DNA of 64,000 bases, from assembly GCA_026636295.1 (NCBI GenBank), contig CP089462.1, positions 248,001-312,000 on the forward strand, written 5' to 3'. The position numbers and the translations under genes are program-made. Each line of letters opens with the position of its first letter. Position 1 is the stretch's first letter. Below, piece after piece: positions 1 to 64,000 of this stretch. This stretch comes from Medakamo hakoo. Taxonomy: Eukaryota > Chlorophyta > Trebouxiophyceae > Coccomyxaceae. The notes beneath the pieces are model-generated. The model was not told the origin of the DNA, did no database searches, and saw nothing but the letters and a program-made list of their open reading frames with translations.

Positions 1-1353
1 GCGGACAGGACAAAGTTGACGCCCACGTTCACCCGCTCCTCCAAGAACGCGGCGACCCGGCCTTCCGTGTCGATGCGCCCGCGCAGCCGGCACTGGCGCA
101 GCAGGTAATCGTACCCGAACGAGGCCGTCGCCTCACGCGCCTGCCAGTTCCACAGGAAGTCGGAGGCCAAAGACACCTTGTCGGAGACGCGGTGGACGTA
201 GCCCAGCGACACCAGCCCCGTCGTCGCGACCTGGGCCGTCGCGACGTGGTTGGTGCCCGCGTGCCGGGCCGCAAAGCCCGTCCCGGACTTGCCTTGCGCC
301 CGCAGCCAGAAGGCTTCGCCGCCCAGGGTCAGGTTGGGCGTGACGGACTGGAAGTAGTTGAGACCTGGAGGGGTGGGGCAGGGGACGGGAGCGGGTGAGC
401 AAAAAAACACAACCAGCCTCGCGAGCGAGGCGGGGGGGTTGCGCGCGCCTGGAGAAGGCTCCGCCCACCCCACCCTTACCGTAAAACTGGTTGTTGCCCA
501 GCTTGACCTGGCCGTTCCAGTCCGTGCCCTTGAAGTCGACGTCCACCATGCCCTGCGACATGCCCGGCTCCGGGCTCATCTGGGTCTGGACCTTCAACGA
601 CACGGCGTCGGACAGGTCGACTTTCACCCGGCCCGTCATCCGCCCGTCCGTGAGGACGCGGCCCACGGCCATGTCGCCGCGCGCGCTGACCAGGTTGGCG
701 CCGAATTCATAGGTGCCGACCGCCATCTTCAGGGGCGGTGCGCCGGGCTGGGCGGGGACGTCCGCGTTGCCCATGAAAAAGGAGTGGCAGACCGCGAAGT
801 TTTGGTTGAAGGGCTTGGTGAAGTCGAAGCGCAGGCCTTCAAACAGGTCGGGCTTGAGGGACACTGTCATGGGTGTGGGGCGGGAGTTGGGTGACGGCGG
901 GCGTGAGTGCGAGCCTGGAGAGGGGCAGGGGAGCGCGGGCCGGGGCGGGGGTCGCCCGAAGAGAGATCGCCCGAAAGCCAAAACGCAACTCATGACTTCG
1001 CGCTGCAGTTCCTCGTAGCGGACGGGCTGCGGCAGGGCCGGCAGCGACGAGCCGGTCGCGACGGGCGCCTGATGGGGTTGGTGACGTGGGTGGGAAGGAG
1101 CGTGAGAGAGAGGCCGGGCGACGGGCAGACCGGCGTTGCCGACCGACCGACGACGACAAGCAGCACAAAAGACACAGCGAGGCGATGCCCACCCGTTTCC
1201 TGTGGCCCACCCTCCACTCACCGGCGTCGAGTACAGGCCCGCGTTCTGAGCCAGCACATTGCCCGACGGGCCCGCGGACGCGGCGGCGGGCGCTTCCGCC
1301 GTGGCGACGGCCGCGGCGGCCGAGCATTCGGCCGTGCGGAAGAGGCTGTACAT
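1..1353 (-). CDS. TOM40: TOM40, mitochondrial outer-membrane import pore (3' end beyond window)
   Basis: This is the beta-barrel channel of the TOM complex, through which nuclear-encoded precursors enter mitochondria. Four exons join cleanly on the minus strand: 1353-1222, 1068-990, 863-480 and 364 to the window edge, all with GT-AG borders. The join at the second intron gives EVMMSLKPDLFEG, matching the plant TOM40 signature. Further family signatures are YEELQREV, LRFDFTK, VDVDFKGTDW, YVHRVSDKVSLASDF and FGYDYLLRQCRLRGRID. The protein opens with an Ala/Ser-rich stretch of about 45 residues that is poorly conserved in the family. About 319 residues are visible and the frame is still open at base 1, just after NVGVNFVLSA, so only the last strand or so is missing. 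VDAC is the alternative barrel, but the listed motifs are those of TOM40. Confidence 0.93.
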
Positions 1354-1652
1354 CTCTTTTTTATCGGTCTAGCGCCTCTGAGTGCGGCGGGAGGGGGAGC
1401 CGCGGGCGTGTGCGAGCGCGGCAGACGTGCGCGATCGGTCTCAGCGGGTGGAGGAGGGGTGGGGCGTGCGGGGAGGGTGCCCGGTCGGACGGCAAGAGTC
1501 TGCCGCGTTTGCGCGCCGCTGTTTTTTTCGTTCGCGGCAGTGGGGGCACCCCTCTCCCATAAAACATGAAGAGGCCTTTCACGCCCCTGCCCATGGTTGC
1601 ACCTCTTAAACATCTGACCTTTCTTTCTTGTCTTACACACAACTCACCTTAT

Positions 1653-4511
1653 TCACGACCGCCCGGCCTCCCAGGGCCGCGGCGGGCACCGCGACCCGAT
1701 GCCGGGCAGGCGGCCGCCAGGTCCACCACTCCCACCGGCGCCGCCGACCCGCTGGAAGCCGGGGCGCCCCGCGCCCGCCGCGTTCAACGCCGCGGCCGCC
1801 GCACTCCCGTCCGCCGCCGCCACGAGCGACGCCACAAACTTCGCAGCGGCGGGCGAGGGCGGGGACGGCGCGGACCGGCCCGGCTCCACCAGCCACAGCG
1901 TGCGCGTCAGGCGGCGGCCGCGCGAGAGCGGGACGACCGAGACGAGGCCGAGCGCGACCTCCTTGTCCACCGCGGCGGCGGAGACGAAGGCGGCGCCCAG
2001 GCCGGCCGCCACCGCGCCCTTGATGGCTTCCACACTGGAAAACTCCAGCTCCACGCGCAGGCGGGCGGGCAGGATGCCCGCGTCGCGGAGGAGGGCGTCC
2101 TGCGCGGCGCGCGTGGACGACCCCGGGTGCAGCGCGACAAAGGGCGTGCCGTACAGGGCTTCCGCGTCGATGGTGGTGGAGGGGTGGGCGGCGCCGTTGC
2201 GCTGGCCGGCGCCGTGCTCGCCGCCGTCCGCGCTGCCACCACCGCCGTCTTCACAGCAGCCGCACCCGGCGGCGCCACTGCCACCCCCCGCCAGGGTGTG
2301 GCCCACCGGCACGATGAGCACGACCTCGTCCGTCGCAAAGGGGCGGGCCGCCACCGCGCCGGACGCGACGAGGTCGCCGGGCACGCCGCCGCCCACGAGC
2401 GCCACGTCCAGGTCGCCCGCCGCCACCGCCGCGCAGATGGGCCGGGAGCCGTCGACGTCCAGGCGGACGGCCACGCGGGGGTGGGCGCGGCGGAAGCCGG
2501 CCAGCAGGCGCGGCAGGACGTACGTGCCGACGGTCTGGGACGCGCCCAGGCGCAGGGCGCCGGCCATGGCGGACGCCAGGTCGGCCAGGGCGTTGGAGGC
2601 CTCGCGCGCGGCCGCCAGCGTGCGTTCGCAGTGCGGCAGCAGGGCCGCGCCCGCGTCCGAGAGGGTGGTCGGCCCGCCGCGGCGGCGGGGCGTGATGAGC
2701 GGGCCGCACCCGCCCAGGGCCGCCTCCAGCGCGGCCAGCGCCTTGGACACGGCCGGCTGGGAGATGCCGAGGACCGTGCCGGCGGCCGCGCCGGACCCCG
2801 TGCGCGCCATGGCCTGCAACGCGGCCAGCTGGGCGAGCGTGAAGGGCGGCGGCTCGGTCAGCGCGCGGCCCGGGCCGGTCGGCGGGGACGCGCCGGCGCC
2901 CCCCGCGTCAGCCGCCCGCCCGGAGCCCAGCTCGCCAGGGGGCGGCGCCCGGCCGGCGAGGTGCGGGTACGGCGAGCCAACGCCGGCAGCGGCGGCCGCG
3001 GCGGCGGCCGCCGCCGCCGCAGCGGACGAGTCGCAGGAGCGGGCGGGCGGGCCGGCCGCGCCACCCCAACCCCCACCCCCACCGCCGCACTCGTGCGCAC
3101 AAAACTCGCGCGCCGCCCGCGGCAGGTGGCGGCCCGGGTCCGTGACCAGCCACAGCGTGCGACTCAGCTCCGCGCCCTCCACACGCAGCGCCACGAGCGT
3201 GCCGAGGGCGACCTCCTTCTCCACGGCGGCGGCCGAGACAAAGGCCGCGCCCAGGCCGGCCTCGACCGCCGCTTTGATGGCTTCCACCGAGTTCACTTCC
3301 AGGACGACGGCCAGGGCGCGCCAGTCCACGCCGGCCTCAGCCAGGCGCGCACGCACGCCTTGCACCGTCGACGACTTGTGCAGGGAGACGTAGGCCAACG
3401 ACGTCAGGGCGCCGACGGGGATGGCGCCGGACGACGCGAATTCCAGGGCGGCCGGGTGCTGCGGCGGGAGGGCGACGACGACCTCGTCCTGGGCGAAAGG
3501 ACGCACGGACAGCAAGTGCTCCAGCTCCGCCGGAATCGCGCCACCCACCACCGCCGCGTCGGCCTCACCGCGCGCGACGGCCTGGCAACAGCGGCGCGTG
3601 TTTTCCACCTGGAGCGAGACGTCGACGCCCGGCCACCGCGCCTTGAAAGACGCGATGAGGCGGGGCAGGGCGTACACGCCCGTCGTCTGGGAGGCCGCCA
3701 GGAAGACGGACCCCGTCCGCAGGGCGCCCGCATCCCGGGCCGCCGCCGCCGCGTCGGCGGCCAGGGTCAGGATGCGCTCCGCGTACCGGTCCAGCAGCGC
3801 GCCGGCGGGCGTGAGGTGGACGCGCGCGGCGGGCGCCGACCGGGTGGATGCCGCCGCCGCCGCCGCCGCCGCCGCCGCTGACGACGACGACGGCGAGGCT
3901 CTGGACGCCGCCGCCGGCGCGTCCAGGAAGACCTCTCCCTCTCCGTCGCGCAGCAGGCTCATGCCGCCCAGGTCCCGCTCCAGCTTCGCGAGGCCCGCCG
4001 CCACAGCGGCGGGCGTGCGGCCGGTCGCGGCGGCGGCCGCGTCCAGGCTGCCCTCCGCCGCGACGGCCCGGAACAGCGCCAGTTGAGCGAGCGTGAAAGG
4101 GAAGGAGGAAGAGAGGTCCGTCGAGTCAGCGGCCGGCGGCGCCTCGGCCGGCACGTCGATCGCGTCGGCGGGCGGGCTCATGGGCGAGGAGGAGACGCGC
4201 GCCGGGCCGCGCGCCACCTCGGCGGGCGGGGCGGCCGCGGTGGCGGCGGCCGCGGCGGCGGCTAGGGCTGCCACGCTGGGCGGGATCGTGACGGGGGATG
4301 TGGACCGCCGTCCTTGGCCGGGCGGGGTGCGGCGGCGGCCGGACAAGGGCCGGCCGGGCTGGGCACGGGTCAAGGCGCGGCCGCGGGCAGGGGCAGGTGT
4401 GACGAGGGCGGGCGGCGTGCGCCGCGGCGCGAGTCCGCAGCGCCCTGCCTCCATGCCGCCATGGGAGGGTCCCGCCGAGCTGCCAGACATGGTCCGCATT
4501 GCCACAGGCAT
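1653..4511 (-). CDS. Double LysR-type transcriptional regulator, RbcR/CbbR-like, probably plastid-targeted
   Basis: This intronless gene codes for about 952 residues holding two complete LysR-type regulators in series. Each has an N-terminal winged helix (residues about 139-190 and 553-610) followed by an effector-binding domain opening with SQTTGVYALPRLI or SQTVGTYVLPRLL. The second helix-turn-helix (GISQPAVSKALAALE) is canonical. The first (GRTPAAVAAGLAKLE) is degenerate and its wing carries a Ser/Ala-rich insertion. Both effector domains share SVEAIK..V.AGLGAAFVSAAAV.KEVALG, seen in RbcR (Ycf30) and CbbR regulators of Rubisco genes. The first in-frame ATG is at 4511; the roughly 130 residues after it are rich in Arg, Ser, Ala and Pro, as in a plastid transit peptide. 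Family assignment is secure. The RbcR role and plastid location are inferences. The next gene, primase, diverges from it 744 bp away. Confidence 0.82.
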   Translation of the reverse strand: MPVAMRTMSGSSAGPSHGGMEAGRCGLAPRRTPPALVTPAPARGRALTRAQPGRPLSGRRRTPPGQGRRSTSPVTIPPSVAALAAAAAAATAAAPPAEVARGPARVSSSPMSPPADAIDVPAEAPPAADSTDLSSSFPFTLAQLALFRAVAAEGSLDAAAAATGRTPAAVAAGLAKLERDLGGMSLLRDGEGEVFLDAPAAASRASPSSSSAAAAAAAAAASTRSAPAARVHLTPAGALLDRYAERILTLAADAAAAARDAGALRTGSVFLAASQTTGVYALPRLIASFKARWPGVDVSLQVENTRRCCQAVARGEADAAVVGGAIPAELEHLLSVRPFAQDEVVVALPPQHPAALEFASSGAIPVGALTSLAYVSLHKSSTVQGVRARLAEAGVDWRALAVVLEVNSVEAIKAAVEAGLGAAFVSAAAVEKEVALGTLVALRVEGAELSRTLWLVTDPGRHLPRAAREFCAHECGGGGGGWGGAAGPPARSCDSSAAAAAAAAAAAAAGVGSPYPHLAGRAPPPGELGSGRAADAGGAGASPPTGPGRALTEPPPFTLAQLAALQAMARTGSGAAAGTVLGISQPAVSKALAALEAALGGCGPLITPRRRGGPTTLSDAGAALLPHCERTLAAAREASNALADLASAMAGALRLGASQTVGTYVLPRLLAGFRRAHPRVAVRLDVDGSRPICAAVAAGDLDVALVGGGVPGDLVASGAVAARPFATDEVVLIVPVGHTLAGGGSGAAGCGCCEDGGGGSADGGEHGAGQRNGAAHPSTTIDAEALYGTPFVALHPGSSTRAAQDALLRDAGILPARLRVELEFSSVEAIKGAVAAGLGAAFVSAAAVDKEVALGLVSVVPLSRGRRLTRTLWLVEPGRSAPSPPSPAAAKFVASLVAAADGSAAAAALNAAGAGRPGFQRVGGAGGSGGPGGRLPGIGSRCPPRPWEAGRS

Positions 4512-5255
4512 GATGAGCCGGGCGGCAGGCGCAGGCGTCCGGTGTGGAAGGTTGCGGGCGGCGGCGGAGCCGCGTGCGCGCGCCGCACAGGGGAAGTCTC
4601 CGACGCAACCTCGCACGAATGCGGGGGGCGAGCGAGCCCAGGCGGGAGCCGCGCCCGGCCGGTGTGTCAGGGCTCGGCGCTCAGACACACGCACCACCAC
4701 CGGGTAGCTCCCTCCCCTGGCAAGGCAGCCGGGTGGTCGGGCCGGGGTGGCGGGCGGGGCGCCGGGAGTCGGAGGCGCGGGGCTCCGAACGCGCGGGTGC
4801 GCGTTCTTGGCCACGAACAGAATCCGGCGCTGAGCGGGGTGAGGGCGCCTTGCCCGCGGTTATTGTCACGGCTTGGGCACGGGCTTGAAGCCGGGCGTCG
4901 CCTGGGGGGTCTTGGTGACGGGTGGCGCCCCCAGCAAAAGGCGGGCCGGCCGTCACGAGGGGAGAACGGAAGAGTGGCTTGGGACAGAGGAGGGAGGCCG
5001 GCGCAGGCGCAGGCGCACGCCCGGCCCTGCCCCTCGCTCCACTCGCTCGTTGTCTCTCGACGCGCCTTGACACACTCACACACACAGGGCCGCCACACAC
5101 GCGCGCGCCTCCCCTGTCCTGGCGCGCGGCCGCGGCACACCACACTCCCCTCGTGCGCGCCCACCCACACACGCGCCCCGCCTCGCTCCAAAGGCTCGTC
5201 CTCCTCCTCCCCCTCGCACAAAAGTCCCGCTGCCCCGCTCCGTCTGCTCGCCATC
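4512..5255. other. Divergent intergenic region between LysR gene and primase
   Basis: This 744-bp stretch separates the start codons of the LysR gene (minus) and the primase gene (plus), so it must contain both promoters. The last 200 bases before the primase start are rich in CACA and CTC tracts. I see no convincing TATA box, RNA gene or conserved reading frame. Confidence 0.5.
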
Positions 5256-7361
5256 ATGTCCGCCGTCCCGGGGGGCAGCGGCTCGCCAGGTGCGGGCGTA
5301 AATTGCGCTCTACCGCCGTTTGCAGACCCGTCTACCGCTGCTACACCGCGCAAGAGACGGGAGGCGGAAGCCTGGTGTGGGCGCGCGACCCGCTTTTCCT
5401 CCCAACTCCGCCGCCCGATTCAAACAGCCTCAATTCCTTTCCTCCGTCCTTTTCCCACACCCATCCCACAGCTCCCAAGCGGCCCAAGCCCGCGGCGCCC
5501 AAGGCCGAGCCCATGGATACAGGTGCGCGCGTGCGTGGGTGTGGGAGGGCTCCTTGCGTGTGCGATGCCGCACGCCGCCGTGGAGAACGGTTTCGCTCTA
5601 TGCAGCGCGATGCGTCTTCCAGTGCCTGGCCGCACGCCGCCGCCAGCGTGTACCACCTCTGCCAGCCTGCAGCGCGCATGCAGACGTACGTTGCAGGCCA
5701 TACGCAAACATGTGGCGTCCTCAATCCCTATCCCTCTTCCCCCTCGTCAAACACACAACAGACGCGGCCGCGACCACCGCGCCCAAGCAACCATCCTCGG
5801 CCGGTCCACGCACGCACGACCTCATGCCCGCCTACTACCGCCAGTTCTTCCCCTTCGACGAGTTCATGGCCTGGCTGGCGTACGGTAACGGTGAGTCGTG
5901 GAGGGAAGCCTACTTCGGCGCCGCCCTCCCGTGTCGTTTCCGCCCATCTCAACTCTCTCACCCATCCATAAAAAAACAAGACTCCAAACACCCGCGGGCC
6001 GACGCCACCTTCACCCAACGCCGCGAGCTGTGCTTTACCTTGGACGGCGACATCTTCGTGCGCTACCTGTCGTTCAAGGTATGATGGGTGGGTGCGGGTG
6101 GGTGGGCTGCCTTGTGTCCGACCGACTGTCCGCGACCGCCCCACCCTTCTCACCCTCTCCCCGTCCACCCACCTCTCCCCATCAGGACGCCGCCGCCTTG
6201 CGCCGCGCCGTCCTGGCCCGCGTCCCCGCGAAAATCGACATCGGGCCCGTGTACACCGTTGACCCAGCCCGCCGGGCCGCGTACGCCGGCACGTCTGGCG
6301 CGTCCGCCGCGGGCGCGACTGGTTTTGCGCCCGTCGAACGCGAGCTCGTTTTCGACGTCGACTTGACAGACTACGACGACGTGCGCACGTGCGGGTCCGG
6401 CGGACACATCTGCGACCGGTGCTGGCCCTTCATGTCCGCGGCCGTGGCTGTCCTGGACGCGGCGCTGGACGAAGACTTTGGCTTTGCCCACCGCCTGTGG
6501 GTCTTCTCGGGCCGGCGCGGCGTGCACTGCTGGGTCGGCGACGCCCGCGCCCGGGCGCTGACGGACGAGGCGCGCTCGTCCGTCGCCTCCTACCTGTCCA
6601 TCTACAAAGGCGTGGAGGAGGGCGTCGCCCGGCTGGCCCTCCCGCCCCCGGGCTCGTCCGCGCCGCTCCACCCGTCGGTCGAACGGGCGGCGCGCCTGCT
6701 GACCGACATCTGGACGGCCGCCCTCCTGCCCGCCCAGCGCTGGCTGGACGGCCCGGCCACCTGGGACAGGGTCCTGGCCCACATCCCGGACGAAGGCCTC
6801 AAAGCCCGGCTGGCGGCCCGGTGGACCAAGGAAGGCCCGATCGCGGCCGACAACGACGGCTCCGTCTCCGTGCGCCGGTGGGGCGAGCTGGAGGCGGAGG
6901 TGTCGAAGGAGTCCCGGCCCGCTGCGTCCGACGCCAAGAACCCGGCGGCCCGCGACCGGAAGGCCGCCCTGGCGCGCGGCCCGCTCCGCGCCATCCTGGC
7001 GTGCGCGTACCCCCGCCTGGACGTGGACGTCTCCAAAAAGCGCAACCACCTGCTGAAAGCGCCCTTTTGCGTGCACCCGAAGACCGGCAAGGTGTGCGTG
7101 CCGTTTGACGCGGCGGCGGCGGCCGACTTCGACCCGGACGGCGTGCCGACGGTCGGCCAACTGCTGGCGGAGAAGCGGGGTGGTGGTGGGCGCCGGGCGG
7201 CGGGCGGAGACGCGGCCCAGCCGGGCTGGGTCGGTTCCGCGTTGGAGCCGGCCATCCGCTTCTTCGCCGACAGCTTCTTGGCGCCGCTGGCCATTGCTTC
7301 GAAGGCCGAGCTGGCGGCGAAAGCGAAAGAAGCGGCGGCCGCGCCGACGATGGCGTGGTGA
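5256..7361 (+). CDS. PRIM1: DNA primase small (catalytic) subunit
   Basis: The catalytic subunit of the DNA polymerase alpha-primase complex makes the RNA primers for nuclear replication. Five exons (5256-5289, 5472-5522, 5762-5890, 5981-6078, 6186-7361) give 495 residues. The first exon codes for only 11 residues plus one base. Archaeo-eukaryotic primase signatures are all present: TFTQRRELCFTL and DIFVRYLSF near residues 85-104, KIDIGPVY, the catalytic pair Asp161/Asp163 in FDVDLTDYDD, the zinc-binding cysteines of RTCGSGGHICDRCWPF, and SGRRGVHCWVGD at 212-223, which binds the incoming nucleotide. A third motif follows in SKKRNHLLKAPFCVHPKTG. The N-terminal PAPKRPKPAAPK resembles a nuclear localisation signal. 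Length is slightly above the usual 400-450 residues because of that tail and a C-terminal extension. Confidence 0.95.
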
Positions 7362-7558
7362 GGCGGGCGAGGGGGAGCGGGGGCGCGGAGGAAGGGGTGG
7401 GCGGGAAGGGGGGGGCTTGTCAACGCGCACAGACCCGCGTTTTCTAACACCGCCCCGTGTGAAGCCGGGGGCATCCCGGGCGGCGGCGCCCCTCCCAACT
7501 CGCGCGGCCGAGGAGCCAGGCGCCCCGGCCTCCCCGTCGGCCGTCTCGGACCGCCGCC

Positions 7559-8903
7559 ATGCCCACCATTTCGCAGCGCCCTGCCCCGCTGCGCGTGTCG
7601 CCGACCAATGTGCTCATCGTCCCGCCCTTTGAGTGCGCGTGGCTGGCGGACCCGTGCCTGCAGCTGGCCGAGGGCGCGGGCTGCGTGTCCCTGGAGGTCA
7701 GAGGTGTGTGTGGCGGGAGGTGGCGGGAGGGGAGGTGGAGGCGTGGGGGCGTGGCGGAAAGAGAGAGAGGCGCGGCACAGGGGTGGGCCACCCCCCCGCC
7801 ACGCCCGGTCAACCCACACGCCCACACTCACACACACGCCGCGACTCGTTTTTTTCCACACAGCCACCAACGACGTCACGCTCCTATTCAAAGCCAAGCC
7901 GGGCTCCCGCCGGTGGCAGCACCACGAACTCAGGGACGGCGGCGGCGAGCCGGCGGGCGGCGGCGTGGTCGGCTCCCCGCCTGGCGCTGCGGCCGGTCCG
8001 CCGTCGCCGACGCCCACCTCGCCTCCGTCCGCGCCGCCCGCCCCGCCGGAAGCCGACTACACGCTCATCCTGGGCTCGCACCGCAACTCCTGCCTGAAGG
8101 TGGAGCGCAACGGCGTGCCCATGGCGAGGGTGAGTGTTTTTTGGTGTGGGGTGTGCGGGTGCGGGCGCGTTGCCGCCCCCCTGTCCCCATCCCACGCTTC
8201 CCCCCCATCATCTCCCCCTCTTCCACCCTTTTTTCAGTTTGACGGCGTGCCCGGCGCCCGGCTGACGCCCGACCGGTTCATGCGCGTCTGGGTCGACTTC
8301 AACGCGGGCGCGATCACCGTGGGGGCCGGCCCGCCCGGGTGCGGGCCGTGCACGCGGTGGGTGGACCCGGACGCGCCGTGCGCCGGGCGGGTGGGCGTCG
8401 GCGGCGGGCCTGGCAAGCCTGGGCCGCCGCCGTCCGCCGGCCCGACCGCGTCCGTGCGCCACATCGGCCTGTCCGCCTGGGACGCCGCCGTCGCGTACCG
8501 GGCCATCGCCGTGGGGCCGCCCGTCGACTTTTCCGTGCCCAGGCCTGGGACGGGCGCGGCCGCGTCTGCGCTGGCCACGCCGCCCGCGGCCGGCCCGCCG
8601 CCGCTCGTGGCGCTGGCTGCCGCCGCTGCGGCGGCGGGTCCGGGCGCGCCGCACGCCACGCCCGCCCTGGCCGAAGTCTGCCGCCTGGCGCCGGCCCTGG
8701 ACGCGCTGCGGCCCGGGCTGACGGCGGCGTTGGCTGCTGCTGGCCCGTCCGCGCCGCTCGCCTGCCCGGCCGCCCTCGCCGCGTTGCCCGCCGACGCGGT
8801 CGCCGAACTCCTGGCCCACCCCGCTTTGGTCGCGGCGGACGAGGCGGATGTGTACGCCCTCGTCCTGGCCTGGGCGGGTGTGCCTCCCGCCGTGGGCGGG
8901 CTG

Positions 8904-8934
<31 letters not shown>

Positions 8935-9968
8935 GTGCGCAGTCCACCCCCTCCCTCCCCTCCCCGCGCGCCGACCCGGCCGCCGCCGCGTGCGCGGCCG
9001 CTTCCGCGCCCGCCCGGCCCATGTCGGACTTGGATGCGCTGCTCCCGCTCGTCCGGTTCCCGCTGGTGGACGCGGCCACGCTGCGGGGCGTGTTGGCCTC
9101 GCCGCTCGCGGCCGCGAGCGCCGCGCTTGGGCCGCTGGTGCGGGAGGCCCTCGCGTCCCACGCCGCGGCCGGCCTGGCCCGCGCCTCGCCCAGCGGGCCC
9201 GTCACCATCATCGGCTCGCCGCCGGGTGCGGGCCTGGTCTGGCCCGGCGCGCCGCCGGCGGCGCCGACGCCCCTGTCTCCGACCGCCCCGCCCCCGCTCA
9301 CCCTGGCCGGCCCGCGCGGCGTCGCCGCCGCGTCCGGCGCCGCCGCCCTGGCCGCCGCCCGCCACGCCGCCCGCCTGCCGCCGGGCGGTGTGGAGCTGCT
9401 TCACATGCGGGACGGCGACGCCAACGGCCTGCTGCACTGGCTGGGGACGGCCGGCGGGGCGCGGCCGTGGGTGAACCCCGTCCTGGCTGGGTCGCTAGCC
9501 ATCACCGCCTCCTCCCCGCCCTGCCGCACGACCGATCCCAAGGCCCTGGCCGCCGGCACGACGGTGGCGTGCAATGCGGCCGGCCCCGACCGGGCGGGCG
9601 GCGGCGGCGCGTGGTGGGCGCTGGACCTGGGGCCCGGCGCCCGCCTGGCGGTGACGGGCTACACGCTGCGCGCCGACGGGTCGGGCGCGTACCCCCGGTC
9701 CTGGACGCTGCAGGCGGCGGCCGGGCCGGCGGCCGACCCGGGCGCGGGCTGGCATGACCTGGCCGTCCACGTGGACGACGCCGCCCTGCACCTGCCGGGC
9801 CAGTACGCGTCGTGGCCGGTGGCGGGCCCGCGCGCGGCCGCGCCGTGGCGCAGCTTTCGGCTGTTGCTGACGGGGCCGAACGCCGCCGCCGCCACGGGCG
9901 CGCGGGGTGGGGACGCCTTTGCGCTGGCGGGCGTGGAGCTGTACGGCCACTTTTGGCCCGGGACGTAG
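7559..9968 (+). CDS. FA-methyltransferase-like / BACK / F5-8C (discoidin-like) domain protein
   Basis: Three exons (7559-7703, 7864-8129, 8238-9968) give 713 residues. Residues about 45-220 resemble the Methyltransf_FA domain: YTLILGSHRNS, FMRVWVDFNAGAITVG and VRHIGLSAWD. Despite its name this domain usually has no shown methyltransferase activity. Residues about 290-460 look like a BACK domain, the helical region normally found after a BTB domain in Cullin-3 adaptors (ADEADVYALVLAW, LLPLVRFPLVDAATL). The C-terminal part (about 535-710) matches the F5/8C-like domain found in BTB proteins: GLLHWLGTAGG, PWVNP, WWALDLGPG, SFRLLLTGPN and FALAGVELYGHFW. No BTB domain is visible, which is unusual for a BACK protein. 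A role as a substrate-recognition scaffold is plausible but not shown by the sequence. Confidence 0.72.
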
Positions 9969-10351
9969 GAGGGAGTGTGTGTGTGAAGTTGGTCAGTGTG
10001 TGTAGAAATCCGTCCGTGCTACAAACTTGTTGTCTCTCTCAAGTGCGGTCGTTTGCTTCGGCGCCACTCTCTCAAACACAAACCTGCCTCCTCTCCCTCA
10101 TCCCGCTGCGGTGCCGCCTCCCCGCCTGCCCAACGCCGCGCCTCGCCACCGGTACGTGCTCATCAGCACCCGTGTGACCGCCGTGCATAGTGGAGACGTT
10201 CGCGGCCGCGTTTTCGGGCCGTCCACTCGCGCCCGACTGTGTGGCGCCAATCGGGCGCGACCTCGACCGCCTCTGGCAGAGCCGCCACTCGCGCGGCCGT
10301 CCCGCACTCTCTCACCGTCCCTCCCCTCCCCTCCTCCAGTCAGTCGCTCGC
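9969..10351. other. Intergenic region before the KH-domain gene
   Basis: These 383 bp between two co-directional genes begin with a GT-rich 3' flank after the upstream stop and end in a pyrimidine-rich leader before ATG 10352. An in-frame ATG at 10190 could extend the KH protein by 54 residues, but that peptide shows no recognisable feature. No other gene is seen. Confidence 0.4.
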
Positions 10352-10815
10352 ATGGATAGCCAGCAGCAGCACCTGGCCGAATCGGCCACCCTGCCGTCCT
10401 TGCCGGCGACTTTACCCGGCGTCGCGTCGACGCCGGCGTCGCCCCGCGCCGCCGCTGCCGACGCGGCCGCCGCCGCGACCGCCTCCAACGCCGCGTCCGC
10501 TGCCCTGGCTGGCTTTGGTGGGGGTGGTGGCCCGGGCCACCACTCCGGCGGCCTCGCCGGCGGTGACGAGGGCGGCCATTGGTAAGGCGAAGCGAAAAAG
10601 AAAAAGCGACGAGGGCTCAGCGTGCGCAGCGCAGCGCGCTGCCGCGCTCCGAACGCTCCCCTTCCCTTCCCCTTCCCTCTCACCCTCTCCCTCTCTCTCT
10701 CTCTCTCTCCGCCTCAACACCAAAACCAGGCCCTCCCCACCGCCGCCCTCCGCCTTCGAAGCGGCCTCCCACACCTCCCACCTGTCGACGGCAGCCGCCG
10801 TCGCCTCCTTGCTGC

Positions 10816-10847
<32 letters not shown>

Positions 10848-12787
10848 TCCCCGCCCCACAGCGCCTTGTCCTCCTCCGGCTCCTTCAACGCCGGCGGCCT
10901 GGCCTCCCGCCCGGCCGGCGGCCTGGTCCCATCCTCCTGCTACGTTACCCCACACCGTGGCACGCGGTCGCGGGCGTCGGGCGGTGGCATGGCGCCCAGC
11001 GTCATCCCGTCCGGTAAGATACGGCGGGGGCGGACGGTGGGGGAGAGGAGGCGGCCTCGGGGTTCAACCACACAGCTCACACGCGCGCCCCTCCCACCCT
11101 CAACAGGCCCGCGCCGCCCCGGCCAGGGCGTGGAAGACGAGCAGCAGGGCGTCGTGTCTGCCCAAGTCGCGCGGGACGGGTAAGCACGGCGCGGCCGTGA
11201 AGGCGTCGCCTGTCCATCCGACCACGCACACAAAAAAGCACCGTCACGCCCCTTTACCCCCCACCTCAAACCAACAGCGTCGTCATCCTGCGCATCACCC
11301 TCCTGGCCGCCGGCTTCATCATCGGCCCCTCCGGCTCGTCCGTCCGCGAAATCTGCCGGTCCACCGGCGCGGACGTCCGCTCCTGGACCGAACAAGCCGC
11401 GGGCCCGACCGACCGCCCGCTGCGCGCCTTCACCGTCGGCGGCTCGCCCCAGCGCGTCGCGTCCGCGCTGGCCATCATGCTGTCCGCCGTCGACCGGTAC
11501 GTCGCCCTGACCAACGGCTCGCACGCCGGCCAGGCCGTGCCCCGCGCCCAGGAAGTCGGTGGCATTGTCTTCGCCTACCAACCGCCGCCGCGCGCGGTCG
11601 TGCCGCACGCCGCCGCGCTCAAGGGCAACGGCGGCGGCGGTGGTGGCGGTGGCGGGTACGACTTTGGCGGCGTCAACGGCGGGCGGGGCTGGTCGGGTGG
11701 GGGCGCCGGCCGCGAAAACCTGGCGCCGTCCCCGCCGCCGCGCCCGCCGCCCGCGCCCGCCGCGCCCTTTGTCCCCGCCGCCGCCGCCGCCGTTCCGCCC
11801 GCCGCGTCGGGCCTGCTGGCCGACCTGGTGGCGACGCTGCAAGCGCACCGGGCTGATGCGCGTGGCGCCCGCGGCGGTAGCGGCGGCGGCGGCGAGTGGG
11901 CGGAGGCCGCCGAGTATGAGGGCGGCGGCGGGCAGTGGGCCGCGCCGCCTCAGGCGCCGCCGCCGCCGCCGCCGCCGCCCGGCTTTGGCCGCGCCGGCTC
12001 CTCGCCAGCGGCGCTGCCCTTGCGCTCCCCTCCCCCAGCGACGGAGACGCCGGCCTGGGCCGCGCGCGGCGCGCCCGCCGCCGCCGCCCGCGCCGTCGCG
12101 GCCGCCCGCCCGGGCGGCGAGGGCGGCGGCGGCTACGGTGGCTGGCACTCTCCCACCGGCGCGTGCTGGGAGGCCCTGGCGGCCTTAGCGTCCGGCGTGC
12201 CAGACGGGCCCAGTCCGGTTGGTCCCCTGGACGCCGGCCGCGGTGAAGGCGCCTGGCCGTCCGCGTCGACGGGCTCGACGGCGACGCCGGCGGACTATTC
12301 CGGCGGCGGCGGCGGCGGCGGTGAGTGGGCGCCGGCCTCCGTCAACAGCGGCGGCTCCAGCTACGGCACCGCCCTGTCGTTCAACAGCCCGGCCGGCGGC
12401 GGCGGGCGCAGCGCCGACGACACGACCGCCACCGACCTTGCGGCCGCCCTGCAGGGCTTGGAGGGCTTGGACCTGGCTTCGACCGCCTCGCCGTCCACCG
12501 CCGGCTCGGCCTGGGCGCCCGGCCCTGGCGCGGCCGCGACGGGTGGCCGCACGGCGCCTGCCCGCCCGTCCCCGCTGCGCGCGGCGGCGTACGCGGACGC
12601 GATGCGCGGCGGGGGTGCGGTGCAGCCGCCACCCCCACCGCCGCCACCTCTGGCCCAAGCCGCCGCCGCCGCCGGCGCGCGCCTGGGCCCGCCGACGCCC
12701 GCGCCACAGCGCGCCGCGCGCGCCGCGTCTGCCCCACCCGTCGGTGGCGCGGGCGTTGAGGGCAGCACGCACTGGCCGGCCGTTTGA
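10352..12787 (+). CDS. KH-domain RNA-binding protein, low-complexity tail
   Basis: Four exons (10352-10581, 10730-11013, 11107-11179, 11278-12787) give 698 residues. One KH domain spans residues about 196-270: ILRITLLAAGFIIGPSGSSV with the RNA-contacting GxxG loop as GPSG at 212-215, then REICRSTGADVRSW and a final helix VASALAIMLSAVDRY. This type binds short single-stranded RNA and is common in splicing and mRNA-stability regulators. Everything else is low complexity: Ala-rich and Gly-rich tracts before the domain and more than 400 residues of Gly/Ala/Pro-rich sequence after it, with poly-Gly and poly-Pro runs coded by GGC and CCG repeats. Such tails often drive condensation, but that is inference. 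With one KH domain and no other recognisable part, targets cannot be guessed. Confidence 0.78.
10691..10709. repeat. (CT)n microsatellite in intron 1 of the KH gene
   Basis: A run of CT dinucleotides lies in the first intron shortly before its 3' splice site and probably doubles as the polypyrimidine tract. Confidence 0.7.
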
Positions 12788-13042
12788 AGTTTGTTTGCGT
12801 CCGCACCTTTGACTGGCGTTTATACCGTTTTTTTCCGTGGCCCTGTCCGTTGCGGGAGAAGAAAAGCAAAAAAAAAACAACCCTGCCTTCCACCCCTTTC
12901 GTGGTTTTCTTGTCCATCCCCTCTTGCCTTGAGTTTCCCCCGTGTTTTGCGTTCCCCTTTTTTTTAAATTTATGCTTTAAAAGTGTGTGTCTGTGTGCGT
13001 GTGTGTTTCATTTTAATGGCCATCATGGCCAGCGGTGGGAGA

Positions 13043-13074
<32 letters not shown>

Positions 13075-13298
13075 GTGAGTGAAGAGTGCCTTGCCCTGCC
13101 TGGATGAGAGAGACGCGTCGAGCGCGCTGCCCCCTCACAACCACGACAGAAAAACCGCGTGCGCCGCCTCACCCAGGCGTCGTGCGCGCTGCCGGCTCCG
13201 CGCGCTCGCTCACGCACACCCCCCAACCCCGCAGCCATGCTTCCGTAAGGCCTCTAGCGCCGTGGAATTTAGCGCCGAAAACTCCAGCGCTCCGTCCA
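12788..13298. other. Intergenic region with T-rich stretch and GT repeat
   Basis: This 511-bp gap between two plus-strand genes is clearly less GC-rich than its surroundings, with T and A runs around 12820-12990, then a GT repeat and a CA/CG-rich leader before ATG 13299. I see no gene. In-frame codons upstream of 13299 remain open to a GTG at 13086 and include an ATG at 13104, so the next protein could be longer at its N-terminus. Confidence 0.4.
13043..13069. repeat. (GT)n microsatellite
   Basis: About thirteen uninterrupted GT units lie in the gap between the KH gene and the BEACH gene. Confidence 0.85.
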
Positions 13299-16200
13299 AT
13301 GCCTCCGCCCCCACTCACGCCTTGCGACCGCGCCAGCGGCGTGTCAGGCCTACGCGCCGCCATCTCCGCCGACTTTCTCGAGGCCGTGACCTGGTGTTAT
13401 GGTGAGTCAGGCGGCGGGGAGGAGGCGGGAACGCTGCGTGCGGGCGTATTGCGCTACGAAAACACCCCATGCATTCTTCAACCTCTCCACCACCGTCCAC
13501 ACACAGCCCTGCCTGGCGTTGATTTCGCGCACGCGGCCGGCGCCGTCGTCTCCACGCCACCGTCCTGGGGCTTAGCTCCAGACGACGGCGGCCTGGTCGT
13601 GCTGCATTTGCTGCCGCCGGGCGAGGCAGACCCGGCCGCCGTGCTTGCGAACCTCGGCCTTTTACCTCCAGGCACGACCGACCTGCCGCCCTATGCCAAC
13701 CCCGGCTCGCCTCCACCGCCCATCTCGACGGGCGACGCCCTCCCGCCCGTCCTGGGCCTCGAACCGCTGTTAACAGCGCTCACCGTCCCGGCATCGGGCC
13801 GGTCCTGGCTGATGCGCCGCCGGGCCCGGCGCACGCTCGGCGACGCGCTCCGCTTTGGCTCGGCCGGCGACCTCCCGTTTTTCGCGCCCGGCCCGGCCCG
13901 CCTGCTCCTGTGGCAGGTGGCGGCCGGGGTGGAGACCGCTCAAGCGGCGGGCCTGTCCCTGCCCACCATCACGCCCGACGATGTGCTCCTCGGGGACGGG
14001 TGCGTGCGCGCGACGCTGTCCCCGGCCGCGCTGTTCAGGCGACCGCCCTCCCCCTCCAGTCCACCTTCACACTTGGCCGGCGGCGCGGACGCGGCCCGGG
14101 ACGCGTGGGTCACCGGCTCCATCTCCACGCTTGAATACCTGCTGCGCTTGCAAGCCTTGGCCGGGAGGAGGTGGGGCGACCCGCGGTCTCACCCGTTTTT
14201 ACCGTGGGTGTGGGCGGATGTGGAGCACCCACCACCCGCTGCCGCCTGGCGCGACTTCACCCGCACCCGCTGGCGCCTGGCCAAAGGCGACGCCCAGCTG
14301 GACGCGTCGTATGATGCCGCCGCGTGCCCGGCCGACGCCCACCACGTCCCCGCCGCGTCCCCCCTGGGCGAGCTGGGGTACTGCGTCGCGCTGGCCAGGG
14401 CGCTGCCCAAGCCCCTCCTCACCTCGCGCGTGCGCCGCGGGTGGCAGCCGGGCGAGTACCCCGCCACGCTCGCCCGCCTGGCGGCCTGGACGGCGGACGA
14501 AGCGGTGGCGGAGCTATTTTGTGGGGAGGCGGCCAAAGTGTTTGCGTCCGTCCACCCGGACCTGCCGGACCTGGCGGTGCCGGCCTGGGCGGCGGGCGAC
14601 CCGGCGGCATTTGTGTCTGCGCACCGGGCGGCTCTGGAATCCGACGCCGTCGCGGCCGCCCTGCCCGCCTGGATCGACCTGACCTTTGGTGTAGCGTTGA
14701 CCGGACCCGCCGCCATCGCGGCCAAAAACACGGCGCCTCCCCGCCCCGCAGGCGGCGCCCTGCCGGGCGTGGGGCGGTGCCAACTGTTTTTGACTCCACA
14801 CCCGGCGAGGGTGAAGGCATGGACGGGCGGCGGCGCTGCTTCCACGCCACCCATCCCGGCCTGGGATGACGGCCTGGTGACCGACACGCCAGGCGGCCTG
14901 CCCGCCCTGGGCCGCCTGGCCGTCCAGGTTTTCACCGGCCGGGTGGCGGGGCTGTCGCCAGGTGATGGGCCCGCCTGGGCCGCGGCCGCGGCCCGCCTGG
15001 CCGACCCGGCCGCGTCCGCCTTTGCGGCCGCCTGCCTCGCCAGCACTTTAGAGGATGTACCCTCGCACCCTCTCTTCACGCCTGCTGTCAAGGCGGCCGC
15101 CACCGCCTTGCTCCAGCAGGCAGACGCGGAGGCGGCTGCCCGCGCAGCCGGCGCGGGCGCGGGCGTCGCGGCGGCTGCCGGCCTGGCCGCCGCGGCCGGC
15201 GGCCGGGCCGCCGCCCTGACCCGCCGCGGCACGCCACCCGATGCGTGGAGCCTTGCGCTCCCGGCCCTGCTCGCCGCCCTGGGCCGGGCCTTCGCCGGCC
15301 AGGCGCACGCGCGGTGTTCGTCCACCGCGACGGCGGGCGCCAACGCCGCGGCCGCCGCGCTCGGTGTCCTGTTGGGGCGGGCGCCCTGGGGCCTGGTGTC
15401 TGGCGAGGCGGTCCCAGCCGTCGGCCGGCTGCTTGCCACCGGGTCGGCCGTCGTGGCAGCGGGCGGTGGCGGGGCTGCCGCCACACCCACCGCTGCCGCC
15501 ACCGACGGCGAGGGGGTGGCCGACCCCCCGCCACCCCCTGTCGACCGTGCGCCCACCATGCTCGCCGCCCTGCTCTCCCGCCCCGCCATTGCCGCCGTCC
15601 TGGGCAGTGGGGGCCCGCCGCCCTACCTGTCCCACGTCCACGCGGCTGTGCTGGACTGCTTGCTGGGCGGCGGCGGCGGCGGCGGCGGGAAGAGTGGAGG
15701 CGGTGAGGGCGGAGAGACTGACGTCCCGTCCGCTGCGGCAGCCGCCCTGGGCGAGGCCGCGTCCCTCCTGCCGCTGCCCATCACGTTGGAGTGGGTGGTG
15801 CGGCCTCTACTGCTGGCGCTGGGAACGGGCCCGTCCGCGGCGGCCGCCCTGGGCGCGGTCGGCCGGGGGGTCGGCGGGACCGCCACGGCCCGCCACCTGC
15901 TCCCACCCCTCACCTCCATGGTCGCGACCCGCCTGCCGCGCAGCAACAAAGCCGCACAGCCGCCGCCTCCTGCGTCTGCCTGTCCACCGGGCGCGGGCGC
16001 TGTGGCTGCTCTGTCGGCTTTGCTGCCGGCCCTGACGCCCGCGGGCGCAGCTGCGATGGTTGCCCCGCGCAGGTCGCCCGACGGCCGCCTGGCGCCCGCT
16101 CGCCTGCTCGGCCCCCTGTTGGAGCCGGACGCGTACGTGCCGCTGGACCCGGCCGCCCGCGTGCGCCTGGCCGAGCTGCTGGTGGCGGCCGCGGACGCGG

Positions 16201-18170
16201 GCGGAGCGGACGCCGGGAGTGTGGGCACGTCGCCCTTTGCCCGCGACCTGCTGCCGCAGCTCCTGCCGCTGTTCCGGGCGGCGCCGGCCGCTCGGACGGC
16301 GTGGGGCGGGCAGTGCGACGCCTCGGCGTGTGCCGGGTGTGACGGCAATGGTGCGGGCCTGGCGTCCCGCCTGGCGGAGGCCATGGCTGGCGGCCTGGGT
16401 GGAGCTGGCGCGCCCCAGGCTCCACCCACCATGCTGCCCGCCCGCTCGCCGCCCTCCTCCTGCCCGGGGTACTGGCGCCTGGCGCACGCCCTGTACTCTG
16501 CGGCAGTCACCCGCGTCGGCGCCGCCGCCCTGCGCACACTGGTCCCCGGCTGGGTGGGCCTGGAGGAAGGGATGGCCGCCGCCGTGAGTGGGTGGCGGCC
16601 GCCGCGCGCCGAGCCGCCCACGCCGTCCGACACGGCCCTGGCCGCGGCCCTTGCGCGCACCGCGGACAAGCTGTGTGCTCGGCGACCCACTGCCGACGCT
16701 GAAGCGCCGGACGCCACAGCCAGTGTCGATGCCGCGGCGGCAGAGGCAGAGGCCGACTCGCGCGCCGCGGCCCTGTTGAGTGGTGCGGGTTGGTCGCTGC
16801 CCGCAGCGCCAGCGCTGGAAAGCGCGGACGCTTCGCCAGCCGTCTCGGCTGAACGCACTGGCTCCCGCGAATCCAAAGACACCCTGCCCGACACCCGGTG
16901 GGAGTGGCTGCCGCCCGGCGTCGCGCCACCGGCACCCGACGGCGGCGGCGGCGGCGGGTGGGGCAGTCCGGCCCTGTGGTCGGGCCGGCCGCCGCCGCGC
17001 GCCGCGGCCGCCCTGCTGGGCCTGCCCTCCCTGCCGCCCGGCACCGCCCTGTCTCCACCGGCCTGGGCAGTCCAAGCCCGGCCACTGCACGCCTGGCGCG
17101 CGCACCGGGACCGCCTGCGCGCGGTGGCGGTGGACGACGGGGAGAGAGTCGTCGTCACGGCGGGCAAGGCCGGGCCGCGGCGCGGTGGTGACAGCGGCGC
17201 TAAAACCACGGCCACCGCCGCCACCGCGCGTGGTGACACGGCGCGTGTGTGGACGCTGGCCGATGGCCGCGCCGGCGGCGAATTCGCCGGCCACGTCGCC
17301 CGTGTCAGGGCCCTGGCCCTGACGGCCGGGCCCGACCCGGCGGCCGCGTCGCTGGACGAGAGTGGGCGGCTGTGCGTGTGGGCGACGGCCGCGCCGGCTG
17401 AGGCTGGGAAGACCTGGCTTGTGCCGCCGCCTGGGACGGGTGGTGGCGGTGGCGTCCTTGTTGTGGAGGCTGGTGGGACGCCGCCGCCTCCCGCGGCGGC
17501 TGGAGGGTGGCGCGCAGTCGCCCGGTGCGGCGACGGAGGGCTGGGCGGCGCCTGCCTGGTCGCGGGCACGGCCGGCGGCGGCCTGGCCTGGCTGGACGCG
17601 GCGGCGCAGGCCGTGCTGCTGTCCTCGCCCGTCAAGCTGTGGTCCGATGCCGGCGCCGCCACCGCCCTGCACGCGCCCGCGGACGGGCGCGCGGTGGCCG
17701 CCGGCTCGTCCACCGGGCGGGCGGCCCTCGTGGACGGCCGGGTCGCCGGCGGCGGCGCCGTCACCGCGTCCTGGACGGCGCACCCGTCGTCCGCCGCCAT
17801 CACGGCCGTGCTGTCGTGCCCGTCCACCTCCCAGGTCGTCACGGCGGGCGCGGACCGGGTCGTGCGTGTGTGGGATGTGAGGGCCGCGAGCTCGTCGTCG
17901 GCGCACGCGCCGCCGCTGCTCCACGCCTGGGCACCGCTGAAAGCGCCCGTCTCCGGCCTTGTGTCGGCGCCTGGCGGCTCCGCCTTGGCCCACACCGGCT
18001 CCGCCCTGGCCGCCCTGCCCCTGTCCACGCCTCCACAATCCTGGCCTGCCGCCCTACCCACCGTGCGCGCGGCCCCGCCACGCACGGCCGTCGCGGGCGC
18101 CGCGCTCCTGCCCTGGTCCCGCCTGCTAGTCCTGGGCGTGGACGACGGCCACATCCTGGTGTGCAAGTAG
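13299..18170 (+). CDS. GFS12: GFS12-like protein: pseudokinase-like region, BEACH domain, WD40 repeats
   Basis: Two exons (13299-13401 and 13507-18170) give 1588 residues. The order of parts matches plant GFS12, a BEACH protein that acts with other BEACH proteins in vacuolar trafficking and endosomal homeostasis. Residues about 110-200 look like a degenerate protein-kinase fold (LWQVAAGVETAQ, TITPDDVLLGDG, with no catalytic HRD or DFG triads). The BEACH domain follows at about 240-470: STLEYLLRL, AGRRWGDPRSHPFLPWVW, WRLAKGDAQLD, FASVHPDLPDLAVPAWA and WIDLTFG. A long Ala-rich HEAT-like middle leads to about five WD40 repeats from residue 1229 to the end (AWRAHRDRLRAVAV, TARVWTLADG, ADRVVRVWDV). 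ATG 13299 was chosen as the start nearest the conserved part; an earlier in-frame ATG at 13104 is possible. Confidence 0.85.
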   Translation: MPPPPLTPCDRASGVSGLRAAISADFLEAVTWCYGESGGGEEAGTLRAGVLRYENTPCILQPLHHRPHTALPGVDFAHAAGAVVSTPPSWGLAPDDGGLVVLHLLPPGEADPAAVLANLGLLPPGTTDLPPYANPGSPPPPISTGDALPPVLGLEPLLTALTVPASGRSWLMRRRARRTLGDALRFGSAGDLPFFAPGPARLLLWQVAAGVETAQAAGLSLPTITPDDVLLGDGCVRATLSPAALFRRPPSPSSPPSHLAGGADAARDAWVTGSISTLEYLLRLQALAGRRWGDPRSHPFLPWVWADVEHPPPAAAWRDFTRTRWRLAKGDAQLDASYDAAACPADAHHVPAASPLGELGYCVALARALPKPLLTSRVRRGWQPGEYPATLARLAAWTADEAVAELFCGEAAKVFASVHPDLPDLAVPAWAAGDPAAFVSAHRAALESDAVAAALPAWIDLTFGVALTGPAAIAAKNTAPPRPAGGALPGVGRCQLFLTPHPARVKAWTGGGAASTPPIPAWDDGLVTDTPGGLPALGRLAVQVFTGRVAGLSPGDGPAWAAAAARLADPAASAFAAACLASTLEDVPSHPLFTPAVKAAATALLQQADAEAAARAAGAGAGVAAAAGLAAAAGGRAAALTRRGTPPDAWSLALPALLAALGRAFAGQAHARCSSTATAGANAAAAALGVLLGRAPWGLVSGEAVPAVGRLLATGSAVVAAGGGGAAATPTAAATDGEGVADPPPPPVDRAPTMLAALLSRPAIAAVLGSGGPPPYLSHVHAAVLDCLLGGGGGGGGKSGGGEGGETDVPSAAAAALGEAASLLPLPITLEWVVRPLLLALGTGPSAAAALGAVGRGVGGTATARHLLPPLTSMVATRLPRSNKAAQPPPPASACPPGAGAVAALSALLPALTPAGAAAMVAPRRSPDGRLAPARLLGPLLEPDAYVPLDPAARVRLAELLVAAADAGGADAGSVGTSPFARDLLPQLLPLFRAAPAARTAWGGQCDASACAGCDGNGAGLASRLAEAMAGGLGGAGAPQAPPTMLPARSPPSSCPGYWRLAHALYSAAVTRVGAAALRTLVPGWVGLEEGMAAAVSGWRPPRAEPPTPSDTALAAALARTADKLCARRPTADAEAPDATASVDAAAAEAEADSRAAALLSGAGWSLPAAPALESADASPAVSAERTGSRESKDTLPDTRWEWLPPGVAPPAPDGGGGGGWGSPALWSGRPPPRAAAALLGLPSLPPGTALSPPAWAVQARPLHAWRAHRDRLRAVAVDDGERVVVTAGKAGPRRGGDSGAKTTATAATARGDTARVWTLADGRAGGEFAGHVARVRALALTAGPDPAAASLDESGRLCVWATAAPAEAGKTWLVPPPGTGGGGGVLVVEAGGTPPPPAAAGGWRAVARCGDGGLGGACLVAGTAGGGLAWLDAAAQAVLLSSPVKLWSDAGAATALHAPADGRAVAAGSSTGRAALVDGRVAGGGAVTASWTAHPSSAAITAVLSCPSTSQVVTAGADRVVRVWDVRAASSSSAHAPPLLHAWAPLKAPVSGLVSAPGGSALAHTGSALAALPLSTPPQSWPAALPTVRAAPPRTAVAGAALLPWSRLLVLGVDDGHILVCK

Positions 18171-18264
18171 AGAGAGGAATGTTGTCAAAAACAGAAACAG
18201 GAAAAGCATGATACACGCACATACACACTAGTGAAGAAACCCTTGTCTTTCTAAACGCCGCCCC

Positions 18265-21200
18265 CTAACCCGCCCCTCCACTTCCACCACCGCGCCGCGT
18301 CGGCAAGTCAAACAGAAACTTGATGTCCTCCGTCGTCAGGCCGCCGCGCGCCCGCGCGGCGCCCGCGCCAGGCCCGCCTGCACCCTGCGCGCCCAGCGCG
18401 TCCGCGACCAACGCCCGCTTCCGTTCCTGCAGGCGCAGCACCAGCAGCTCCATGCTCGCGTCCGCGATGAAGCGCGTGACCGTCACCGGCCGCGTCTGGC
18501 CCAGGCGGTGCGCCCGGTCGGCGGCCTGGTCCTCCACGGCGGGCGCCCACCACGGGTCGACGATCAGGACGTGGTTGGCGGACGTCAGGTTCAGGCCCAG
18601 CGCCGCGGCCTTGATGGACATGGTGATGACATCAAACCCGGAGGCCCAGTCCTGGAACGACTCGACGGCCGCCGCGCGCGCGGCCGTCGCCATGGTGCCG
18701 TCCACGCGGACTGAGGGAATCTTGCGCAGGGCCAGGCCGGCGTCGATGAGGTCCAGCGCGGACGTCCACTGCGAGAAAACGATGGCCTTGTCCGGCTTGA
18801 TGTCCGGGGCGTCCACGGCTTGGGACGCGCGCGCGTTGCGGGCGTGCAGCGCGGCCAGCATCGCCCACACCGCGTCCAGCTTGGAGGACGACAGGGCGGC
18901 TGCGCCCGCCGTGGTGGGCAGGGTCCAGGGGACGGCCGCGCGCGTGCCGGCGGTGGCCGCGCTGGACAAGGCGGCGGCCGCGGCGGATGCGGCGGCGGGG
19001 GCGGGGAGCAGACGCGGCTGGCCCGGGCCGCCGCCACCACCACCATCATCGCACGCCGCCCGCAGCGCGTCCTCGCCGTACACGGCCGCCAGTGGCACGC
19101 CGCACGCAATGCACGGCCCACCAGGCGGTTTCTTGTCGTCCTCGTCTCCCGCCGCCGCCGCCGCCGCGTCGTCGTCCACCACGCCCAAGCGAAAGCGCAG
19201 GCCCGCGCACTGGCGGCAGTACGCGTGGCCGCACACAGCGATGACCGGCCCCTCAGGCACGTCGCCGCAGACGGGGCAGACGGCCACGCCGTCGTCCAGG
19301 GCGGCGAGGAGCTGGGCGCGCAGTGGTGGGGCTAGCCGGGCGGCGGCGGCGGCTTCACCCGGCGGGACGGGCGGCGGGCCGCGCAGGGCAGCGCCGCCGC
19401 CGCCGCCCGGGAGCGCGGGCGCGGCGGCCGCGAGCACGCGCGCGGCGCCGCCCCGCACGGCCAGCGCCGGGTGGTCGCACACCTGGCGCAGGCGCAGCAG
19501 CTGGCACAGCGCCCGTACCATGCCGCCCTTCGAGTCCAGGACGCCCGCCACCAGCTGGGCGCGCGCGTCGGACTTCATGGCGTCGTACGTGGCGCGTTCG
19601 GCGGGGGACAGCGTGACCAGGTGAGTGCGGGTCGTGCGCGGCGGCAGGCCTGGCGGGTGGGGGGGCGCGGCGGGCCGGGTCGGAGCGTGCCCGGCCCGGC
19701 CGCCGGGCGAGGCTTCCCCGCCTTCAGCGCCGCCACTCCCAGGCCTGGTGGCGGGCGCAGCCATCAGCCCAGCAGACTCCTTGGTGCGGCGCAGCGTCAC
19801 GGCGGCGAGGGCGACCCGCAACCGCGCGAGGGCCGCGGGCTGCCCCGCTTCCACCGGGTCCTCGATCAGAGATTTGAAGGGCCCGCGCCGGACGTACGGC
19901 TCGTACCGCAAAAACCGCCACAGACCAAACAGGTCGGCCACCCGGTTGTGGATGGGCGTGCCGGACGCGACCCACCGGGCCCGGGCGACGAGCGCGGTGC
20001 ACGCGCGCGCGGCGGCCGTGCGCACGTTGCGGATGGCGTGGCCCTCGTCTAGGATGACGCGCGCCCAGGCGACGCGGAAGAGCGGGCCGGCGGTGGGTGG
20101 GGGCGGGCCGGGCGGGCCGTCCAGGTCCTTGTCGGGCGTGTTGGCGCGCGTGCGCTTGGGCGGCGGCGGCGAGGTCCCGGCCCGGCCGCGCAGCGGCGGT
20201 GGTGCGGGGCTGGGCGAGCGAGACGGCGGGCCGCCGCCTTCACCCTCCTCGCCGCCGCCCACCTCGCCCGCGCCTTCCTCCCAGTCCGCGGACCCAGCAC
20301 GACTGGTGCCAGCCGAGCTCGTCCCCATCTTGAATTCGGACGCGACGACGCCGTAGGTGGTCAGGACGAGGCCGGCGGCGGCGAGGGAGGAGGGCGACCC
20401 GCTGCGGTTGGAGCCGTGGTAGGTGACAACCTCGCCGCCCGCGACCTGGCCCAGGCCGGGCGCTTTGGTCGCGATTTCTTGGCCCCACTGTTTTAAAATA
20501 GATGTCACACAGACGACGAGCGTGCCGCCGACGGGGCGGCCCCCGCGCGCGGCTTGGGCGGCGGCGCCGTCCCAGGCGCCCGGCGGCGCGCGCGGCGCGG
20601 ACGCGACCAGGGCCAGGGCTTCGACGGTCTTGCCCAGCCCCTGTTCGTCGGCCAGGATGCCGCCGCAGGGCGCGGCGCCCTCCCGTTCCCGGGCCAGCAT
20701 CCAGGCCAGGGCAGTGCGCTGGTGCGGCATGAGCGCGACGGACAGGGAGCCGGGCGGCGGGTCTGCGCCCGCGGCGGCGGCTTGGGCGGCGGGGCCGGAC
20801 GCCAGGCCGTCCAGGGCCGCAACCAGCGCGGCCTTGGCTTCCTCAGGGGACACATGGGCGGCCGCGGCGGCGGCAGCCTCAGCCGCACCGGCGGCGCCGG
20901 CGGCCGTGGCTTGTAAGGACGCGGGGAGGCGACGCGAGCGCGCAGGTGGAGGCTGTTGGGAGGATGGACCAGCAGCGGCGGCGACGCCGTCAAAGGGGGC
21001 GCGGACGGGCGCGGCGAAGGCAGCACCTAGACCTGCGCCTGGTACGTGCGAGGCCGGCGGCGGGGGCGGCGGCGGCGGGCCCGCCCGGGCGGCGAGGGCG
21101 GCGCCGAGCAGGTTGGCCGCTGGAGGCGGAGGTGCGGGCACGGCCACGCCCGTGAGCAGGTGCGAAGGCGGCGGCGGCAGGGCGGCAGGCGGCGGCGCCT

Positions 21201-21279
21201 CGGGCGCGGCATTGCCTGACGCCTGGGTCATGAGGCGGTCGTTTTCGAGCCGGCCCGACGGGCCGGGCGGGTCCGCCAT
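18265..21279 (-). CDS. SNF2-family ATPase with embedded RING finger (Rad5/Rad16/HLTF type)
   Basis: This single-exon gene codes for 1004 residues. The SNF2 N-terminal lobe has the Walker A motif GGILADEQGLGKT near residue 208, the VVTYHG and LVLTTYG motifs, and a DEGH Walker B box (RVILDEGHAIRN) near 411. A RING finger lies between the lobes at about 666-730: CPVCGDVPEGP, CGHAYCRQC and CIACGVPL. The C-terminal lobe at about 830-953 has IVFSQWTSALDLID, VITMSIKAAALGLNLT and DRAHRLGQTRPVTVTRF. This layout, with RING inside the helicase, marks the Rad5-16 group, which couples DNA translocation to ubiquitin ligation in damage tolerance, repair or chromatin work. No HIRAN domain is seen, so it is closer to Rad16 or plant CHR27/28 than to HLTF/Rad5 proper. 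The first 190 residues are low complexity. It starts head-to-head with the ECH2-like gene. Confidence 0.93.
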   Translation of the reverse strand: MADPPGPSGRLENDRLMTQASGNAAPEAPPPAALPPPPSHLLTGVAVPAPPPPAANLLGAALAARAGPPPPPPPPASHVPGAGLGAAFAAPVRAPFDGVAAAAGPSSQQPPPARSRRLPASLQATAAGAAGAAEAAAAAAAHVSPEEAKAALVAALDGLASGPAAQAAAAGADPPPGSLSVALMPHQRTALAWMLAREREGAAPCGGILADEQGLGKTVEALALVASAPRAPPGAWDGAAAQAARGGRPVGGTLVVCVTSILKQWGQEIATKAPGLGQVAGGEVVTYHGSNRSGSPSSLAAAGLVLTTYGVVASEFKMGTSSAGTSRAGSADWEEGAGEVGGGEEGEGGGPPSRSPSPAPPPLRGRAGTSPPPPKRTRANTPDKDLDGPPGPPPPTAGPLFRVAWARVILDEGHAIRNVRTAAARACTALVARARWVASGTPIHNRVADLFGLWRFLRYEPYVRRGPFKSLIEDPVEAGQPAALARLRVALAAVTLRRTKESAGLMAAPATRPGSGGAEGGEASPGGRAGHAPTRPAAPPHPPGLPPRTTRTHLVTLSPAERATYDAMKSDARAQLVAGVLDSKGGMVRALCQLLRLRQVCDHPALAVRGGAARVLAAAAPALPGGGGGAALRGPPPVPPGEAAAAARLAPPLRAQLLAALDDGVAVCPVCGDVPEGPVIAVCGHAYCRQCAGLRFRLGVVDDDAAAAAAGDEDDKKPPGGPCIACGVPLAAVYGEDALRAACDDGGGGGGPGQPRLLPAPAAASAAAAALSSAATAGTRAAVPWTLPTTAGAAALSSSKLDAVWAMLAALHARNARASQAVDAPDIKPDKAIVFSQWTSALDLIDAGLALRKIPSVRVDGTMATAARAAAVESFQDWASGFDVITMSIKAAALGLNLTSANHVLIVDPWWAPAVEDQAADRAHRLGQTRPVTVTRFIADASMELLVLRLQERKRALVADALGAQGAGGPGAGAARARGGLTTEDIKFLFDLPTRRGGGSGGAG

Positions 21280-21627
21280 GGTCGCGCAAGCGAGCAGCGT
21301 GAACCCAAAAAAATACACTCCAATGCCCGCACAGAGCGAGCACACAGTTGCTGCTTCAGGCGTGGCACGCGCGCCCACTCCCACACCGAAAAAGCGAAAA
21401 GCGCAGCGCTGCCCCATTCAGGATAGCGCACGCCTCGGCTTTGGGTCTGCCGCAAGCTCGGTACACAGGACACCTGACTGCGAGCGCCGGACGAGCGCGC
21501 CGGCGGAACGCTGCCCTCTTTTTGAGTGGAAAAGGCCCGTCGCTCTCGCGCGGCCGCGGCCGACGCCGACGCCGACCCAGCTCTCCTTCCTCTCACTTCA
21601 CGCCCAGGCGGGGCACACAGTGCGACC
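21280..21627. other. Divergent intergenic region, SNF2/RING and ECH2-like genes
   Basis: These 348 bp must hold both promoters. On the minus strand an AT-rich run (about 21308-21318) lies 30-40 bp before the SNF2 start codon and is the only TATA-like signal seen. No gene is visible. Confidence 0.4.
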
Positions 21628-22714
21628 ATGCCGCCCAAACCCACGTCTCTGCCCACGCCACTGGCCACAACGCTGTCTCGCACCTTCCCGTCCATCGCGT
21701 ACACCTACTCCGAGCGAGACGTCGCTCTGTACGCTCTGTCCGTCGGGTGTGGCACATCCCACCTGGCCTCCGTCTATGAAAACGATGCGGCCTTTGCGCC
21801 GCTACCCACGTTCAGCTGTGTGTTTCCGTACCACGGACTCCTAGCGGAAGTGCCGTTCAAGGAGATGGTGCCCAACTTCAGTCCGGTGAGTTGAGAGCGG
21901 GAAAAGAAACGCAGCGTGTCGTGCCTCGCGCTCGACCACCGCGCCCGCCCGTCCGTGCCTCACTCTCCGCCACACACACACACACACATTCCCTCACCTC
22001 CAGATGGGCGTCCTGCACGGCGAGCAGTACGTGGAAATCCGGCGCCCGCTCCCACCCGCCACCACCGTGACCACGACGCCGCACGTCGTGTCCATCACGG
22101 ACAAAGGCCGGGCGGCGGTCCTGGTCATCGCCGCCGAATCGCGCGTCGCCGGGGCCGCCACGCCGTCCGTCTACCAGGAGATCACCGTCTTCGCGCGTGG
22201 GTCGGGCGGCTTTGGACCCACGGAACCGGGGCGGCCGCGGCCGTCTGCCGCGACCGCGCCCGCCGACCCTCCAGCCGGGGTGGCGCCCACCGCGGCCAGC
22301 ACCGCCGTCGTCCCTGACACCGCCGCGCTGCTGTACCGGCTGACGGGCGACCTCAACCCCCTCCACGCCGACCCGGAATTTGCGGCCCTGGCCGGCTTTG
22401 ACAGGCCCATCCTGCACGGCTTGGCCACGCTGGCGTACGCGGTGCGGGCGGTGATGGACGCCTTTGCGGGCGGCGACCCGGCGCTCGTCCGCACGGTCAA
22501 AGGCCGCATGGCCGCGCACGTCTTCCCAGGGGACGAGCTAGAAACGGTGATGTGGGCGGTGCCCGGCCGGCGGGACGCACCGCACACCTGGCAGCGGATT
22601 GTTTTCATCGTGCGGGCGAGGAGTGGGCGTGGGGAGGCGCGGCTCGTGATCAGTGGCGGCGCGGTCGAGGTCGGGCCGGTGAGTGACGGTGGGGGCGGGC
22701 GGGCGCGGCTCTAG
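21628..22714 (+). CDS. ECH2: MaoC-type enoyl-CoA hydratase 2, peroxisomal
   Basis: Two exons (21628-21885 and 22004-22714) give 322 residues with the double hot-dog fold of hydratase 2, which hydrates trans-2-enoyl-CoA to (R)-3-hydroxyacyl-CoA. The N-terminal half carries YTYSERDVALYALSVG and LHGEQYVEIRRPLP. The C-terminal half has the catalytic hydratase-2 motif at about 195-224: YRLTGDLNPLHADPEF followed by GFDRPILHG, with the Asp and His pair used in catalysis. In plants ECH2 works in peroxisomal degradation of fatty acids with double bonds at even positions. The predicted C-terminus ends in ARL, a canonical type 1 peroxisomal targeting signal, which supports both the location and the chosen stop. 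Its stop lies 43 bp from that of the convergent flavin monooxygenase gene. Confidence 0.92.
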
Positions 22715-22757
22715 ACACTTACACACACTGTTGCTTCAACTGTCACCGCCCACTCCC

Positions 22758-24395
22758 TCATTCCTCGGCCGTGCGCCCGGCAGCCCAGGGACCCACGGGC
22801 ATGTCCGCCGCGTCCGGGCCGGGGAGCCAGCCCGTGCGCTTTCGCCTGGCCTTGCCATGGTCGGCCGCCACATTCTCCGCCAGCGTCAGCGCGGTCGCGG
22901 CCTGCGCCGCCAGGCGGCCCACGATAAAGTAGAGGCCGGCCACGGGCGTGCGCGCGCCTGAGACGATCTTGCCGCCCGCCGCGTCTTGCGGCCGCACCAA
23001 AAACGTCCCCGGCGCCAACCCAGACCGCCCGCCGCCCATGCCCAACCGAGCCTTCACGTCCGGCGGCAGCAGCGCCGCCGCCTGGGTCATCGAGTCAAAG
23101 CCCGTGCACAAGACGACGGCGTCGACGCCGTCCAGGACGGAGCCGTCGTCCAGGTGGACGGCCGACCCCGGGCCCAAGCGGTCCACGCCCGCGCGTTTGA
23201 CCCTCACGGCACCGGAGGAAATGACGGCCAGCGCGCCCGTGTCCATGACCTGCACGCTGCCGGTGGCCTTTGTCCACTCCACGGGCGCGTGCGCTCCACG
23301 CCCGGGCAGGATGTCCAAGCCGTGCGCGGCGGCGGTGGCGCCCCACGCCCGCACGGCGCGCGCGGCCAGGGCGGCGTCGAACAGCGTGTTCAGGGCGTCG
23401 GCGGCGGCGCGGAGCACGGACGCGACACCCATCCGCAGCGGCAGGCCGCTCGCCTCCACCCAGGCCGCCGCGGCCTCGCCCCACGCGCTGGGCAGCCAGG
23501 GAAACGCGTGGTTGGTCTCCTGGAACCGGCCAACGTCGGCCTGCGGGGACAGGGCGCGGGAGGCCGGGTCGCGGACGGCGAGGACGATGTTAGCTGCCGG
23601 CGCCGCGGCCAGTTCCTGCAGGACGTCCGACGCCGAGTTGCCGAAGCCGACGATGAGCACGCGCTGGCCTTTGAAGGCGGCCGCGACAGACCCGGCCGCG
23701 GCTGAGATGTCGGACGAGTGGAGGACCCGGCCGCTGAAGGCGGCGGACGCGGCCTTGCCCGCCCAGGCCGGCAGCCGGGGCGAACTGTACAAGCCGCCGT
23801 CGGCAAAGACGACGGTGGGGGTGGTGTAGACGGCGGACGAGCCGTCGCTCAGACGGGCCGTGACGCGCCAGCAGCTGCCGTCGGCGGCGCGCTGCACGCC
23901 CGTCACGTCGTGCCCGCCCCGCCAGTCCAGGCGCTGGATCTTCGCGTACGCGTCCAGGTAGTCTGCGAAGACAGCCGCGGGCACGTAGACGGGCAGGGAC
24001 GCCGGCAGGGGCATGAAGGGCAGGGAGCACTCGTCAGCCAGGTCGTGCAGGTGGAGGGACGCATACCGGGTGCGCCAGCCCTCGCCGGGCGCGGACCGCC
24101 GGTCCAGGATGGCGGCGCAGACGCCGGCGTTGGCCAGTGCCGCGCCCGCGGCCAGCCCCGCGGACGCGCCGCCGATGACGACGGCGTCCACGGTGGTCGA
24201 CGGCGTGGCCGCGGACACGGCGGCTTGTTGTCGGGCAAACGCGGCGGCGGTCGGCCGGGCCGGGCGGTTGGCGGAGAGGCGGAGGAGGCCGCCGGACAGG
24301 GCGCGGAGGGCGTGGTCCAGGAGGGCGAGGAGGAGCAGGGTGGCCTCGCCCGCGGCCATGCGCACGCGGAGGGCGGGCGTCGGGTGGTTTGCCAT
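22758..24395 (-). CDS. Flavin-containing monooxygenase (FMO/YUCCA-like)
   Basis: This intronless gene codes for 545 residues. It has two nucleotide-binding Rossmann motifs in the usual FMO order: VVIGGASAGLAAGAAL (75-) for FAD and VLIVGFGNSASDVLQEL (about 243-) for NADPH. Between them are RYASLHLHDLADECSLPF and the region before the second motif with VVFADGGLYSSPRLP. A late VVLCTGFDS segment matches the ATG-type motif of plant FMOs. Class B monooxygenases of this kind oxygenate small nucleophilic substrates, and YUCCA members make auxin, but the substrate here cannot be told. A hydrophobic helix at residues 14-38 could anchor the protein to a membrane. The first glycine motif is GGASAG rather than GxGxxG. 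ATG 24395 was preferred because sequence upstream looks non-coding. Confidence 0.85.
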   Translation of the reverse strand: MANHPTPALRVRMAAGEATLLLLALLDHALRALSGGLLRLSANRPARPTAAAFARQQAAVSAATPSTTVDAVVIGGASAGLAAGAALANAGVCAAILDRRSAPGEGWRTRYASLHLHDLADECSLPFMPLPASLPVYVPAAVFADYLDAYAKIQRLDWRGGHDVTGVQRAADGSCWRVTARLSDGSSAVYTTPTVVFADGGLYSSPRLPAWAGKAASAAFSGRVLHSSDISAAAGSVAAAFKGQRVLIVGFGNSASDVLQELAAAPAANIVLAVRDPASRALSPQADVGRFQETNHAFPWLPSAWGEAAAAWVEASGLPLRMGVASVLRAAADALNTLFDAALAARAVRAWGATAAAHGLDILPGRGAHAPVEWTKATGSVQVMDTGALAVISSGAVRVKRAGVDRLGPGSAVHLDDGSVLDGVDAVVLCTGFDSMTQAAALLPPDVKARLGMGGGRSGLAPGTFLVRPQDAAGGKIVSGARTPVAGLYFIVGRLAAQAATALTLAENVAADHGKARRKRTGWLPGPDAADMPVGPWAAGRTAEE

Positions 24396-24711
24396 GGCCG
24401 GTCGACGTCGGTTTGGTCTTCCTCTTGTGTTGTGCTTTGGCTGGTCTCTTGGACTAGCGCAGCGGGCGGTGTAGCGGGTCGCCCCCACCGCGGGCGCCGT
24501 GACTCTATTATCGCCCTCGTCGGAAAAAGAGAATAGTGAGGAGAGCGCCTCCCATCAAAACTAGGTCCAACGCACACACGCATGCGTGGAGGGGCACAGT
24601 CCCGTTGCAAGCACGCAGCGCGCCATGCTTTCTTCAGTCCCCACCATCAAGCCTGACACTTGATACTCGCTCAACAGCAGGAAGGCGAGGGCGGAGTGAA
24701 AAAGAGGCACC
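24396..24711. other. Divergent intergenic region, FMO and ALMT/FUSC-like genes
   Basis: These 316 bp separate two start codons pointing apart. There is an A-rich run (about 24523-24537) in the middle but no clear TATA box, RNA or reading frame. Confidence 0.4.
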
Positions 24712-26700
24712 ATGCGCAAGCCCACGGCCCGCGAACTCAAGGACGCCAGCCGCGTCGCCCTGATCATGGCCCTGCTGACGGCGGCCGCGTCCTTCACGTA
24801 CGAGTACGGCGACGTGCCGCCCCTGCCGCCGACCAAGGGCAGCCTGAAAACCATCGCGCTGCGCGACCTGTCGTGGGTGCTCGTCACGGCCGTCGTCCTC
24901 CTCATCCCCCGCCTCGGCGAGACGGGCACGAAATGCTTGGAGCGCTTGGTCGGCACCACCCTGGGCGGGGGCGCCGGCCTCATCGCCGCGCTGACCCACT
25001 CTGCGCCCGTCGCCACGCTGGTCGCGGCCGGGACGGGCGCGGTGGGCGAACTGCTGGGGTCGGCGGGCGGGCATTCGTACGCGGGCAAGATGGTGTCCGT
25101 CACTTACGCCGTCGTCGCCATGCCCAGCTTCGGCTCGTTCGGCCAGCCGCGGTCGAGGGCCGTGGACGGCGCCGTCATCAAGCTGGCCGTCGAACGCCTG
25201 GTGGCCGTCGTCATTGGCGTCGGCCTCGTCTACCTGTCGTCCATCGTCTGGTTCCCGCGCGCCGCGTCGGAAGAAGCGTTCGGCTTTGCGGAAGACACGG
25301 TGTGCGCGCTGCGCGACATGGCGGCCGTGTCTTTCCATCCCGCCGTGGTCATGTGTCGGGATGATGACGACGACAACGGCGCCAAGGCGCCGCTGGGCGC
25401 GTTCGCGGCCCTGCCGTCCCCGCGCACGCCCGCGGCCAAGGCCGCGTACTTGGCCCGCCTGGCCACGGGGTCGCTGGCCCCCACCACGGACGCGGCAGTG
25501 CGCGCCGCCCACATCGCCAACTGCGAAGCCCGGCTGCAAGCGGCGGCGGTGGCGCGGGGCAGGCTGAAAACTGCGCTGGACGTCGCCCGCAACGAGGTCG
25601 TCGTCGGCCGCCTGCCCTTCATGTCGTGTGAGGGCTGCTGTGTTCCCCAGCGGCCTGCTGGCGTTGCAAATGTCCCGGAAGGCGACGCCATGGTCGCGGC
25701 CGCGTCGACGGCCCTGCCCACGCCCGACGAGCCGCCGCCTCCACCGCCGGCAGGTCGACAGGCCGTCGCGTGGCGGCCTGTCTACATTCCGACGCTCGGC
25801 GCGGCCGACGCGTCGTGGATCCGGCGCTTGGCTCCCGCGGCTTTCGCCCGGCGTGCCCTGCCGTCGGCGCAACTGGCGGACGTCGGCGCCGCCTGCGGTG
25901 CCGTCGGCCGCGCCCTGTGGATCTCCGGCGACGCCGCTGGCGGCGGCTTCCCGCGCTACATGAGCGACCTGGTGAAAGAACGGTACGGCGACGGCGTCGT
26001 GCCGACAGTCACGGCGTCCGTGGCAAAGGGGCGCGGTGGCCTACCGTCAGCCAAAAGCGCGCCGCAGCCGCTGTCGTCCTCTCACGCGGCCACCGACACG
26101 GCCGCCCAGGCAGCTGAGAGAGCCGAAGCCGCGGGCGTGGTGGAAGACCTCGCCGCCCTCGTCTCCGACTGCCTGACTGAAGCGTTGGACGCCCTGGTGG
26201 CCGCGCGCCAGACCTACATGAACGGCGCCGTGCCGCCTGGAGCGCAGCGGGCCGCGCTCGCGAAAGACGCAGCAGCGGCGGCCGATCCGGCCACGCCCTC
26301 CGCCGCCGCCGTCCGCGCGCGCTGGCCGGCCCTCCGCCGCTTGCAAGAGGCACAGATCGCCATCGGCCAGCGGCGTTGTGCGTTCGACCAGGCCGAACAA
26401 GCGACGCTGGAGGGCGTGGAGCGCATGCACGAGCGGCGGGCCAGCCGGCTGGCGTCCAGCCGCGAGCAAGGCGGCGACGGTGCGGGCGCGGACAGCGCGC
26501 CCTCGTCGCCGGCCAGCCCCGCCTCCCTCCCGCCCCTCCCGCCCGTCCGCCTGCCAAACACACTGGAAGCGAGCGCCGTGCGCATCCGGTGGCTGGCACT
26601 CCTGTTTGGGTTCAATGAATGTCGGCGCGGGCTGGAAGAGCTGGCCGCCGCCGTGGAAGCTCTGAGGGACGCGTGCGAAGCGGCCGTAAAGGGAGGCTAG
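24712..26700 (+). CDS. ALMT/FUSC-type membrane transporter
   Basis: This single-exon gene codes for 662 residues. The first 190 hold about six hydrophobic segments (ASRVALIMALLTAAASF, LSWVLVTAVVLLIPRL, TTLGGGAGLIAALT, VATLVAAGTGAVGELLG, VSVTYAVVAMPSF, LVAVVIGVGLVYLSSIVW). The LERLVGTTLGGGAGLI stretch is the R..GT.lgg signature shared by aluminium-activated malate transporters and fusaric-acid-resistance proteins. The remaining 470 residues are soluble and largely helical, as in ALMT proteins, with low-complexity linkers. ALMTs are anion channels for malate in plant membranes. FUSC proteins export aromatic acids in bacteria. Superfamily membership is clear; the transported ion is not. Its stop codon is 64 bp from that of the convergent SEC23-like gene. 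Confidence 0.75.
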   Translation: MRKPTARELKDASRVALIMALLTAAASFTYEYGDVPPLPPTKGSLKTIALRDLSWVLVTAVVLLIPRLGETGTKCLERLVGTTLGGGAGLIAALTHSAPVATLVAAGTGAVGELLGSAGGHSYAGKMVSVTYAVVAMPSFGSFGQPRSRAVDGAVIKLAVERLVAVVIGVGLVYLSSIVWFPRAASEEAFGFAEDTVCALRDMAAVSFHPAVVMCRDDDDDNGAKAPLGAFAALPSPRTPAAKAAYLARLATGSLAPTTDAAVRAAHIANCEARLQAAAVARGRLKTALDVARNEVVVGRLPFMSCEGCCVPQRPAGVANVPEGDAMVAAASTALPTPDEPPPPPPAGRQAVAWRPVYIPTLGAADASWIRRLAPAAFARRALPSAQLADVGAACGAVGRALWISGDAAGGGFPRYMSDLVKERYGDGVVPTVTASVAKGRGGLPSAKSAPQPLSSSHAATDTAAQAAERAEAAGVVEDLAALVSDCLTEALDALVAARQTYMNGAVPPGAQRAALAKDAAAAADPATPSAAAVRARWPALRRLQEAQIAIGQRRCAFDQAEQATLEGVERMHERRASRLASSREQGGDGAGADSAPSSPASPASLPPLPPVRLPNTLEASAVRIRWLALLFGFNECRRGLEELAAAVEALRDACEAAVKGG

Positions 26701-26764
26701 GTTGTGATTGTTGTTGGGAGTGTTGTGATGTCATGTCTCGTGGTGTCGGACCTAACAATGTTTT

Positions 26765-29352
26765 CTACACGCCCGCCCCATCACGCAGCAGCGCGCGCGC
26801 GTCCTCTGTCACGCCCGCCAAAAAGGCGGCCAGGCCGCCGCCGCCCGGTGCGGGGGCGCCGTCTTCACCCACGTCGTCCACCAAAAAGGGATGCAAGGCA
26901 GCTGCAGCCGCGTCGGCACCAGACACAAAGGCGACGCGGGGCGCGACGGTGGGCCGCCGGGCGCGGGCGGCGTCGACGGCGGCGCGCAGGGCGGAGCCAC
27001 GCGGCGGTGGAAACGCGCCACCGCCGCCTTCCACGCACACCACAACCAGCGCGTCATGCGCGTCCAGGCAGTACAAGGGCGGCCCGCACGCCAGGGCGGC
27101 GGCCGTCAGCGGCAGCAACAGCGGCAGCGGGAGGTCGGACGGCTGCTGGGACCCCCCTCCTCCAGCGGCAGGCGCCGGGCGCGGGTCGGCCAGCAGCAGG
27201 CCTGGCCCGCCGCCGCCGCCCTCGTCGCCAGGCGCCCGCACGACCGCGTCCGCCCCCTCCCACGCCGTCAGCTCCGGGTACAGGGCCCGGGCCAGGTCCA
27301 GGGGAGGCAGCCAGCCCAGGCGGGCGGCGTCCAGCGCGGCGCCGTCGGGGTCGTCGTCACCCAGCAGGCGGGACCGGTGCAGGCCGTGGACGAGGCGGGG
27401 CAGCGCGCGCAGCGCGGCCGCGGCCGGCCCTTCCCCGCCACCACCCTCGCACCCTCTGAACCTCGCGTCCGCCGCCGCTTCCGGGTCGGCGGGCCCGTCC
27501 ACGTGCGCCCGGGCGGCCGTCAGCAGGACCAGCCAGTCGCGCAGCAGGCCTTGGGCGCCGTGCCCGCCCTCTGCCGCCGCAGCGCGGGCGGCCTTGTGCG
27601 CCAGGAGGGCCAGAATGGGCGCGGGCGCCGCGCCCGCGTGGACGGCCGCCGGGTCGGGCGTGGGCGGCGACGGGAACGCCGCGGTGACGATGCGCAGGCG
27701 GCGGACAGGGATGAAGGGCGCGCCACCGTGCGGGCCGAGCCCTTCCAGCCGCCAGTAACGGAAGGCGGCCTGGGCCGCGGGTGGGGTCGACGGGTCGAGG
27801 CAGCGCCCCGCGCGCGACGGCGCGTGCTCCACGTCAAAGGCGACGGCCTCTCCCGGCGCGATGCGCGGCAGCGTGATGGCGTCGGACTGCGCGTCCGCCC
27901 TGCTCCCGTCCATGCCGGCGTACGCGCGGGCGACCCTCAGCCCGGGCGAGGACCGCACCCGCAGCTCGCCCGCGAGCGCGGTGCGCGTGGATGGAGACAC
28001 CAGGCGGCGCGCCAGCCCGGCCAGGCGGGCGTCTTCGCCCGTGCCGCCACGGCCGTCCGGGTTGAACACGCGGAGCACGCCACCCGTCGCGGACGTGAGC
28101 AGCGCGAGGGCGGCGGCGCCCCGCCCGGCGCCGTCGAGGAAAAAGACGTCGATGACCACGCCCAACGCCGCCGCCGCGGAGCCTGCCGCCGCCCAGAAGG
28201 CGTGCGGCCGGTCCAGGGGTTGGGACGGGGAGATGGCCCCGCGGCCGGCGTTGGGTGGGCCGCCCAGGAAGAGCATGAGGCGCGTGCCTAGGAGCGGGGG
28301 CGGGGCGGGCGCGGAGGAGGGCGGGGGAGGGGCGGGCGTGGGTGGCGTGCCCCCTCCCTCTCCGTCGTCGTCCGACCCGCACCCTCCACCGGCCGCCGCC
28401 ACCTCGGCCGCGCCCGCGGCTAGGTACGCCAGCAGGGCTTGCAACGCACCGCCGACAGCCGACCCGCCGCCCGCCGCGTGCGTGGCTTCCGCGACGGCGG
28501 CGTCCAGGGCAGCGGCCGTGCCAGTGGCAGCTCGGGGCAAAGGAGCCAGAAACGCGGGCGCGGGCAGGGCGTCTCCCACCTCCAGGGGGGCCGGCGGCCC
28601 TGCATCACCGTCCAGCAACGACACCACGCGGGCGGTGGACGCCCCGTCGCTGCACGCCCGCGGGTCGAAGAGGGTGAGCTGGGAGGAGGCAGCGGCGACG
28701 CCCAGGCGGGCGCCGGGCGGGAGGGCGGCCGCGACGGCGGTGAGGGCGGCCCGCGCGCACTCCGCCACCGCGGGCGCGGCGTGCGAGTTGCCCAGGTCGA
28801 TGAGGCCGACGACGGCCGTGGCCGGCAGCCCCCCGCCGCCGGCGGAGGAGGGGGGCGCAGCCTCCGCCCCGCCCTCCACCCCGTCCCCGTCCGGCAGGTC
28901 GACCACGCCGCCCTCCGCCAGCTCCGGGCACGCGGCCCGGGAGGCGGGCAGCGCGTACCGGGCGCCACTGGCTGACAGGTAGGCATTGGCGCGCCCGCAC
29001 AGGGCGCAGCTCCAGGACGCGGGGCCCCACACACAGGCGGCAGACGCGTAGGCAAAGCACGCTGAACAGCGGCCGACGTCGGCGCCGCGCGTCGGGATGG
29101 TCGACGTGCAGGCGGTGGTGCCCCCTCTTTCGCCATCGCTCCCGTTTCCCTCGCCCAGCGGGCACAGAACCAGTCCAAAAGGCAGGGCGGCCTCGTCCTT
29201 GACGTCGGCTGTGTTTGGGTCGTGTGTGCAGATGCGTGAGGGAAGCACAACCGCGCGCGCGACTGCATGCAGTGTCGCGATGCACGGCCGCGCGCAGCCC
29301 CGCCAAATCAACCCTCACCAGAGCACGGCGCCGCGTCGACCGTAAACTCCAT
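26765..29352 (-). CDS. SEC23/SEC24-family protein, unconventional plant-type SEC23-like
   Basis: Two exons on the minus strand (29352-29319 and 29208-26765) give 825 residues. The first exon is only 34 bases (MEFTVDAAPCS) and its GT-AG intron restores the family N-terminus ADVKDEAALPFGLVLCPL. A zinc-binding module follows near residue 58: CSAC, then CALC sixteen residues later, as in COPII SEC23/SEC24. The trunk (vWA-like) domain begins at VVGLIDLGN, with TRLMLFLGGPPNAG and the beta-sandwich and helical parts after it. The sequence most resembles the divergent SEC23-like group found alongside true SEC23 in plants. A role in COPII coat formation on the ER is therefore likely but not certain. 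The C-terminal gelsolin-like part is degenerate. Confidence 0.82.
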
Positions 29353-29669
29353 GACGCGGACAAGGTGCGCGGTCGGCCCGCGTGCGCCCGCGGTCAGCTC
29401 CGCGCCTGTGCGCGACTGCTCAAATAATGATAATCCATAATGGCGCACTCGACAAACACCACCCGTCCTCTCTTCTCGCCCAAAGGGGGAACACACATCG
29501 CACACGCCCGACACGCCCACCCCACCCCACCCCACACTTCGCATACTGAGCGGCAGCACACGCACGTGCACGTGCAAGAGTGCTGCCGCACTACGGAACG
29601 GGAAAACAGCGCATATCAGAACACATAGCGAGAAGCAAAACAAAAAGAGGCACAGGCGCATCACCCTTC
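29353..29669. other. Intergenic region between SEC23-like and TMEM214-like genes
   Basis: These 317 bp lie between two minus-strand genes: the promoter of the SEC23-like gene and the 3' flank of the TMEM214-like gene. The stretch contains CACCCCACC repeats and an AT-rich patch near 29420-29442. No gene is seen. Confidence 0.4.
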
Positions 29670-31786
29670 TCAAGCGGCGGCAGCGGCAGCCAGGCGGGCC
29701 GCTTCCGACGGCGTGGCCAGGGTGGCCAGGAACCGGCGCACAGCGTCGGCGATGTGGGCCGTCACCATGGCGGCCCGGGCCGACACGCTCGTCAGCAAGT
29801 CCTGGCCGACCGAGGTGCGGGCGACGAGCGTGCCCACGAGCGCGCACAGGGCCGCGCCCGCGACGGCCGCGCTGGCCGCGGTCGACCGCCCGCCCTTGTG
29901 CTTCTTGAACATGTGGGCGGTGGACTTGCGGGGCGGGTGGCGCTTGGACGCGGCCGGCGCGGCACCGCCGTCGGAGTGCGGCGCCGGCCTGGCCGGCGAC
30001 AAGGCGGCGGCTGAGTCAGACGGCGACCCGCCGCGCGCGCGCATGGCCAAGGCCGCGCCGGCCGTGGCCAGGGACGCCGCGACGGCTTTGCCCGCACTGG
30101 AGGAGACGGCCCCAGTCTCCAGGGACTGGCCGAACCGGGCCAGGGCTCCCGCCGCGGGCGACGCCTTGTCCAGCGGGAGGTCGGCCGAGACCGCGAGCGC
30201 GGCGACGAGGCGGGCCAGGGCGGCCGGCGACGACGACGCCAGGCCGCGCAGGGCGAAGAGCGCAACGTCCGCGTCCGCGTTGGCGGCGTGCAGGGCGTCG
30301 TCCGCCGCTTCCGCCGCGGCAGGGCTGGCCGCGTCGCCGGCGGCGGACGCGGTGGCGGCGGCGCGCGCGATGGCGGGCGGCACCCAGGCCGCTGGTTTGG
30401 CGCCGACCACGCCCGCCGCCCGCAGGGCCGGGCGCAGGGCGAGCAGGCGTCCCCGGACGGACGGCAGGGCGGACGGCGTGACACCCGCGGACGGCGGCCC
30501 ACCCCCCGCCGTGGCAGGCCGGCGGCGGGACGACGGGGTGGTGGCGGGCGGGCCGTCGGCCAGCCAGCACGCGCGCGTGACCGCGTCCGCGGCGCCCGCC
30601 GGCACGGCCGGCACCCCGCCTTTCGGGGACGGGGGCCCAGGCGCCAGCAGCTGTTCCAGCAGCGCCACGCCCGCTTCCGCGGCGGCGGGCGACAGGCGGG
30701 CCGCACCGTGCGACGGGGTCGACAGGGAGGCCAGGCCAACCAGGCCCGGCAGGAAGGCGGCGGCCGCGGCGGCGAGCGCGGCGGGGCGGTCGGCCTTGAA
30801 GGCGCCGCCGCCCGGGCCGGCCGGTTGGGCCAGGGCCCAGGCCAGGGTGGGGGCGGCGGACGGGGACAGCAGGGCGGACGGGCCGGCCGTGCCACGCGCC
30901 GCGGCGGACGCGCCCAACAGCGGCGCCGCGTCTGGGCGCGCACGCAGGAGCGTGGCCAGTGCGACGCACACGCCCGCGTCCGGGCCGGCCGGCGCGGACA
31001 CGGCGGCGTTGGCCAGGGCCAGGGCCAGGTCGCCGACGTCCGCGACGGCCGCGCCGTCGAAGGCGGACGCGGCCGTCGCCAGGATGCGGGCCGGGACGGC
31101 CGGCAGCAGGGCGGGGAGGGGCGGGAGGGCGGCGCCGGCGTACGCGCTGCACAGCCAGTCGATGGCGGCGCTGGCGCGCAGGGCGGCGTCGGAGGGGGAG
31201 GGGGGCGCGTCCGGCGTCGCGTCGGAGGCGCCCGCGATGGCGGCGGCCAGGGCGTCGCCGTCCAGGGTGGACGAGACCTGGAGGAGGGGGCAGGGGGAGG
31301 GAGAACAAAAAAAGCGGCGGGAGCGGGGGTGGGCGGTGAGAGGGTGCGGGTACGAGAGAGCATTCAAGCCGTGCGTCCCCCCCCCGCCAGGCGCGCATCC
31401 CCTCCAATGGCCCGCCCTCGCCCCGCGTCACCCCTCGCTCTGGCTCTTACCTCCTCGACCGAGGGCGGGCCGGGCGCCTTGGCCTTGGCTTTGGGCGGCC
31501 GAGGCGCCTTGGCCGCGCGCGGCGCGCTGCTCGTGCCCGCTGCCAGGACGGGCGCCCGCCGGTCGCGGTGCCCGCCTTCTGGGGAGGGCGCAGCCGGCGT
31601 GGCGGGTGGCGCCGGCGAGACGGAGCTGCCCGGCTGGCCCGAAGACGGCTTGGTCGGCGCAGGAGCGGGCTTGGCGGGCGGAGGAGGCGCGGACGCATTG
31701 CCCGCCTCGCGCGCCGGCGCTGGGTTTGCGCCCGCTCCAGCCGGCCGGCGGGCAGGGACGGTCGTCCACCCGTCGTCAGCAACCAT
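29670..31786 (-). CDS. TMEM214-like ER membrane protein
   Basis: Two exons (31786-31451 and 31277-29670) give 647 residues. The join yields PSVEEVSSTLDGDALAAAI, matching the start of the conserved region of TMEM214 (DUF2359) proteins, where VEE..S.ID..DL is typical. The opening VADDGWTTV is also characteristic. Later signatures are CVALATLLRARPDAAPLL, APTLAWALAQ and AAEAGVALLEQLL, which match the helical repeats of the family. Near the C-terminus a basic FKKHKGG patch precedes a single hydrophobic segment (SAAVAGAALCALVGTLVA), giving a tail-anchored topology expected at the ER. Animal TMEM214 anchors procaspase-4 at the ER; the plant and algal role is not established. The assignment rests on short motifs in a strongly Ala-biased protein. 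Confidence 0.6.
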
Positions 31787-32005
31787 GGCGGAGGGGGGGC
31801 GAGAGTGTCAGCGCGTTGGGGTAGAGAGCCTGGAGAGGGCGGGAGGTGGGTTGGGGCGCGCGGGGCTTGCCGCGCGTTCCTGCACACGAAACTGAAGAGT
31901 GTGTTGAAAGGAGCGGGCGCGCGCCTCTCCCACTGAGACGCGCGCTTGCCACGCGCCAGACGCAGACTCCCCTTGCGGCCTCGCTCTCAACCGGCCGCGC
32001 CAAAA

Positions 32006-33969
32006 ATGGCGCCTGCCGCCCTTCTCCTCTCCCTCCTTGCCCTCCTGGGTCTCCGCAGCATCCATGCTGCCACGACAACCGTGGATCTGTGGAGAAACAA
32101 CCCCGAGCTGGATTCCGGCGGAGGGGCGAAGAGACCCGCAATGAACGTCGCGGCAAGTTTACTTGGCGAGAGTTTTTTGGGGGGCGCCGCTCGTGTGGTG
32201 GGACACGCACCGCCCAGAGCGCGTCTGAGATTGCGTGCCACGCAGCCATGTGGGCGGAAAGCGGAAACAAAGCCGCACGTGCGCGTGGCGCCTTCCGAAA
32301 GCAAGGCCATGCGCCGTGTAACCTTGGCGTGCGCGACGGCGCGCCCCACCCAGCACGCCGCATCACGCCGCCGCCGGCCGACGACACGCACGACACCATC
32401 TCACACGTGCACACGCACTCTCTTACCCACGTACCTACAGTACTACGGCGAATTTGCGCTGGGTACCCCCCCACAACGCCTCACGGCCTGCTTCGACACG
32501 GGGTCGTCCGACTCTTGGATTCCGGGCTCCCTGTGCTTGGCCCCGCCCTGCGCCACGCACGACAAGTTCCGGCCCATGGACAGCTCGACGTACCATGTGA
32601 GTGAGGCGCAGTGGCGTTCGCACGTCGGAAAACCGGACCTGAGCGCGCTCCTTCCCTCAACCAACCCTCCACCCCGCCACTCCACACCCCTTCAGCTCCG
32701 CCCCGAACCCTTCCACCTGGCCTACGGCACGGGGCGCGTCGTCGGCTCCGTCGCCACGGAAACCTTGACTCTAGGCACCCCGCCCATGGCCGTCCCCAAC
32801 CAGGGCTTTGGCATGGTCGTCGACACGTCCGCCGACTTTGGGCGGACGTCGTGCGACGGGCTAATTGTGTGTTTTGAGCATTTTTTTCAGGGTTTGGCCG
32901 GGGAAGCGGAGCGCGTCCTCACCGCCCGCGTCCTCCCAGCCCCCCTTACCGCGGACTGCTGTACACGCCCATGCCCGGCGTCTGACGACACATGCTCCTC
33001 CACCCCCCACCCCAAAAATAAAACCAAAAAACAAAAAAAAACAGGGCCTCGGCTTCTCCAGCCTGTCTGTCATGAAGCAGCCCACCCTGTTCGACTCCAT
33101 GCGCGCGCTCGGCCTCCTGGACGCGCCACGCTTCTCCGTGTGGATGTCGGACGACCCGGACCAGGAGCCGGCGGGGGCCATCACCTTTGGTGGCGTGGAC
33201 CCGGACCGGTACTCGGGCAAGGTGAAAGAGACAGAGGACGGATGGCGGAAGAGGAGGGAGGGGGTGCGGTGGTCGCGCGCGCGGCGCGTCACACTGCTGC
33301 CACCCACCTCCTCACCCATCCCAAACACACACATCATCCAAACCAAACGTGCCACCTCAGATCCACTTCATGCCCGTCGTCACCCGCAAGTTCTGGTCCG
33401 TGGCCCTGGACGGCATCACCAACTCCGCCCCCGGCGCGGCCATGGCCAACATCACCGCGCGCACGGCCATCCTGGACACGGGCACGACCGCGCTCATCAT
33501 GTCGCACGACGACGCGGCCGCCGTCCACGCCGGCATCCCGGGCGTCGAACTCACAAAGGGCGGCTACTACAACGTCACGGGCGGGTGCGGGGCGGTGGAC
33601 GACCTGCCCGACCTCGTCTTCGTGCTGGCGGGCCGCCGCTTTGAGCTGCCCGCCCGCCTGTGGGTCCAACAGATCCCCGCGACGGGCGGCGAGGACCCGG
33701 CGCTGATGTGCGTGTCCGCCATCATCCCCGGCCCCACCAACAAGGAGCGGGGTGTGGTGTTGGGCGACGCGTTCCTGCGCGCCTGGTACAGCGTGTATGA
33801 GGTGGACGGGCCGCCCGGCGCGGAGACGGGCGCGCGGGTTGGCCTGGCGAGGAGCGCGGCCGTGCCGACGCCGCCCGGGAAGGAGGTCAAGCGCGCGGAG
33901 CCGCCGCCGGAGGGTGGGCCGGGCGGGGGCGGGCCGCGCATGGGGCTCATCGGCAAGCGCCTGCTGTGA
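32006..33969 (+). CDS. Secreted or vacuolar pepsin-like aspartyl protease 1 (five exons)
   Basis: Five exons (32006-32152, 32441-32596, 32696-32866, 33045-33221, 33361-33969) give 419 residues. Residues 1-22 are a signal peptide (LLLSLLALLGLRSIHA) followed by a short propeptide. The mature part opens with YYGEFALGTPPQ and has both catalytic aspartates: DTGSSDSW (Asp68) and ILDTGTTALIM (Asp256). The joins restore CDGLIGLGFSSLSV, QEPAGAITFGGVD and FMPVVTRKFWSVAL, all standard in pepsin-family (A1) enzymes. Intron 1 begins with GCAAGT after NVA, a GC donor, at the same place as the single intron of the neighbouring protease. Such enzymes cleave proteins at acid pH in the vacuole or outside the cell. 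It starts head-to-head with the TMEM214-like gene, 219 bp away. Confidence 0.9.
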
Positions 33970-34278
33970 TGAGGGGGGACTGTTGCCCTAGTGATGTGTT
34001 GTCCCTCCTTCCAAAGACAGGGGGGGGTCGGAGGCGGACCGAAACAGAACAGGCAGACAGAACTTGCATCACACTTCTTTCCTCTCGACGACCGCGCGTG
34101 CGCTCGCCCCCCTCCCGCACAGCCCCCGCGCTCCTTCCGCGCGCGCTCCTTGCCTCCCTCCCTCCCTCCACACACTAGTCCAAGCACAGCGCTTGCACTG
34201 TCCACGACCACGACGTAGACTCCTACCGTCGCGCGTCCCTGTCTGTTTCATTTTATTGAAATTCATTCGCTGCCGGCC
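33970..34278. other. Spacer between the two tandem aspartyl proteases
   Basis: These 309 bp hold the 3' flank of protease 1 and the promoter of protease 2. A TCATTTTATTGAAATTCATTC stretch directly before ATG 34279 is unusually AT-rich for the window; the ATTTTATT within it may act in initiation. No gene is seen. Confidence 0.4.
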
Positions 34279-36232
34279 ATGTCTCTCCGCGCCCTGCTCT
34301 TCGCGGCCCTCCTGGCCGCGGCCGCCGTCTGCGCGTCCGCCGGCACCACGTCCGTCATGCTGTACCGGCACTCTACGCTGGACAAGGTCACGTCCCGGGC
34401 CGCCCGCAACGTGGCGGTGAGTTTTTGGGAAAGGGGTGATAACTCGCCCCGCATGCGTCGCGGCGACCTAGCCGCGCACAAAATTGTGCTGCGCCCTCCC
34501 ACCCTGCCGCCCGCCCCGCCGCCCGCTTACCACCGGAGCGATGGGTCTGGCGCTGCGTGCACTGATCATCGCGACGGCGGAGGAGAGTGGGAGAGGGGCG
34601 GAAAGGTGGGCGGGCGGGCGTCCAAGCCACCTCGCCACAAGCCCGACGGGCCGTTTTCCTTCAATTGGGTCGCGTTTTTTGCGCTGGCCCGTCCAAGAAA
34701 CCGGGCGGCGCGGCGGGCAAGGCGTCCCGCCTCCCGCCACGCATCCGACTAGATAAGCCGATGTGCGTGCTTGCCTAACACGCAAGCATAGGGAGCGACA
34801 GCAAGTCTCGCGCACGGCATGCGCGGTGACGTGCCCACCGTCCCACGCACACCGCCGAGCGCGCGGCCTCCGCTGCGTCTTGCAACCCCTCCGCCGCCTC
34901 ACGCCCCACACACTCCATCACCACCCCACCCCACCCCCCACCCCCTTAAAGTATTACGGCACCTTCGAACTGGGCTCCCCTCCCGTCAAGTACACCGGCT
35001 GCTTCGACACCGGGTCCGCCGACACCTGGCTGCCCGCGGGCGCGTGCGCCAACCCGTCCTGCCTGACGCACACGCGCTTCGAGCCGCGCGGCTCGTCCAC
35101 CTACCAGACCCTCAACGCGCCCTTCCAGATCACGTACGGCACCGGCTCCGTCGCCGGCTTCGTCGGGTCGGACGTGCTGACGCTGGGCGACGCGCCCGGC
35201 GGCCCCCAGCTGTCCGTCGTCAACCAGGGCTTTGGCATCGTCTTCGACTCGTCCATGGACTTCCTGTCCGCGTCGTGCGACGGCCTCTTTGGCCTGGCCT
35301 TCCCCGAACTGTCCGAGATGCAGGTCAACCCCGCCTTCTTCAACATGATGCGCCAGGAGGTGCTGGACGAGGACGTCTTCGGCCTGTGGCTGTCCGCCGA
35401 CCCGGCCCAGGAGCCGGCGGGCGTGCTGACGTTTGGGGCGGCGGACGCGGCGCACTACCACGGCGAGCTGGAGTGGGTGCCCGTCTCGGAAAAAGCGTAC
35501 TGGACCGTGGCCATGTCCGGCGGGTCCGTCGGCAACGCCGCCCTGGCCCTCAACGCCAAGTCCGCCATCCTGGACTCGGGCACGACCGCCATCCTCATGT
35601 CCGACGCGGACGCGGCCAAGCTGCACCGCGCCATCCCCGGCGTCGCCTTCAACCCGGCCGGCGGGTATTACAACATCACGGGGGGCTGCGGCGCCGTGCC
35701 CTCCCTGCCCGACATCGGCTTCACGCTGGGCGGCACGACCTACACCATCCCGCCCCGCCTGTGGACGCAGCAGGTCCCCAACCCGGCGGGCGGCGTCAAC
35801 TGCATCTCCGGCATCATCCCCGGCGGCGACTCCAACTCCATCATCCTGGGCGACAACTTCTTGCGCGCCTGGTACACCGCGTACAAGTACGACCGGGCGT
35901 CCCACACCGCGTACGTCGGCTTTGCCCTGCCCAAGGACGTCGACCTGGAGGCGCCGTCCCCCGAAATTCAGGCGGTGACGGTGGAGTCGGCGTCGGCGGC
36001 CGCGGCGTCCGCCCGCGAGGGCGGCGTCGGCGGCGAGGACGGCGGCCTGCTGTCTTCCCAGGCCGTGTCGGGCGGCGGGTCGGACGAGCGCCGGGGCCGG
36101 GACTGGCTGCCGGCGCTGCGGCCGTTCCGGTTGGGGCCCATCGAGATCGTGCCCGGCTCGTCGACGCGGGACGACCTCGCGCCGCGGCCGCAGCACGCGC
36201 TCTCGTCCGAGGACGCGGTGTCGGCGCCCTGA
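34279..36232 (+). CDS. Secreted or vacuolar pepsin-like aspartyl protease 2 (two exons)
   Basis: Two exons (34279-34416 and 34952-36232) give 472 residues. A signal peptide (LRALLFAALLAAAAVCASA) is followed by a short propeptide ending NVA, then YYGTFELGSPPVKY. Catalytic motifs are DTGSADTW (Asp65) and ILDSGTTAILM (Asp254). Other family marks are CDGLFGLAFPELSEMQ, QEPAGVLTFGAAD, YWTVAMSGGSVG and ILGDNFLRAWYTAYKY. It is clearly a tandem paralogue of protease 1. Both share an intron after NVA, but here the rest of the protein is uninterrupted, while protease 1 has three more introns. The intron is long for this window (535 bp). A C-terminal extension of about 90 residues without known domains follows the protease fold. 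Confidence 0.92.
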
Positions 36233-37092
36233 GAGACAGAGCGCACGAAAGTGCTCGTCCCGCCAGCATTCCCACCGCTCCAGCTCTGTTCAGTCTCGAT
36301 TCTTTCCGTGCGCGTGACCCCGTGCGTGCGATGACCCTGTGTGTCTCACTTGTGCTTTTACCACGAAAAAAAAAACTGCTTTGCCTTGCTTGTTTAGGTG
36401 TTGGGGGTGGTTGAGAGAGAGAGAGAGAGAGTCTGGGGGGTTGCCTTGCTTTTTTCTCGTCATGGCGCGCGGAGCCGCGACCCTCGAGCACGGCTGCGCG
36501 TCACCATTGACTGACACCCTTGTCCAGGGAGAGACCAAACTTGCCCGCGTCCCCACCGGTGGCACACTCCCGGTTTTTTCTTTTGCGCGATGGGAAGTGG
36601 GGTGGTTGGATTTAAGGGCTTTACCCCATTCCCCCCGTGAAAAACAAAACAAAACCGTAACCGTCCCCGGCATGTTTATCATAACCCCCCCGAGATGTCC
36701 CATGTGTGTTGGTGGCGGGCGGTGGCGGTGGTGGACAGGGGGCGGACTCACGCTCACACGCACACACCATTCAGGTTTTTCCAGGCGGCCTGCGCGCGCG
36801 CGCGCTCCAGGCAAGCACACAGCCCGCGCGCGCGGCCCAACTCTAGGCTCTCTCTTGACGCGCTCACAAACCCACAGGTGCGGCACGGCGACAGAGGTGG
36901 ATGCTGTGTGTGTGGACGGCCGATCGACGCGGGAGAGAATGGGGACGAGTGGGGAGAGGGGGGGAGAGAGAGAGAGACGGGAGAGGGGATGGTCGTCGCG
37001 CAGGGTGTGTGTCCAAGTGCAGTTTTCTCTTTCCGTTTCGTGCGGGCGTGCGCACCCTTCTTCTCTCTCTCCAGAAAGTCCCTTCTCTCACG
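36233..37092. other. Gene-free region before TVP23
   Basis: This 860-bp gap between plus-strand genes has an A run (36366-36375), a GA repeat, and a long CACA/GAGA-rich leader before ATG 37093. It is less GC-rich than neighbouring coding sequence. Reading frames on both strands look like chance translations of low-complexity DNA. I find no RNA gene. Confidence 0.4.
36413..36431. repeat. (GA)n microsatellite
   Basis: A run of about nine GA units lies in the gap between protease 2 and TVP23. Confidence 0.8.
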
Positions 37093-37981
37093 ATGGACCC
37101 GGCAGACGATGCCGGCGTCGTCGCGTACGCGCACCCCTGGGTCGCGTCCATCATGCTGTTTTTCAAGGCAAGGCAGGAGAGAAAGAGCCGCGCGCCAATG
37201 GCCCCATTGCTCTCACAAAAGCAGTCGTCGCGCCGGGGTTTGGGCTGCACGTCCCAGGTCCTGCTTCGGCGCAAACTGGTGCCCAGATGCCAGGTCTCAG
37301 CCGCATCAAGCAGGAAAAGCCAGCCGTGGCAGGACACCGCCACACCGGTCGTATTTCTTTTCGCCCGCTCGAAACCTCACCACCATCTCCCATCCACCCG
37401 CTCCCTCAGATCTCCGCCCTCGTCGTCTACATCGTGTGCGGCATCTTCTCCAAATCCTTCATCGCCAACTTTGTGGTCGTTGTCGTCCTTCTCATGGCCG
37501 ACTTCTGGATGGTGGGTGTATGGGGGGGGCGTGTGTGGACGCCGCGCTGTCTTTCCTGCGTGCATCCACCCTCTCCCTGACCCCTCTCCTTCCCAACCCC
37601 TTCCCTCGAAACCCATAGACCAAAAACGTGGCCGGCCGCTTGCTCGTCGGCCTGCGCTGGTGGAATGAAGTCACCGACACGGGCGGGTCCAACTGGCGGT
37701 TTGAGTCGCTGCCCGACGGCGGCCGGGCCATCAACTCGCGCGACTCCAAAGCCTTTTGGTGGGCGCTGTGGGCGGCGCCGGCCGCGTGGGTGTTGTTGGG
37801 CATCGTCGCCTTCGCCCGCCTGAAGCTGGACTACTTGCTGGTCGTGTCCATCGCCCTCATGCTCGGCGGCGCGAATGTGGTGGGGTACACGAAATGCTCC
37901 AAGACCGCGTCCGCGGCGCTGCGGTCGTACGCCCAGCAAGCCGTGACGAGCGGGCTGACGGCCGCCATTGGGCGGGTGTGA
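37093..37981 (+). CDS. TVP23: TVP23/ECHIDNA trans-Golgi membrane protein
   Basis: Three exons (37093-37167, 37410-37511, 37619-37981) give 179 residues, a normal length for the family. Yeast Tvp23 and plant ECHIDNA are four-pass membrane proteins of the trans-Golgi network needed for secretion and vacuolar sorting. Family signatures are [56 protein letters not shown] and FWWALWAAPAAWVL. Four hydrophobic segments are visible. The first exon must end at FFK because the family continues directly with SALVVYIVCG; the bases there are GCAAGG, so intron 1 uses a GC donor with a normal AG acceptor. Intron 2 is GT-AG. Confidence 0.94.
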
Positions 37982-38387
37982 GGAGGGTGCGGGGGTGGAG
38001 CGTGTGGAGGCCCGGTGTGTCGGCGGGCGGGCGCGTGGGCGGGCCGGATGGGAAAGGCACGGGAGGGGTTTGGGATGGGAGGCCCCCCCCAGCCAACCTT
38101 CTTCAGTGCCTTTTTTTTTCGCTTCTTTTTTTTTTCGTGTAGACTTAGAGTCCGTTCGTTTGGTTTTTTGTTGTTATTTGCCAACCGCCCGAGACGGCCT
38201 GACTCGGGACTCGCGTCGACGCAGACACTGAGCGCGCGCCGATGGTGTCAGGTGCGAGTGTGGAGGGATGGACGGAAGGAGGGACGGATGGATGGAGGCC
38301 TCCAGGCGGGCCAGCCATTTTCCCTCAACCCCAGCTCGCCCCTCCGCACTCTCGCGCGCACACCCTCCAGCCTCATCCCGCCGGACG
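37982..38387. other. Intergenic region with two T runs
   Basis: These 406 bp follow TVP23. They contain two plus-strand T runs (about 38110-38118 and 38127-38137) that may mark the TVP23 3' end, then GGATGGATGG-type repeats near 38260-38300. No gene is seen. Confidence 0.4.
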
Positions 38388-39236
38388 ATGACCGACCCGC
38401 TGGCCACGCCGGGTGGTGTGCGCTCCCGACCGACAGCCGTGGAAAGCCTGGCGGCGTCCGCCGAGGCGGCCGCCGCCACGGCCGCTGCTGCCACGCCGCC
38501 GCCGCCGCCCACCAACGAAGGGGCGACCGCCTCCAACCACGACCCTTCCCGCCGCCGCCGCCGCCCCTCCTCCGTCGGCAGCCAGGAGACTGACAGCGAA
38601 GACGGATCCAGGAGGCCGCCACCCTTGCCGCCGCCGCCACACCAAGCCAAGCCCAAGAAGAAGAAACTGTGCAGCGGGCCCAGCGGGCGGCGCACGTCGG
38701 GCGCGGGCGGCAGTGGTGGTGGTGGCGGCGCCCGCCCCCGCTCCAGCGGCCCAGCGGCCACGGCGGACGTCGTGGCGGAGGCTGCACCGCCGACCGTGGC
38801 AGCAGAGCCAGTGGCGGCAGCTGCACCACCGGCCGTGGCAGCAGCGCCAGTGGCGCCTGCCGTGGCCGCTCCGTTCCGAGCGGCGGCAGGCGCCTGCCCC
38901 CCGCCCATGGTGCCCACGCCCCGCGGCCTGGCCTCGCCCGAGGCCCTCGCGCCCCTGCCGCTGCCGCCCGCTGACGCCGCAGAGGCTGGCAGAGCATCTG
39001 TGCCACCCTTCTACGCCTCCCCGCCCCTGCCACTGGCGCCAGTCGACCCGTGCGCGTCGGCCGCCCACCCGACCTCGCCGCCCGTCTCACCGCTGACTGC
39101 CTTGCTGGGCGGACCACCGGCCGCCATCGACGGCGGCGGCGGGCACGTCCACCGCGGCCTGCACCCGCGCCTGTGGCTGCTGCCTGCCCCACCAGGCGGC
39201 GACCACCGCCGCGGCAGTGGGCGGCAGGACGGGTGA
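38388..39236 (+). CDS. Low-complexity protein with basic nuclear-type signal, unknown function
   Basis: An open frame of 282 residues from ATG 38388 to TGA 39236, with no intron recognised. I do not recognise the family. Composition is dominated by Ala and Pro. The first 90 residues are the most protein-like: a basic block SRRRRRPSSVGSQETDSEDG mixes Arg, Ser and acidic residues, and KPKKKKL near residue 88 resembles a monopartite nuclear localisation signal. Imperfect Ala/Pro repeats follow (VAEAAPPTVAAEPVAAAAPP and similar). No transmembrane segment or signal peptide is seen. Long open frames also exist on the opposite strand because of the base composition, so its reality is uncertain. Confidence 0.35.
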   Translation: MTDPLATPGGVRSRPTAVESLAASAEAAAATAAAATPPPPPTNEGATASNHDPSRRRRRPSSVGSQETDSEDGSRRPPPLPPPPHQAKPKKKKLCSGPSGRRTSGAGGSGGGGGARPRSSGPAATADVVAEAAPPTVAAEPVAAAAPPAVAAAPVAPAVAAPFRAAAGACPPPMVPTPRGLASPEALAPLPLPPADAAEAGRASVPPFYASPPLPLAPVDPCASAAHPTSPPVSPLTALLGGPPAAIDGGGGHVHRGLHPRLWLLPAPPGGDHRRGSGRQDG

Positions 39237-39425
39237 AGCACGGGGACGGGACAAGGGTAAGGAGTGGGGCGTTGTCGTCGTGTTTTTCTTCTTTCCTTCA
39301 TCAAGTCTTTGCTTCACAAAACAACGAGGCGCCCAACAAAACACACACATGCCCTCACTCCGCGGCCGCCGCGCCCTGCGCAGGGCTGACCTGGGAGGCA
39401 TGTACATGGCCCGCCCCCCAAAATA

Positions 39426-39442
39426 ACAGCCGAAAAGGCTGT
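39426..39442. other. Perfect 6-bp hairpin with 5-base loop
   Basis: The stem ACAGCC / GGCTGT encloses GAAAA and is followed on the plus strand by an A-rich tract. It lies about 190 bp after the upstream stop codon. It could be part of a 3' UTR or be accidental. Confidence 0.3.
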
Positions 39443-39876
39443 CGAAAAAAAACTTAAAAACTGCGAAAACTTGAAAAGATGCTGCCCAAACAAAAAAAGA
39501 AAAAAATGCTGGGTGGGGGGATGGAGAAGGCTAGTTACGGGATTTGTCACGACCTTGTGGTAGAAATGGGGAGGAAAATAGCTTCAAAGAGAGGAAACAA
39601 GGAAGAGGTGGCTACTTCTACTCCTGCGCGGCCGTGCGCGCACGTCAGGAGAGAGGGAGGAAGCCTGCGAAGAAAAAACAGGGGAGAGAGAGTTGGGAGC
39701 TCATTCTCTCTCCACCGATGCCCAAAGGAAACACCGCGTCTTGCCTGGACAACGACGCCCACATAACAAAGATTTCGCCCTGAAGGGATTCTACGGGGCT
39801 AACGAGGAAGGAGAGAAATGCAAAAGGAGGAGGAGGGAAGGACAGGCACCGCCGGGCTTGCTAGACAACACCATCC

Positions 39877-39929
39877 CATCCATCCATCCATCCATACGCG
39901 CGGGGTGGGGGAGGTGCATGGATGGATGG
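39877..39929. repeat. (CATC)n / (GATG)n inverted repeat
   Basis: A CATC tandem run (39877-39895) is followed 22 bp later by its inverted copy ATGGATGGATGG (39918-39929). The pair can fold into a hairpin and lies in the probable 3' UTR of the bZIP gene. Confidence 0.65.
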
Positions 39930-40085
39930 TGGAGAGAGTTGAGGGGGGTGGGTTGGGGAGGGAGAGGAACGTCATTGCCTCGACGAACACCGCCCGAGCC
40001 TGCAGAAGCATGGCTGCACGTTGCGTGCGCGCGCGCCTGCAGGCCGGGCCGAAAAGGCATCTGCGACCAAGATTGTTTTCGCTCT

Positions 40086-41603
40086 TCATTGCGGCGGCGG
40101 CGGCGGCGGCGACTGCTGGGCCGCCGCCTGCCGCGCCTGCTGGGCTTGTTTGACAGTACCCCAGGCTTGCGCCGCGGCCAGCAGGGCGCTGACCATGGCG
40201 GCCGTGTCATCGGCGGACCGGGGTGGGAGGGCCGGCGGCAGTTGAGGTTGCGGCGGTGGTGGCGGCGGCGCCAGGAGAGGAGGTGGTGGGCGGGGCGCCG
40301 GCGGCGGCGGCGGCGACGCGACGCCGCTGCCACTCGCGCCGCCACTACCACCGCTGGCCGACGCGGCCCGGACGAGCGCCGCGACCGCGGACGCCAGGGC
40401 GTCGGGGTCGACGGTCGAGCCGGAGGACGACGAAGAGCCGGGCAGGCTGCCCAGCCTGGGCGCGGCGCCACCGCGGATGGCCGCGTCCAGCAGCAGGGCG
40501 GCCGTCATGGCGGGCGGCAGGTTTGGCGGTAGGGCGGGCGGGAACGTCGCCAGCTGCTGCTGCTGTGGCGGCGGCGGCGGCGGCGGCGACAGCATGGCCT
40601 GCGGCAACGGCGGCGGCGGTGGAGGCGGCGATGCGACGGCCACCGCGCTGCCACCGCCCCGGCCCGCCTGGTGGTTCAAGAGGGCGGCCGCCACAGCCCG
40701 CGTCGCGGCGGACGCGCCCGACCCGTCGGCCGTGGGAGTTGACGGCAGAGCTTTGGGCAGGACGGCTTGGGGTGGCGGCGCCGGTGGGGCGGCACTGTTG
40801 GGTGGCGGTGGTGGTGGCGCGGGCCCGCCCAGCGAGGCGACCTCCATTGACGCGGCCGGCCCGCCGCCGCTGCCGCCGTCGATCGACCGCCCGGGCGCCG
40901 CGGCCTGCGGCACGGACCGGGCGGCGATGTGGGCGGGGACCAGGCGCCTCAACGCCGCGGCTTCCGCCCGGGCGGCCGCCAGCTCAGCCGCCTGGGCCGC
41001 GGCCTTGGCTTCCAGCGTCGCGCACCGCGCGTGCATGTCGGCGAGCGCCGCGCGCTGCCGCGCCCTGAACCGGCGCTGCGCCTCGCAGTTTTTCATCTTG
41101 TTGACTTCCGCCTTGGACAGCGAGTGCGTGGGGCCCAGGTGCCGGTCGGCACTGGCGCCGCCGCTGCAGTCGGAGCCGCCGCCGCCGGTAGACTGGGTGC
41201 GCTGGCGGCTGGCCGCGCGCGTCGAGCGCGCGCGGCGGGTCGTCACACCCACCGCGGGCGGCGCGGGCGACGCGCCCCACGGCTGGAGGACGGCCGCCCG
41301 GCCGCCGGCTGTGGGGGCGGACGAGGATGGCGACGAGCCCGTCCCAGCCGTGGCCGGCCGTGGGGAAGCCGGGTCGCCCGGCGGTGCGGGCGCGGGCGCG
41401 GGCGGCGGCGGGCTCGCGACTGGTGCCGCGGCGGCCGACGCGGTCGCGGCCGTCGCCGCGCGCGCGGCCGCGACGACCGCCGCGACGGACGGCCAGGGCG
41501 CCGCGCCTCCTCCTCCGGTGGTTGGCGAGAACAGGCCCAAGGCTTCCAAGGTGGGTGTGCCGCCCTGGCTGGTCAGGGCCGCGACGGCGGCGGCGACGTC
41601 AGA
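40086..41603 (-). CDS. bZIP transcription factor, 5' end unresolved
   Basis: One large exon codes for about 505 residues and ends at TGA 40086-40088. A bZIP domain lies about 165 residues in: the basic region NKMKNCEAQRRFRARQR has the N-x7-R signature (NCEAQRRFR), and a zipper-like helix follows with hydrophobic residues every seven (DMHARCATLEAKAAAQ, then AELAAARAEAAALRRL). The zipper is weak and Ala-rich. bZIP factors bind DNA as dimers. The C-terminal two thirds is Pro/Ala/Gly-rich. A good 3' splice site (CTCAG) stands at 41604-41608, so I take 41603 as the exon boundary. No in-frame ATG exists before the basic region, nor any ATG on this strand in the 150 bp upstream, so at least one 5' exon is missing from my model. 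Confidence 0.62.
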   Translation of the reverse strand, partial: SDVAAAVAALTSQGGTPTLEALGLFSPTTGGGGAAPWPSVAAVVAAARAATAATASAAAAPVASPPPPAPAPAPPGDPASPRPATAGTGSSPSSSAPTAGGRAAVLQPWGASPAPPAVGVTTRRARSTRAASRQRTQSTGGGGSDCSGGASADRHLGPTHSLSKAEVNKMKNCEAQRRFRARQRAALADMHARCATLEAKAAAQAAELAAARAEAAALRRLVPAHIAARSVPQAAAPGRSIDGGSGGGPAASMEVASLGGPAPPPPPPNSAAPPAPPPQAVLPKALPSTPTADGSGASAATRAVAAALLNHQAGRGGGSAVAVASPPPPPPPLPQAMLSPPPPPPPQQQQLATFPPALPPNLPPAMTAALLLDAAIRGGAAPRLGSLPGSSSSSGSTVDPDALASAVAALVRAASASGGSGGASGSGVASPPPPPAPRPPPPLLAPPPPPPQPQLPPALPPRSADDTAAMVSALLAAAQAWGTVKQAQQARQAAAQQSPPPPPPQ

Positions 41604-41783
41604 CTGAGACGGCGGGGCCGGGCGGTGTGGGGTCGGCCTGGATGGGTGGAGGGGCGGGGGTGTGGTTGGGGATGTGGGCACGGTCAGAGACGCGATGGCA
41701 GACGCGTTTTACCCCGACGCCGGCCGCTGTCACGTCTGCGGCGCTTCAGAGTGCGGGCGGGCGGGGCGGAAACGGAAACAAAA

Positions 41784-42090
41784 TATAAAAAGCTGGCCAA
41801 GCCGGCAAAAAAGAAAAAAAAAAAACTTGGCAGGAGGGTGGACGGTGGACGTTCCCCACCGTCAACATCCCGGACGGTGGGGAGGGCGTCCCCGCCGAAA
41901 AGTGACCCTCCTACGATGAGGGGTATTTGCACAGCGAGGACCTGCGGCGGGCGCACGGCAAGCAAGCCTCGCCACGCCACGGGCCAGCATCCAGGCAATG
42001 TGCCCACGAAAATGCGGAGGCCGGATCGACCCTGCGGGTCGCCGGCGCGACATCGAATTTTTGGCCAACGCTCTCGATTGTTTTTTTTTT
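41784..42090 (+). ncRNA. Candidate Pol III-type transcription unit with structured RNA (unproven)
   Basis: A perfect TATA box (TATAAAAAG, 41784-41792) is followed by inverted repeats and a T10 run (42081-42090) that would end Pol III transcription, giving an RNA of about 270 bases. The clearest structures are an 8-bp stem GACGGTGG/CCACCGTC (41841-41863) and a 10-bp stem with a two-base bulge (42021-42045). An Sm-site-like AATTTTTGG lies at 42056-42064 but lacks a strong hairpin after it. I could not match the sequence to U1-U6, U3, SRP, RNase P or MRP RNA. The TATA-like element could instead serve the bZIP gene on the other strand. Confidence 0.25.
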
Positions 42091-42627
42091 GGCGGCGAAT
42101 CGTCGTCGGAGGGGGGCGGCACCCCGCGTTTTTTCGCCCGTACGACGGCCTGACAACGGCTCCAATTGGGTTCGCCCTCACTCGCTACGTGTAGCGCACA
42201 GCCCGAGAGTGGACGCCCGGGAGCGAGGCACGCGCCAGAGGGCGGCGCCCGACCGCCAGGCGCGGCCCTGTGCACCGGCAAGGACAAGTGTGTTGCGCCC
42301 TACGCTGAGCGCTGCCACCCTTCCCGCGCCCCGCTCACCGTATCAAATCCCGCGGCCGCCCGTGGCCGGGGCGTTTGGAGTCCTCCGCCATGGGCTGAGA
42401 CGGCGGCGGCCGGTGACGGCCGCCGGAGAGGACGGGAGAGGAGCGCGCAGCTCCTGCCCAACCCCCTCGCGGCCGAGTCTCGCCCCTTCAGGAATATGGG
42501 GGGTGAGAGCTGCTGGGGCCTGGCCCCATCCAGGCGACCCACGCCCCCCTCCTGTTCGTACTTTTTTCGAGCCTCGACCGGATCTCCGTTGGCAAACCCG
42601 GACAAGGCACCTCTACTGGAAAAAAAA

Positions 42628-42670
42628 GGCAGTCTCTCCGAAGGCAGTCTCTCCGAGAGGCAGTCTCTCC
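42628..42670. repeat. Three tandem copies of a 12-14 base unit
   Basis: The unit GGCAGTCTCTCC(GA) occurs at 42628, 42643 and 42659, about 280 bp before the INTS11 start. The even 15-16 bp spacing could reflect slippage or a clustered binding site. Confidence 0.7.
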
Positions 42671-42947
42671 CCACCCCTCTTCCCCTCCTCTTCTAGTACG
42701 GCCGCTCCGGGCCTCTGGCCTGAGGGACCGACCCTCACACGCCTCGCGCCCTTGCTGTACGACAGCTTCGGACACACCCGGCCAGGATGGCAAGGCTGGG
42801 CCTTGTGGACGTCGGCCCGACGTCTTTTGTGACACGCCTGCCTGGCCACACCCCTGTTTCACCGGGGGCCCCAGGCGCGGCTTTTGGCTCGTGCCTGAGC
42901 GCCCAGGCACAAGGCGGCCGCGCGCGCGCGCCCCTCCACCCCCAGTC

Positions 42948-45182
42948 ATGCCAGACCCGCACACATCACCCGTCATCCGCGTCCTGCCGCTGGGCGCGGG
43001 CCAGGAAGTCGGTCGGTCGTGCGTGTGCGTCGGCATCGGCGGCGCGACTTTGATGTTCGACTGCGGCATGCACATGGGCTACCAGGACGCCAGGCGGTGC
43101 GTGGGTGAGGGAGGGTGTGGCCGGGTGTCGCACACGCGTGCGTACGCAGTGGGCGGGCCTGGAAGCGCGGGCGGCACGCGGGCCCGGCCGCGCAACAAAG
43201 GAAAACGCCGACACATGCGCTCTTCTCAACCTCTCCACCCTCCCTGCTCTCCACACACACTCAGTTTCCCGGACTTTGCGTCCCTGTCCCGGTCCGGCGC
43301 GCCCGGCTCGGCCGTCGACGCCGTCATCATCACCCACTTCCACTTGGACCACTGCGGCGCCCTGCCCGTCTTCACCGAAGGCGGCGCCGGCTTCGCCGGC
43401 CCCGTCTACATGACCGCGCCGACCGCCGCGCTGCTGCCGTTGATGCTGGACGACTTCCACAAAGTCATGGCCAGCCGGGGCGGCGGCGGGGGCGGGAACG
43501 GCCGGCCCGCCGACCCGGCGCGTGGTGGTGGGAGCAGCGCCGGCGCCGACGCGGGCAGGGCGGGCGACGCCGCCGCCCCGCCAGGCGCCGTCGCGTTTAG
43601 CCGGGCCGACGTCCGGGCGCTGCTGGCCAAGGTAATCGCCGTGCCCCTGCGGGCGGCCACGCCCATCGCCGGCTGCCCGCACCTCCTCCTGACCGCCCAC
43701 TACGCGGGCCACGTCCTGGGCGCCGCCATGTTCGAGGTGCTCGACACGCAGACCGGCGCGCGTGTTGTCTACACGGGCGACTACAACACGACGCCCGACC
43801 GCCACTTGGGCCCCGCCCTCCTGCCGCGCACCCGGCCCGACCTGCTGATCACGGAGTCCACGTACGCGACGACGGTGCGCGGGCCCAAGCGGGCGCGGGA
43901 GGCCGCCTTCCTGGACGCCGTCCTGGACACCGTCCTGGGCCGGGGCGGCAAGGTGCTCATCCCCGTCTTTGCGCTCGGCCGCGCGCAGGAACTGATGATG
44001 CTCCTGGACGACGCGTGGGCGCGCCACGGCCTGTCCGTGCCCATCTACTACTCGCCCGGCCTGGCCGCGCGGGCGACGGCGTACTACCGCCTGCTGACGG
44101 GGTGGACGGCGGAGAGGGTGCGCGACGGCGCGCTGGCCGGCACGCCCGCCTTTGACTTTGGGCGGATGCAGCCGTTCAGCCGCGCGGCCGCGGGCGCGCC
44201 CGGCCCGTGCGTCCTGCTGGCCACGCCCGGCATGCTGCACGGCGGCCAGAGCCTGGAAATGTTTGTGGCGTGGGCGCCCGACCCGCGCAACATGGTCATC
44301 CTGCCGGGGTACTGCGTGTCAGGGACCGTGGGCGCCAAGCTGATGGGCATGGACGGAGGCGGAGGCGGGGGCGGGGGTGGGGGTGGGGGCGGCGAGCCGA
44401 CGCCCGGCGCGCCGCCCGCCCGCCGCGTCGAGGTCGACAAGCGCACGACCGTCGACGTCCGGTGCGGCGTGCGCTACCTGTCCTTTTCCGCGCACGCCGA
44501 CGCCAAGGGCATCGCGTCCCTCGTCACCGCCTCCGCCCCCAAGGCCGTCATGCTCGTCCACGGCGAGCGCGGCGGCATGGTCGCCCTGAAAGCGCGGCTG
44601 GAGCGGACGGCGGGCGTGCCCGTCCTCATGCCCGCCAACGGCAAGGCCGTGGACGTGCCGTTGGGCGCCGGGACGGGCCCGCCCGGCGGTGTTGCCAGTG
44701 CTGGGGTCGTGACCAGTGCGGTCAGGGGTGGGGCGGCGGGCGTGCCCGCCGCGGCCGGCGCGGACGCGGCGTCTGCGGCGGTGGCAGCGGTCGCGGGCGG
44801 GTGGCGCCCGGCCCCGCCGCCGCCCTCGTCCGTCGCCGAGGTCGTCCTGGTGCCGGGCGCGGCCGGCCCTGCGCCTGCGGCCGTGACGCCCGCTGAGCTG
44901 GGCCCACCCCCGGCTAAGAAACACCACGCGGTCAGCCTGGGCTGCCGCGTCGAGAGCAGCGGCGGGGGTGGAGGCGGGTTGCTCGCGGCTGCTGCGGCTG
45001 CGCTGCGGTCGGCCCTCGCGCCCGCGGCCGCGACCGCGCCCGTCACGCTCGCGCCCACCCACGTCGCCGTCCGGTCTTTCCAGGCGCGCCTGGCGCCCGG
45101 GAACAGTGGCCTAGACTGTGCGTGGGCGGCGGCGGACGACGCGCTGGCGAGCGCTTGCCTCGCGGTGCTGCGCGCGTTGTGA
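42948..45182 (+). CDS. INTS11: Integrator complex subunit 11 (INTS11), metallo-beta-lactamase/beta-CASP RNA endonuclease
   Basis: Two exons (42948-43096 and 43265-45182) give 688 residues. INTS11 is the catalytic endonuclease of Integrator, which cleaves snRNA precursors and nascent RNAs. The N-terminus RVLPLGAGQEVGRSC and MHMGYQDARRFPDF are specific to INTS11 rather than CPSF73. The metal-binding motif HFHLDHCG lies near residues 74-81, followed by YYAGHVLGAAM-type (HYAGHVLGAAMFEV), YTGDYN.TPDRHLG, LLITESTYAT, KVLIPVFALGRAQE, LLATPGMLHGGQSLE and LSFSAHADAKGI. These cover all active-site motifs, so the enzyme looks active. Two insertions are specific: about 35 Gly/Ala-rich residues after HKVMASRG and a poly-Gly run coded by a GGGGGT repeat near 44356-44390. 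The single intron is 168 bp, in frame and without stops. Confidence 0.95.
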   Translation: MPDPHTSPVIRVLPLGAGQEVGRSCVCVGIGGATLMFDCGMHMGYQDARRCVGEGGCGRVSHTRAYAVGGPGSAGGTRARPRNKGKRRHMRSSQPLHPPCSPHTLSFPDFASLSRSGAPGSAVDAVIITHFHLDHCGALPVFTEGGAGFAGPVYMTAPTAALLPLMLDDFHKVMASRGGGGGGNGRPADPARGGGSSAGADAGRAGDAAAPPGAVAFSRADVRALLAKVIAVPLRAATPIAGCPHLLLTAHYAGHVLGAAMFEVLDTQTGARVVYTGDYNTTPDRHLGPALLPRTRPDLLITESTYATTVRGPKRAREAAFLDAVLDTVLGRGGKVLIPVFALGRAQELMMLLDDAWARHGLSVPIYYSPGLAARATAYYRLLTGWTAERVRDGALAGTPAFDFGRMQPFSRAAAGAPGPCVLLATPGMLHGGQSLEMFVAWAPDPRNMVILPGYCVSGTVGAKLMGMDGGGGGGGGGGGGGEPTPGAPPARRVEVDKRTTVDVRCGVRYLSFSAHADAKGIASLVTASAPKAVMLVHGERGGMVALKARLERTAGVPVLMPANGKAVDVPLGAGTGPPGGVASAGVVTSAVRGGAAGVPAAAGADAASAAVAAVAGGWRPAPPPPSSVAEVVLVPGAAGPAPAAVTPAELGPPPAKKHHAVSLGCRVESSGGGGGGLLAAAAAALRSALAPAAATAPVTLAPTHVAVRSFQARLAPGNSGLDCAWAAADDALASACLAVLRAL

Positions 45183-45258
45183 GGCGAGGTTGGTGTGTGT
45201 GTGCGTGTGTGAAAAAAAGATAGGACAAGCATTGCAGAGACACCGAGCACGCACGCTC

Positions 45259-46746
45259 TCATCGCCCCAGCATGGGCACCAGCACACCCGCGTGCAGGCC
45301 CAAGGCCAAGAACGTCGCGACAGCGTAGCCCAGCGTGCCGACGAGCAAAGCCGGCACGAGCGAGGTCCGCCACCCCTTGGCGGCCGCCATGCCGGCCGCG
45401 GTGGTCGGCCCGCCCACGTTGGCATTGGACGCCAGCAGCACATCCCTCAACGGCGCGCCCGTCACCCGGCCGATGACAAGCATGATGCCCAGGTGCGCGA
45501 AAATCTGGACGGCGCAAAAGGCAAAGAGGGCCGGCGCGGTGGACAGGACGGCGCGGATGGAGCCGGCCGCGCCCACGGACGCGAAGAAGACGTGCAGCAG
45601 CACGTTGGCGATGGCCTCGCCCGACGGGACGAGTGGGGAGAGTGCTCCAGGCACGGCGGTCGCCAGGGCGACGGTGAGGGCGGTCGCAGCCGGGATGGTG
45701 CCGCCCGCCGCGCCCAGGGACGAGGCCAGGAGCGCCCCCGCGTGGCACACGCACGCCGCGAGGGCGAGGGCGGTCACGGACGGCAGGGGCGCCGCGGCGC
45801 TGCCGCCCTCTGGGGCAGGCGCTGGCGTGCCGCCGGATGGTTTGCCCGTGGCCACGCCGCCGCCGCCGCCCGCCACCCCGTCCGGCGGGATGCCGCGCGC
45901 CAGGCGGAAGAGGGCCGCGAAATAAAAGACGCACAGCAGGTTGTCGGCCGCCAGCCCTGCGGCCGACGCGCCTGGCGGCACGCCCAGCGTTTCGGTGACG
46001 CCCACATAGTTGACGGCGCCGCCGATGTGGCGGGCTGCCAAGGCAGCCGCAACGGCGGGCGCGGCGGCGGGGCCCAGGGCGCCCAGCGGCACGACGGCCG
46101 AGGCGAGGAGGGTGCCCGCGACCGTCGCGGCCGCGCCCGCGGCAAACAGTGCCAGCAGGCGCCCGCCCGCCGCCAGGGTGCGGCGCAAGTCGGCGGACAG
46201 CAGTAGGAGCGGGACAGCCAACGGCAGCAGGCGCTTGTTCACAGCCGCGTAGGCCGGCGCGTCGCCCGCCGGGATGAGGCCGGCGGAGGACAGGGCCAGG
46301 CCGGCCAGGGTTGCGACCATCGGCCTGCGGAATGGATGATGGGGATGGGATGGAGAGACGGAGGGCGGGTGACGGAAGGCCTGTGTCGCGAACGCAGCAA
46401 CGCGCCCCACTCCTCCTCACGCCCTGCCAACTACGCACCCACTCAGCTCCTTGCCCAGGCGGGTGCGTTCGGACCACATGCCCGCGGCCGCGGCGACGAG
46501 CAGGCCGGCCCAGACGCCCCAGTCCGAGGTTGGAGCGCAAAAAGACGCGGCGGAGGGCGGGGGTGGCCCGGGTGTGGGGCTGCGGCGTGCCGGGCGCGTG
46601 GTCGGCAGCCTGCTGGATCCAGGCAAGGCAGCGGACCGGCGGGCGGGCGGGCCGGCCGGGCGTGGCGGAGACGCCAGGGCGGCCGCGTGCAGCCGCGTCG
46701 CGGCCGGTGCATTGCAGCGCGAGCCGAAGCGGGCGACCGCCGCCAT
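45259..46746 (-). CDS. DUF819 (YjcL-like) multi-pass membrane protein, probably plastid-targeted
   Basis: Two exons (46746-46439 and 46324-45259) give 457 residues. The first codes for an Arg/Ser/Pro/Ala-rich leader of about 65 residues, like a plastid or mitochondrial transit peptide, then DWGVWAGLLVAAAAGMWSE and TRLGKEL. The join leads straight into VATLAGLALSSAGLIP, as in plant DUF819 proteins. About nine to ten hydrophobic segments follow, with the family marks HIGGAVNYVGVTETLGV, AAGLAADNLLCVFYFAALF, SGEAIANVLLHVFFASVGA and NANVGGPTTAAGMAAAKGW. DUF819 proteins of bacteria and plants have no settled substrate and are assumed to be transporters. A Gly/Pro-rich loop sits in the middle. Its stop is 76 bp from that of INTS11. 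Confidence 0.85.
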
Positions 46747-46917
46747 CTTCCCCTCTCCTGCCGTGGCTGCGTCACGTGAGTCTGCGGAGCCCGTGCGTCT
46801 GCAGAAGCAAGCAAATGCCACACACCGCCGTGTGCAGGAGTCTACAGACCACCGCAGAAAAAAGAAGAAAGAATGCACACTTGACCCCGACTGGCCCCTC
46901 TCCCTCTCCCTCTCCCA

Positions 46918-48543
46918 TCAAAGCAACTCGCGGCACAGGGCCTCCAGCAGGCCTAACACGACCGCCAAGCTCTCCCGCTCGGCCAGCTTGTCTAACAGGG
47001 CGCGCGGTGGTGCGCCTCCAGGGCCGGACCTGTTGAATGAGGATGGGGAAGGCGGTCAGATGGGACGGGCTCCGTCTCTCCAGGCAGCGGGGCCCGCGTC
47101 GTCTTTCCTCCTTTGCCCGCCCGCCCGCACGCACGCACGCACCTGTCCACGGCCGCCCGCAGCTCGGCCACCTGCTCCCGCACAGCCTCCACCAGGACTC
47201 GAGACTCAGCGACCAGCGCAGCCGCGGGCACGGCTTCCCCGCTCCCCTCCCACCGCAGCGGGTCGGCCTCTTCGGCGGCCGCACCACCGCCGCCCGCCTC
47301 CATCCCTCCTCTCCCTCCTCCCACCCGGGCCGCCCGGGCTGCGGCGGCCAGCGGGTCGGGGCCACTCCCACCTCCCCGCCCCGACACAGCCGCCCGCAGC
47401 CTCGCCCGCGCGGCGGCGATGCGGGCGTCGGCCAGGGAAGAGGGCGAGGGCGGCGGGGGAGAGCCGTTGGACGGCGGCGGGCGGGGCGGCAGGGCAGCAA
47501 TGGCCGCTGTTGCCATTGCGTCCGGCCCGGGGGGCGCCAGGATCTTCAGGGCCTCGTCCAGGACGCGCTCGGCGGGGGCGGCGGACGCGCGCGCCACCTC
47601 GGCGCGCAAGCGGGCGAGCAAGAGGTTGAGCGTGTCGACGCCGGACCGGTCGAGTGGCGTGGTGGCGGCGCTGGGTGGTGGTGGTGGTGGTGGGTGGCCG
47701 TGCCGAGGGTTAGGGCGGGGCCGGTGTGGGTGATTGTTCCGGCTGCCTCCCCCCCGCCCCCCTCCCCCCGCCAACTCACAGTTTCAGGGCGTGGATGCGC
47801 TTCTCCAGCAGGCGCAACACCGCGGCGTCCACCTCGCCCAGGCGCGCGCGCAGCGTGGCCTCAAAGGCCGACCCCGCCAGCATGAGGGCCATCAGCAGGT
47901 CCGTCTTGGCGTCCACCTCCGCCGCCGTCAGGCCGCGGAGGCACGCGTCCGGGTCGCGCAGCTGCGGCGGGATGACGGAGCTGGGTTCCAGGGGAGGAGG
48001 CGGGGCGGCCGCGCTGACGGCGGCCGCCGTCGCCGGCGCCCCCCCTCCTCCGAGGAAAGTCACGCCGAGCCCCTCGCCCGCGGCGGCGGCCGCGCGCGCG
48101 GCTTCGACCGTCGCCGGGTCGACGGGCAGGATGGACGGCTCCACCGGGAAGTCATCGTCGTCATCTTCGTCAGCAACCGCGACATGCGGAGGGACGGGCC
48201 GTCCCTCCGTCGTCGTCGACGCTCCGTCCACGACTCCCAGCACCTCGGCAGGCAGGCGGGGCACCGGCGACGGGGGTGCGCCCGTGCTGCGGCGCAGGCG
48301 GGCGGCGGCGGCCGACCTCGCGCCACCACCGCCCGCGGTCGACTTGTCAGGCGCCTTGCGCGGCTTGGTGGGTGGGGTAGGCGGCGTCGGCAAGGGGTGG
48401 ACGGGCCGTGGCGGAGTGTTTTGCCGGGGCGCCGGCGGCGTGGCGCTGGCAGCTACGCATTGCCGCCGTCGCAGGCAGGCTGGCCGGCTGGGTGCGTGCA
48501 TTGTGGGCTGTCGTCCCGGTGGGGCGTGAGCCCTAGTCGCCAT
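46918..48543 (-). CDS. Unknown helical protein with acidic linker, three exons
   Basis: Three exons (48543-47780, 47670-47143, 47029-46918) join in frame with GT-AG borders to give 467 residues ending TGA. I do not recognise the family. The first 100 residues are Pro/Arg/Ala-rich. An acidic patch (DEDDDDDFPVEP) follows near 140. A conserved-looking helical segment then runs across the first junction: LTAAEVDAKTDLLMALMLAG, EVDAAVLRLLEKRIHAL, and VDTLNLLLARLRAEVARA. The last 60 residues are again helical: VAELRAAVDR and LLDKLAERESLAVVLGLLEA. This pattern suggests a coiled-coil assembly factor. No signal peptide or membrane segment is seen. The consistent phases and helical periodicity across junctions are the main evidence that it is real. 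It is head-to-head with the TPR gene, 101 bp between ATGs. Confidence 0.62.
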
Positions 48544-48644
48544 CGCAGTGGGTTGCACGCTGTCGGAGCCCCCCGCCCTGGCCGGGAGACAGCCGCCGCG
48601 GACGGAAATGAAAGGAAAAGTGGCCGGCTCGGCTCTCTCCACGC

Positions 48645-49718
48645 ATGCATTGTCGCGATAAGAAGCAAGGGCGGCGGAAGAAAATGCCGCGCGACGAGGG
48701 CGTGCCGGCCGCCCTGGCCTCTCTGAAAGCCCGGCTGGCTGCTCTGCCGTCTGACGCACGCGCCCGCATCGCCGGCGAGCCACCACCTGCGAACTTGCGA
48801 GTCCCGCTGGCCGACCCACCGCCCGGCTTTTCGTCCCGCCTGCCTGGGATCGCCGACCTCGCGGCCGCGGCCGCCGCCCGCCCTCCACCGCCGCCGCAGC
48901 CGCCCGGCCCGCTGCCCGAAGACACGGACAACGCGTTCTTGAGCGCGCTGGCCGATTCCACGTCCTTCCACTCCGTGGACGCCTTGCCCGCGATGGCGGC
49001 GGCGTTTGGCCTCCACCCGCGCAACGACCTCGCGGGGCTGGGACTGTCCGCCGTCTACCCGCCGCCCGACCCTGCAGTCGAGGCCGACCGGCGGGCGAGG
49101 TTTAAACAGGCAGTCCGCAGTGCGTGGGCGGCCGCGGAAACGGAGGCGGGCGTGGCCGCCGCCCGGGCGGGCGACGCGGACGCGGCCGGGCGGCACTACG
49201 AGGCCGCGCTGTCCTTTGACCCAGCCCACGCCGACGCCCTCGTCGCGCGCGGGGCCGCTGCCGCCAACGCCCGCCGTTTTGGCGCGGCCATCGCGGATTT
49301 CGAAGCGGCTTTGGCAGCGGAACCGGGCCATGCAAACGCGGCGGCCTACCTGCGGGCCGTGCGTGCGAAAGCCGACGCGTTGGGCGTGGCCGCCGTCGTC
49401 GGCGGCGCGCTGAGCAGGCCGCCGCCCGGGTTGTTGAGCGCGGGTGGGGAGGAGGGGGCGGGCCGGCCGCGGACGGTCGCTGGTGGTGGTGGTGGCGGCG
49501 GGCTGCCGAGTGCGCCTGGGCCAGCGCCAGCCGCAGCAGAAGGCGCGCAGCGGCCGCGCAGCAGCCGGTCCCCCCCGTCCAAGAAGAGCAAGAAAGCCAA
49601 GGACAAGAAGAAAAAGAAGAAGCGGAGTCGTAGCAGGGATCGGCACCACCACCGATCGTCTCAGCGGCGGCGGCGGCGGCGGAGTGAGAGCGGGAGTAGC
49701 GGTTCGGCTAGCGAGTAG
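48645..49718 (+). CDS. TPR-repeat protein with Lys/Arg/Ser-rich tail (TTC14-like)
   Basis: An intronless gene for 357 residues. A tetratricopeptide region lies at about 160-235: AARAGDADAAGRHYEAALSF, DPAHADALVARGAAAANAR, RFGAAIADFEAALAAEPGHA, giving about two repeats with the expected small residues. The C-terminus is highly charged: KKSKKAKDKKKKKKRSRSRD then HHH and poly-Arg with Ser, typical of nuclear proteins linked to splicing. TPR followed by such a tail resembles TTC14, but the RNA-binding S1 domain of animal TTC14 is absent. The conserved N-terminal part (NAFLSALADSTSFHSVDALP) has no assigned domain. The start could also be ATG 48684, which gives MPRDEGVPAAL. Confidence 0.65.
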   Translation: MHCRDKKQGRRKKMPRDEGVPAALASLKARLAALPSDARARIAGEPPPANLRVPLADPPPGFSSRLPGIADLAAAAAARPPPPPQPPGPLPEDTDNAFLSALADSTSFHSVDALPAMAAAFGLHPRNDLAGLGLSAVYPPPDPAVEADRRARFKQAVRSAWAAAETEAGVAAARAGDADAAGRHYEAALSFDPAHADALVARGAAAANARRFGAAIADFEAALAAEPGHANAAAYLRAVRAKADALGVAAVVGGALSRPPPGLLSAGGEEGAGRPRTVAGGGGGGGLPSAPGPAPAAAEGAQRPRSSRSPPSKKSKKAKDKKKKKKRSRSRDRHHHRSSQRRRRRRSESGSSGSASE

Positions 49719-49808
49719 AGAGAGAGAGCCAGAGAGAGGGGAGGGCGGGCGGGCCAGGGTGTGTGGCAGTCCGATGTTGCAGCACTAGAAGCCCATCCCC
49801 CCAAAAAT

Positions 49809-51827
49809 ATGAGCGCGCCCGCCTTTTCCGGGCACCGGGCGGCGGCGCGGTCGAGGCGAGGCCCTGCTCCACACCGCGGGCCTTGCACCTGGGGAGGCAG
49901 AGCCCTGGAGCGCTGCGTCCGCCAGCCCGCGCGGCCGTCGCTCAAGTTTGGTGCGAGCGCGACGGGCGGCGCTCCTCGGTCCGACGCACCCGCCACCACC
50001 TCCACCTCGACCTCTCACCCCACCGCCGTCCGCTTCTTCCGCCCGGCCGGCGCGGAAGGAGCGCCGCCCAGCGCTCCCCTCCTCGTCTTCCTGCCCGGCA
50101 CGGACGGCACCTCCCACGGCCTGGACACCCAGGTCGGCCCCCTGGCGGCCGCGGGCTGGGCGGTGTGGGCGGGCGCGTACGAGTGCGGCACTGCCTGGGG
50201 CTGGGCCGACGCCGTGGCGGACGTGCGGTCGGCCCTGGCCCGCCTGAGCGGGGGCGGGCGACGCCCCGTCCTGCTGGTGGGCGAGTCCTTTGGCGCGTGC
50301 CTGGCGCTCAGAGTGGCGGCCGGCGCCTGCCCCGCGCTCAGCGCGCTGGCGCTGGTCAACCCAGCGACCGCGTTCCCGCGCGCGCTGGGCGGCGCGCCCG
50401 CCGCGCTCGCGCGGTCGGGCCTCCTGGCCGCCGCGCCGCCGGCCGCGTACGGGCTGGCCCAGCGCATCCTCCTCCCCCTCCTCGTCGACCGAGGGCGGGC
50501 GGGCGAACCGGGCAAGGACGCCGCCCGGGCGATGATGGCGATGCTGCCCGGGCGGGGCGACGGCGGCGGCGCGGGCGGCGCGGGCGCGCGCCCGCCGCCC
50601 CGCCCCGCCGCGGCCGCGTCGCACCGCCTGCGCCTCATGGTGGACGGGCGTGGGCTGGAGGACGGCGCCCTGTCCCGCATCTCCGCCCCCACCCTGCTCA
50701 TCGCCTCGGCGGCCGACTCGCTCCTGCCGTCGCTGTCCGAGACCGCGCGCCTGGCCGCGCTGATCCCAGGCGCGGCGGCGGGGCCGGCGTCGGGGCGGCG
50801 GCCGCGCCTCGTCCTGCCGGACAGCGGCCACGCCCCGCTGCTGGAAGCGGGCGTGAGCCTGGCGGCTCTGCTGGAGGAGGGCGGGCTCGGGCCGGGCCGC
50901 CTGGCGGAGGGCGGGGCCTCGCACGCGGCGCCCAACCCGCCCTGGGCGGCGCCAGACCCGGCCGTCGACGCGGCGTGGGAGGCGCTGACCGCCGCGCGCG
51001 CGCTGGTCTGCCCGCGCCTGGACGGCGGCGCACGCCTGCCGCCGCCCTCCACGGCCCGCCCCCTGCTGTTTGTGGCCAACCACGCCCGGTACGGCCTGTA
51101 CGACCTGCCCTTCCTCGTCGGCGAGCTGTACGCGCGCGGCGTGCGCGTGCGCGGCGTCGCGCACCCGGCCCACTGGCGCGGGCCCCTGGGCCCGCAATTC
51201 GAGCGGCTGGGCGCCATCAAGTCGTCGCCGCGCGCCCTGCTGAAGGCGCTCAACGCGCGCGAAGCGACGCTCCTGTTCCCAGGCGGCGGCCTGGAGGTGA
51301 ACAAGCCTGCCGGGGCGGATTACACGCTCTTCTGGCGGGACGCGCCCGACCTGGTGCGGATCGCAGAGCGCACGGGCGCCCTCATCATTCCGGTGGCGTC
51401 CGTGGGCGCGGACGACGCGTACGACGTCATCGCCGACACGGAAGCCATTCTGGCTCACCCGGTCGCGGGCCCGGCCGTGCGCGCCGCGCTGTCGGCGCTC
51501 CTGCCCGACGCCGGACTGGAGCCCGAGGAGTCGGTCTTCCCCATCTCGGCGCTGCCCCTCCCAGGCCTGCCACCGCTCATTCCGGCGCCGCTGCCCATCC
51601 CGCGCCCGGCGCGCCTGTACTTTGAGGTGTGCGAGCCGATCGATGCGGCGTCCGCCGTCGCAGCGGCGGGCGGCGGGCTGGACGGCGCACGGGCCGTGTA
51701 CGGAGACGTCAAGGCGTCGCTGGAAGCCGGCATCGCCCGCCAGCTGGCGGTGCGCGACGCCGACGAGGACGGGCTGCGGTCGCTGTCCGCGCGGCTGGCC
51801 AAAGTGCGGCAACGGTGGTTTGGGTAG
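49809..51827 (+). CDS. Phytyl-ester-synthase/DGAT-like protein: alpha/beta hydrolase plus acyltransferase
   Basis: An intronless gene for 672 residues. The first 60 residues are Arg/Ser/Ala-rich, fitting a plastid transit peptide. An alpha/beta-hydrolase domain follows: oxyanion-loop LLVFLPGTDGTSHG near 90, the nucleophile elbow LLVGESFGACLAL with Ser about 159, TLLIASAADSLLPS with the acid, and LPDSGHAPLLE with the His near 340. The second half is a lysophosphatidate-type acyltransferase: FVANHARYGLYDLPFL carries the NH...D motif near 422, then LGAIKSSPRALL and EATLLFPGGGLEVNK, the second conserved block. This fusion defines the plant esterase/lipase/thioesterase family with PES1 and PES2, which make fatty-acid phytyl esters and triacylglycerol in plastids, mainly from chlorophyll breakdown. 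The exact substrate cannot be read from sequence. Confidence 0.9.
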   Translation: MSAPAFSGHRAAARSRRGPAPHRGPCTWGGRALERCVRQPARPSLKFGASATGGAPRSDAPATTSTSTSHPTAVRFFRPAGAEGAPPSAPLLVFLPGTDGTSHGLDTQVGPLAAAGWAVWAGAYECGTAWGWADAVADVRSALARLSGGGRRPVLLVGESFGACLALRVAAGACPALSALALVNPATAFPRALGGAPAALARSGLLAAAPPAAYGLAQRILLPLLVDRGRAGEPGKDAARAMMAMLPGRGDGGGAGGAGARPPPRPAAAASHRLRLMVDGRGLEDGALSRISAPTLLIASAADSLLPSLSETARLAALIPGAAAGPASGRRPRLVLPDSGHAPLLEAGVSLAALLEEGGLGPGRLAEGGASHAAPNPPWAAPDPAVDAAWEALTAARALVCPRLDGGARLPPPSTARPLLFVANHARYGLYDLPFLVGELYARGVRVRGVAHPAHWRGPLGPQFERLGAIKSSPRALLKALNAREATLLFPGGGLEVNKPAGADYTLFWRDAPDLVRIAERTGALIIPVASVGADDAYDVIADTEAILAHPVAGPAVRAALSALLPDAGLEPEESVFPISALPLPGLPPLIPAPLPIPRPARLYFEVCEPIDAASAVAAAGGGLDGARAVYGDVKASLEAGIARQLAVRDADEDGLRSLSARLAKVRQRWFG

Positions 51828-52237
51828 GTGGTGGGGGCATGGAGTGGCGGGGCGGGGCGCCGCCGCTTGCAACGATTCCTATTTACAGGACGCGGTGCGG
51901 CAGGCACACACTCCCCTCCACCACCCCACTCCACACATCCTGCGGGCGGGGGCACGCACTGGTGCCCCGCCGCACCGCACACCAACAACATCGCGTCGCT
52001 TTCAACCAACTCGCGCCGGCGAAACGGGCGACGAGCCCCACGTATGTTAAACAATAGAAAAAAAAAGAGGGGGGGGGGGGGAGCGCGCACGACTCGGTCG
52101 CCTCTGCCACCCCCACCCTCCCTGCTTCCTTGCGGGCAGGGGGGTGCGCTGCCCGCCTCGCCGCGGCTTTTTCGCCGCGGGTGAGGACACTGCGCGCACA
52201 CCACTCTCAACACATCTGCAAAAGACGAACGAAATTT
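51828..52237. other. Intergenic region between convergent genes
   Basis: These 410 bp lie between the stop of the acyltransferase gene and the stop of the small cysteine-rich gene. An A7/G12 run occurs at about 52060-52081. No gene or RNA is evident. Confidence 0.4.
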
Positions 52238-53268
52238 CTACGACGCGCTGACGCCCGAGCAGGGCGCGCCGCACGGGTCGTTGATGGAGGCCTGCTTGTA
52301 CCCGCACAGAATTTGCGTCGACTTGGCCATGGCCGCAAACACGCGCAGGTCCTTTGTGTTTTCCTTGATGGCCTGCTGCTTCAGGTCTTCGTTGCAGGCG
52401 CACCCGGCCTCCGTCCAGGCGATGAGCTCGGCGCAGCAGGCGTCGGAGGGCGGGCGGTAGCCGGCCGTGGACTTGATCTGTGTGGGTGGGTGGGTGGGTG
52501 GGGGTGGGGGTGTGGGGTCGAGGCGTCGAAGGTGGCGGCCGCCAGCGTCGGCTCGGCATGCGAAGCTTCGTCGCTCGCTATCTGGGCGGGCCCGCGGGCC
52601 CGCCCGAGTGCCTTCCCTGCTCCAACTGCTCGCAACCGCATGTGCGGGGCCGTCCCTCCTGACCCAGTGCGTCAAGGCCCGGGCTTGGGCACAGGAGGGG
52701 CGCGGGCGGCGACGCTCTCACCACTACCCACTGCCCGCCGTCCTCGCCGTCTTTTTTTTTGTCTCTCTCTCTACGTGCCCGCTCCACTCACCTTGTTCTT
52801 GAGGCCGGAGCAGTCCAGGTTGATGGTCGAGTCCGTGTCGCCCCGGTAGTTGGTGTTGCCGGAGTCGCAGGCGGCGCCCTTGGTCTGGATGGACCGGGCG
52901 GCCTTCACGCAGTAGGGCTCGTCGCCTGCGAGCACAGGGAGAGCGAGTCGGGGGCGGGAGAGAGTGCGTGAGACAGAATGGGTGCGGGAACAGTGGTGCG
53001 GCGGGCCCGGTCACCGGCGTCCCACCCTCTCCAAACCGGACGCGATGGAAGGCACTGTGCCCAGACCAGGCTTTGGGCGCGGTTGGGCGGGCGCGGCCCC
53101 TTCAAGGACGGCGCCGCGCCGCGCTGAGTGAAGCTGGGCGGCACGCGGGCCCGGTGGGCACACGCGGTCCATTTGCATTGCATCCTCTCCCCCCACCGCC
53201 CCTCTTGACTCACCGGCCACGCCAGCGACGGCCGCGAGGGCAGCAACGATCAGGGCGATGACGCGCAT
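52238..53268 (-). CDS. Small secreted protein with LTP/2S-albumin-like cysteine pattern
   Basis: Three exons (53268-53214, 52925-52792, 52477-52238) give 142 residues. The first 19 (MRVIALIVAALAAVAGVAG) are a signal peptide. The mature part has ten cysteines in the order C-C-C-CC-CxC-C-C-C, with CC and CxC separated by exactly ten residues (SDACCAELIAWTEAGCACN) and a late LCGYKQASINDPCGAPC. The core C..C..CC..CxC..C..C is the eight-cysteine layout of plant lipid-transfer proteins, 2S albumins and trypsin/amylase inhibitors. The same ten-cysteine order ends the neighbouring long protein on the same strand. A secreted lipid- or ligand-binding role is possible but unproven, since overall similarity to plant LTPs beyond cysteines is low. 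Confidence 0.75.
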
Positions 53269-53565
53269 TGCTGGTAGGGGAATGGAGAGGGAGGGGAGGA
53301 AGGAGACACGGGGTTGTGCGGGCGGAAAAAAAAAAGGCGAGTGGGGTGTGGCCCCGCGACTTTTCGGCGGCGTTACACGTCGACCCCTCGACCTCCCCAT
53401 CCCCCAGCCATGGCACCCCCCACCCGCGCACTCCTGGCAAAGCACACATGAGGCAGCCACCTGCCCCCCTCCCCTCCCCCCAACACCAATCAACAACCAG
53501 CACACAAGCAAAAAGAATGGACCAGGCCCCCCTCCAAAAAAAACACGACCCCCACTGTCTCTCTC

Positions 53566-56544
53566 TCAACACCCGTAGCTCGCCTGGCACGGGTCGTACA
53601 GGCTCCCCCGCCCGCACGAGATTTGGGCGACCCGGGCGATGGCGCCCAGCATCAGCGGGCTGAAGCCGCCCCACCCCTCCGCCCGCTGGCAGCCGCACCC
53701 GCCCGCAATGAGCGGGCGGACGGCGTCGCAGCACGCGGGCGGGACGGCCGGGCCGGCGGCCAGCGCCTCGGTCAGCTGCGGGCACGTCACGCCCATCACG
53801 ACCGCGGCGGCCGTGTCGTTGAGCAGCGAGATGGCGCCGCACACACCGGACGCCAGGGCGGTGGCGCCGGCTAGGCAGGTGCCCGGCTCCGCGGGCGGGA
53901 TGGAGGGCGGCGGCGGGGACGTGACGGCCGGCGCGGCGGCCGCGGGCGCCGCGCCGGGCGCGGGCGCTGGCCCACCACCACCAGCCGCGGGCGCCGCGGC
54001 CGGCGCGCCGGCACCGCCGCCGGCGCCGCCGCCCACCCCAGGCGGCGGCGTCCCGCCCGGCGGCACAAAGATGGGCGCGGGCGTGCGCGGCGGGAAGGAA
54101 TAGATGGACGGCCAGGCGGGCCAGGACGGGCGGGGCGGCGCCGTCCACGTCGGCGTCGGCGGCGGCGTGTAGGCCGGCCACCGCAGGTTGGGCCTGACCG
54201 CGCGCGGGAAGGTGAGCGTGGGCCAGAGCGAGCCGCGGGGTGTCTGGCGCGGGGCGGCCGGGTTGGGCTGGCCCGGCGGCGGGCCCGCGGTCGGGGCGCC
54301 GCCCGCTGGCGGAGCGCCGCCCGGGGTGGCGCCCGCAGGCGCGGCGCCGCCAGGCGCGGCACCCGCCGGCGGCGCACCACCAGCCGCTGCCGGCGGCACG
54401 GCTGCCGCAGCCGGCACGCCGATGGGCGCGGCCGCGGGCGGCGGCTTGGCCGCGGCGGCGGCCGGCGCGGCACGACCGCTGCCACCGCCCGCCTTGGCGC
54501 CTTTCCCACTGCCGCCGCCGCCGCCGCCGCCGCTGCCGCCCTTGCCATTCTTCCCACTGGCCCGCCCGCCCTTCTTCTTGTCCTTGCCGCCCGTCGCGCC
54601 GCCGGCAGGAGCCTCAGGCATCGGAATGCCCGCACCCATGGCAGCTCGCGCGCGGGCTGCGGCCAGGGCGGCGGGGTCGCCGGCCGCACCGCCAGGCGCG
54701 GCAGCACCGGCCCCACCCCCCGCCGCCGCCGGTGCGCCGGGGGCTCCTCCCCCTCCGCCCGGCACTGCCGGCAACGCACCGGCCACGCCACTGCCCACCG
54801 CCGCGCCCGTGGCGGGGATGCCGATCGGCAGGGAGGCCGGCGGCACGTTGGCAGCGGCGCCACCCGCCGCCAGGCGCGCCTGCTGCTGGGCGACCGCCAG
54901 CTGCGTCGCGCCGATGCCGACGTTGTTGGCAATGTTTTGGGCTTGGGCCGACGACGCGGACCCGACGCCGCCGGAGCTGGCCGCCCGGCCCTGGAACTGG
55001 CCGATGGCGATGCGCGCGGGCGCGACCTGGGCCGCGGTCGCCGACCCGGGCGCCGCCTCGCGCGGCGGCGCGCGCTGCTGGTCGCCCGCCGGCCACTGGT
55101 ACCCGCCCGCCGGCTCGCCGATGCGCCGGTAGACAGCGCCAAAGGTGGGCGGCACGCCCAGGGCGTTGGGCAGGTTGCGCACCTGGTTGTCGGTCAAGAT
55201 TTGGTTGGCCGGGCCGCGGAACGTGCCGTCCACCGCGACGCGCACGCCGGGCGGCAGGGCCATGCCGCCCGGGCCGACCTGCGACGCGGGCGGCGCGTTG
55301 GCCGGCTCCAGCGCCCGCCCCTCCCGGGCGGCGATGGCCGCCGCGTTGGCGGCCTGGGACTGGACGGGGTACCCATTCGCGTCGACGCCCGTGGTCTGGT
55401 TGACAAACACGACGCGGGGCGTCGGCGGCGGGGGGCGCGGCGTCGGCGGCGCGTTTTTGCCCGTGGTGGGTGGAGAAGGGCCGGCTGCCGAGCCGGCAGC
55501 GCCACCGCCAGCCGCGGCGGGCGCGGCGGGCGGGACGGGCGGCGCGCCGGCAGGAGCTGCGCCTCCAGCTGTGCCGGCGGGCGTGGCGGGCAGCGCTCCA
55601 CCACCAACCCCACCACCCGCGGCAGCGCCCGGCCCAGGCCCGGCAGGGAGGCCCGCCGCCGCCGCCGCCGCCGCTTGGGCATTGAGAATGGCCTGGTTGA
55701 CGCCCGGACTGGCGGCTGGGCCCGGGGCACCGAGGAGGGGCGAGGGCGCCGGCGCGGGGGCGCCCGCCGCCGCGGCGCTCGTCGCATTGGCCGCCTCCGT
55801 GCCATTCGCGCCCGGCGCGGCCAGGCTCACGTCGGCCGTGGCATCACGCACGCCTGCCGCGGCGGAGACTTTTGGAGCGGGAGCGGGGGCGGGCGCCGGG
55901 CCGGCTTGCAGCCGGCGCCTCCCCGCCGACACGGGCGGGGACGGGCCGTCCCGGCTGGCCACGCCCGCGCCCTCCACCAGCCCGCCCAGCGCCGCCAGGC
56001 CAAACGGCAGGCGTGACGCGGCCTGGGCGTCCAAAGACGACGACCCGGCTTTGTTGCCGCCCACAGGCGCGGCGGCGCCGTCCGCGTTAATCGGCACCGG
56101 CACGACGATGATGGTGGGACCGGCGCCGGGCGACGAGGGCGCGAGCAATTGGGCGTCTGCGGGCGGAGGCGCCGGGCCCAGGGTCGGCAGCGGTGCCTGC
56201 GGCGCGGCGCTGTTGGACACAGGCGCTGGTGGTGTCGGCCCACCGCCGGGCGCCGGCCCGCCGCCGGGCAGCGCCCCCAGCGGCGCGGCCGGGTTGGAGC
56301 CCGGCGGCGGACTCGCGCCGGGCTGGGACGGGTCGGCCGGCGTCGCCCCGTCGGCCGCCGGCGGCGGGTCCGGCTCGGCTGCGGCGCCACCGCCCGGCAG
56401 GAGGTCGCCCAGGTCGCCGCCCTTGAGCCAGGCGGAGCCTAGCTGGGCGGTGGACGGACGCGGGGCGGCGGCCAGGGCGAGGAGGAAGACGAGCGCAGCC
56501 AGGCGTGGGCGGCGGCGCCACGCATGCCGGACGCTCCGCGCCAT
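53566..56544 (-). CDS. Long secreted Pro/Ala/Gly-rich protein with C-terminal cysteine domain
   Basis: An intronless gene for 992 residues. A basic start and hydrophobic core (RLAALVFLLALAAAPRPSTA) form a signal peptide. The next 850 residues are mostly Ala, Pro and Gly, like cell-wall or extracellular-matrix proteins, but with two more ordered parts: about 380-480 (VFVNQTTGVDANGYPVQSQA, PPGVRVAVDGTFRGPANQIL) and a Trp/Pro-rich stretch near 785-830 (LWPTLTF, LRWPAYTPPPTPTWTAPPRP). The final 105 residues carry ten cysteines in the same order as the small neighbour: PACCDAVRPLIAGGCGC again has ten residues between CC and CxC, and it ends YDPCQASYGC. I do not recognise the full protein. It may be a wall-anchored relative of the small secreted form. 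Confidence 0.72.
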   Translation of the reverse strand: MARSVRHAWRRRPRLAALVFLLALAAAPRPSTAQLGSAWLKGGDLGDLLPGGGAAAEPDPPPAADGATPADPSQPGASPPPGSNPAAPLGALPGGGPAPGGGPTPPAPVSNSAAPQAPLPTLGPAPPPADAQLLAPSSPGAGPTIIVVPVPINADGAAAPVGGNKAGSSSLDAQAASRLPFGLAALGGLVEGAGVASRDGPSPPVSAGRRRLQAGPAPAPAPAPKVSAAAGVRDATADVSLAAPGANGTEAANATSAAAAGAPAPAPSPLLGAPGPAASPGVNQAILNAQAAAAAAAGLPAGPGPGAAAGGGVGGGALPATPAGTAGGAAPAGAPPVPPAAPAAAGGGAAGSAAGPSPPTTGKNAPPTPRPPPPTPRVVFVNQTTGVDANGYPVQSQAANAAAIAAREGRALEPANAPPASQVGPGGMALPPGVRVAVDGTFRGPANQILTDNQVRNLPNALGVPPTFGAVYRRIGEPAGGYQWPAGDQQRAPPREAAPGSATAAQVAPARIAIGQFQGRAASSGGVGSASSAQAQNIANNVGIGATQLAVAQQQARLAAGGAAANVPPASLPIGIPATGAAVGSGVAGALPAVPGGGGGAPGAPAAAGGGAGAAAPGGAAGDPAALAAARARAAMGAGIPMPEAPAGGATGGKDKKKGGRASGKNGKGGSGGGGGGGSGKGAKAGGGSGRAAPAAAAAKPPPAAAPIGVPAAAAVPPAAAGGAPPAGAAPGGAAPAGATPGGAPPAGGAPTAGPPPGQPNPAAPRQTPRGSLWPTLTFPRAVRPNLRWPAYTPPPTPTWTAPPRPSWPAWPSIYSFPPRTPAPIFVPPGGTPPPGVGGGAGGGAGAPAAAPAAGGGGPAPAPGAAPAAAAPAVTSPPPPSIPPAEPGTCLAGATALASGVCGAISLLNDTAAAVVMGVTCPQLTEALAAGPAVPPACCDAVRPLIAGGCGCQRAEGWGGFSPLMLGAIARVAQISCGRGSLYDPCQASYGC

Positions 56545-56965
56545 GGCTGCGGGACGGTGCGGGGCGAGCCTGCCGCTTTTGGACCGGTTCTTGGAGAGAG
56601 CGAGCCCTGTACTGGCGCTCAGGGCGATGGGGTGGGCGGGCGAGACCGTTCACCCCGTCTGCGGCGGCCTTGTCGGATGGGGGGGGATGAAGGCCGGTTG
56701 TCGTTTCCTAGGCCGTGCGCGCGGTAGGGCGGGCCGCGGAGGCTTGTTCGCCAATCCGCTGCACGTCCACCGCCAGAGAATATGATAGAAGAGACGCCTT
56801 GAAAGTCGATGAGATGCAGCGGCCGCGGCGGCGGGACTGGGGTCAGGGTCGCAGGCGGCGGGCGCCGGCCCGATTGTGACTGTATAGTGCACCCGCGCCC
56901 CGGGCCTGGCCACTCCACCCTTCTTCGCGACCGGAAAGGAAACGTTTCCCTCACCCGGCCACGCA
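56545..56965. other. Divergent intergenic region, long Cys-domain gene and LON-domain gene
   Basis: These 421 bp separate two start codons pointing apart. A CCAAT pentamer (near 56751) and a GTATAG motif (near 56882) about 80 bp before the LON start are the only promoter-like signals seen. No gene is visible. Confidence 0.4.
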
Positions 56966-58619
56966 ATGCCCGCCCTCGCCCGCCTCCGCGCGGCCGCGCC
57001 GCCCGACCGGCGTGCGCCACCACCCGGTCGGGTGCATGCCATCCCTCGCCAGCCCGCCCGCACCGCCGTCTGCGCGGCCGCAAGCAGCGGTGAGGCCGGC
57101 GCCGACCCGAGCGCACTGCCAGGACGTGACGGTTCGGCCAGCGCAGCCGCCTCAGGTACGGTGACGATGACGAGGCCCGCATGCAGATGTGATGTACGCC
57201 CCACCCAGGGCGGGCATGAGGGTGTCAGGCCTCCCTGCCGCCCGCCCAGCCGCACGGGCCCCCTCGCACGCTCCGCACCCATTGCCTAAAAATCCAGCCG
57301 CGCCGGGCGGTCGCCAGGGCTTGGGCGGGGGCGCAATGGGCTGAGGGGCGAGTGTGGACGCGTGTGCATCTATCCGGGTGGACAGTGCGACGAGAGCGGT
57401 GTTGCATCCCCCTCTGGCGGGCCGTGCTAGGAGGGCAAAAGCCGCCGACCGCCACACGCGCACGGAAACACACTCGTCGGCGGCACCCGCCCCACCACAC
57501 CACATCCACCCACCCACACAACTCACAGGCCGGACGACCATGGCCGCCTCCCGCCCTCCGCCCCGCTCCCTCCCGCTGCCCGGCGTCCTGCCCGTCCTGC
57601 CCTTCCCGCCCACCGAAGCCCTGACGCCCGGCGGGGCGGTGACGCTGCACCTGTACGAGGCGCGGTACCTGGCGCTGCTGGATGCCGCGCTCGCGCGCCC
57701 CGACCGCTGCTTCGCGCACGCCGTCGTCGGCGCGGGGCCGGCCGTCTGGGGCGGGGTGCGGCTGACCGACGCGGGCGCGGCCGCGGGAGAGACGGGCGGC
57801 GCCGTGTCCGAGTGGGCGGCCGGCGGGGAGGGCGGGCAGGCGGCCGTGCCGTCGCCGGCGCGCCCGCCGCCGGGCGGGCCGCCCCCCCTCCCCCTCGGCG
57901 ACGGCCGGGCCGCGCTGCGGTGCGCGTGCCTGGCCCGCATCACGGCCGTGGAACCGTCGCCCGGCGGCGGGCCTGGCGCGCTCGTCACGGTGCGGGGCGA
58001 GGCCCGCCTGGCCCTGACGGACTTGGTGGGGACGGCGCCGTTCCTGGCCGCGACGGCCGCGCTCGCGCTGGACGCCCCGCCGCCGCCCGGGCGGGACGCC
58101 GGCCCGGCCCTCGCGTCCGCGGGCCAGGCCGTCGAAGCCCTGATGTGGGATGCCATCAACCTGACATTCAAGCTGCCGCGCACCACCGCCATCGGGTCGG
58201 GCGGCATCGGCGGCCCGTCGGGCGCGGCGTCCATGCAGGCCGCGCTGAACTGGGTCGACCACGCGCCCGGCGGCGGGGGTGGGGGTGGGGGTGGGGGCGG
58301 CGCCGACCCTCCGTCCGACGGCGGCGGGGGCGGCCCGGAGTGGCGCCTGACGCCTCCACCCCCGGCAGACGCGGCCCCCGGCTCGCCCGCCTGCGTCCTC
58401 GCCGCCGCCGCCGAGCGCGGCGCCCGGCTGGCCTTTGCGGCGTTGCAGGAGGTGCCGCACTCGTCGCCCGCCGCGCGCGCGGCCCTGGCCCGGGCGCGCG
58501 TCGCCGCCCTGGAGACGGACGACACGGCGGCGAGGTTGGAAGCTGCGGCGGCGGCCCTGCGGTCGGCGCGGTCGGCCCTGGCGGCGAAAGCGGCGCTGCA
58601 CGCCCTGGCGCTCGGGTGA
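56966..58619 (+). CDS. Plastid-targeted LON N-terminal-domain protein
   Basis: Two exons (56966-57155 and 57529-58619) give 426 residues. The first codes for a typical transit peptide rich in Ala, Arg, Pro and Ser (MPALARLRAAAPPDRRAPPP, then ARTAVCAAASS). The splice joins ASG to RTTMAAS in frame. The second exon holds a LON substrate-binding domain: PGVLPVLPFPPTEALTPGG, LHLYEARYLALLDAAL, the strands around AALRCACLARITAVEPS, VTVRGEARLALTDLVGTAPF, and a helical end. No ATPase or protease part follows, as in the stand-alone plant plastid LON-domain proteins. Function of this group is not established. A poly-Gly insertion is coded by a GGGGGT repeat (58271-58300). If translation began at ATG 57540 the transit peptide would be lost. 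Confidence 0.84.
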
Positions 58620-58768
58620 AAGCAAAGGGAATAGCGAGGGAGAGGGAGAGAGGGGGTGGGGGCGGGGGTGTGTTTTTGGTCGGACACACACTTTTTGTGA
58701 CCTCGATTTTTTTTTCTCTCTTTCGGTTTGTTGCTACACTAGGTCCGTCGCACCCCGTCTAAGCTGTG

Positions 58769-60230
58769 CTACCAGCACGCCGCGACCGCCGCGTCCGTTT
58801 TCTCTCCCGCTGCGTTGGCCGCCGCCCACAGTGCGCCCGGGTCGGGTTGTTGCCCACCACCGCCGCCACTGCCGCCCCTCCCTTCCGCCAGGCGCAGGGA
58901 CGCCACGAGCGCCGCGTGGACAGCGTCCACCTCCTCCACCATGGCGCGGGCGGCCGTGGAGAGGCGGGCGGCCCGGCGACGCGCGGACGCGGGCGTGTGG
59001 GTGGGCAGGGCGGGCAGTTGTGCAAGGGCCAGGCCGGCGGCAGCGAGCGCGGCCGCCACGCCGGCTGCCAGGCGGGTGAGGCGGCGCCGTCCCGGCGCGG
59101 CCAGTTCGACCAAGTCCGGTGCAACCAGGCAGGCGGTGCCGGCCGTCGGAGCGGACAGGGACGGGCCCAGGACCCGGGCCAGGGCGGCGGCGAGGGCGGG
59201 CGGCGTGGATGGAGCGGCCAGGCGGAGGGTGGTGCGGGCAGCGGCTGACGCGTCGTCGCCCACGCCGCCGCCTTCCTCGTCGTCGGATGATGCCGGTGCG
59301 GCCTCGGCGTCGCCCTCCTCCTCCACCAGCAACACCCCCGCTTCCCGGGCGAGGATTGCGTCCCAGCCCAGGGCGGCCCGGCCGGCGTGGTGGATGGTGG
59401 GCGTGGCACCAGCAGCTCCCACGCCTGGTGCCACGACCACGACCACGTCCGCCGCCAGGGCCGGACCGCCAGGGCCGCGCACGCTCGGAGTTCGGTCGAC
59501 CAGCGTGTGTGCGCGGGGCACGACCGCCGCCAGCGTGGCGGTGGCCGGCTGGCCGGGAGGCGCGGCGCTGACCTGCGCCGGGCGGGCGGCCGCGCGCCAG
59601 GCGCCCTCACCGCCGCCGTCGCCCGCCGGGACCAGCACAAGGCGGGCGCGGCTCAGGGTCTCTGCATCGCCGCCACCCACGCGCACACTGACGACCCAGT
59701 CCCCCGACCGGAGGAGGCGGGACGCCACGGGGCCGGTGGTGGGCGTGAGGGCGGGAGGCCCGCCAGCCCCACCCCCGCCGCCCTGCACACCCGTCGTCGT
59801 CCGCGCACACAGCTCGCCCACCAACGCCTCGGCGTCCGCCAGCATGGCTTTTTTGCGCTCCAGGCCGGCCTGGCGGGCAGCCAGCGACGCCTCGGCGGCC
59901 GCGACCCGGGACCGCAGCACGGCCAGGAGGGACGCGGCGCCGGGCGGGGGTGGGCGGAGCGGTGGTGGCGTGAGCGTGTGGGGGTGGGCAGCAGGGCTGC
60001 ACGCTTGCTGTCCGCCCGGACGTGAGTCTGGCACATGCCCATTGCTGTTGTGAGGGGCGGGTGGGAAGGGGGGCGGTGAGGCGTGAGCGCATCGTGCATT
60101 CATACGAGCGAGCGGGCGGCGAAACACACACTCGCTGCGCCGTGCGTCTCTCGCCACCGTCAACTCACAGCGCTTGCAGGGGTGGGCGGCCGGGTGATGT
60201 CCCGCCGCCGTCGGGCGGCGGGCGGTCCAT
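58769..60230 (-). CDS. Unknown protein with N-terminal coiled coil, two exons
   Basis: Two exons (60230-60169 and 59996-58769) give 429 residues. The splice joins PPLQAL to PAAHPHTLTPP in frame. I do not recognise the family. Residues about 50-92 form a coiled coil (VLRSRVAAAEASLAARQAGL, ERKKAMLADAEALVGELC). Several beta-rich segments follow: SGDWVVSVRVGGG, SRARLVLVP, ADVVVVVAPGVG and RTTLRLAAPS. An acidic linker (EEEGDAEAAPASSDDEEGGG) sits in the middle and the C-terminal third is helical (RLTRLAAGVAAALAAAGLAL, RAMVEEVDAVHAALVASLRL). This arrangement suggests a subunit of a larger complex. No targeting signal is seen. Reading-frame continuity over more than 400 codons and the consistent splice phase are the evidence for the gene. 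Confidence 0.55.
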
Positions 60231-60476
60231 GGCGACCCGGCGACAGGCGTACACACACAAACCACCGGACGAGAAAAAAAAAGGGAAAGCCCGTCTGAGA
60301 GTGCAACGTGCCCCTCCGCCTCACTCCAGCGTCGTTGGACGCGAACGCTCGTCCCCTCTCTCTTTCCGGGCTTGGCCGGGGGAGAACGCCACGCCCGCGC
60401 CCGCCCCCCCTCAACAGGTCGGGGAGCGAGCGGGCTTGACCTCACCCCGCCCCCACGCGCCTGCCGCGCCCCGTCA

Positions 60477-63400
60477 ATGGACCGGTACGGCGACGGCGCC
60501 GGCACCAGCGCCGCCGGCGGCGCGCCGCCAATGGCAACGGCCACGCAGCAGCAGCAGCAGGGCGCGCGCCGCTCCCGCCCGCGCCCGCTGTCCATTGGCG
60601 ACGTGGCCGCCGCCGCCGCCGCCGCCCCCGGTCCACTGACAGCGGGCGACGGAGGCGGCGCGCCGGCTTGCGCGCCCGCCGCCGCCCCACCGGCCGACGA
60701 CGACGCGGTCGTGCTCGCGTCGCCTGCGCCGTGGGCTGGCGGCGCCGCGGCCGCTGCACCGCCTCCATCCCTCCTGCACCGCGGCCCGTCCCTCGCCCTG
60801 CCCAGCCCAGCTCCCGCGTGCACGCCCTCCCTGGCGGGCGTGCCGCGGCGATTCAGGTGGTGCGTTTTTTTGGGGGGAAATGGGGGGGGCGGGCTTTCAG
60901 TCGCGGCGCGCGCGCGCACGCGCCCCCGCATGCCCCTCAACCACTCTCTCCCTCCACAACGACTCGCGAACGATACAGGCCGGCCCGCGCCGACCCGCCC
61001 GACGGCCCGGCTGTGCCTCCTCCCGGAGTGGGTGACGGCCCATCGCCCTCTCCAGTCCGCCATGCCGGGCGCGCTGCCTCCTCGCCCCCGTCCTCGGACA
61101 ACGACGATGGCGACGACGACCGGTGCGGGCCGCTGCCCGACCTGACACCACCGCCCGTCGCGGGCGGCGCTGGGGGAGGCCCGCCCCCGCTGCCGCCGGT
61201 GCGGGACCGCCCGCGCGCCTCGTCCGTCGCGCCCGAACTGCTGACAGGCCAGCCGGCCGCCGCTGCCGGCGCCTCGCCCTCCAAGCGGGCTGCGGCGCCC
61301 CCGCCCGCGGCCGCGCCGCCGCCGCGCGCCCGCCCCGCGCTCTTCATGTCGACCGACCACGCCCTCCGCCGCCACTTGGCGGCGGCGGCGGCGGCGGCAG
61401 GCGGTGGGCCTGGCGGGAGGGGAGGCGCGGGCGCTGCTGCCGCGGCGGCCGCGACGGCGGGCCCCGCCGGGCGCTTGCTCCTGGGCGTGGGCGCGCCGGG
61501 CGCGCCGCCCCCGCCGCCGCCCCCGCCGCCCGCGCGCGCCGCGCTCGCCGCCCCCCTCCCCCTGACCCGCGAAATCGAGGCCCGCATCCAGTCGCTCGGC
61601 ACCGAGCTGCCCGCCACCCACAAAGCCGTGCTCTGGGTGGGCGTCATCCTGGACGTCGCGTCCAAGGCGTCCATGTGCGCCCAGCTCTACCGGTTCGCGG
61701 CTGACTCGGCCTGGTACAGTTTTGCCGCGCTGGCCGCGTTCGCGTCCGCCTCCTCCGCCGCCGTGACGGGCTACTGGCTGTCGCACTACCCCAACGCGCT
61801 GGCGGAGCGGGCGCTGCTGCGCAAGCGCGCGGCGGCGGCTGCCGCGGCCGTGGCGGCGGCGGCCGCGGCGGCGAGCGCGGCCGCGGCGTCGTCCGGGCCA
61901 GACGCGTCGCCGCCGCCGCCGCCCCCGCCGCCGCCGCCGCGTGCCTCGCCGCCCCCGCCGCCGCCGCCGCGTGCCTCGCCGCCCCAGCCGCTGCGCGCCC
62001 TGCTGGCGGGCGGCGGCGCCGCCCGGTCCCCGCGCCGGCCTGGGGCGGCCGACTCCACGCGGTCGTCCCGCAATTCGTCCTCCGCCGCCTCGTCCGGCCT
62101 GGCCAAAGCCCGGCGCCAGGCGTGGGTGCGCCGCCTGGGCACGCTCGCCGCCGCGGCCCAGCTGGGCACCGCCTTCGCCGCCGCCCGCGCCCTGCGCGCG
62201 TCCGAAGTGCGCCAGCGCCTGGTCGCCATGGACCTGCGCGGCATGCGCCTGGCCGACACCGTGTTCCTGACCCTGGGCGTCGCGGCCCTGAACGCCTACG
62301 TGACCGTGCGGTGCGGCGGCGCGGCCGCCGCGCTCGCGGGCGGCGGCGCGCCCGACGCGGACGTCGAGGCCGTCGCCGGCGCCCTGGCCGGCTGCGCGCC
62401 CGGCAGTGGGCGGGCGCTCCTGCGCCTGGCGTCCACGGGCGGCGCCCTCATCTCCGCGGCGCTGTGCCACCTGGCCCTGGAAATGAACGACCGCCGCCTG
62501 GCCGCGGGCGACCGGCAGCACGCGCTCCAGGTGCGTGTGTGTGTGTGTGTGTGGAGGCACCCCAGGCAGGGGGAGGGAGGTAGGGGGCCCTTGTTTTTGT
62601 GCTCACGCCGCCCCCACCCTCCTTCCCCACCCACCCACCAGCTCACCGCGCTCTTCGTCTACCGCGTCATGGAATCCGGCGCCCGCATCGCGGCCCTGGC
62701 CGTCTTCGCGTCCGTCGCGGGCGCCTGGCTGTTTGGCGTGCTCGCAGGCCACGCGGCCGCCGTGGTCACTCTCCTCGCCCTGCAGCAGCGCCGCCCGCGG
62801 GGGGGCGTGCACCGGCGTGGGAGGGGCCGGAGGGCGGCGGCGGCGACCGCGCCCGCTCCGCCCGCCCCACCCCGCCCCTGGCGCAAAGTTTTCCGGGTCG
62901 TGGCCATCCCCCTGCCGGCCCGCCTGGGCTGGCTGGGCTGCGTGCGTGGCAGCGGCGGCGGCGGGAGCGGGAGCGGGCCGGCCAGCGCCGCCCTGACGCG
63001 CGTGCCCACGGCGACGGTCACCCTGACCGCCAGCCCGGGCAAAGCGTCGCCTCCCATCCCGGCCCGCCGCCCGCACGGCAGGGTGGCCCGCCTGCGGGCG
63101 CACCTGCCGGGGCGGAGTGGCGGCGGCGGCGACGGGGGGGAGGTGGACGACGCGCGCCCACCCTCGCCGCCGCCCTCCCCACCACCCGCCACGCCGCCGC
63201 CGCCGGTCCCGCCTCCGCGGTCGCCGCGCGCCATTCCCATCGCCCTGCCGCGCTCCACGGACGCCGCCCTCCTGGCCGCCTGCCTGGCGTGGCCGCCGTC
63301 GTTTTATGTTTCCGACGCGACCGACAGGTCTGGCGCCTTTTGGTGGCGGGCGCGCATGTTGGGGCGCAAGTCCTGCGCGTCCGTCGCGCCCGGCGCGGCC

Positions 63401-64000
63401 CTCATCCCCTTCGCGCCGTACACCGGCCTCGTGGCGGCCGAAGCCGCGGTCCTGCTGGGCGTGGCGTGGGCCAAGTCGCCGCCCTGGGCGACGCCGTACG
63501 TCGCGGCCGCCGTCGTCCTCCACCTGCTGTGGGGCCTGGCCGGCGCCATGTGGCTGACGGCGGAGGTGGCCGCCGCCTCGGACGGCGGGGCGGCGGACGC
63601 GGCGTTGGAGCGCGCCGCCGCGGGCGCGGAAGCCGCGGCCCTGGCAGCGGAGCTGGCGTCGGTGGAGGAGGATGGCAGCGGGCACGGCGGCGGCGGCGGG
63701 GACGGCGGGGACGGGGACGACGACGACGCGTCCCGCCTGGAAGCCGGCCTGGCCAAGGGCGCCGCCCTCCCCGCGCTGCCGGCCGGGCCCAATGGCTCGC
63801 GCCGGGCGTCCGAGCCCGTCGGCCGCCAGGCGGCGGGAGGGTCTCCGCCCCCGCCCCCGCCCCCGCCGCTGGTTGCGGCCGAGCACCACCCGCCCGCCGA
63901 AGACGACCCGTCCTTCCACCGCGCAGCGTCTACGCCCGTCCGCGGCCGCCACGGCAGTGCGGGCCGGGCCCGGCCATCCCCGCCCGCCTCCCCGCGCGGC
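60477..64000 (+). CDS. XK-related-like multi-pass membrane protein (3' end beyond window)
   Basis: Three exons (60477-60856, 60979-62530, 62642 to the edge) give more than 1090 residues, still open at base 64000. The first 350 residues are cytosolic-looking, Pro/Ala/Asp-rich low complexity. The membrane part opens with LPLTREIEARIQSLG and AVLWVGVILDVASKASMCAQ, then AWYSFAALAAFASASS, a Pro/Ser linker, DTVFLTLGVAALNAYV, LRLASTGGALISAALCHLAL, FVYRVMESGARIAALAVFAS and later PPWATPYVAAAVVLHLLW. The spacing and the YR..E..AR..AL motif recall XK-related proteins, some of which scramble phospholipids. Similarity is by pattern only, so another polytopic family is possible. A 27-bp tandem repeat codes for the Pro-rich loop. 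The gene starts 246 bp head-to-head from the coiled-coil gene. Confidence 0.55.
61910..61985 (+). repeat. 27-bp tandem repeat coding for Pro-rich loop
   Basis: A unit of CGCGTGCCTCGCC followed by CCG triplets occurs about two and a half times inside the XK-like gene, giving PPPPPPP-RAS-PPPPPPP-RAS. The near identity of the copies at DNA level indicates recent duplication by slippage. Confidence 0.75.

What the first reader, a model, noticed from the sequence alone, without database searches (positions are those of the whole stretch)
1653..4511. Two complete LysR regulators fused in one nuclear, probably plastid-targeted protein
LysR regulators act as dimers or tetramers of single units. Here two full units (HTH plus effector domain each) sit in one intronless gene after a transit-peptide-like leader. 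The first HTH is degenerate with a low-complexity insertion in its wing, while the second is intact. This could be a built-in dimer where one arm binds DNA and both bind ligand. RbcR is plastid-encoded in red-lineage algae, so a nuclear fused form would be an informative gene-transfer case.
Basis: partly seen in the sequence, partly recalled or inferred. Interest (0 to 1): 0.72.

Follow-up and report, generated by a model that had tools for sequence, protein, structure and literature searches.

The report
Nuclear tandem LysR regulator in alga
A tiny green alga carries, in its nucleus, one gene that joins two copies of a bacterial-type gene switch that looks related to the one controlling carbon fixation in cyanobacteria, a switch that most green plastids are thought to have lost.

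Summary
Window 1653-4511 (minus strand) is one intronless frame of 952 aa with two LysR units, each a winged HTH plus effector domain. The second unit has no ATG before its HTH. The contig has exactly the length of the largest published Medakamo hakoo contig, and eukaryotic genes flank the frame. No other LysR locus was found in the 16 contigs held. The halves are 41% identical over their aligned stretch and group together. No authentic RbcR or Ycf30 could be fetched, so this is a strong lead, not proof. The first HTH has lost the recognition motif, the second keeps it. A transit peptide is plausible but not established: the frame upstream of the ATG is equally basic and acid-poor. Best reading: a nuclear tandem RbcR acting as a built-in LysR pair, probably in the plastid, with DNA contact mainly through the second HTH. 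Pairing, location, expression and targets are untested. New variant of a known kind.

The parts
1653..4511 (-). whole gene, 952 aa, no intron needed to read it
4221..4511 (-). N-terminal leader aa 1-97: 1% acidic, 13% Arg, 16.5% Ser/Thr, rich in Ala and Pro; possible transit peptide, coding status weak
   Evidence: upstream frame: 2% acidic, 15.8% basic, 8.9% Ser/Thr; z 1.8 against 0.7 upstream
3963..4091 (-). HTH of unit A (aa 141-183); SQP-type turn/recognition motif reads TPA
   Evidence: three helices at pLDDT about 72-82
3828..3926 (-). low-complexity Ala/Ser insert in the wing of HTH A (aa 196-228)
3096..3719 (-). effector domain of unit A (aa 265-472)
2847..3095 (-). 83-aa Gly/Ala/Pro-rich linker between the units; no Met from aa 185 to 567
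2649..2837 (-). HTH of unit B (aa 559-621), SQPAVS motif kept
1818..2564 (-). effector domain of unit B, in two Pfam stretches
2181..2288 (-). 36-aa low-complexity insert inside effector domain B (aa 742-777)
   Evidence: alignment; cut out of the copy used for the trees
3..1353 (-). neighbour downstream: eukaryotic porin (Porin_3), its two parts in two different frames, hence at least one intron
5898..7361 (+). neighbour upstream, divergent: DNA primase small subunit; by eye its N-terminal part lies in other frames from about 5256

Best explanation
The gene encodes a nucleus-encoded RbcR-type LysR regulator that was duplicated in tandem and fused, so that one chain carries both partners of a LysR pair. 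Shown: two LysR units in one nuclear frame, halves related to each other, an effector-domain match nearly end to end in each unit, the SQP recognition motif kept only in HTH B. Supported but resting on a recalled reference: descent from the cyanobacterial/plastid RbcR line. Inferred: import into the plastid; the two effector domains pair within the chain and sense a carbon-metabolism ligand; unit B supplies the sequence-specific DNA contact while HTH A is mainly a partner for pairing; two such chains would make the tetramer usual for LysR regulators (general knowledge); targets are plastid genes such as rbcL or others with bacterial-type promoters.
For: Domains. Half A against half B: 109 of 264 identical, E 3e-38. 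A+B clade at 99/92, with RbcR at 100/98, in a tree of 47 rows. Each half alone joins RbcR (SH-aLRT 98 and 97, quick method, 27 rows each). Bit scores: A to recalled RbcR 219, B to recalled RbcR 204, B to A 173, best other row 155 for A and 146 for B. Closest solved chain by sequence is 5y2v, labelled Rubisco operon transcriptional regulator (E 4.4e-18), with 8sbf close behind (9.6e-18); 5y2v also ranks first by fold. No Met between aa 184 and 568. In CmpR, RuBP binds at the interface of two effector domains (review PMC13249358, passages), which would make a fused pair functionally sensible.
Against: The leader cannot be told from non-coding GC-rich sequence. Both Medakamo rows have long branches and biased composition. 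A+B as sisters is favoured only narrowly over A+RbcR (AU p 0.056) or B+RbcR (p 0.042). B keeps fewer of the conserved HTH columns than A (14 against 17 of 32), which does not fit a simple 'A dead, B intact' picture. The structure models are poor: mean pLDDT 51 and 39, with 3-row alignments. No expression, localisation or DNA-binding data.
Confidence: 0.5

Rival explanations
1. The fused RbcR-type protein starts at a later ATG (aa 111) or is not imported, and works in the nucleus or cytosol.
For: The leader is no more basic and hardly poorer in acidic residues than the untranslated frame upstream; codon signal is weak for aa 1-97 (z 1.8) but present for aa 98-132 (z 3.5).
Against: The first ATG has A at position -3 and the ATG at aa 111 has C (read); Ser/Thr are 16.5% in the leader against 8.9% upstream; the RbcR and Ycf30 named in the passages read are cyanobacterial or plastid-encoded.
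Confidence: 0.2
2. The gene came by horizontal transfer from a non-cyanobacterial bacterium and was then duplicated and fused.
For: LysR genes abound in bacteria; 45 of 299 Pseudomonadota genomes match the two-half profile at E 1e-20 or better.
Against: The best of the 44 other rows scores 155 bits to A against 219 for the recalled RbcR; a group with NdhR/CbbR is rejected (p 0.009), with the caveat that the recalled RbcR sits in that data set.
Confidence: 0.13
3. The protein is imported into the plastid but governs another regulon, for example plastid cysA/cysT, whose upstream motif in Trebouxiophyceae and other greens has no known factor.
For: PMC3773388 (passages) gives the motif TAAWATGATT, a consensus built from 9 species, and an unidentified factor.
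Against: No binding data; the authors lean to a repressor and do not identify its family; the Medakamo plastid genome was not available here.
Confidence: 0.12
4. The two units are not one protein: two transcripts or a frame-changing splice separate them.
For: The linker has a weak codon signal (z 2.8) and no RNA evidence was seen.
Against: No stop, no Met from aa 185 to 567, and a start at Met568 would cut into HTH B; an in-frame intron would still leave a fusion.
Confidence: 0.05

Closest known systems
Cyanobacterial RbcR (sll0998 type)
   Same: nearest row for each half on its own; shares with both halves some departures from the majority residue of the 44 other rows, such as G for E and L for R at two columns
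   Different: single unit, chromosomal, no leader; the reference sequence here is recalled
Plastid Ycf30/RbcR of red-lineage algae, glaucophytes and Chlorokybus
   Same: presumed orthologue by the RbcR affinity; the title of a reference in PMC9833100 states control of the Rubisco operon in a red alga (passages)
   Different: plastid-encoded single unit; PMC1781420 (2007, passages) found rbcR in Chlorokybus and in no other green chloroplast examined to that date
NdhR/CcmR and CmpR of cyanobacteria
   Same: LysR proteins; NdhR (5y2v) is the closest solved structure
   Different: the tree places NdhR with a CbbR and a Thiodictyon row, apart from both halves; CmpR was not in the tree
LysR of Nannochloropsis gaditana
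   Same: a LysR gene counted among cyanobacterial-type factors said to be nuclear in that alga (PMC4827209, passages)
   Different: not compared here; no fusion mentioned in the passages read; the same table counts none in Chlamydomonas reinhardtii

Membership tests
LysR-type transcriptional regulators | N-terminal winged HTH of the HTH_1 family followed by a LysR_substrate domain | tested here: met
   both units above the curated cut-offs of both models
LysR-type transcriptional regulators | works as dimer or tetramer of units | not testable with these tools
   fused model pTM 0.29
RbcR/Ycf30 | phylogenetic place with RbcR, apart from CbbR and NdhR | tested here: inconclusive
RbcR/Ycf30 | one HTH-effector unit per polypeptide | tested here: not met
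   two units in one frame
RbcR/Ycf30 | control of Rubisco genes | not testable with these tools
   by PMC9871001 the 16 contigs held are the non-organellar ones; no binding data
Bacterial CbbR | groups with Rubisco-linked CbbR | tested here: not met
   CbbR beside rbcL (L047) groups with NdhR, not with the halves
Plastid-imported proteins | cleavable transit peptide | tested here: inconclusive
   basic, acid-poor leader, but upstream frame alike; no predictor was run

The most novel reading that the evidence does not exclude
A core chlorophyte has moved RbcR to the nucleus and turned it into a single-chain, asymmetric LysR pair that is imported into the plastid: one unit binds DNA, both sense metabolites, so that the nucleus sends a bacterial-type, ligand-gated transcription switch to the plastid genome of a lineage thought to lack one.
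Probability: 0.35. Interest if true: 0.8.

Novelty: new variant of a known kind. Interest (0 to 1): 0.6.

Why it matters
Passages of a 2007 paper (PMC1781420) report that plastid rbcR and ycf27 were known in no green chloroplast but that of Chlorokybus, and passages of a 2009 review (PMC2677595) say the chloroplast response regulators of green algae and plants remained unidentified. A nuclear RbcR in a trebouxiophyte would be a direct candidate for metabolite control of plastid transcription. A natural single-chain LysR pair with one altered HTH would also allow a clean test of which subunits of a LysR oligomer must bind DNA and which must bind ligand.

Tried and rejected
Contamination: rejected. 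A eukaryotic porin gene with its parts in two frames lies on one side and a DNA primase small subunit on the other, and the contig has the length of the largest published contig. The sequence itself was not compared with the published one.

Chance frame: rejected; the 4 shadow frames scanned carry no domain and the codon signal is in frame.

A second LysR elsewhere in the 16 contigs held: none found (only the best candidates are scored by that tool).

Search for relatives: genome contigs gave 1 distant Burkholderiales hit. Six viral-contig scans gave no relative.

Rows dropped: the tree used all 47 rows; searches used 28 (27 in each leave-one-out run), after I dropped 4 long-branch rows (L006, L007, L049, L050) and 15 of the 30 Pseudomonadota rows, mostly near-duplicates.

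Are fused LysR pairs common in bacteria? In one search the 47 listed matches lie in frames of 298-399 aa. In one search the rows listed for 60 Pseudomonadota genomes (150 by my count by eye; more matches were not listed) include two frames over 502 aa (665 and 678 aa); read through, each shows one LysR unit by eye; the others are too short for two full units.

Structure: the models are too weak to judge the effector domains or the pairing of the halves.

Papers: ten searches. In the titles and abstract starts listed and the passages read I saw no report of a nuclear LysR gene in a green alga or of a tandem LysR fusion. No paper was read whole.

Full report
What is there. The window's minus strand holds one frame from ATG 4511 to the stop at 1653, 952 aa. 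Pfam finds two LysR units in it. Unit A: HTH at aa 141-183 (33.8 bits; model positions 1-43 of 60), effector at aa 265-472. Unit B: HTH at aa 559-621 (42.0 bits in the half scanned apart; positions 1-59), effector from about aa 650 in two stretches, broken by a 36-aa low-complexity insert at aa 742-777. An 83-aa linker rich in Gly, Ala and Pro joins them.

Is it more than chance? In this genome of about 73% GC (PMC9871001, passages) long open frames are cheap: frames of 771 and 564 aa lie on the other strand. But none of the 4 shadow frames scanned has a Pfam match. A codon model trained on the effector domains and the two neighbour genes gives z 5.7 for HTH A, 6.9 for HTH B and 12.5 and 13.8 for the effector domains, each effector domain being left out of its own training set. 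It gives 2.8 for the linker, 3.5 for aa 98-132, 1.8 for aa 1-97 and 0.7 for the 303 bases upstream of the ATG.

Where it is. The contig is 1,473,234 bases long, equal to the maximum contig of Medakamo hakoo in PMC9871001 (passages), which also reports 16 non-organellar contigs and 72.7% GC. The species name is inferred from this match. Downstream lies a porin gene whose two parts are in different frames; upstream and divergent lies the DNA primase small subunit. By eye, a starch synthase-like frame lies further downstream. The gene is nuclear and not a contaminant.

One protein or two? Met occurs at aa 1, 5, 8, 20, 111, 184, 568 and 649. There is no Met between aa 184 and 568, and a start at 568 would remove the beginning of HTH B. 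There is no stop. An in-frame intron in the linker cannot be excluded without RNA, but would leave a fusion.

How the halves relate. BLASTP aligns A and B over 264 positions with 109 identities (E 3e-38). The strongest block is the stretch around SVEAIK...GLGAAFVS, with 26 of 30 identical. In the turn and recognition region (17 columns) A and the recalled RbcR share 4, B and the recalled RbcR share 9. Over 32 conserved HTH columns A keeps 17, B 14 and the recalled RbcR 22 (inserts cut out beforehand), so the picture of one dead and one perfect HTH is too simple: A has lost the recognition motif and has a long insert in its wing; B keeps the motif and has an unusual wing. Half A's HTH is modelled as three helices at pLDDT about 72-82 in a model that is otherwise weak (mean 51).

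Which LysR group? I could not fetch any authentic RbcR or Ycf30. The 47-row tree puts A and B together (99/92) and both with RbcR (100/98). In a reduced set, leaving out B, A joins RbcR (98); leaving out A, B joins RbcR (97); leaving out RbcR, A and B stay together (99) (quick method). A careful tree of that 28-row set gives the same (98/94 and 100/98). AU tests on it reject a group of the halves with NdhR, a Thiodictyon row and a Rubisco-linked CbbR (p 0.009), and only marginally separate A+B from A+RbcR (p 0.056) or B+RbcR (p 0.042). The groups were named after one search had been seen, and the first of them leaves the recalled RbcR outside, so these p-values are guides only. Long branches and biased composition are flagged by the program. 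No RbcR model is among the NCBIfam families listed; the best family for both halves and for the recalled RbcR is LysR_Sec_metab, below its cut-off in each single half. Over the whole two-unit protein that model passes its cut-off (279 against 250 bits), a sum over two units and not a membership.

Fold. The model of half A matches LysR proteins in the 50 rows shown (by title, or by recall for OxyR, CysB, BenM, CbnR and ArgP), first the cyanobacterial NdhR/CcmR 5y2v (E 6e-12), with low TM-scores (at most 0.30) because the model is poor. The model of the fused region (pTM 0.29) says nothing about pairing.

Mechanism. Shown: two LysR units in one nuclear frame, effector-domain matches in both, recognition motif kept in B only. 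Inferred: the chain is a built-in pair; B contacts DNA; the pair senses a metabolite. A review (PMC13249358, passages) states that in CmpR RuBP binds at the interface of two effector domains, and that RbcR activates Rubisco and carbon-concentrating genes at low carbon. Plastid import is plausible from the likely origin and from a basic, acid-poor leader, but the frame upstream of the ATG is just as basic and acid-poor, though poorer in Ser/Thr, so the leader is weak evidence.

What is known. PMC1781420 (passages) lists plastid rbcR in Cyanophora, red algae, red-derived plastids and, among greens examined by 2007, Chlorokybus. PMC9833100 (passages) describes Ycf30 as plastid-encoded in algae with Form ID Rubisco. 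PMC4827209 (passages) counts one LysR in Nannochloropsis gaditana, said to be nuclear, and none in Chlamydomonas. PMC3773388 (passages) reports a plastid motif upstream of cysA/cysT in Trebouxiophyceae and other greens with no known factor. No fused LysR pair was seen among the rows listed for 60 Pseudomonadota genomes or the 47 matches. So a nuclear LysR in an alga has one reported precedent; a nuclear RbcR-like gene in a chlorophyte and a tandem LysR fusion were not found in the ten searches made.

Verdict. A real and unusual gene: a new variant of the LysR/RbcR kind. Its membership in RbcR proper is inconclusive and the single-unit criterion is not met, though it most likely works like an RbcR pair.

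Noticed in passing
1566-3881 and 1699-3393 (+): Open frames of 771 and 564 aa on the opposite strand of the LysR gene, without any Pfam match; probably a by-product of high GC.
   Followed up: yes
2181-2288 (-): Gly-rich, Cys-bearing 36-aa insert inside effector domain B, almost wholly absent at that place from the other 30 rows of the alignment.
   Followed up: partly
L012-L014 and relatives: A LysR family in part of the Pseudomonadota sample: 24 of 30 fetched rows form one tight clade, and it holds the best authentic match to each half. In L012-L014, of 5 loci whose frames were printed, a nearby frame looks by eye like cytidylate kinase.
   Followed up: no
L052 2260-5613 (-) (C1:242260-245613): By eye, a starch synthase-like frame with a very long low-complexity stretch in its middle.
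   Followed up: no
7608-9968 (+): Long open frame of 786 aa next to the primase gene with only a sub-threshold Pfam match (Methyltransf_FA).
   Followed up: no
38772-38855 and 61917-61999: The two tandem repeat arrays at score 120 or more in the window (periods 39 and 30); no tRNA gene found.
   Followed up: no
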